Shown one piece after another: positions 1 to 23,694 of a stretch of DNA of 23,694 nt. Position 1 is the first letter of the stretch. Each line of letters begins with the position of its first letter. The notes under the pieces were generated by a model. The model was not told the origin of the DNA. It did no database searches and saw only the letters and a program-made list of their open reading frames with translations. The position numbers and the translations under genes were made by a program. The stretch lies in IMG/VR virus record IMGVR_UViG_3300037070_010231, positions 1 to 23,694 of that record; one strand, given 5' to 3'. Source of the stretch: a virus.

Positions 1-87
1 GTTGTCTTGCGCGGGCGCGTGAACAACGCGGGCACTATAGTCGGAGCGTTCAAGATGCAGTGGGTGCTAACCGAAATTCAAAACTAG
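1..87 (+). CDS. 3' end of an upstream late gene (probable tail/structural protein)
   Basis: Reading from base 1, 28 sense codons run without a stop to TAG at 85-87. The visible C-terminus ends in the pattern GAFKMQWVLTEIQN. Its 5' part lies outside the window. It is followed after 10 bases by the ATG of the tail protein gene at 98, in the same direction, so it belongs to the same late operon. The short sequence resembles the ends of small tail proteins from memory only. The reading frame and stop are seen; the role is inferred from position. Confidence 0.6.
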   Translation, partial: VVLRGRVNNAGTIVGAFKMQWVLTEIQN

Positions 88-97
88 GAAATAAACC

Positions 98-1285
98 ATG
101 TTCCAGTTTCCTCCAAACCCCGCCGTAGGCCAGACCTTCAACCCGGTCGCAGGCGTCACCTTCCGCTGGAACGGCACGGCGTGGTTCCTGCTCGCCGGTC
201 CGGGCGCGTTCATCTCGCAGGCGGAAGCGGACTTGCGCTACGTCGAACTGAGCGACCCGCGCCCGCCGGTCAACGCGATCATCAACGGCGACTTTCGGGT
301 GTGGCAGCGCGGGACGGCGTTTGTTGGCGCACTCGCCGGAACGTATTGGGCGGATCGTTGGGCGTATACAAAAATTGGTTCTGCGGTTCACAATCTCACT
401 AATGGTCCGGCTGCACCCTCCGTAGCGCAGGCGGGAAGGCTGTTTGTCGGTGGGGGTTTGGTTCAGTGCACTACGGCTCAGGGGGTTATGGCTGCGGGTG
501 ACCTGCTTCTGTTATATCAGGCAATCGAAGGTTACAACTGGTCCGCGTTGGCGCAGCGTCCGTGCGTGCTGTCTTTTTGGGTCTTATCGTCTAAAACGGG
601 CGTGCACACGGTGTCATTGCGTAGTGGAGTCGGTGATCGTAGTTGCGTTGCGGAGTATGTCGTTCACGCCGTGAACAATTGGGAGCGTAAAGTGGTGACG
701 TTTCCGGCTTCGCCTAGCGCCGGAACATGGAACTATGCCAACGGGACTGGGTGTTTGGTGTCTTTTACATTGGCGGCGGGATCGACTTTCCAGACTGCGC
801 CTAATGTGTGGCAAGCCGGGAATTTCATTTCGACGGCAAATCAGGTCAATCTGTGCGACAACACGGCGAACGTGTTTTCGCTGCAAGGCGTCGATCTGCG
901 CCCCGGCACGGAAGCGCCTGCGGTGTTCGAGTCGCGCCCGTTCGCGGAGGAACTCGCGCTATGCCAGCGGTATTACTCGAAGAGCTACGATCTGAACGGG
1001 ATACCGGGCAGCACAGCAACCAACGGCGTATTGCAAGGCATCAGCTATAGCAACAATTTTTTCAATGTAGCGTGCGTCTTTCCGACGCGGATGCGAGCAT
1101 TGCCAACGTTGACGTTTTACTCTCCCGGCGATGGTGCGGCCGGGTTCGTTTTGGCGAACGGGCCAAACGCCAATATTGCAGCGAGCTTGCAGTGGGCCGG
1201 TGAGACCGGGTTTACCGTTGCGGCGAATTTTGGTTCGGCGGGGCGCTTTGGGCAATTTCAGTATGCAGCGAACGCGGAGCTATAA
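98..1285 (+). CDS. Tail fibre / receptor-binding-type tail protein
   Basis: 395 residues. Start ATG 98 has AGGAA eight bases upstream. The N-terminus has MFQFPPNP, a 'TFRWNGTAWFLL' element and 'AEADLRYVEL', all frequent at the start of phage tail fibre or tail-collar proteins. Residues about 60-90 (INGDFRVWQRGT...ADRW) and the late 'FESRPFAEELALCQRYYSK' segment are typical of tail fibre proteins with a jelly-roll or carbohydrate-binding-like domain; these are family patterns recalled, not searched. The likely role is host surface recognition at the virion tail. The middle of the gene (roughly 360-860) is visibly richer in T and A than the ends: 30 of 60 bases are G or C in 361-420. This suggests a swapped receptor-binding segment between conserved ends. 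The next reading frame restarts with the same MFQFPP motif. Confidence 0.75.
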   Translation: MFQFPPNPAVGQTFNPVAGVTFRWNGTAWFLLAGPGAFISQAEADLRYVELSDPRPPVNAIINGDFRVWQRGTAFVGALAGTYWADRWAYTKIGSAVHNLTNGPAAPSVAQAGRLFVGGGLVQCTTAQGVMAAGDLLLLYQAIEGYNWSALAQRPCVLSFWVLSSKTGVHTVSLRSGVGDRSCVAEYVVHAVNNWERKVVTFPASPSAGTWNYANGTGCLVSFTLAAGSTFQTAPNVWQAGNFISTANQVNLCDNTANVFSLQGVDLRPGTEAPAVFESRPFAEELALCQRYYSKSYDLNGIPGSTATNGVLQGISYSNNFFNVACVFPTRMRALPTLTFYSPGDGAAGFVLANGPNANIAASLQWAGETGFTVAANFGSAGRFGQFQYAANAEL

Positions 1286-1288
1286 CCC

Positions 1289-1330
1289 ATGTTCCAATTC
1301 CCGCCCGCTCCAACCAGCGCGGAACTCTGA
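1289..1330 (+). pseudogene. 13-codon remnant repeating the start of the tail protein
   Basis: ATG 1289, three bases after the tail gene's TAA, opens a frame reading MFQFPPAPTSAEL before TGA at 1328-1330. The first six residues are identical to the tail protein at 98, and its last three (AEL) repeat that protein's last three residues. It could be the stub left after deletion inside a duplicated tail gene, or a leader peptide coupled to the next gene, whose ATG overlaps this stop (TGATG). No Shine-Dalgarno site of its own is seen. A functional peptide is not excluded. Confidence 0.5.
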
Positions 1331-1494
1331 TGCGCTGGCTCACGCTGCTCGTCGCGTTCGTGCTCATGCTCGTCGCGGCGTGCGGCGCAATCAAGGTCGA
1401 GGGCGGCTGCACCTACGTGCGCGAGGTTAAGACGAGCTATCACTGCGAGACCGGCGGCAAGGCCGAGCACATCCGAGTAACTCCACTGGAGTAG
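1330..1494 (+). CDS. Small predicted lipoprotein
   Basis: 54 residues, too short for most gene callers. The N-terminus MRWLTLLVAFVLMLVAAC has one Arg followed by a hydrophobic stretch ending in the lipobox LVAAC-G, so a signal peptidase II site before Cys18 is predicted. The mature part holds two further cysteines (GGCTY, YHCETG), which could form a disulphide. The ATG overlaps the previous stop as TGATG, so translation is probably coupled. Small lipoproteins in phage late operons include Rz1-type spanins and superinfection-exclusion proteins. The mature part lacks the Pro-rich look of Rz1, and no lysis gene is in view, so the role is left open. Confidence 0.65.
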   Translation: MRWLTLLVAFVLMLVAACGAIKVEGGCTYVREVKTSYHCETGGKAEHIRVTPLE

Positions 1495-1497
1495 CCT

Positions 1498-1683
1498 ATG
1501 GACGCAGCGACCCTGTTCGGCATCATCCTCATACCCGCCGTCATTGGCGGCGCGGCCTCGCTGACCGGCAACGGCGAGCGCCTGTGCGCCGCGATGGGCG
1601 GCATCTACACGCCGCAGGCGTCGCCGGGCGAGGTGTGCCCCGGCGGATCGTGGTCCAACTTGTTCAGGGCGCGCCAGGCTTGA
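1498..1683 (+). CDS. Small membrane protein of unknown function
   Basis: 61 residues. ATG 1498 lies three bases after the lipoprotein stop, with GGAG (1488-1491) at good spacing. Residues 5-22 (TLFGIILIPAVIGGAASL) form one membrane segment. The remainder carries two cysteines (RLCAAMGG, GEVCPGG) and is Gly/Pro-rich. It is the last (+) gene before the strand switch, and its final 20 bases overlap the 3' end of the convergent (-) gene. The pairing with the preceding lipoprotein suggests an envelope role. It is too short and too polar at its end to call a holin confidently. Confidence 0.55.
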   Translation: MDAATLFGIILIPAVIGGAASLTGNGERLCAAMGGIYTPQASPGEVCPGGSWSNLFRARQA

Positions 1684-1918
1684 TGCCGCGCCGCGCCTCG
1701 ACGTGGCACGCCTTGCACCAGCTGGTGAGATTGTCCTTGGTGCCGAAGTCGGAGTAGAAGAACTCGCGCGTGGCGGGCAGGTCGTCGTAGCAGCGCGTGC
1801 AGCGCTTATGGCCCGGGTCCATGGCGCTGCCGTGCGCGTCCAGCTTGTGCACGACCGTTGCCTTGGCCGTTATCCTGGCCTTGACCGGCGGCCATTCGAA
1901 ATCCTCAGCCTTGAGCAT
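1664..1918 (-). CDS. Small zinc-ribbon protein
   Basis: 84 residues. The C-terminal half has RCTRCYDDLPATREFF...WCKACHVEARRG, a CxxC-x(n)-CxxC zinc ribbon. This pattern is common in short phage proteins and at the N-terminus of phage HNH or endonuclease VII-like proteins, but no His-Asn-His core follows. Its ATG lies inside the end of the preceding gene (14-base overlap), so it is translationally coupled as the last gene of the leftward operon. DNA or protein binding is likely; the function is unknown. Confidence 0.6.
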   Translation of the reverse strand: MLKAEDFEWPPVKARITAKATVVHKLDAHGSAMDPGHKRCTRCYDDLPATREFFYSDFGTKDNLTSWCKACHVEARRGIKPGAP

Positions 1919-2672
1919 TGAAGTTCCGCGGGTTGTTGACGTAGCCGAACGCCCCGCGCCCTATGCTGGTGTTGGCAGTGGCCAGCAGGCGCGGCTCGTC
2001 GTGCTCGACCATCAGCTTGACGCCCAGCAGGTGATCCCATAGCGGCACGCCCGGCACCACGGCGCAATACTCTACCTGGGTATGGGCGTTGCGCAGGCAG
2101 AAGCTGGCGCGCTTGGTCATGACGTAGGCCGTGCCGAGGCTGCCGGTGACGGGCAGCATGCCGCCGTTGTTCAGCACCTGGTAGGCGTCCATGCCTGCCG
2201 TGCGGATGAACAGCTCGCGCGCCCTTGCGTGGCCCCGGCCTGCGCCTGGTGTATGGTAAGGCCTGAGCAGGCGGATGAGCTCGGCGAAATGCGCCGTCGT
2301 CAGCTCCATCTGGCGGCGCGCGTTGCGCGCGTATGCTTCGGCCTGCAGGTCCGGCGTCAGCGGTTGCAGCGTTGCCGGTGCAGCCTGCTCGACCAGCTGG
2401 CTCGGTATCCTGCCCGCCTCGGCGCGGATGCGCCCGCACCATTCCTCGAGCACCGCGCCTTGCGTCATCTCGACCTCACTGTCGGTCAGGATCCAACGCC
2501 AGCGCTCGCGCCCGTCGGGCGGGAACCGCGCGATGAACGACCAGTAGCCGTCGGTTCCCTCGTCGCCTGTTTCGCGGCTGATGCGCGCCTCGACGATGAC
2601 TCCGGCGCGAATCAACTCGCGCCGGAGTCTGTCCAGCGTGGACATAACGGCGCGCTGGATCGGCGTGGCCAT
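1905..2672 (-). CDS. Conserved hypothetical protein, 255 aa
   Basis: The N-terminal third is Arg-rich with an amphipathic start (VMSTLDRLRRELIRAG). The middle is Ala/Gln-rich. The C-terminal ~100 residues show GSLGTAYVMTK, then two cysteines (SFCLRN, EYCAVV), then PLWDHLLGVKLMVEHDE and LLATAN. A pattern of Gly-x-Leu-Gly-x-x-Tyr, paired Cys, Pro-x-x-Asp-x-Leu-x-x-Lys, Glu-x-Asp-Glu and Ala-Asn is familiar from uncharacterised phage and bacterial proteins, but I cannot name the family. The start ATG directly follows the stop of the 77-aa gene upstream (TAG then ATG), so the two are coupled. Function unknown. Confidence 0.6.
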   Translation of the reverse strand: MATPIQRAVMSTLDRLRRELIRAGVIVEARISRETGDEGTDGYWSFIARFPPDGRERWRWILTDSEVEMTQGAVLEEWCGRIRAEAGRIPSQLVEQAAPATLQPLTPDLQAEAYARNARRQMELTTAHFAELIRLLRPYHTPGAGRGHARARELFIRTAGMDAYQVLNNGGMLPVTGSLGTAYVMTKRASFCLRNAHTQVEYCAVVPGVPLWDHLLGVKLMVEHDEPRLLATANTSIGRGAFGYVNNPRNFNAQG

Positions 2673-2906
2673 CTAGCCCGCCACGATTGCCGGCACGATC
2701 ACGTTCTCCGAGCCCAGCTGCTCGAAGTCCTTGACGCGCAGGTCGGGCTGGCCCTCGCCGCGGTTGACCGAGAACACGGCCGCGCCCTTGGCCGCCATAC
2801 GCTCGAACAGCGCCTTGGCCTCGAGCGTCGCCGCGGCCTCGGCCTGCGCCTCGTCGAACTCCAGCACGGTGTCGCCGCTGCTGTCCATCAGTTTCAGCTT
2901 CTTCAT
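2673..2906 (-). CDS. Hypothetical protein, 77 aa
   Basis: Start ATG 2906 has a strong AAGGAG seven bases upstream. The protein is acidic and Ala-rich in the middle (EFDEAQAEAAATLEAKALFERMAAKGAAVFSVN), probably helical, and ends in a hydrophobic strand (NVIVPAIVAG). It lies between the ligase gene (10-base gap) and the 255-aa gene (no gap). Tight coupling to the latter suggests a joint role. No catalytic motif is seen. Confidence 0.6.
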   Translation of the reverse strand: MKKLKLMDSSGDTVLEFDEAQAEAAATLEAKALFERMAAKGAAVFSVNRGEGQPDLRVKDFEQLGSENVIVPAIVAG

Positions 2907-2916
2907 TGCTTTCTCC

Positions 2917-3789
2917 TTAAATATCCTGCTCGCTCCGCATCCCCAAGAAGATGGGGTGCCGCGGCAGGTCTTTCATGCCGACCTTCAGGTATTTGAATTT
3001 TACCTGCTGGCCGACGATGCTGTTGCGCAGGAACCAGAGCGACTTGCGGTCCGCCTCCGTGAACCCGCTGCCGATGTTGAACGTCTTGCCTTTCCAGCCC
3101 ACGACCAGCGCGCCCAGCATGCCGCCCCCGGTCTTGTTCTCCTGGTGCGACGAGCGCTTCGTGTAGCCGCGTTCGTCGATTGTAGCTTCGTTGCCGTTGC
3201 GCTGCAACTCCTCAACTCCCAGGATAACGGCCTCGTCGTCCTCGAAACGCTTGATCTTGACCAGGCCCTGCTCGCCGAGCGTGCTGCGCCCGAACTTGTA
3301 GGGCGCCCGCGGGTCGCGCAGGATAACGCCCTCGTAACCCATTGCCAGCGCCTCGCTTTCGAAGCGGCTGGCGGCGTCCATGTCATGCAGCCAGACCTGC
3401 GGCACGCGCTGCACCAGCGCGCCGTGCGACTTGAGCCTGGCCTCGCGCTCTACGAACGGGTCGCCGGGCGCGGTCACGCAGTCGAAGACGTAGAACGTGA
3501 CGCGCGGCATGCCGCCCTCGGTCATGACCGCGCGCGTCGTGTTGTTGAACGCCTTGGGCGAGTTGGGCGCGCCGGCAATCAGCTCGCCGTCGTAGCCGTC
3601 GGGCACCACGGCCTTGGCCAGCTTCTGCAGGTGCCGGTTGGGAATGGGCTTGAGCGTGCGGCTCAGCAGCACGCCGCCCAGCTTGACCGCGCGCACGCCG
3701 TCGATCTTGTAACTGCCCAGCAGCGGGTAGCGCAGCAGCGCCAGGTCCGCGCACGGCGCGCCCAGCATCGGCCTGAAGTTCAAAGCCAT
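2917..3789 (-). CDS. ATP-dependent DNA ligase
   Basis: 290 residues from ATG 3789 (MALNFRPMLG), chosen because GGAG lies nine bases upstream and because the upstream in-frame sequence does not look like ligase. Nucleotidyltransferase motifs are in order: motif I SYKIDGVRA with nucleophile Lys28, Glu69 in DGELI, motif III FYVFDCV (99-105), motif IV YEGVILR (152-158), motif V LVKIKR (177-181). A short OB-fold-like tail follows. It joins nicks in phage DNA during replication or repair, using ATP. It is shorter than T4 ligase and near the length of T7-type and small bacterial ATP ligases. It overlaps the upstream membrane-protein gene by 10 bases. Confidence 0.93.
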   Translation of the reverse strand: MALNFRPMLGAPCADLALLRYPLLGSYKIDGVRAVKLGGVLLSRTLKPIPNRHLQKLAKAVVPDGYDGELIAGAPNSPKAFNNTTRAVMTEGGMPRVTFYVFDCVTAPGDPFVEREARLKSHGALVQRVPQVWLHDMDAASRFESEALAMGYEGVILRDPRAPYKFGRSTLGEQGLVKIKRFEDDEAVILGVEELQRNGNEATIDERGYTKRSSHQENKTGGGMLGALVVGWKGKTFNIGSGFTEADRKSLWFLRNSIVGQQVKFKYLKVGMKDLPRHPIFLGMRSEQDI

Positions 3790-3935
3790 GCCAATACTCC
3801 CCAGATCAGCACGACCAGCAGCACCAGCACGCCGCCCCAATGGGCGATGCGGTCGGCGCGCGCATGGTCGGGATAGTAACCTTCCAGCTGGCGGTCGAAC
3901 TTCAACTGCTCGTTGCTCCACGGGTCTCTGTTCAT
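3780..3935 (-). CDS. Small C-tail membrane protein
   Basis: 51 residues from ATG 3935 (MNRDPWSNEQ), with AGGAG seven bases upstream. The N-terminal 33 residues are polar and charged. Residues about 34-51 (WGGVLVLLVVLIWGVLAWL) form one membrane helix that ends the protein. The last codons overlap the ligase start by 10 bases. The upstream in-frame extension reads through another gene and is not used. Function unknown; possibly an inner-membrane anchor. Confidence 0.65.
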   Translation of the reverse strand: MNRDPWSNEQLKFDRQLEGYYPDHARADRIAHWGGVLVLLVVLIWGVLAWL

Positions 3936-3936
3936 G

Positions 3937-4152
3937 CTATTTCTCCTGGTACGGGCGGTAAGCCCAAAGCGCGCAGCCGGTTTCCCGGCAACGCTTGATT
4001 TCACCTCTGACGGTTTCGCGGCATATGAGGCAGGCCGCCTTGACGGCATCGCGCGGCGACGCCTGCCCTGCATAGACTCGCGCCAGCAGCCTTTCATACT
4101 TCGGCCCAATAATTTCGAGCTCTTTCTCACGGCTGTATATCCTTGTCAGCAT
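3937..4152 (-). CDS. Small Cys-rich phage protein (zinc-binding type)
   Basis: 71 residues. ATG 4152 has AAGGAG eight bases upstream. Residues 41-71 read AACLICRETVRGEIKRCRETGCALWAYRPYQ, that is C-x2-C, C-x4-C and an aromatic tail. A Cys pair followed by 'C...CxLWxYRPYQ' recurs in short hypothetical phage proteins (recalled, not searched). Zinc binding by the four Cys is inferred. It starts a small operon with the membrane protein and ligase, downstream of the hairpins at 4219-4310. Confidence 0.6.
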   Translation of the reverse strand: MLTRIYSREKELEIIGPKYERLLARVYAGQASPRDAVKAACLICRETVRGEIKRCRETGCALWAYRPYQEK

Positions 4153-4196
4153 GCTGTTCTCCTTGCATTGGCGCAGCCGCGGCGGCCAATAGCGCT

Positions 4197-4208
4197 GCTA
4201 TAGCGCAT
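4197..4208 (-). promoter_or_regulatory. Possible leftward promoter -10 region
   Basis: On the (-) strand this reads ATGCGCTATAGC, close to the GCGCTATAAT core found three times in the 12.4-12.6 kb control region. It lies 45 bases upstream of ATG 4152, between that gene and the hairpins that probably end the upstream operon. No clear -35 box is seen. Weak call. Confidence 0.3.
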
Positions 4209-4218
4209 ATAGCCTGCT

Positions 4219-4245
4219 ATTATGTGCCCGAGCCGGGCGCATAAT
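4219..4245. repeat. Dispersed hairpin repeat, copy 1
   Basis: A 12-bp stem with an AGC loop: left arm 4219-4230, right arm 4234-4245, with one wobble pair. With its right flank to about 4260 it matches 14589-14630 in the same orientation. One stem pair is T-A here and C-G in the other copy, which is a compensatory change. No T-run follows on either strand, so it may be an RNA stability or processing element, or act with the neighbouring hairpin in termination. Confidence 0.65.
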
Positions 4246-4263
4246 GAGCGGCAAACGCGTTGT

Positions 4264-4310
4264 GGCGCGTTTCGTGCAGTTTGCAGGCCAATCGGCTGCA
4301 CGAACGCGCC
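4264..4310 (-). terminator. Hairpin downstream of the deaminase operon
   Basis: Inverted repeat with arms 4264-4279 and 4296-4310 (15 paired bases, one bulged base) and a 16-base loop, located 20 bases after the deaminase stop on the (-) strand. The strength of the stem and its place at an operon end suggest termination. No T-tract follows on the (-) strand, so it is not a textbook intrinsic terminator. Confidence 0.5.
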
Positions 4311-4329
4311 AGAACGCGCCGCAGCGCGC

Positions 4330-4770
4330 CTACGCCTGGGCGAGCGCATCGGCCGCGGTGCCGTCTGCCCAGCCGAAGTAGCCGCCGTGCTTCGTCCACA
4401 ACCCGATGCCCGCCTCCTGCTCCGCGTCGAGGTTGCAGCGCGCGGCGATGATGATCCGGCACGGCGTGGCGAGCAGCGCCTTGACGCAGTGCCAGCACGG
4501 CGCGGTCGTGATGTAGGTGAAGCGGATGCGGTCGGTCTCGCGGCAATGCAGCAGCGCGTTGATTTCCGCGTGCAGCCCCTCGCAGCGCCCGAGGCAGGCG
4601 CCCTTGTCCAGGCAGTTGGCGACGCCGCCCGGCCGCCCGTTGTAGCCCGCGCTTAGGATGCGGCCGCCGGCGTCGGTCAGCACGCAGCCGACCTGGCGCT
4701 GGCGGCACGCGGCGCGCATGGCCAGCATCGCCGCGACGCGGATCATGGTCGTATCGAGCGAGGGCCTCAT
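4330..4770 (-). CDS. Deoxycytidylate (dCMP) deaminase family enzyme
   Basis: 146 residues from ATG 4770. Catalytic zinc motifs are present: HAE (His67-Ala-Glu69) and PCWHC (Cys92, Cys95). The family's GYNGRPGGVANC segment (42-53) and extra cysteines (CLDKGACLGRC) suggest a second, structural zinc as in T4 dCMP deaminase. Family role: dCMP to dUMP, feeding dTMP synthesis. Its ATG overlaps the stop of the ThyA-like gene as ATGA, so the two are coupled. If that neighbour acts on dCMP rather than dUMP, this enzyme may instead supply dUMP to a host synthase or deaminate a modified dCMP. The substrate cannot be fixed from sequence. Confidence 0.9.
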   Translation of the reverse strand: MRPSLDTTMIRVAAMLAMRAACRQRQVGCVLTDAGGRILSAGYNGRPGGVANCLDKGACLGRCEGLHAEINALLHCRETDRIRFTYITTAPCWHCVKALLATPCRIIIAARCNLDAEQEAGIGLWTKHGGYFGWADGTAADALAQA

Positions 4771-5552
4771 ACGTAGAGCTGATACTTGATGGCGGGGTAA
4801 GGATCGTAGCCGACGATCACGGCGTCTTCCGCACGGAACGCGTCGATGCCCGGCCCGCCGAGCAGCAACCTGGGCGATTCGACCGGCGTGCGCTTCAGCT
4901 GCTCGCGCAGCTGCGGGATGTGGCCTTCGTAAATGTGCGCGTCGCCGAAGAACCACGTAACCTGGCCTGCATGGAGCTCGAGTTCCTGCGCCAGCAGTTC
5001 CAGCAACAGGCCGTAAAGCGCCATGTCCGCGGGCAGGCCCAGGCACAGGTCGACGCTGCGCATGGTGACGCACATGTCCAAATACTCGTGGTCGATCTGG
5101 AACTGCGCCAGCAGGTGGCATGGCGGCAGGCACATTTCGGGCAGGTCCGAAGGGTTCCAGGTCGTCAGCACGTGGCGGCGGTTCCACGGATCGTCGCGCA
5201 GCCCGTGCAGCAGCGCCGCGATCTGGTCGTGAACGCCGTTCCAGTAGCGCCACTGGTAGCCGTAGATCTTGCCGACCTTGCCCGCGCCTGGGCGCCACGC
5301 CTCGGCGTTAGGCGTCCAGTAGTTGCAGCCCATATCCGTGAACGTCTTCAGCGCGGTGCTGCCGGTCAGGAACGCCGCGAGCTCGGCGGCGATCGGCTTG
5401 ATGTTCATGGCGCGCGTCGTGACTAGCGGGAATTGCTGGCGCATGCCGTAGCTCAGCGACTCGCCGAACTTGGCGCGCGTCGGGCCGAGGCGCGTGCGCC
5501 TGGGCCGGCCGCCGGCCAGCACCCGCTCCAGCAAAGTAAGATATTCAACCAT
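4767..5552 (-). CDS. Thymidylate-synthase fold dCMP hydroxymethylase/methylase candidate
   Basis: 261 residues. ATG 5552 has AGAGGAG seven bases upstream. ThyA-family landmarks: Glu57 (ELAAFL), YGYQWR (98-102), RRHVLTTWNP, catalytic Cys145 in PPCH, MRSVD (164-168), LGLPADMALYG (171-181), and DAHIYEGH with His206 and Tyr208. Thymidylate synthases have Gln-Arg-Ser at 164-166 and Asn at 176 (LGLPFN). Here these are Met164 and Asp176, the residues I recall at the matching places of T4 dCMP hydroxymethylase (NMRSND...ND). The Asn/Asp switch is known to govern dUMP versus dCMP choice. The C-terminus (IKYQLYV) also differs from the usual IKAPVAI. Likely reaction: folate-dependent C5 hydroxymethylation or methylation of dCMP. 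Plain thymidylate synthase is the alternative. Confidence 0.85.
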   Translation of the reverse strand: MVEYLTLLERVLAGGRPRRTRLGPTRAKFGESLSYGMRQQFPLVTTRAMNIKPIAAELAAFLTGSTALKTFTDMGCNYWTPNAEAWRPGAGKVGKIYGYQWRYWNGVHDQIAALLHGLRDDPWNRRHVLTTWNPSDLPEMCLPPCHLLAQFQIDHEYLDMCVTMRSVDLCLGLPADMALYGLLLELLAQELELHAGQVTWFFGDAHIYEGHIPQLREQLKRTPVESPRLLLGGPGIDAFRAEDAVIVGYDPYPAIKYQLYV

Positions 5553-5841
5553 TGTTATGCTCCTCTGCCATGGCGGCGAAGATGGCGTAATTGATCAAGT
5601 CCATTATGCTGTCCACATACGTGGCCTGGTTATTGGTCATCGTCGAGCGCATGCGCAGCGCCTTGACGTGGACCATCTGGTAGTAGCTGACACGCCCGAG
5701 CGGAAAGTAATCGGCAAGCTGCACGCCGCCCGTGTTGTATTGCGCCCCGCGTTCTTGCTGCAAGAGGCCGAGGCGGCCAAGAACCCGCAGATACGGATCC
5801 TTGGCCGTGGCCAACGCTGCAAGGAGTTCAGCGTCGGTCAT
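5545..5841 (-). CDS. DUF1599-like small protein
   Basis: 98 residues from ATG 5841 (MTDAELLAAL). This start is chosen because the preceding gene stops five bases earlier; the Shine-Dalgarno site is weak, so coupling is likely. The C-terminal half (FPLGRVSYYQMVHVKALRMRS...VDSIMDLINYAIFA) matches the helical pattern 'Lys-x-x-Arg ... Asp-Ser-x-x-Asp-Leu-x-Asn-Tyr-Ala' of DUF1599 proteins. From memory, that family has been proposed as a nucleotide-modification-associated domain in phages. It overlaps the ThyA-like gene by 8 bases. A role in nucleotide or base modification is inferred from family and neighbours; no enzymatic activity is claimed. Confidence 0.65.
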   Translation of the reverse strand: MTDAELLAALATAKDPYLRVLGRLGLLQQERGAQYNTGGVQLADYFPLGRVSYYQMVHVKALRMRSTMTNNQATYVDSIMDLINYAIFAAMAEEHNNG

Positions 5842-5845
5842 AAGG

Positions 5846-6295
5846 TTACGCCGCCTTCTTGATTTCGCCGTCCTTGCGCATCTTGTTGCGGTACCAGGCA
5901 ACGCACTGCGCGTTGGTGCTGGAATCCGGATGCGCCTTCAGCGCCTTCTCGGCGACCTCGGCATTAGTCAGTTCCTGATCTTTCTTGATCAGCTCGCGGA
6001 TCGTCGCGCCGACGCCGGTGCGCAGGCGTCCGGTGCCGGTCGTTGCGGCCGCGGCCTTCTTACCCTTGCCTTTGCCCTTGGCCGGCTTGTCCTTGCCGTT
6101 CGCCTTTGCTGCCTTGTCTTTCTTCGGTCGTGCCATTGTATTGCTCCTTTCGGATTTGCCGGCTGTCTCCGCCGCCGGCTGCGCGGCTTCGTATCGGGCG
6201 ATCGCTTTCTCTAGCTGTGCGTTACTCATCTCAGTCGGGCACTTTGCCTTGGCATCGCGCCAGGCCAGCCGTGTGTAACGTTTCACTAGATCCAC
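5846..6295 (-). CDS. Lys-rich small phage protein with two possible starts
   Basis: 149 residues from ATG 6295, which has GAGGTG eight bases upstream and a promoter just before it. A second in-frame ATG at 6136 (MARPKKDKAAK, 96 residues) has its own strong AAGGAG, so long and short forms may both be made. After the first ~50 residues comes a Lys/Ala/Gly-rich linker, then a folded C-terminal part with TIRELI, LTNAEV, NAQCVAWYRNKMR. The same order (TIREGI, MSNEAI, NTTMACVYWYQSRF) occurs in the 93-aa protein at 16364-16645, so the two are paralogues. DNA binding through the basic linker is plausible. Function unknown. Confidence 0.7.
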   Translation of the reverse strand: MDLVKRYTRLAWRDAKAKCPTEMSNAQLEKAIARYEAAQPAAETAGKSERSNTMARPKKDKAAKANGKDKPAKGKGKGKKAAAATTGTGRLRTGVGATIRELIKKDQELTNAEVAEKALKAHPDSSTNAQCVAWYRNKMRKDGEIKKAA

Positions 6296-6323
6296 GAGTC
6301 ACCTCGATTTGAAATGCAAAGCC

Positions 6324-6352
6324 ATTTTAGCCTAGTAAAAAAGGGATTGCAA
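6324..6352 (-). promoter_or_regulatory. Sigma70-type promoter for the nucleotide-metabolism operon
   Basis: On the (-) strand TTGCAA (6347-6352) and TAAAAT (6324-6329) are spaced by exactly 17 bases. The predicted start near 6317 gives a short leader before the GAGGTG site and ATG 6295. It lies in the 66-base gap after the helicase stop, so it would drive the operon running from 6295 to 4330. Confidence 0.6.
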
Positions 6353-6361
6353 CGTCTCTAA

Positions 6362-7747
6362 TTAGTCCCTGGTTTCTGCCTTGCGATATTCCTTGAGGCG
6401 CGCCAGCAGCGCCGACTGGTTACGGCTCTTGTCCTGCAGCGCGGCGACCACGGCCTGGTCGACGGTCTTGCGCGCTATGATATGGTGCACGATGACGCGC
6501 TGCTTCTGGCCGCTGCGCCAGATGCGCCGGATCAGCTGGTCGTATTCCTCCAGGTTCCAGGTCAGGCCGTACCAGCACAGGTGGTGCGCGTTCTCCTGCA
6601 TGTTCAGGCCGTGCGATACCGATGCCGGGTGCACGAGCAGGACCGGCAGCTTGCCTGCGTTCCAGTTGTGCACGATATGCTCGGCTACCTTGCCGCTGAC
6701 ACCGCCGCCGAGGTAAGGTATCGTCGCGCCGAGGCGCGCGCGGATTTGCGCAACCTCGGACAGGAACGACACGCTGACCAGCAGCGGCGAGCCCTGCAGT
6801 TCCTCGACCAGATCGTCGAGCGCGTCCAGCTTGGCGTCGTGCAGCACGTGCGCCGCGCCGTCGGCCATGTAGACGCTGCCGTTCGTGGCCTGGCGCAGCT
6901 TGGTCGACAGCGCCGCGGCGTTGACCGCCACGACGTCGCCCTTCTCGAGCTCGACGAAGAAGTCGCGCTCCAGTTTCTTGTAGACCTGGCGCGCGGCGTC
7001 GGGCAACTCGACCTCGATGGTGTTGTAGACCAGCGGCGGCAGCTCGATCCAGTCCTTGGCGTCGAGGCGCATCACGATCGGCTTGATCTTGCGCGCCACC
7101 TCTTCCCACGCGCCCGGCCGCGGCAGCCATTGGTAGCCGAGGTAGCCGCCCTGCACCATGTAACGGTTGCGGAACTTCGTGATATGCGGGCCGAGCGCCT
7201 TGCCGCCATCCATGATATACACCTGCGCGAACACGTCGCCCAGCCCGTTGGGCGCAGGCGTGCCGGTCAGGATCCAACGCCGGTCGAACTTGTCGAGATA
7301 CCGGCACAGCAGCTTGGTGCGCTGCGCTTTCCAGCTCTTGAACTTGGTCGACTCGTCGACGACCAGCACGTCCCACGGCCACTTCTCCGGGTTGACCTTG
7401 GCGAATAGCCAGGCCAGCCCTTCCGGATTGATCAGGCTGACGTCGACGCGATCGGTCAGCAGGTCATCTTTGTCGCCGCCGTGCAGCACGTTGAACTTCA
7501 GGTGGTGAAAGTCGGTCCACTTCCTGAGCTCGCCCGGCCACGTCAGCTGGGCGACGCGCAGCGGCGCTATCACCAGCGCCCGCTTCAGGTTCTTTTCCTG
7601 CTTCAGCGCGGTCAGCGCGGCCAGCACGATGCTGGTCTTGCGCAGGCCCGGGTCCAGCCACAGCCCTGCGCCCGGCTTGTCGAGCAGGAACTTGACGCCG
7701 CGCAGCATGTATTTGGTTGGCACCCATTTTTGACTCGAGGAGAGCAT
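6362..7747 (-). CDS. SNF2-like DEAD/DEAH-type DNA helicase
   Basis: 461 residues from ATG 7747, with AAGGA eight bases upstream inside the VRR-NUC gene. Superfamily 2 motifs in order: Walker A-type LDPGLRKT (31-38), motif Ia VIAPLRV, Walker B VLVVDEST (Asp131-Glu132), motif III TGTPAPN (161-167), and motif VI DQLIRRIWRSGQ near the C-terminus. The P-loop has Arg36 where Gly is usual (GLGKT), while Lys37 and Thr38 are kept. Phages often place this helicase next to a VRR-NUC nuclease and a family A polymerase, as here. It is likely an ATP-driven DNA translocase in replication or repair. Confidence 0.9.
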   Translation of the reverse strand: MLSSSQKWVPTKYMLRGVKFLLDKPGAGLWLDPGLRKTSIVLAALTALKQEKNLKRALVIAPLRVAQLTWPGELRKWTDFHHLKFNVLHGGDKDDLLTDRVDVSLINPEGLAWLFAKVNPEKWPWDVLVVDESTKFKSWKAQRTKLLCRYLDKFDRRWILTGTPAPNGLGDVFAQVYIMDGGKALGPHITKFRNRYMVQGGYLGYQWLPRPGAWEEVARKIKPIVMRLDAKDWIELPPLVYNTIEVELPDAARQVYKKLERDFFVELEKGDVVAVNAAALSTKLRQATNGSVYMADGAAHVLHDAKLDALDDLVEELQGSPLLVSVSFLSEVAQIRARLGATIPYLGGGVSGKVAEHIVHNWNAGKLPVLLVHPASVSHGLNMQENAHHLCWYGLTWNLEEYDQLIRRIWRSGQKQRVIVHHIIARKTVDQAVVAALQDKSRNQSALLARLKEYRKAETRD

Positions 7748-7994
7748 CGAAATCGTCCTTATTGTTGATGACGCGGCACTCGCAGCTATGCCCCCATAGC
7801 TTCTTGAGTATATGACCTTGCAGTGGCGACAGCACGCCGCGCTTGGTTTTAAGTTCTATCCATATAAAATGCCCGCCCGGCGCTATCAGTATCCTGTCGG
7901 GCCAGCCCTTGCGCCGCTCCATTTTCACGAACAGGCAGCCGCAGGCCTCGGCTTTGCGCTTGCAGTAACGCTCCAGCGATGACTCAAGTTGCAT
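7464..7994 (-). CDS. VRR-NUC domain nuclease
   Basis: 176 residues from ATG 7994. The first ~95 residues form a complete VRR-NUC (PD-(D/E)XK) domain: Glu4/Glu8 in the first helix, GWPDRI (Asp33), WIELKTK (Glu47, Lys49), LSPLQ (Gln59) and DDFDALLE near its end. Family members are DNA nucleases often found beside phage SNF2 helicases. No stop follows the domain, and the frame runs on 284 bases inside the helicase gene, giving an Arg/Ala-rich tail that looks like out-of-frame helicase coding. The tail is probably incidental, or the original stop was lost. It overlaps the HNH gene end by 11 bases. Confidence 0.8.
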   Translation of the reverse strand: MQLESSLERYCKRKAEACGCLFVKMERRKGWPDRILIAPGGHFIWIELKTKRGVLSPLQGHILKKLWGHSCECRVINNKDDFDALLESKMGANQIHAARRQVPARQAGRRAVAGPGPAQDQHRAGRADRAEAGKEPEAGAGDSAAARRPADVAGRAQEVDRLSPPEVQRAARRRQR

Positions 7995-8277
7995 AGTCCC
8001 GCCTCGTAAAATGCCAACCGCCTTTGCTTGGATTGCGCCGGTCGCGCTTTACTGTATCCCGGTTATTATCTGTAGCAGTGCCAAGGTATAAATGCTTGAC
8101 ATTGATGCACGCCGGGTTGTCGCACTTGTGCAGCACAAGCATGCCTTTAGGTATAGGCCCGTATAATTCTTGCCACATCCAACGGTGCGCACGAGTCTGC
8201 CCTTTGCGCTTTACCTTGCCATAGCCGCTGGCATAGCGTCCGGCCTTCCACTCGATGCACTTGGTTAGTATCGGCAC
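7984..8277 (-). CDS. Free-standing HNH endonuclease
   Basis: 97 residues from GTG 8277, chosen because upstream in-frame sequence is out-of-frame coding of the nuclease gene. RAHRWMWQELYGPIP precedes the core VLHKCDNPACINVKHLYLGT with His50, Asn59 and His62, then DNNRD. This is the HNH layout of phage homing endonucleases (HNH_3 type). The Cys pair (Cys52, Cys57) may support zinc binding. Its DNA is poorer in GC than its neighbours (27 of 60 bases in 8041-8100 against 37 of 60 in 8341-8400), fitting later arrival. It nevertheless overlaps both neighbours by 11-13 bases. Confidence 0.85.
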   Translation of the reverse strand: MPILTKCIEWKAGRYASGYGKVKRKGQTRAHRWMWQELYGPIPKGMLVLHKCDNPACINVKHLYLGTATDNNRDTVKRDRRNPSKGGWHFTRRDYAT

Positions 8278-8933
8278 GGCCCGCCCTTGTGCCGGGTGAA
8301 CGGGCAGAATGTGCACGCGTCGCCGGGCGTCGGCTTCCACGCGCGCTCCTCTTCGATCGCCTTGAACCGGCGTTGGAAGTCGGTCCGGATACTCAGCAGT
8401 TCCTTGCGCGTGACCGGGTCGAACGGCAGTATCTGCCCGCGCTCGACGAACCACAACTCGAGGCGCGCTGTGTTCAGCTTGGGCTTGCGCAGCAACGCCA
8501 GCATGCCGTAGAACCTGACCTGCAGCGGCGACGCCGACCGCACCTGGCCGGTCTTGAAGTCGATGACCTTGCACTCGTCGGCGCGCTCGGTCATGGCGTC
8601 GACCTTGGCGCGGATATAGTCGGCATCGGAGAAGTAGCCGGTCATGGGCAGCGGCGCCCAGCCGCGGTCGAAGCCCCATGCCTCTTCGCCGGTCAGCGAC
8701 TTGTCCTTGGCCAGCGCCTGCACCTGCTTCTTCAGCGGCGCAGCTTCCTCGGGTATCAGCTTGCTGCGCCCTTTCAGGAACTGGTCGAGGCCGGTGTGCA
8801 CGCGCCCGCCCTTGACGAATGCCTTGTTCTCGGGCTCCTTGCGCTTCTCGATATGCTTCAGCTTGAACTTCAGCGCGCAGTCGAAGTCGGACAGGCGCGA
8901 CCAGGTATGTGCTCCATCGTAGCGTGCTACCAT
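8265..8933 (-). CDS. Cas4/RecB-like PD-(D/E)XK nuclease with four cysteines
   Basis: 222 residues from ATG 8933 (MVARYDGAHTWS), with AAGGAG upstream; the ATG lies in the end of the polymerase gene. Nuclease motifs: His46 in RVHTGLD, Asp112 in AKVDAM, IDFKTG with Asp125 and Lys127, and Gln138 with FYGML. One N-terminal Cys19 plus Cys207, Cys210 and Cys220 in the C-terminal CTFC...GGPC match the split iron-sulphur cysteine layout of Cas4, AddB and Dna2 nucleases. The likely role is an exonuclease acting with the polymerase in phage replication or recombination. The iron-sulphur cluster is inferred from the cysteine spacing. Confidence 0.85.
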   Translation of the reverse strand: MVARYDGAHTWSRLSDFDCALKFKLKHIEKRKEPENKAFVKGGRVHTGLDQFLKGRSKLIPEEAAPLKKQVQALAKDKSLTGEEAWGFDRGWAPLPMTGYFSDADYIRAKVDAMTERADECKVIDFKTGQVRSASPLQVRFYGMLALLRKPKLNTARLELWFVERGQILPFDPVTRKELLSIRTDFQRRFKAIEEERAWKPTPGDACTFCPFTRHKGGPCRY

Positions 8934-10744
8934 GCAGGCTCCTTTTTCATTGCGCCCCAATGCGGGCCGACCTCGGCGTCGCTCAGCATCGGCACGTCCA
9001 TCTCTATACTGCACATGAGCCGGCCTATCTCTATGGCCAGCTCCTTCTGCTGCCTGGCGCTGCCCGGCATCGACCAGGATATCTCGTCGTGCACGTCCAG
9101 CATCAGCCTGCCGGGCAAGCCGGCTTCCCACAGGCGGCACAGCGCTTCCTTGGTAACGTCGGCGGCGCTGCCCTGTATCAGGTAGTTCAGCATCTTGTAC
9201 TCGAACGAGCGCATGCGCCCGTCAACGAACGCCGGCGGCGCGCAGTAATACTCGCGCCCGCCCCATGTGCGGAACGGCTCGCCTTCCTTGGCACGCATGG
9301 CAAGCGACTGTTGCAGCCCGCGCAGCCCGGGAAACAGCGCAAGGTAAGCAGACCGCACGCGCCGCGCTTCGCCATCGCCGATGCCCAGCCTGTAGGCCAG
9401 CTCGCCGTTGCCCATGCCGTAGAGGATGCTGAACGCGATCATCTTGGCGATGCCGCGCGCGTCGTCGTAGCGATTGACCTTGATCTGCACGTCCTGGCGC
9501 ATCAGGTCGAGGTGCGCGAGATTGTCGGCGGCGTGCTGGTGAAAATCGATCTTCGGGTTGTCGAGGTACATCTGCCTCAGCTCGCCGCCAGCCATGTGCG
9601 CCAGTATCCTCAGCTCCTGCTGGCTGAAGTCGCGGCGCAGCCACATCTGCCCGTCGTCCGGGTAGAAGTAGCGCTTGAACGTCGGTATCGGCGGCAGCCC
9701 GTGCGTGCCGCTCAGGTCCTCGGCTTTCAGGTATTTGGGTATGTTCTGCCAGTTAGGGCTGCTACTCTTGCGGCCCGTCGCCGCGCCCTTGTCTTCGCCC
9801 TTGACCTGGTTCCAGTCCGTGTAGAGCCGATCCCAACTACCAGCCAGCATCGCGTTCCATGGACGTAGGTATAGCGTAAGCGCAGTCTCAACTTTGCCGC
9901 GGTATTGTAGCAAGGCCAGAAGTTTCTTGTCCTTGACGCCTTGTAGAAGAGAGTTCTTGTTGGCACTGTCCTTGCCTCCCGGTGTTTTCAGCCAGTTGCC
10001 GCCCTTGCCGGCCTTGTCGATGGCCTTGATAAGCTTGAGCGGCGAGCCTGGGTTCAGGCCCGGCGCGCGCAGCGCCTTGCGGATGATCTTGTCGACGTCG
10101 AACAGCGCCTGCTCCGCCTGCTCGCGGTCGCCGATGATTGCAGCGCGATCTACATGGATGCCGCGGCGCGAGTTATCGAGCAGCATGGGCAACAGCCTGC
10201 GCTCGCGGTCATAAGCATCGCGCATCTTGCGCTTCTGTATCTCGGGCATCAGCAATTTGAACAGCTTCTCGGTGCGCATCGTGTCGCCATGGGCGCGCTT
10301 GCGCATGAGCGGCTCGGGCGCGTAGCCGATCCACTTGCCCCAGCTCTTCTTGCCTTTGCTCTCGGGTATGTTGGCATAAATCCAATCTCTTAGCTCGCTT
10401 TGGTCCTCTTCGCCGATGTTCAGCAGCGCCGCGCTTGCCGGCTTCAGCGACAGGTTCTGGTAAGGGTCGTGCAGGAACAGCAGGAACTTCGTGTCGTGGA
10501 TGCGCCGCCAGGCGGGCATCGGCATGCCCAGCGCCTCGACCGCCACGGCCACGTCGAACGCTGCATTATGGAATAGCAGCTCCTCGTTGCCTTTGAAGAT
10601 CGGCGCGAGCTCGCGCTTCATGGCCTGCTCGCCGTAGGCGAAGATGGGCTTGCGCCCGAATGCCTTGATGCTGACGCACGTCGGTTTGGGCGGGAAGTTA
10701 GGGCGTGCCTCGATCGGCAGCGACTCGAAGTCAATGGTTATCAT
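8927..10744 (-). CDS. Family A DNA polymerase with 3'-5' exonuclease
   Basis: 605 residues from ATG 10744, with AGGAGG six bases upstream. Exonuclease domain: DFE (Asp5, Glu7), NAAFD (Asn60, Asp64) and probable third motif HGD (Asp154). Polymerase motif A RDFSQQELR (Asp372), motif B RGIAKMIAFSILYG (Arg430, Lys434, Phe438, Tyr442) and motif C VHDE (His552, Asp553, Glu554). All catalytic residues are present, so it should be an active proofreading replicase. Phe438, rather than Tyr as in T7 polymerase, is the E. coli Pol I state. There is no 5'-3' nuclease domain, as usual for phage enzymes. It heads the core replication genes and overlaps the Cas4-like gene by 7 bases. Confidence 0.95.
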   Translation of the reverse strand: MITIDFESLPIEARPNFPPKPTCVSIKAFGRKPIFAYGEQAMKRELAPIFKGNEELLFHNAAFDVAVAVEALGMPMPAWRRIHDTKFLLFLHDPYQNLSLKPASAALLNIGEEDQSELRDWIYANIPESKGKKSWGKWIGYAPEPLMRKRAHGDTMRTEKLFKLLMPEIQKRKMRDAYDRERRLLPMLLDNSRRGIHVDRAAIIGDREQAEQALFDVDKIIRKALRAPGLNPGSPLKLIKAIDKAGKGGNWLKTPGGKDSANKNSLLQGVKDKKLLALLQYRGKVETALTLYLRPWNAMLAGSWDRLYTDWNQVKGEDKGAATGRKSSSPNWQNIPKYLKAEDLSGTHGLPPIPTFKRYFYPDDGQMWLRRDFSQQELRILAHMAGGELRQMYLDNPKIDFHQHAADNLAHLDLMRQDVQIKVNRYDDARGIAKMIAFSILYGMGNGELAYRLGIGDGEARRVRSAYLALFPGLRGLQQSLAMRAKEGEPFRTWGGREYYCAPPAFVDGRMRSFEYKMLNYLIQGSAADVTKEALCRLWEAGLPGRLMLDVHDEISWSMPGSARQQKELAIEIGRLMCSIEMDVPMLSDAEVGPHWGAMKKEPAW

Positions 10745-10760
10745 GCAGCCTCCTATGCCG

Positions 10761-10805
10761 ATGCCCCCGCTTGCGCAGGGGCATGAGCCTAGAACTCTAG
10801 GGCTC
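10761..10805 (-). promoter_or_regulatory. Two hairpins in the polymerase leader
   Basis: Arms 10761-10767 and 10778-10784 pair perfectly and extend across one mismatch to a TTGC loop. A second hairpin has arms 10785-10792 and 10797-10805, with a one-base bulge. They fill the gap between the 63-aa gene and the polymerase Shine-Dalgarno site. No T-run follows. They are likely intercistronic RNA structures affecting processing or translation. Confidence 0.45.
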
Positions 10806-10995
10806 ACAATCTCCTTGGCATCGGCGCCAGCGCGCCAGCGTTTTTTATGAACTGCTGCACTTCGTCGCTCTGCACCAGCGCCTGCAGCTGGAGCAATTGC
10901 ACGGTGCTAATCGACGATGTGGTGACCGCTGCTACCTCGCCGGCATGCACCGCTATTGACGCCAGCTTGGCCGTCAGGATGTCGTTGATTTCCAT
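10804..10995 (-). CDS. Small hypothetical protein, 63 aa
   Basis: ATG 10995 overlaps the previous stop by one base (TAATG), with AGAGG upstream. The protein is Val/Ala/Ser-rich in the middle and has a helical 'VQLLQLQALVQSDEVQQFIKN' segment that may form a short coiled coil. It lies between the Cys-rich 255-aa protein and the polymerase. No known motif; function unknown. Confidence 0.55.
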   Translation of the reverse strand: MEINDILTAKLASIAVHAGEVAAVTTSSISTVQLLQLQALVQSDEVQQFIKNAGALAPMPRRL

Positions 10996-11762
10996 TAGAA
11001 CCTCTTCTTTCCAGCCGGCTGTTTTGCCGGCTTCTCTTCCTCAAACACTGGATACGGCGACTCTATGATCTTGCGCGCTTCGTCCAGCCGCGCCAGCACC
11101 GGCGATTGCCATTGCCGCGGCAGGTCGCCGCCCGGCTCGAGGTGCACTGTGAATATGCTCTTGCTTGACGCCCGCACCTCCAGCTGCGTCGTGACCGCGA
11201 ACGTCGCCGCATCCTTGACGCCGAGGAAATCCAGGTAAACTTTGGCGGCTTTCAGCGACGTCGGCGGCATCCTGCCCGTGTATATCGTCGCCTGCGCAAG
11301 CTCTTCCGGTGTGGCGCTTTTCGTCGCCTGGATGCCGACGAACTTGAAGTGCTGACGACACGCCTGGCCGCGCCCGACGTCGGCGCTCGCCCACTCCGCA
11401 TGCTTGCAGCCTTTGCATGCGGCGCTCTGCGGTTCGGTCGATTCCTTGTGCGGCGCAATAGGCAGGCCTCCGTCGACCTCGCCGTAAGCGTAGCATACCG
11501 GCGTGCGGGGATTGTCTGGGTCGAATGCGCCCTTGTAGTAGGCGCGCTCGTTCATCGTCGCCAGGATTACCATGTCCGCGACGTTGTTGCGCTGCTGCAC
11601 GCCGCCGACGCTGAGCGTCGCCGCGCGGAACGATATCATGGCGCTGTTCGCGCCCAATACCGCCGCCGCCTTGACTTGCTTCGCGGCTGCCGCTTTCACC
11701 GCGTCGTTCCAGCTGACGATTGCACCGGCCTTGGGCCTGGCCGGCAGGTTCTTCGTTGCCAT
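10995..11762 (-). CDS. Conserved phage replication-region protein, zinc-finger-like
   Basis: 255 residues. The central region has PVCYAYGEVDGGLPIAPHKE, then SAACKGCKHAEW and QACRQH: four cysteines spaced for zinc. This layout ('C-f-s...P...Q...C..C....W', then a Gly-Lys-x-Cys) recalls a widespread phage protein encoded near primase and polymerase genes. The C-terminus is acidic then basic (FEEEKPAKQPAGKKRF). A single-stranded DNA-binding role is possible from context and the acidic tail, but no OB fold can be read from sequence. GGAG lies about ten bases before ATG 11762. Confidence 0.6.
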   Translation of the reverse strand: MATKNLPARPKAGAIVSWNDAVKAAAAKQVKAAAVLGANSAMISFRAATLSVGGVQQRNNVADMVILATMNERAYYKGAFDPDNPRTPVCYAYGEVDGGLPIAPHKESTEPQSAACKGCKHAEWASADVGRGQACRQHFKFVGIQATKSATPEELAQATIYTGRMPPTSLKAAKVYLDFLGVKDAATFAVTTQLEVRASSKSIFTVHLEPGGDLPRQWQSPVLARLDEARKIIESPYPVFEEEKPAKQPAGKKRF

Positions 11763-11786
11763 AGTCTCAGTCTCCGATCGTTGAAG

Positions 11787-12173
11787 TTACACCTTGGCGC
11801 CGGCCTTGCTTACCGTGAGGTCGACAATCACGTCGCGCTTGACGCCGGCGATTTCCTCGCCTGCATCCCAACGCAGCCTGCATGCTTCTAGGTTGAGCCT
11901 CCGCTGGTAGAGGTCGAAGGCGTCGTGCTTCTTAACGAACTTCTGGAAAGTCGGCAGGTCTTCAATCGTGCCGACCGCCGACTTCTTCAGCGACACCTGG
12001 CCGACCTTGCCGGCGAGCCGGCTCAGGTCCTGCTTCGACAGATTGTCGAGCAGCCAGTCCTTCAGCTCGCGCTCCTTCTCCTTGAGCTCGTTGGCCTGGC
12101 GGTCCAGGTCGAGGCGCTGCTCGCGCGTCTTGTACAGCCGGTCGACTACTTCTCCTGGCGTGGCTTTAGCCAT
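11787..12173 (-). CDS. Coiled-coil phage protein, 128 aa
   Basis: Residues 8-45 (VVDRLYKTREQRLDLDRQANELKEKERELKDWLLDNL) show heptad-like spacing and are predicted to be coiled coil. A beta-rich part follows (GQVSLKKSAVGTIEDLPTF), and the end (AGVKRDVIVDLTVSKA) is also strand-like. Such proteins commonly lie beside phage primases and ssDNA-binding-like proteins. It overlaps the end of the 72-aa gene by 28 bases. Structural or recombination-accessory function is possible, not shown. Confidence 0.6.
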   Translation of the reverse strand: MAKATPGEVVDRLYKTREQRLDLDRQANELKEKERELKDWLLDNLSKQDLSRLAGKVGQVSLKKSAVGTIEDLPTFQKFVKKHDAFDLYQRRLNLEACRLRWDAGEEIAGVKRDVIVDLTVSKAGAKV

Positions 12174-12364
12174 GGCTTTACCCCTTTCAGCTCGCGTTTC
12201 AGGTTATTGCGCGCCTGCTCGATGCTGCGCGGCGAGCGCGATACCGAGATATTGTTGCCGTTGCTCAGCGTCACAACGTCGTGCGAGCCGGTTTTTCGCC
12301 ATGCCATAACCTTGAGACCTTGATCTTTTACCGTCTGTCTTATCAGTCGATGCCACTTGTTCAC
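12146..12364 (-). CDS. Small basic protein, first gene of the replication operon
   Basis: 72 residues from GTG 12364 with a strong AAGGAG seven bases upstream. The sequence is basic, with the beta-beta-alpha order VMAWRKTGSHDVVTLSNGNNISVSRSP then EQARNNLKRELKG. That order recalls HicA-like or double-stranded-RNA-binding-like small folds. The HicA catalytic surface (Gly-Ser-His near a Lys) is partly present as TGSHDV, but no antitoxin gene follows, so a toxin role is not proposed. It is the promoter-proximal gene of the leftward operon. Confidence 0.6.
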   Translation of the reverse strand: MNKWHRLIRQTVKDQGLKVMAWRKTGSHDVVTLSNGNNISVSRSPRSIEQARNNLKRELKGVKPWLKPRQEK

Positions 12365-12394
12365 TGGTTTCTCCTTAATTTAACAAGGCGCGAA

Positions 12395-12408
12395 AATTAT
12401 AGCGCAAA
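12395..12408 (-). promoter_or_regulatory. Leftward promoter core of the replication operon
   Basis: The (-) strand reads TTTGCGCTATAATT, with a perfect TATAAT, 31 bases before the GTG start at 12364. The identical 14 bases occur on the (+) strand at 12580-12593. No good -35 hexamer is at 16-18 bases, so the conserved TTTGCGC may be an extended element or activator site. Confidence 0.6.
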
Positions 12409-12442
12409 GGGAGCGTCCCTAGGCAAAAAATTTTTGCCCCTG

Positions 12443-12473
12443 AAAAAAACGGCAGCCCGTCGCCGGGCCGCCG
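12443..12473 (-). terminator. Leftward intrinsic terminator in the divergent region
   Basis: On the (-) strand a 10-bp stem (arms 12464-12473 and 12450-12459, one G-T wobble) with a GCGA tetraloop is followed by seven Ts (12449-12443). This is a textbook rho-independent terminator for transcripts arriving from the right, just before the leftward promoter at 12395-12408. It would stop leftward transcription entering from the primase region. Confidence 0.75.
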
Positions 12474-12505
12474 CTAAAGCGCATTACATGGAGAAACGAA
12501 CAGCA

Positions 12506-12515
12506 GCGCTATAAT
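12506..12515 (+). promoter_or_regulatory. Second rightward -10-like site
   Basis: GCGCTATAAT on the (+) strand repeats the core of the two stronger promoter motifs and sits inside the palindrome GCTATAATAGC (12508-12518). TTACATGGAG occurs both just before it (12484-12493) and again after the main rightward motif (12600-12609). No -35 box is clear. Confidence 0.35.
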
Positions 12516-12579
12516 AGCACGCCTGAAATCCGCGCGTAAACTCCTTAGAGGACGACGCGCGGTTTAATTGGGGAACCCG

Positions 12580-12593
12580 TTTGCGCTATAATT
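12580..12593 (+). promoter_or_regulatory. Rightward promoter core for the primase-helicase gene
   Basis: TTTGCGCTATAATT, identical to the leftward motif at 12395-12408, ends 53 bases before ATG 12647. An inverted repeat CCGCGCGT/ACGCGCGG lies a short way upstream and could be a regulator site. The leader then carries TGGAGA before the start codon. Confidence 0.6.
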
Positions 12594-12646
12594 GCTGGCT
12601 TACATGGAGCAGTATCAAAAGTTGGATAAAAATATGGAGAATACTA

Positions 12647-14584
12647 ATGACAGCAAAGGTCGTCTATACCGAGTTCGTTAACCTCAAGTCCATCCAAGGC
12701 GAGCTGAAGACGGACAGCCTGCAGCACTTCGCCGCGCTTTGCGCCGCGTCCTACGCGCAGAAAAAGGCGCAGCCGCTGTGCGTGCCCGACGTGCTGCCCG
12801 GCAACCGCCGCGCGTCGGGCGTCGAGCCTATCTCTGCGTCTGCGATCTTTCTTGACTTCGACAAGCCGCAGCTGACCGCGCGCGAGTGCGCGCAGCGCCT
12901 CAAGAAACTGGGCGCGTCGTTCGTGCTTTACCCGACCTACTCCTGGACCGAGGCGCAACCCAAATACCGCATCGTGCTGCCTTTCGGCGCGCCGCAGGAC
13001 ATCGTGACGCGGCGCAACCTCATCGCGCGCATGGAGAAGGTGCTGCCAGGCATCGCGCCCGAATCCTACGACAGCAAGCGCGGCTACTTCGTCGGGCGCA
13101 ACGGCAGATCCGCGCCGGATCCGGTCTGGTTCGAAAAGCTGCCCGCCGAGCAGGTGCAATGGCCCGCCGCCGATCCTGCGCCCAAGGAAGCGCGCGTAGC
13201 GCGCGGCATCAGCGGCAACCCGGCGCAGCTGGCGCAGACGCTGGTCGCCAAGGCGGGCCACAAGCTGGTCGACGGCGAGGGGAGATGGAGCGCCGTCGAA
13301 TACCTCGCGACGCGCGTCAGCGCCAGGAACTACAGCGAGCTCGAGTGCTACGCGCTGCTCGACGAGCTGGTCGGGCGTTACTTCGACGCCAGCGCGGTCA
13401 CGCCCGAAGACCGTTCCAAGTGGAACGCACGCATCGCTTACTGGCTCGCCAAGGACAAGCCGCTGCAAGCCTTGCGCGCCCGCCCCGAGGAGCGCATAGT
13501 TCCTACGTTCAACGACCTGCCGACCACCTTCTCGATCGGCGAGCTCATGAAAATGGACTTGCCGCCCACCGAGTGGGTCGTCGAAGACCTGCTGCCGCCC
13601 GGGCTGGCGCTGCTCGCCGGCCCGCCGAAGATCGGCAAGTCAACGCTGGCCTACGACCTGGCGATGGCCGTGGCCAGCGGCAGCAAGTTCCTCGACCATT
13701 GGGCCACGCGCAAGGCGCCCGTCATCTACTACGACCTCGAGAGCGGCCATCACCTCATCAAGGAAAAGGTCGTGGCGCTGCTGCGCGTGCGCAAGCACGA
13801 CGTCAGGAAATGGAAGCTGTCGTTCAGCCTGGTCTCGCCGGCGGGCGCGGCGGCCGTGGCGCAGGTGCGCGCCGACCTGCAGGCCAACCCGGCAACGCGC
13901 CTGCTCGTCGTGGACATTTTCGCGCGCTTCCGCGACGCGGCGCAAGAGGCGCGCGAGCGCAAGAACGCTTACCTGCTGGAGCACGAAATCATGACTCAGT
14001 TCCAGGCGGTCTGCATGGACTACCCTAACCTGTGCGTGCTGCTCGTGCACCATACCAACAAGCGCAGCACCGACACCACGACCTGGCAGGACGCGATATC
14101 GGGCACGCAAGGCATCGCCGGCGGCACGCACACGAACCTCGTGCTGTCCTCGCCGGTCAAGCCGGGGCTGTCCGAAGAAGACCGCCAGCTGATGCGCCAG
14201 TACGTCATCCTGCACGGCGCGGGCAAGCGCGTCCACGAGTTCGAGCAGACTCTGGCCAAGGCCGGCGACGGCTGCACCTGGCGCGTCTCGGAGCTGACGC
14301 CCGGCCAGGTCAAGGCGGGCAGCGTGCAGCGCGACATCCTGGCAGTCGTCTCGAGCAACCCCGAAGTGATCTGGCCCGCGCCGGCCATAGCCCAGGCGCT
14401 CGGCAAGAACCTCAACACGGTGCGCGAGCTGACGCGGCGCATGACCCAGCAGGGCATGCTCAAGACGACGGGTAAGGGATTTATACTTCCGCAGAACGCG
14501 GAAACGGCGAAGCGCGTAGCTTCCCAGGAAGAGATCTTCGGCCCGGCTGCGAGCGCCAACAGGCCGGTGCGCAAGCAAAAGTAA
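12647..14584 (+). CDS. Primase-helicase (AEP-like domain plus RepA-type ATPase)
   Basis: 645 residues from ATG 12647, with GGAG (12636-12639) upstream; the upstream in-frame extension to 12581 crosses the promoter and is not used. N-terminal ~170 residues: AIFLDFDK (Asp70, Asp72), TYSWTEAQPKYRIVLPF, YDSKRGYFVGRN, the layout of archaeo-eukaryotic-type primase domains in phage replication proteins. The usual His after Ser is Trp100 here. From ~300: VVEDLLPPGLALLAGPPKIGKST (Walker A 325-333), YYDLES, LLVVDIF (Walker B Asp423) and LLVHHTNK, a hexameric RecA-like helicase as in RSF1010 RepA. The C-terminal ~80 residues resemble a winged helix (VIWPAPAIAQALGKNLNTVRELTRRM). It probably primes and unwinds phage DNA. 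Confidence 0.88.
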   Translation: MTAKVVYTEFVNLKSIQGELKTDSLQHFAALCAASYAQKKAQPLCVPDVLPGNRRASGVEPISASAIFLDFDKPQLTARECAQRLKKLGASFVLYPTYSWTEAQPKYRIVLPFGAPQDIVTRRNLIARMEKVLPGIAPESYDSKRGYFVGRNGRSAPDPVWFEKLPAEQVQWPAADPAPKEARVARGISGNPAQLAQTLVAKAGHKLVDGEGRWSAVEYLATRVSARNYSELECYALLDELVGRYFDASAVTPEDRSKWNARIAYWLAKDKPLQALRARPEERIVPTFNDLPTTFSIGELMKMDLPPTEWVVEDLLPPGLALLAGPPKIGKSTLAYDLAMAVASGSKFLDHWATRKAPVIYYDLESGHHLIKEKVVALLRVRKHDVRKWKLSFSLVSPAGAAAVAQVRADLQANPATRLLVVDIFARFRDAAQEARERKNAYLLEHEIMTQFQAVCMDYPNLCVLLVHHTNKRSTDTTTWQDAISGTQGIAGGTHTNLVLSSPVKPGLSEEDRQLMRQYVILHGAGKRVHEFEQTLAKAGDGCTWRVSELTPGQVKAGSVQRDILAVVSSNPEVIWPAPAIAQALGKNLNTVRELTRRMTQQGMLKTTGKGFILPQNAETAKRVASQEEIFGPAASANRPVRKQK

Positions 14585-14587
14585 GCT

Positions 14588-14616
14588 CATTACGCGCCCG
14601 AGCCGGGCACGTAATG
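14588..14616. repeat. Dispersed hairpin repeat, copy 2
   Basis: A 13-bp stem with an AGC loop (arms 14588-14600 and 14604-14616, one mismatch), starting four bases after the primase-helicase stop. It matches copy 1 at 4219-4245 and extends with it through a right flank to about 14630. The T-A to C-G change in one stem pair relative to copy 1 keeps pairing. There is no T-run, so termination is uncertain. Confidence 0.65.
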
Positions 14617-14655
14617 AACGCCAGACGCGTTTCGGGCACGCGCTATGCACGTATA

Positions 14656-14734
14656 TGCTGCATAACGCGCCGAAAGAGCGTTTAAACGCGCCGCAGCAGC
14701 CCCTGAAAAGGCCGTTGCGGCGCTTATTGCAGCA
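14656..14734. terminator. Nested inverted repeats between convergent operons
   Basis: Outer arms 14656-14671 and 14719-14734 are near-complementary. Within or overlapping them are the perfect 12-bp palindrome GCGTTTAAACGC (14678-14689) and an 8-bp stem 14688-14695/14716-14723. The (+) primase gene ends at 14584 and the (-) operon ends at 14760, so a bidirectional stop signal is expected here. No long T-run is seen. Confidence 0.45.
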
Positions 14735-14759
14735 AAATCAGCGGCTTACGCCGCCGGCT

Positions 14760-15056
14760 TCACTTGAACTCCTGCTTCAGCAGGTCCATGGCCAGCGTCC
14801 AGGCCTTGTTCACCAGGTCGAGGTCGGCCTCCTGCATGGCCTCCAACGTATTGCCTTCGTTCCACGCCGGCTCGCGCCCGAGCACGGCCTTGAACGCCTC
14901 GTACATCACCATGTTCGCGTCGCAATAGTCGTGGGTATGGCATATCGACTCATGCGGCTCCGCCATGTTCTCGCCCACGGCCTGCGCCAGCGCCGGGAGC
15001 GTGAGCTCCCGGCGCAGGCCGCTGACGAACTCGCATGCCAGCAGCTGTATCATCAT
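14760..15056 (-). CDS. Conserved hypothetical phage protein, 98 aa
   Basis: ATG 15056 has AAGGAG eight bases upstream. The central 'HESICHTHDYCDANMVMYEAFKAVLGREP' is a pattern I recognise from many short phage proteins (His/Cys cluster, Asp-x-Asn-x-x-Met, Glu-Ala-Phe), all without known function. The C-terminus is a helix ending in LLKQEFK. The His/Cys cluster could bind metal. It is the last gene of the small leftward operon. Confidence 0.65.
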   Translation of the reverse strand: MMIQLLACEFVSGLRRELTLPALAQAVGENMAEPHESICHTHDYCDANMVMYEAFKAVLGREPAWNEGNTLEAMQEADLDLVNKAWTLAMDLLKQEFK

Positions 15057-15057
15057 C

Positions 15058-15258
15058 TCAGATTCTCCTTTGCCTGCGCTCCAGCCTGCGCAGGCGGGAT
15101 TGCTTGCGCAGGAACTTGCCGACCGGCGTGATGCCGCAGCGCGGCCCGCCGAACATCGAGATGCCGTGCCTGCGCTCGTGGCGATTCGTCGTCCAGGCTA
15201 TTAGCCCGACGAACGCCAGGAACAGCAGCGGCCACCCTACCAGCCACCAGGCCCACAT
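15058..15258 (-). CDS. Small membrane protein with basic tail
   Basis: 66 residues from ATG 15258, which overlaps the previous stop as TGATG. Residues 1-23 (MWAWWLVGWPLLFLAFVGLIAWT) form an N-terminal membrane helix. The rest is strongly basic (NRHERRHG ... LRKQSRLRRLERRQRRI), so the tail should face the cytoplasm and might bind nucleic acid or acidic lipids. An upstream in-frame extension to 15351 is out-of-frame reading of the neighbouring gene. Function unknown. Confidence 0.6.
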   Translation of the reverse strand: MWAWWLVGWPLLFLAFVGLIAWTTNRHERRHGISMFGGPRCGITPVGKFLRKQSRLRRLERRQRRI

Positions 15259-15518
15259 CAGTGCACCTGCGGGCGTATCGAGAGCTCTATTGCGTCCTCG
15301 ACCAGGGCCAGCTTGTGCTCCAGCCCTTTGTAGGCGAACACGAGCACCCACGGATCGGGGCTCATCTGCAGCAGCCCCGCGCCGTGCTTCTCGAGGAATT
15401 TCGCCATGGCATCGCGATACTCCTCGAACTGCTCATACTCCTGCTCGTCCTGCCAGCGCGCGGCCAGGTAGTCGAAGTGCGCCACTATGGCGCGCAAGGC
15501 TTGAGAAGCATTTCTCAT
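15258..15518 (-). CDS. Hypothetical helical protein, ~86 aa
   Basis: Two ATGs are possible, 15524 and 15518. AAGGAG is two bases before the first and eight before the second, so 15518 (MRNASQALRA) is preferred. The sequence is acidic and helical (DEQEYEQFEEYRDAMAKFLEKHGAGLL), and its second half (PWVLVFAYKGLEHKLALVEDAIELS) suggests a helical bundle. It is preceded by the hairpin plus Shine-Dalgarno leader repeated in this operon. No known family. Confidence 0.6.
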   Translation of the reverse strand: MRNASQALRAIVAHFDYLAARWQDEQEYEQFEEYRDAMAKFLEKHGAGLLQMSPDPWVLVFAYKGLEHKLALVEDAIELSIRPQVH

Positions 15519-15535
15519 CGTCATATCTCCTTGAA

Positions 15536-15553
15536 GATGGCAAAAGCGCCATC
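15536..15553 (-). promoter_or_regulatory. SD-proximal hairpin, element A
   Basis: Six-base arms (15536-15541 GATGGC, 15548-15553 GCCATC). On the (-) strand the stem is followed by TTCAAGGAGATAT, placing it two bases upstream of the ribosome binding site of the ~86-aa gene. Elements B and C have the same arrangement with changed but still paired arm bases. Confidence 0.6.
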
Positions 15554-15555
15554 GC

Positions 15556-15585
15556 CATGCGCCTGCATTTTACTGCAGGCGCATG
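15556..15585 (-). repeat. Perfect 12-bp intercistronic hairpin
   Basis: Arms 15556-15567 and 15574-15585 are fully complementary with a six-base loop. It lies just after the stop of the 136-aa gene and two bases before element A. There is no T-run on the (-) strand. A role in mRNA processing, stability or partial termination is possible. Confidence 0.55.
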
Positions 15586-15588
15586 CCG

Positions 15589-15999
15589 CTAGCCTTTCTC
15601 TCCTATTATGTTGAGCGCGGCGTAGCTGTTGCTGCAGACCAGCACGCCCAGGTCGCGCCCGTCGCGATACCAGCCTATTGTGCACTTGTCCGAGAGCCGC
15701 AAAGGCAGCTCAGGGCCTTCTCCCGCGGTTATCATGACGCTCATGCCTATGCCGCCGCGCATTTCTCTGACCAGCGCCTTGCAGCCGCCTCCCGTATCCT
15801 GCACCGCGAAGCCCCACTGGCGCCACCAGAGCTCTACTTCATCATCCTCCAGATTAAACTGCGCTTTTACCAAGGACAACTCCGCCTGCAGCACCGCGCC
15901 TTCTTCATCGCCTTCTTCCATGGTGCGGTCCATGACAGACGCCAGGATACAGGCGTAGAGGTTGCGCGCCTTGCGCAGAAACTCGTCATTGTGGTCCAT
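15589..15999 (-). CDS. Hypothetical protein, 136 aa
   Basis: ATG 15999 (MDHNDEFLRKARNLY) with AAGGAG five bases upstream; an in-frame extension to 16065 crosses the intergenic hairpins and is rejected. The N-terminal 45 residues are helical and acidic. The second half is beta-rich: GFAVQDTGGGCKALVREMRGGIGMSVMITAGEG, then CTIGWYRDGRDLGVLVCSNSY. This 'GGGC...L..gg..v.IT' plus 'Gly-x-Tyr-x-Asp-Gly' pattern occurs in uncharacterised phage proteins. Function unknown. Confidence 0.6.
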   Translation of the reverse strand: MDHNDEFLRKARNLYACILASVMDRTMEEGDEEGAVLQAELSLVKAQFNLEDDEVELWWRQWGFAVQDTGGGCKALVREMRGGIGMSVMITAGEGPELPLRLSDKCTIGWYRDGRDLGVLVCSNSYAALNIIGEKG

Positions 16000-16013
16000 T
16001 TTATCTCCTTGAA

Positions 16014-16030
16014 GATGCCAAAGCGGCATC
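16014..16030 (-). promoter_or_regulatory. SD-proximal hairpin, element B
   Basis: Arms 16014-16019 (GATGCC) and 16025-16030 (GGCATC) with an AAAGC loop, followed on the (-) strand by TTCAAGGAGATAAA and the ATG at 15999. Compared with element A the fifth stem position is C-G instead of G-C, so pairing is kept while sequence changes. Confidence 0.6.
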
Positions 16031-16033
16031 ACA

Positions 16034-16055
16034 CAGCGCACCTCGCGGTGCGCTG
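16034..16055 (-). repeat. 9-bp intercistronic hairpin with TCGC loop
   Basis: Arms 16034-16042 and 16047-16055 pair perfectly. It sits 11 bases beyond the stop of the 68-aa gene and just upstream of element B, repeating the two-hairpin arrangement seen at 15536-15585. Confidence 0.55.
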
Positions 16056-16066
16056 CATGCTGCACT

Positions 16067-16273
16067 CTAGGCCTTGCGATAGGCGTTGAAGCCTATGCTG
16101 ATGCCGTTGACATTGATGTTGCCGCCAGTGGTGGCAATGATGTTGCTCTTGCCGCTCTTGGACGCACCCAGCTTCTTTTTGGGGTCGAAGATTACCGCGA
16201 TGCGGCCATCTTCTTGCGACACCACCTCAACGTTGCTGCCCAGGGACAGCAGGACTTCAGCTTTGTTAGCCAT
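16067..16273 (-). CDS. Small conserved phage protein, 68 aa
   Basis: ATG 16273 (MANKAEVLLSLG), with AAGGAG ten bases upstream. The sequence is beta-rich (VEVVSQEDGRIAVIFD), then GASKSGKSNIIATTGGNINVNGISIGFNAYRK. The ending 'S-x-SGK-S-x-x-x-A-T-x-GN ... Gly-x-Asn-x-Tyr-Arg-Lys' is a pattern I recall from many short phage proteins of unknown function. GASKSGKS matches a P-loop by letter, but the protein is too short for an NTPase. Confidence 0.65.
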   Translation of the reverse strand: MANKAEVLLSLGSNVEVVSQEDGRIAVIFDPKKKLGASKSGKSNIIATTGGNINVNGISIGFNAYRKA

Positions 16274-16292
16274 GATGCAATATCTCCTTGAA

Positions 16293-16330
16293 GATGCAAC
16301 CATAGAGCGTGTGCTCCATGAAATCGCATC
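16293..16330 (-). promoter_or_regulatory. SD-proximal hairpin, element C
   Basis: Outer arms 16293-16297 (GATGC) and 16326-16330 (GCATC), and inner arms 16301-16307 and 16314-16320 (one G-U on the (-) strand). Followed on the (-) strand by TTCAAGGAGATAT, as in element A. It precedes the 68-aa gene. Confidence 0.55.
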
Positions 16331-16332
16331 GC

Positions 16333-16357
16333 ATAGCAGCCTGTTGGAGGCTGCTAT
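16333..16357 (-). repeat. 9-bp intercistronic hairpin
   Basis: Arms 16333-16341 and 16349-16357 are perfectly complementary with a seven-base loop. It lies just past the stop of the 93-aa gene and upstream of element C, the third instance of this paired-hairpin layout. Confidence 0.55.
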
Positions 16358-16363
16358 ACGCTG

Positions 16364-16645
16364 CTACTTCTCTAAACCGCGGTTGAAGCGGCTCTGATAC
16401 CAATACACGCAAGCCATTGTTGTATTGCAGCTTTTGTGCTTTTTGTGCACTGATTTGAGTATTGCTTCATTGCTCATTTCAGCGCGGATGCCTTCTCTAA
16501 TAGTGTCAGCGATGCTCTTGCTTTTCTTCGCTTTCTTGCTTGCGCTCTTCTTAGGCTGCGCTGTGACTGCGCTGCTGACTTCTACAGCGCTCATAGCAGG
16601 CGAGCAAATCATTGAAGAAAATTCATTGCTGTCAATGTTAAGCAT
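16364..16645 (-). CDS. Lys-rich small protein, paralogue of the 5846-6295 gene
   Basis: 93 residues from ATG 16645 with AAGGAG seven bases upstream. After a Ser/Val-rich start comes a Lys/Ser/Ala-rich linker (QPKKSASKKAKKSKS), then TIREGIRAEMSNEAILKSVHKKHKSCNTTMACVYWYQSRF. The C-terminal part matches, in the same order, the C-terminal part of the gene at 5846-6295. Base composition is much lower in GC (25 of 60 bases in 16441-16500) than that paralogue, suggesting separate acquisition rather than recent duplication. Possibly nucleic-acid binding. It is the first gene of the small leftward operon. Confidence 0.65.
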   Translation of the reverse strand: MLNIDSNEFSSMICSPAMSAVEVSSAVTAQPKKSASKKAKKSKSIADTIREGIRAEMSNEAILKSVHKKHKSCNTTMACVYWYQSRFNRGLEK

Positions 16646-16664
16646 TTGATATCTCCTTGATTGT

Positions 16665-16684
16665 GCAGCGCATTATTGCGCTGC
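16665..16684 (-). promoter_or_regulatory. SD-proximal hairpin, element D
   Basis: Perfect 8-bp arms 16665-16672 and 16677-16684 with a TTAT loop, followed on the (-) strand by ACAATCAAGGAGATAT and then the ATG at 16645. The stem sequence differs from elements A-C, but position and the CAAGGAGATAT leader are the same. Confidence 0.5.
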
Positions 16685-16869
16685 ATGCTGCGCACGCTAT
16701 GCGCATATGCAGCATGCAGCGCGCTAGCAATTGCTAGCGCAATGCATTCAAGGTAGATTCCATATTGTGAAAGAGCGTTTGCTGCGCGCTATATGTGCTC
16801 AGCGCGTCTTACGCAGCATGCGCTAAGCGCGCATGCTTGCAAGCTGCGAAAAAATTGCGCTTGCAGAAC

Positions 16870-16899
16870 ATTAGACAGCGCGCAGTTGCAAAAGTTCAA
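16870..16899 (-). promoter_or_regulatory. Candidate leftward promoter of the small-gene operon
   Basis: On the (-) strand TTGAAC (16894-16899) and TCTAAT (16870-16875) are separated by 18 bases. The -35 box overlaps the left arm of the inverted repeat at 16895-16920, which could be an operator. It would give a leader of about 215 bases before ATG 16645. Confidence 0.4.
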
Positions 16900-16920
16900 A
16901 TTATTTTTTTCTAATTTGAA
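16895..16920. repeat. AT-rich 9-bp inverted repeat
   Basis: TTCAAATTA (16895-16903) and TAATTTGAA (16912-16920) are perfect complements around a T-rich loop. A T7 run in the loop gives an AT-rich core that would melt easily. Possible operator or unwinding element. Confidence 0.5.
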
Positions 16921-16971
16921 AACAAGCGCTTAGCGCGCATTTCAAGTTAGTGCTGTATAAATTTACAGCAT

Positions 16972-17065
16972 TCGCGCGCGCGTACGCGCACGCGGATGCG
17001 CGCACGCGCTACGCGCACGCACCCGCGCGCGCCTGGCCGCGCGCCCGCGCGCCCGCGCGCGTATG
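16972..17065. repeat. Alternating CG/AC low-complexity tract
   Basis: Almost every base alternates purine and pyrimidine, mostly as CG with some TA, AC and AT steps, which favours left-handed DNA. It lies between two AT-rich stretches. It has no coding frame and no clear repeat unit. Confidence 0.6.
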
Positions 17066-17102
17066 CCATGGCATTGGCCTACAGTTAAAGTATATATTTA
17101 TG

Positions 17103-17152
17103 TAGTCTTAGTAGTCTATTGATTTGATTATATTCTTAGACTACTAAGACTA
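17103..17152. repeat. Perfect 16-bp inverted repeat
   Basis: Arms 17103-17118 and 17137-17152 are fully complementary around an 18-base AT-rich loop. Within each arm TAGTCT/AGACTA recurs. No GC-rich stem plus T-run is present, so it is more like a protein-binding or origin element than an intrinsic terminator. Two smaller palindromes follow (GTTCGC-gt-GCGAAC near 17168-17181; TGTAC-attc-GTACA). Confidence 0.6.
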
Positions 17153-17407
17153 TAGACATAGCTATACGGTTCGCGTGCGAACTTCAGGTGTACATTCGTA
17201 CAGTACTATAAATTAGAATAAAAATCATCAAGTTAGATGCGGGATACTGTGCGTGGCGCGCGTGCGGAGTGACTGGACGCGCGCGGAGTGACTCGCACCC
17301 ACGCGCGGGCGCGCTCCTTCCGCGTCCAGGCGCGCGAGGGGGTAGGTGGGGGCGCGCAAGGGCGCACCGCCCCTTTTACCGGGTTTATGCTACTTCCCGA
17401 CAGGAAA

Positions 17408-17494
17408 CAGGTAACTCTCCAGTACCTGGGAAGTAACAGGTAACTCTCCAGTACCTGGGAAGTAACAGGTAACTCTCCAGTACCTGGGAAGTAA
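17408..17494. repeat. Three perfect 29-bp tandem repeats before terS
   Basis: Identical units lie at 17408-17436, 17437-17465 and 17466-17494. Each carries an internal inverted repeat CAGGTA...TACCTG with a nine-base centre. The array ends 79 bases before the small terminase start. Iterated palindromic units at this place fit terminase binding (pac/cos-type) or replication-initiator binding. There are no spacers, so it is not a CRISPR. Confidence 0.8.
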
Positions 17495-17536
17495 CCCGGC
17501 ACTTATGTGACCCGCGCGCGCGCGCGTGGCGGGGAT

Positions 17537-17566
17537 TTGCGTAAAAGAGCGGCGGCGTGCTATAAG
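17537..17566 (+). promoter_or_regulatory. Possible promoter giving a leaderless terS transcript
   Basis: TATAAG at 17561-17566 ends seven bases before the A of ATG 17574, where transcription would start. TTGCGT (17537-17542) lies 18 bases upstream as a weak -35. No Shine-Dalgarno site precedes that ATG, consistent with a leaderless message. Confidence 0.35.
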
Positions 17567-17573
17567 CTGGCGC

Positions 17574-18311
17574 ATGAGGCAGAAGACATTGAGGAAGAAG
17601 CGCTACGACGTCCCGCAGCGCTACCAGGTATACGACCCGGACACGGGCATACTGAAGCTGGGCCCGCTGCCGGCAGGCCCGGCCAGGAGTATACTCGACA
17701 TCATGGACGAGGCCAGCAAGCGCACGGGCAACGGCCAGGGCATGGTGGAATACCTGGCGCATCACCCGGGCGAGTTCCTGCAGGCGCAACTGCGGACGCT
17801 GCCGGTAAAGCTGGCGGGCGGCGACGGCGGCCCCTTGCAGATCGAGCTGATCGACCCGACGAAGGGCATAACGGTTGAAGGAGAAGTCATTGGCAAGGAT
17901 ACAGCTGCCCGCGAACTGGATCGCAAGGCCTTACCAGGTGCCGTTCTGGCGCGCCATGATGAACAAGGTCAACCCGCTGAGAAGGGCCGCGGTCGTGTGG
18001 CCGAGAAGAGCCGGCAAGGACAGGACGGCGCTGGCGGTGACGAGCGTGAAGATGGCCGAAAAGCCCGCGGCGTACTGGCACATGCTGCCGACCAACGTGC
18101 AGGCGCGGAAGGTGATATGGGACGCCGTCGACCGGCAGACCGGGCTGCCGCTCGTGGACAGGGTGTTCCCAAAGGAGCTCGTCAAGGCCAAGAACGAGGC
18201 CGAGATGGGAATAGAGTTGAAGAACGGCAGCAAGTGGTACGCCGTGGGAAGCGACAACTACAACCGGCTGGTGGGAAGCGACCCGTTCGGGGTCGTGTTC
18301 AGCGAGTATAG
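17574..18311 (+). CDS. Small terminase subunit (probable)
   Basis: From ATG 17574 (MRQKTLRKKRYDVPQRYQ); a GTG at 17526 in the same frame is an alternative. About 105 residues precede the terL start: a basic N-terminus, PDTGILKLGPLPAGPARS, a helical MDEASKRTGNGQGMVEYLAHHPGEFLQAQLRTL, and an ending with IELIDPTKGITVEGEVIG. Position directly before terL and this length fit a small terminase, which recognises phage DNA for packaging. The frame has no stop after the expected end and continues 422 bases inside terL as a Gly/Arg/Gln-rich tail that looks like out-of-frame coding. Whether that tail is made is unclear. Confidence 0.6.
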   Translation: MRQKTLRKKRYDVPQRYQVYDPDTGILKLGPLPAGPARSILDIMDEASKRTGNGQGMVEYLAHHPGEFLQAQLRTLPVKLAGGDGGPLQIELIDPTKGITVEGEVIGKDTAARELDRKALPGAVLARHDEQGQPAEKGRGRVAEKSRQGQDGAGGDEREDGRKARGVLAHAADQRAGAEGDMGRRRPADRAAARGQGVPKGARQGQERGRDGNRVEERQQVVRRGKRQLQPAGGKRPVRGRVQRV

Positions 18312-19269
18312 CCTGGCCGACCCGGGCGCGTGGAATTATATACGCCCGATCCTGGCGGAGAACGGCGGCTGGGCCATGTTCCTGTATACCCCGCGCGGCA
18401 GGAACCACGGGTATACCATGTACAACATGGCGTGCAGCAACCCCGACTGGTTTTGCGAGCTGCTCAGCACCGAGCAGACCCGGCACATCAGCCTGGAGGA
18501 CATCGAGGTCGAGCGCAGGGCGGGCATGAGCGAGGAGCTGATACAGCAGGAGTTCTATTGCAGCTTCACGGCAGGCGCGGCGGGCAGCTACTACGGCAAA
18601 GAAATGGAGGAGATGAGGAAAGAGAAGCGGATCTGCGAGGTGCCTTACGACCCGAACTACGCGGTGGAGCTGTGGTTCGACCTGGGGTATAACGACGCGA
18701 CCGCGGTGTGGGTGATGCAGCCCAAGGGCATGCAGCTGTGCGCCGTGAGGTACGCGGAGTTCCAGGGCATGGGCATACCGCGCATAGCCAGGGAAGTACG
18801 CCAGTGGGGCTACAGGCTGGACCTGCTGAGATTGCCGCACGACGGCGACGTGCACGACCAGACGAGCGGGCGCACGCGCACGGAGACCTGGGAGGACGAG
18901 TTCAAAGCGCCGAGCGAGGTTTCGCCGAGGCCGAGGAACAAAGACCAGCTCGCGGAGCAGATCAACGCCGTGAGAAGGCTGCTGCCGAGCGTGTGGATGG
19001 ACAGCAAGCTGTGCGAGCAAGGCGCGTACGCACTGGAAAGCTACCACAGGGTCTACGACGAGAAATTGATGAGGACGCGCGACGAGCCCAGGCATGACTG
19101 GGCGAGCCACGGCGCGGACGCCGTGCGGACGGGCGCGGTGCGCCATGTGCCGGGGCTGTTCGGCGGCGGCGCGGAAGACAGTCGTGCTATGCTGCGCCAC
19201 AAGCCGCGGGTAATACGCGCGAGGGGCGGCAGGCGCGCGCCGCAGCCGGTGGACTGGCGCAATATCTAG
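17890..19269 (+). CDS. Large terminase subunit
   Basis: 459 residues from TTG 17890 (ARIQLPANWIARPYQVPFW), chosen because AAGGAG lies six bases before it; an upstream in-frame TTG at 17875 lacks such a site. ATPase: Walker A-type WPRRAGKDRTAL, Walker B GVVFSEYS with Glu, motif FLYTPRGRNHGY. Nuclease: WFDLGYNDATAVW (first Asp), LPHDGD, and HDWASHGADAVR (last Asp). It cuts concatemeric DNA and drives it into the prohead through the portal. Length fits podoviral-type large terminases. The 3' end is Arg-rich, and the stop is ten bases from the portal start. Confidence 0.93.
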   Translation: MARIQLPANWIARPYQVPFWRAMMNKVNPLRRAAVVWPRRAGKDRTALAVTSVKMAEKPAAYWHMLPTNVQARKVIWDAVDRQTGLPLVDRVFPKELVKAKNEAEMGIELKNGSKWYAVGSDNYNRLVGSDPFGVVFSEYSLADPGAWNYIRPILAENGGWAMFLYTPRGRNHGYTMYNMACSNPDWFCELLSTEQTRHISLEDIEVERRAGMSEELIQQEFYCSFTAGAAGSYYGKEMEEMRKEKRICEVPYDPNYAVELWFDLGYNDATAVWVMQPKGMQLCAVRYAEFQGMGIPRIAREVRQWGYRLDLLRLPHDGDVHDQTSGRTRTETWEDEFKAPSEVSPRPRNKDQLAEQINAVRRLLPSVWMDSKLCEQGAYALESYHRVYDEKLMRTRDEPRHDWASHGADAVRTGAVRHVPGLFGGGAEDSRAMLRHKPRVIRARGGRRAPQPVDWRNI

Positions 19270-19278
19270 GAGACGGCA

Positions 19279-20982
19279 ATGGACAACGACCTGATACGGC
19301 AGCGCTTCGGCTTCCTGAAGGGCGAGCGCACTACGCCCGAGGAAAGATGGGACGCAATAGAGCAGTATATCGCGCCTTACCGCGGCGAGTTTTTCAGGAC
19401 GGCGAGCGGCGAGCAGGGCGTCGAGCTGGACAAGAGCCAGGTCGTCGACGGCACGGCGCTGCAGGCGAGCCAGAACCTCGCCGCGAACCTGCACGGCAAC
19501 CTGACGAGCCCCTACGTGCAGTGGTTCGGCCTGAGCTTCCGGTCCGAGGCGCTGCGCGACGACCCGGACAGCCGCGAGTGGCTCGAGGAGTGCGGCGTGC
19601 AGGTGTGGCAGACGCTCAACGAGAGCAATTTCAGCCACGAGATTGCCGAGAACTACCTCGACCTGGTGACGTTCGCGACCACGTTCATGTTCGAGGAGGC
19701 GCTGGGCGGCGGCGAGGAGTGGCAAGGCGCGGTGTTCTCGGCGCTGCCGCTCAAGGAGTGCTTCTTCGAGGAGGACGCGAGCGGGCGCATCAGCCACTTC
19801 TACCGGCTGCTGAGCTGGACGCCGCTGCAACTGCTGGACAAGTTCGGCGACGCGCTGCCCGACGACCTCAAGGAGCTGGCCAGAGGGCCGGCCGCGGTGC
19901 AGACGCGCCACGAGGTGATATTCTGCGTGTTCCCTAGGCACCGGAAGCCGGTGACGGGCGTGCTGCCGCCCAGGAGAAGGCCGTTCGGCTACAAGTACGT
20001 CCTGCGCAGGGACGGCGCGCTGCTCGGCAAGGAGGGCGGCTACTACGAGATGCCCGTGTTCGTGGCCAGGTGGGCCAAGGTCAGCGACAGCAAGTGGGGG
20101 CACGGGCCGAGCCACGTCGCTATATACGACGTGCAAGCGCTCAATCGCCAGGAGGCGCTGACGCTCGACGCGCTGGAGAAGGTCATCGACCCGCCGCAGA
20201 AGGCGACGGAGCGCGGCGTCATCGGCGACGTCGACCTGCAGCCCGGCGGGCTGACCATCGTGCGCAGCCTGGACAGCATCGCGCCGATGACGTTCGGATC
20301 CGAGTGGAACGTCGTCAACATGGAGCGCAACAACCGGCGCGACATGATCCGCGAGTATTACATGGTCAGCAAGCTGGACATGAAGGACTCGCCGGCGATG
20401 ACCGCGACGGAAGTGGAAAGGCGCTGGCAGCAGATGCAGAAGGTGCTGGGCCCGACGCTCGGCCGCCTGCAGATGGACTTGCTGGAGCCGGCGATCCAGA
20501 CGACGTTCAACTTGCTGCGGCGCGCCAACCGGCTGCCGCCGCCGCCCGCGGCGATAATGGAGGCGGGCGCCGAGAACCTTGACATCGAGTATACGGGGCC
20601 GCTGCCGGTGGCGCAGAAGGCGGACATCGCCGCGGCGATCGAGCGCGAGCTCGGGCTGGCGTCGAACCTGGCGCAGACTTACGGGCCCGCCGTGCTGGAC
20701 GCAATAGACGCCACGAAGGCGCTGCAGGAGCACGCCAAGCTGACCGCGGTGCCGGCGAAGCTGCTCAGGACCAAGCGCGAAATCGAGAAACTGGTGCAGC
20801 AGCGCGAGCAGCAGCAGGCGGAGCAGGCGAAGCTGGCGCAGGCGGAGCAGGCCGCCAGGGCGGTCAAGGACGCCGGCGCGGGCGCGGCGAGCATGGCGCA
20901 GGCCGGCCAGATGCAGGGCGAGTTGCCGCCCACCGAGGACATCGATCCGCCGCAGGGCGGCCAGGTAGGATTACTTCAATAG
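19279..20982 (+). CDS. Portal protein (T7-type head-tail connector)
   Basis: 567 residues with AGGAG before ATG 19279. N-terminal RQRFGFLKGERTTPEERWDAIEQYIAPYRGEF, then QVVDGTALQASQNLAANLHGNLTSPYVQWFGL, are characteristic of head-tail connecting proteins of T7-like and related podoviruses. Later KWGHGPSHVAIYDVQALNRQEAL and SPAMTATEVERRWQQMQKVLGPTLGRLQ mark the stem and crown regions. The C-terminus is a Gln/Ala-rich coiled coil (about residues 495-540) followed by a Gly/Pro/Gln tail. Twelve copies are expected to form the vertex ring through which DNA enters. Confidence 0.93.
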   Translation: MDNDLIRQRFGFLKGERTTPEERWDAIEQYIAPYRGEFFRTASGEQGVELDKSQVVDGTALQASQNLAANLHGNLTSPYVQWFGLSFRSEALRDDPDSREWLEECGVQVWQTLNESNFSHEIAENYLDLVTFATTFMFEEALGGGEEWQGAVFSALPLKECFFEEDASGRISHFYRLLSWTPLQLLDKFGDALPDDLKELARGPAAVQTRHEVIFCVFPRHRKPVTGVLPPRRRPFGYKYVLRRDGALLGKEGGYYEMPVFVARWAKVSDSKWGHGPSHVAIYDVQALNRQEALTLDALEKVIDPPQKATERGVIGDVDLQPGGLTIVRSLDSIAPMTFGSEWNVVNMERNNRRDMIREYYMVSKLDMKDSPAMTATEVERRWQQMQKVLGPTLGRLQMDLLEPAIQTTFNLLRRANRLPPPPAAIMEAGAENLDIEYTGPLPVAQKADIAAAIERELGLASNLAQTYGPAVLDAIDATKALQEHAKLTAVPAKLLRTKREIEKLVQQREQQQAEQAKLAQAEQAARAVKDAGAGAASMAQAGQMQGELPPTEDIDPPQGGQVGLLQ

Positions 20983-20991
20983 GAGAAGAGC

Positions 20992-21216
20992 ATGGAGAAT
21001 CAGCACCATGAAATCAAGGGCTATCGCGAGCTCAATCCGAACGAAATCGCGATGATGAACGAGGTCAAGGAAATGGGCGCCAGGCTGGGCATGCTGGTCG
21101 AAAGCCTGCGCAACGACTCGGCGCTCGACCAGCGCTGGGTGGCGATCGGCGCGACGACGCTCCAGCAGGGGCTGATGGCGCTGACGCGCAGCATCGCGCG
21201 GCCGACGTTTTTCTGA
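20992..21216 (+). CDS. Acb2/Tad1-family cyclic-nucleotide sponge (anti-CBASS/anti-Thoeris candidate)
   Basis: 74 residues with AGGAG before ATG 20992. The pattern H-x-x-IKGYRELNPNEIAMMNEVKEMG, a helical hairpin turn, then RWVAIGATTLQQGLMALTRSIARP matches the two-helix Acb2/Tad1 hairpin domain. Tyr11 and Lys26 fall at the residue numbers I recall as ligand-binding in the Pseudomonas phage PaMx33 Acb2. Family members form hexamers that bind cyclic di- and trinucleotides and so block CBASS effectors; some also bind Thoeris signals. The loop between helices is short, making this a minimal member. It lies between portal and Bbp19-like genes, so late expression is expected. The alternative is a head protein of similar fold. 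Confidence 0.78.
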   Translation: MENQHHEIKGYRELNPNEIAMMNEVKEMGARLGMLVESLRNDSALDQRWVAIGATTLQQGLMALTRSIARPTFF

Positions 21217-21446
21217 TGAAGCGCTCGGACGCCCAGCTAGAGGCGCGGCGCAAGGCGCTGGTCGTGGCGCGCGTGTTCGGCACGCCCGACGGCGAGGAAG
21301 CGCTGAAGATCCTGATAAAGCAGTTCGGCGGGTCGTGCTACCAGAAAGGCGACCCGCACCACACGGCGTATCTCGAGGGCGGGCGCGACGTGCTGATCTA
21401 TATCAAGGAGATGATGGACATGCTAAAGGAGAAAGACGATGGCTGA
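21216..21446 (+). CDS. Bbp19-like phage protein
   Basis: 76 residues. The ATG overlaps the previous stop (TGATG). VARVFGTPDGEEALKILIKQFGGSCYQKGDPHHTAYLEGGRDVLIYIKEMM fits the Bbp19-like phage domain: 'Phe-x-x-x-x-Gly ... Leu ... Asp ... Glu-Gly-x-Arg-x-Val'. Such genes sit between portal and scaffold in podovirus-like genomes, as here. The precise role is unknown; a head-assembly or accessory function is inferred. It overlaps the scaffold gene by 8 bases. Confidence 0.7.
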   Translation: MKRSDAQLEARRKALVVARVFGTPDGEEALKILIKQFGGSCYQKGDPHHTAYLEGGRDVLIYIKEMMDMLKEKDDG

Positions 21447-22296
21447 AGCCCAAGCTGCTGCTGCCGCCGCGCCCGACTGGCGCGCGGGATTGCCCGATGA
21501 CGTCAAGGCCGCGCCGGCGCTGAAGGACATTGCCGACGTCGGGACGCTGGCCAAGAACTACCTCGAGGCGCAAGGCGCGCTCGGCCGCAGCTTGCGCCTG
21601 CCGTCGAAGGAAGCGGGCGATGCGGATCGCAAGGCGTTCCGCGCCAAGGTCCTGGAGCTGGGCAAGGACTATGGCGTCGCGGCGCTGCCCGCCGAGGGCG
21701 AGGACCCGAGTGCGTTCTACGCGCTGCTCGGCCGCCCGGGCAAGCCCGAGGAGTACGAGGTGCCGGATGGCAAGGCCGCCGGCGTCGAGTTCGACCCGGG
21801 CGAGGCGCAGCAGTTCAAGGCGATCGCGCATGCGGCAGGCCTGACCAAGCGCCAGTTCAACAAGATCATCGGCGACATGTCCAAGTCGCGCGTCGACGCC
21901 GCGGTGGCGCAGCGCGCGGCCGCGGACGCGGCGGCCGCGGAGCTCAAAGCGGAATGGGGCGAGGCGTACGAGCCGCGCCTGGCGGACACGGCGCGCCGCC
22001 TCGAGATGCATGGCGCGCCGCCCGCGCTGGTCTCGGCGTGGAAGGGCGGCAAGATCGACGCCGGGTCGGCGCGCTGGCTGCACGCGATGATGAGCGCGCT
22101 GGGCGACGAGCCCGCGGAATTGCAGAACCAGGGCAAGCGCCCCAATGGCAATGCGCTCGCGCCCGAGGAGGCCATGGCGCGCGTCGAGGAAATCGAGAAG
22201 CGCCTGCAGGCGATGAGCCCGAGCGACCCGGACTACCAGGGCTTGGTGCAGCGGCGCGTGCAGCTGATCGAGCGCGCCGCGGCCGGCCGCTCCTAG
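21439..22296 (+). CDS. Capsid assembly scaffolding protein
   Basis: 285 residues. ATG 21439 has GGAG eight bases upstream. The N-terminus (PDWRAGLPDDVKAAPALKDIADVGTLAKNYLEAQGALGRSLRLPSKEA) is typical of phage scaffold proteins of this type. A long Ala/Glu/Lys-rich helix spans about residues 120-180 (VDAAVAQRAAADAAAAELKAEWG), and the acidic helical C-terminus includes EEAMARVEEIEKRLQAM. It lies between portal and capsid genes, the standard place. It should guide capsid shell assembly and leave before DNA packaging. Confidence 0.85.
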   Translation: MAEAQAAAAAAPDWRAGLPDDVKAAPALKDIADVGTLAKNYLEAQGALGRSLRLPSKEAGDADRKAFRAKVLELGKDYGVAALPAEGEDPSAFYALLGRPGKPEEYEVPDGKAAGVEFDPGEAQQFKAIAHAAGLTKRQFNKIIGDMSKSRVDAAVAQRAAADAAAAELKAEWGEAYEPRLADTARRLEMHGAPPALVSAWKGGKIDAGSARWLHAMMSALGDEPAELQNQGKRPNGNALAPEEAMARVEEIEKRLQAMSPSDPDYQGLVQRRVQLIERAAAGRS

Positions 22297-22312
22297 GCCG
22301 TTTGCGCCGCCG

Positions 22313-22340
22313 AAAAAACGGGCGCATAATGCGCCCGTTT
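22313..22340. terminator. Bidirectional terminator after the scaffold gene
   Basis: An 11-bp perfect stem (22316-22326 with 22330-22340) and a TAA loop lie 16 bases past the scaffold stop. On the (-) strand six Ts follow the stem. On the (+) strand the tail is TTTCGCTTTC, a weaker T-tract. Partial termination here would set capsid mRNA apart from the upstream genes. Confidence 0.7.
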
Positions 22341-22351
22341 CGCTTTCGAAG

Positions 22352-22446
22352 ATCGCCGGGCAACCCAATGGGTCCGGCTGACGAAGGCCCGAGCCGGGGA
22401 TAAGGCCAGGGGATCGGTCCTGCTGAAAAATCGCAGGGCAACCTAA
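22352..22446 (+). ncRNA. Structured RNA leader of the capsid gene
   Basis: Segment A (22352-22368) recurs at 22430-22446 with two changes in 17 bases. Segment B (22371-22385) recurs at 22416-22430 with few changes. The order is A1-B1-B2-A2. A1 pairs with B1 (GCCGG-gca-ACC with GGT-CCGGC), and B2 pairs with A2 (GGT-CCTGC with GCAGG-gca-ACC). A G-C pair in the first stem is T-A in the second, and the GCA bulge is kept. No known riboswitch or ribozyme class is recognised. It ends 42 bases before the capsid ATG. Confidence 0.6.
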
Positions 22447-22488
22447 CCCGAGAGTCGATTCAATTCCACTTTCGAGGAAAGGTGATTT

Positions 22489-23364
22489 ATGGCCATTACC
22501 ATTTCTGCCGCCTACGTACAGACGTACGAGCGGACCGTGCGCCAGCTGGCGCAGCAATCCGAAACGCGCCTGCGCCAGTTCGTCATGGAGAAGGGCGTTA
22601 CATCCGAGAAGCACAATTGGGACCGCCTAGGCAAGGGCGACTTCACCGCGAAGGCCGCGGCAAGAACCCCGACACCGGCAACGGACTCGCCGTGGAGCAG
22701 GCGCGTCTCGATCGTATCGACGAAGCACGACGGCGATACGGTGGAACCCGAGGATATCGTGCAGATGCTGATAGACCCCAAGAGCTCGGTGGCCGAGAAG
22801 CAGGGCATGGGCGCCAAGCGCGCGGTGGACGATTACATCATCGCCGCAGCCACTGGCAACGCGCTCGACGGCACGGGCGCGCCGGTGGCGTTCCCCGCCG
22901 GCCAGAAAGTCGGCACGGGCGCTGAGGTCATCAGCTTCGACATGGTGACGGCGGTGCAGGAAAAGTTCATGGCCAACGACATCGACCCCTCCATATCGAA
23001 GGTATTCGTGGTCGGGCCGACGCAGGTGCGCAAGCTGATGCAGCTGACCGAGCAGACCTCGGCCGACTACGTGCAGCGCGAGGCCCTGCAGCGGCTCAAC
23101 GCGACGGGCATCGTGCCGAATTGGATGGGGTTCACCTGGGTCGTGTCGACCAGGCTGCTGATCCCGTCGGCGGGCCAGCTGTCGTGCCTGGCGTTCACCA
23201 AGCGGGCGCTCGGCCTGCAGGTGGCCAAGGATATCTGGACGCGGGTGGCCGAGGATCCGTCGATCAGCTTCGCGTGGCGCATCTACTGCGCGCTGACGAT
23301 GGGCGCGGTGCGCGTCGAGGACGAGCAGATCGTCCACGTGCACGTCAAGAACTCGCTGGTCTAA
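22489..23364 (+). CDS. Major capsid protein
   Basis: 291 residues with GAGGAAAGGTG before ATG 22489. N-terminal AYVQTYERTVRQLAQQSETRLRQFV, then VSIVSTKHDGDTVEPEDIVQMLIDPKSSVAEKQGMGAKRAVDDYIIAAA, and later VFVVGPTQVRKLM and DPSISFAWRIYCALTMGAVRVEDEQIVHV. This is the layout of HK97-fold coat proteins of podovirus-like phages encoded directly after a scaffold gene. It has its own leader RNA and is closed by a strong terminator, consistent with high separate expression. Confidence 0.9.
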   Translation: MAITISAAYVQTYERTVRQLAQQSETRLRQFVMEKGVTSEKHNWDRLGKGDFTAKAAARTPTPATDSPWSRRVSIVSTKHDGDTVEPEDIVQMLIDPKSSVAEKQGMGAKRAVDDYIIAAATGNALDGTGAPVAFPAGQKVGTGAEVISFDMVTAVQEKFMANDIDPSISKVFVVGPTQVRKLMQLTEQTSADYVQREALQRLNATGIVPNWMGFTWVVSTRLLIPSAGQLSCLAFTKRALGLQVAKDIWTRVAEDPSISFAWRIYCALTMGAVRVEDEQIVHVHVKNSLV

Positions 23365-23377
23365 CCTTCACCCCGGA

Positions 23378-23420
23378 CCCGGGCGGCCCGCTTTCTCCCG
23401 GCAACCGCCCGGGGTTTTTT
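23378..23420 (+). terminator. Intrinsic terminator after the capsid gene
   Basis: Arms 23378-23386 and 23405-23413 form a perfect 9-bp GC stem followed by G and six Ts (23415-23420), 14 bases after the capsid stop. The next gene's GGAG site begins directly after the T-run, so read-through transcripts feed the following gene. Confidence 0.85.
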
Positions 23421-23431
23421 GGAGAAAAGAT

Positions 23432-23656
23432 ATGAGTATAGAAGACAACATGAAGATCGCATCGGGGCTGCGCCGCATGGGCATCATGAGCCACGAGGTG
23501 CCGCAGGTCGAGGCGATGCTGGCCGAAGGCAAGAGCGTCAAGGAAATCGCCGACGCGCTGGCCTGCGACGAGTCCGTGATTGAGGGCTTCCGCCCGGCGG
23601 CTTACGACACGCCGGCGGAAGAGGAAGAGGAGAAGCCGCGTGCTCGGCGTAAGTGA
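23432..23656 (+). CDS. Small head-region protein with helix-turn-helix-like core and acidic tail
   Basis: 74 residues with GGAG before ATG 23432. Residues 22-53 (VPQVEAMLAEGKSVKEIADALACDESVIEGFR) read like a helix-turn-helix or similar small helical domain. The tail is acidic then basic (EEEEEKPRARRK). It lies between capsid and the next adaptor gene, a place often held by small head-completion or decoration proteins. No family is recognised with certainty. Confidence 0.6.
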   Translation: MSIEDNMKIASGLRRMGIMSHEVPQVEAMLAEGKSVKEIADALACDESVIEGFRPAAYDTPAEEEEEKPRARRK

Positions 23657-23694
23657 CGTCGCCATCTGTAACCAGGCAATAGGCTGGGTCGCTC
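23640..23694 (+). CDS. 5' end of a head-tail adaptor / tail tubular-type protein gene
   Basis: GTG 23640 with AGGAG seven bases upstream opens a frame to the window end reading MLGVSDVAICNQAIGWVA (18 residues). 'VSDVAICNQAL..LGA' is a typical start of phage head-tail adaptor or tail tubular A-type proteins. It overlaps the preceding gene by 17 bases. The rest lies outside the window, so the call rests on the start and position only. Confidence 0.55.
   Translation, partial: MLGVSDVAICNQAIGWVA

Follow-up and report, generated by a model that had tools for sequence, protein, structure and literature searches.

A phage ThyA-like enzyme with aspartate at the pyrimidine-specificity position, a predicted dCMP C5-methylase

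The stretch of phage DNA analyzed here (a 23.7 kb virus record, called the window below) carries on its minus strand a gene for a ThyA-like protein in which the two residues associated with the choice of pyrimidine have been replaced. By comparison with characterized relatives, dCMP is very probably the substrate of this enzyme, and we assign a probability of about 0.6 to the reading that it is a ThyA-type dCMP C5-methylase (5-methyl-dCMP synthase). The observations comprise the sequence, the predicted fold, the residues, the clade and the gene context.

The gene and its active-site residues

The open reading frame runs from an ATG at position 5552 down to 4767 and encodes 261 aa; the plus-strand translation across the same positions is broken by a stop. 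The protein matched Pfam PF00303 (E = 4.9e-73; 246 bits against a curated cut-off of 24.3), and its AlphaFold2 model (pLDDT 94) was superposed on canonical thymidylate synthases with a Z of 37 and an rmsd of 1.2-1.3 Å over 257 residues, C-terminal tail included. The profile score and the thymidylate synthase (TS) fold together place it in the PF00303 superfamily.

A first-pass annotation had described a ThyA homologue retaining the catalytic Cys, the Arg/Ser phosphate-binding segment and the His/Tyr pair; these were found as Cys145, Arg165-Ser166, His206 and Tyr208, together with Asp168. The two substitutions that it had pointed out were also present in the minus-strand translation, Met164 replacing the Gln before Arg-Ser and Asp176 standing at E. 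coli Asn177. The C-terminus, which it had described as departing from IKAPVAI, reads AIKYQLYV, and its alignment with E. coli TS extends to the last residue (264). Retained in addition to the residues recorded there are His146 (E. coli His147), Trp79 and Leu142 (E. coli Leu143). Canonical dUMP enzymes are recognized by Asn at E. coli position 177 and dCMP-type enzymes by Asp, and the window protein has Asp.

Replacement of Asn by Asp at this position of TS leads to the use of dCMP, with 5-methyl-dCMP as the product (PMC8670742), and the choice between dUMP and dCMP has been located at position 177 (PMC8670742, PMC6400193). MilA and T4 gp42 share the Asp for cytosine (PMC5175136). Asp177 is one of the two TS residues that best separate modified from unmodified phage contigs, the other being at E. 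coli position 147 (PMC8670742). In other Asp-bearing lineages, too, a hydrophobic residue was found in place of the Gln before Arg-Ser (Met in T4, Xp15, AXL3, MilA and L045; Ile or Leu in Pamexviruses; Phe in S28C10), the GLPYDIAMYG clade keeping Gln. The T4 gp42 protein reads VVNMRSNDVVFGFRND (VVNMRSND); the Met that the first-pass annotation had ascribed to it is present, together with the Asp. From these alignments Met164 may be read as part of the cytosine switch, and not as proof of hydroxymethylation. The shift from dUMP to dCMP put forward by the first-pass annotation is thus supported by Asp176, by the hydrophobic residue at position 164 and by the published substitution (PMC8670742).

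Conservation of the substitutions and gene context

Viral and cellular homologues were collected by a profile scan with patterns that avoided positions 164 and 176 (80 viral and 80 cellular hits). The viral hits comprised 60 His-Gln-Asn, 14 His-Met-Asp, two Ile-Asn, two Met-Asn and two Gln-Asp sequences. Asn occupied position 177 in 64 of the 80 viral and in all 80 cellular hits, and Asp in none of the latter. Met164 and Asp176 occurred together in 14 of the 18 viral sequences having either (Fisher 9e-12, a value that is inflated and overstates independence because the loci are related). The pair was present in ten distinct phage relatives; the substitution is conserved and is not a sequencing accident. 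Two relatives found via their DNA polymerase (L147 and L145) encode TS proteins that share 42-47% identity with that of the window, as well as its MRSVD...LP.D motif and its gene module. In L145 the open frame of the TS gene (17357-18748, plus strand) spans 464 aa, the two TS halves being separated by some 180 additional in-frame residues; the insert resembles a homing endonuclease, yet Pfam matched only TS, and it is possibly an intron or an intein.

In the tree, Asn-type enzymes were split from the Asp clade of the window protein by a branch with 98% SH-aLRT support, and within the ThyA core parsimony required three substitutions at position 176. The GLPYDIAMYG clade (L017-L135) was considered as the closest kin and rejected, being a different Asp-bearing branch in which Gln is retained before Arg-Ser. 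The TS of this large phage clade has Asp177, retains His147 and adjoins a MazG-domain protein and ribonucleotide-reductase-like genes; no dCMP deaminase was recognized near it by reference search. This clade is probably cytosine-directed too.

The genes surrounding the ThyA-like gene are listed in Table 1. The dCMP deaminase gene starts 3 bases past the TS stop codon, and the DUF1599-like gene, which lies upstream, shares 8 bases with the start of the TS gene. The DUF1599-like protein was matched by tblastn to the C-terminal part of a Pamexvirus 'nucleotide pyrophosphohydrolase' that adjoins the Asp-type TS of those phages. Its AlphaFold2 model (pLDDT 76) gave MazG/PRA-PH chains among the top matches, with a weak Z of 6-7 that is a hint only, and a scan against viral contigs returned no confirmed relative. 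It is a candidate for an all-alpha NTP pyrophosphatase, whose task would be to remove dCTP. The records of the window phage gave no PRA-PH pyrophosphatase, an enzyme that relatives carry (PF01503, absent from the window); this makes the mode of dCTP exclusion less certain and counts against the methylase reading. The WYRNK-motif protein adjoins the TS in 9/16 Asp-type loci versus 0/64 Asn-type loci, sometimes in several copies. The family A DNA polymerase would incorporate the modified nucleotide. An HNH endonuclease ORF (PF13392, 1.1e-14; window 7987-8274, minus strand) located between VRR-NUC and PD-(D/E)XK nuclease genes is probably a homing element.

Table 1. Genes of the window around the ThyA-like gene
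Feature	Position	Strand	Evidence
ATP-dependent DNA ligase	2917..3786	-	PF01068 + PF14743
dCMP deaminase, zinc site HAE...PCxxC intact	4330..4764	-	PF00383 4.7e-15, phrog_174, alignment
ThyA-like enzyme, predicted dCMP C5-methylase (rival: hydroxymethylase)	4767..5552	-	PF00303, AlphaFold2 fold, alignments
DUF1599 (nucleotide modification associated domain 1)-like protein	5545..5841	-	PF07659 0.0016, below its cut-off
Lys/Ala-rich small protein, conserved C-terminal WYRNK motif	5846..6295	-	recurs beside Asp-type TS
SNF2-type helicase of shared replication module	6362..7747	-	conserved upstream of TS in relatives
Family A DNA polymerase	8927..10744	-	PF00476 4.8e-47

Among the viral loci, a dCMP deaminase was found near the TS in 15/16 Asp-type versus 4/64 Asn-type loci, an NTP-pyrophosphatase or DUF1599 gene in 16/16 versus 5/64, and a dihydrofolate reductase (DHFR) gene in 0/16 versus 33/64 (p 9e-5). 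The counts were repeated on a set thinned to <90% identity, with the same genes in 11/12 versus 2/50, 12/12 versus 4/50 and 0/12 versus 24/50 loci (p 0.002 for DHFR), an association that owes part to common descent, the Asp clade largely sharing one replication module. TS, dCMP deaminase and DNA ligase domains are statistically tied to modified-cytosine phage DNA (PMC8670742). The context of the Asp-type enzymes matches the cassette of cytosine-modified phages, and cytosine specificity is therefore well supported.

The window also encodes a head-tail connector (phrog_332), a major head protein, a terminase and nucleases. Two other metagenome records (L155 and L156; G001 and G002) are 100% identical to it over 7.4 and 14.2 kb, and one of the overlapping records continues beyond the end of the window, where it carries large genes that include a match to a family of internal virion proteins. 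A perfect tandem repeat (window 17406-17495; 29-bp unit AACAGGTAACTCTCCAGTACCTGGGAAGT, 3.1 copies) lies upstream of the terminase gene. A CG-rich simple repeat of alternating CG with 12-13 bp sub-periods was seen at window 16973-17061, where no genes were recognized.

Reaction product and alternative readings

In the ternary complex of the T4 hydroxymethylase, the role of activating the final water is assigned to Asp145, the third residue ahead of the catalytic Cys (Cys-3). The same Asp holds Ser94; the D145N variant is inactive, and in TS the position is occupied by Leu (PMC6400193). The hydroxymethylase signature is Asp or Glu at Cys-3 with Ser or Thr two residues before a Tyr (PMC6400193). 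Asp was present at Cys-3 in every hydroxymethylase aligned (T4, Xp15, AXL3 and ctUtU524 of the dCMP type; SPO1, M6 and L169-L172 of the dUMP type; MilA), the activity itself being predicted for Xp15, AXL3, ctUtU524 and L169-L172. In the window protein Leu142 is found at Cys-3, as in TS, and Lys95, followed by Ile96-Tyr97, at the Ser/Thr site; the latter site weighs less, with Gly in AXL3 and Ala or Gly in other predicted or dUMP hydroxymethylases. The Pamexvirus enzymes, of the 5-methylcytosine type, have Asn at Cys-3. Other members of the window clade also have Leu there; only those retrieved with the other search pattern (e.g. L191) count freely, because one pattern included that Leu. The C-terminal tail, which seals the active site of thymidylate synthase, is present. 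Leu142 and the retained tail thus indicate reductive methylation, a reaction that yields dihydrofolate.

The first-pass annotation had likened the protein to a dCMP hydroxymethylase, and this likeness did not hold: the signature is replaced by Leu142 and Lys95, the TS tail is present, and in the tree, one of the checks that it had proposed, the protein falls within the ThyA core and apart from T4, Xp15 and AXL3. Its broader suggestion of hydroxymethyl- or methyl-dCMP stands as far as a C5-modified dCMP is concerned, on residues and gene context, methyl being the more likely of the two. The absence of DHFR together with Met164 was at one point taken as a sign of hydroxymethylation, a reading reversed by the T4 ternary complex (PMC6400193) and by the table of Cys-3 residues. 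Variation of the C-terminal residues was dropped as a hydroxymethylase marker, cellular TS varying there too.

A dCMP hydroxymethylase, in which water would quench the exocyclic methylene to give 5-hydroxymethyl-dCMP and tetrahydrofolate, is an unlikely but not a negligible alternative, and would have been reached independently of T4 gp42 through another water-activating arrangement. The combination of Met164 and Asp176 is that of T4 gp42, Xp15 and AXL3, and the CMP hydroxymethylase MilA also has Met before Arg, whereas Xp12-type enzymes have Ile or Leu at this site. The retained His146 is a further point against methylation: Xp12-type enzymes have Pro there, and position 147 is one of the two that best separated modified from unmodified contigs (PMC8670742). 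The lack of DHFR near Asp-type loci would be expected if no dihydrofolate were made. No DHFR was found in two records overlapping the window, among the window ORFs scanned, or in 25 records searched from the window phage and its relatives, which may be fragments. All Pamexviruses carry the gene (PMC9206674). This absence counts against methylation, in which dihydrofolate would form, although the DHFR of the host could serve. The C-terminal residues of the window clade are more variable than those of canonical phage TS, a point offset by the variation among cellular enzymes. Against hydroxymethylation stand Leu142 in place of the water-activating Asp, Lys95 in place of Ser94 and the C-terminal tail; moreover, no tailoring carbamoyltransferase was found in 13 records, those of the window phage included, and no glucosyltransferase was recognized in the window with glycosyltransferase families covered in part.

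Two further readings are each highly improbable. The enzyme could serve a two-step thymidylate route, from dCMP to 5-methyl-dCMP and then, via the adjacent deaminase, to dTMP, bypassing dUMP; such a route would either replace a modified genome, with no modified base in the DNA, or run besides one. The adjacency of the TS and deaminase genes, their co-occurrence in Asp-type loci and the finding that an Asp-type TS is the sole TS gene in each of 12 Asp-type records are in its favor, but the NTP-pyrophosphatase-like genes of all 16 such loci fit dCTP exclusion and not dTMP supply, the DNA of the similar-cassette phages AXL1 and AXL3 withstands almost every enzyme whose site contains G/C, and a host normally has its own thymidylate synthase available. 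An ordinary dUMP thymidylate synthase that tolerates Asp176 would agree with the ThyA-like sequence and fold (the best PDB matches are canonical) and with His146, Leu142, Trp79 and the tail; it is hard to reconcile with the Asn found at position 177 in every cellular and most viral hits, with the pairing of Asp and Met164 in a clade that is conserved and has a non-random gene cassette, and with the placing of the dUMP/dCMP choice at position 177.

For the preferred dCMP C5-methylase, the substrate, the chemistry, the roles of the neighboring genes and the modified virion DNA are modeled on characterized relatives. Cys145 would attack C6 of dCMP, and Asp176, in place of Asn177, would hold and protonate N3 of cytosine, so that dCMP and not dUMP is accepted. 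The one-carbon unit would come from methylene-tetrahydrofolate, and, with the C-terminal tail closed over the site, the exocyclic methylene would be reduced by the folate hydride. The products would be dihydrofolate and 5-methyl-dCMP, the latter then being phosphorylated to 5-methyl-dCTP by kinases of the host. The level of dCTP would be reduced by the upstream DUF1599 protein, and the downstream dCMP deaminase would supply dUMP to the host thymidylate synthase. Insertion of 5-methylcytosine into the genome by the phage polymerase would then protect it from restriction. Cytosine modification is a known phage defense against bacterial restriction enzymes; to our knowledge, phages have few known ways of replacing all cytosines.

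If 5-methyl-dCMP is indeed the product, the enzyme would parallel, as a product of natural evolution, the Asn-to-Asp thymidylate synthase made in the laboratory, with the reduction machinery of TS intact. It would then be testable whether the Cys-3 residue and the C-terminal tail set methyl versus hydroxymethyl, and whether position 177 and the residue before Arg-Ser set base choice. The gene, which would ordinarily be labeled as a thymidylate synthase, would mark uncultured phages with probably modified cytosine, which bears on restriction, CRISPR and sequencing-library bias.

Comparison with known systems

The DNA of Stenotrophomonas phage AXL3 is cut by 2/37 enzymes, both with A/T-only sites (PMC7504290). 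AXL3 has a polymerase related to that of the window and a similar cassette, its own enzyme being of the hydroxymethylase type by residues, and its resistance to digestion agrees with altered G/C bases in a phage carrying a cassette of this kind. In L169-L175 (G004, G006-G011), which also have a related polymerase, an M6-like TS of the dUMP-hydroxymethylase type replaces the Asp-type enzyme. The pyrimidine-modifying enzyme therefore appears to have been exchanged between related phages, suggesting that thymine and cytosine modification systems are exchanged among them.

The MetaGPA modified-cytosine contigs (PMC8670742) share with the window an Asp177 TS with PF00383, PF14437 and a ligase (PF14743/PF01068), and differ in PF01503, found in the relatives of the window phage and not in the window. 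Canonical ThyA (E. coli, M. tuberculosis; 36-40% identity) has the same fold, length, catalytic residues, His147, Leu143 and tail, and differs in Asn177 and Gln165, which are Asp and Met in the window protein. T4 gp42 belongs to the same fold family and shares the Met before Arg-Ser and the Asp at the pyrimidine-specificity position, but it has Asp145, Ser94 and a Thr after the Cys (Leu142, Lys95 and His in the window protein), is without the C-terminal tail and is about 25% identical over part of its length.

In Xp12 all cytosines are 5-methylcytosine, and AXL1 and the Pamexviruses are Xp12 relatives (PMC9206674). The type was represented by the relatives PaMx28, AXL1 and Mallos, Xp12 itself not being in the collection under the accession tried. 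Xp12-type enzymes (Pamexvirus/Bosavirus) share with the window protein Asp at 177, a hydrophobic residue replacing the Gln before Arg-Ser, 5-methyl-dCMP as the predicted product and, in PaMx28 and AXL1, the gene order NTP-pyrophosphatase/DUF1599, TS, dCMP deaminase. They differ in Asn at Cys-3, Pro at 147 (Leu142 and His146 in the window protein), Ile/Leu at 165, another C-terminus and a DHFR gene, and, with about 29% identity to the window protein, they make up a clade of their own (100/100); the window protein did not group with the Pamexvirus TS in the tree. The acceptance of cytosine by the window enzyme has probably arisen on a branch separate from that of the Xp12-type enzyme.
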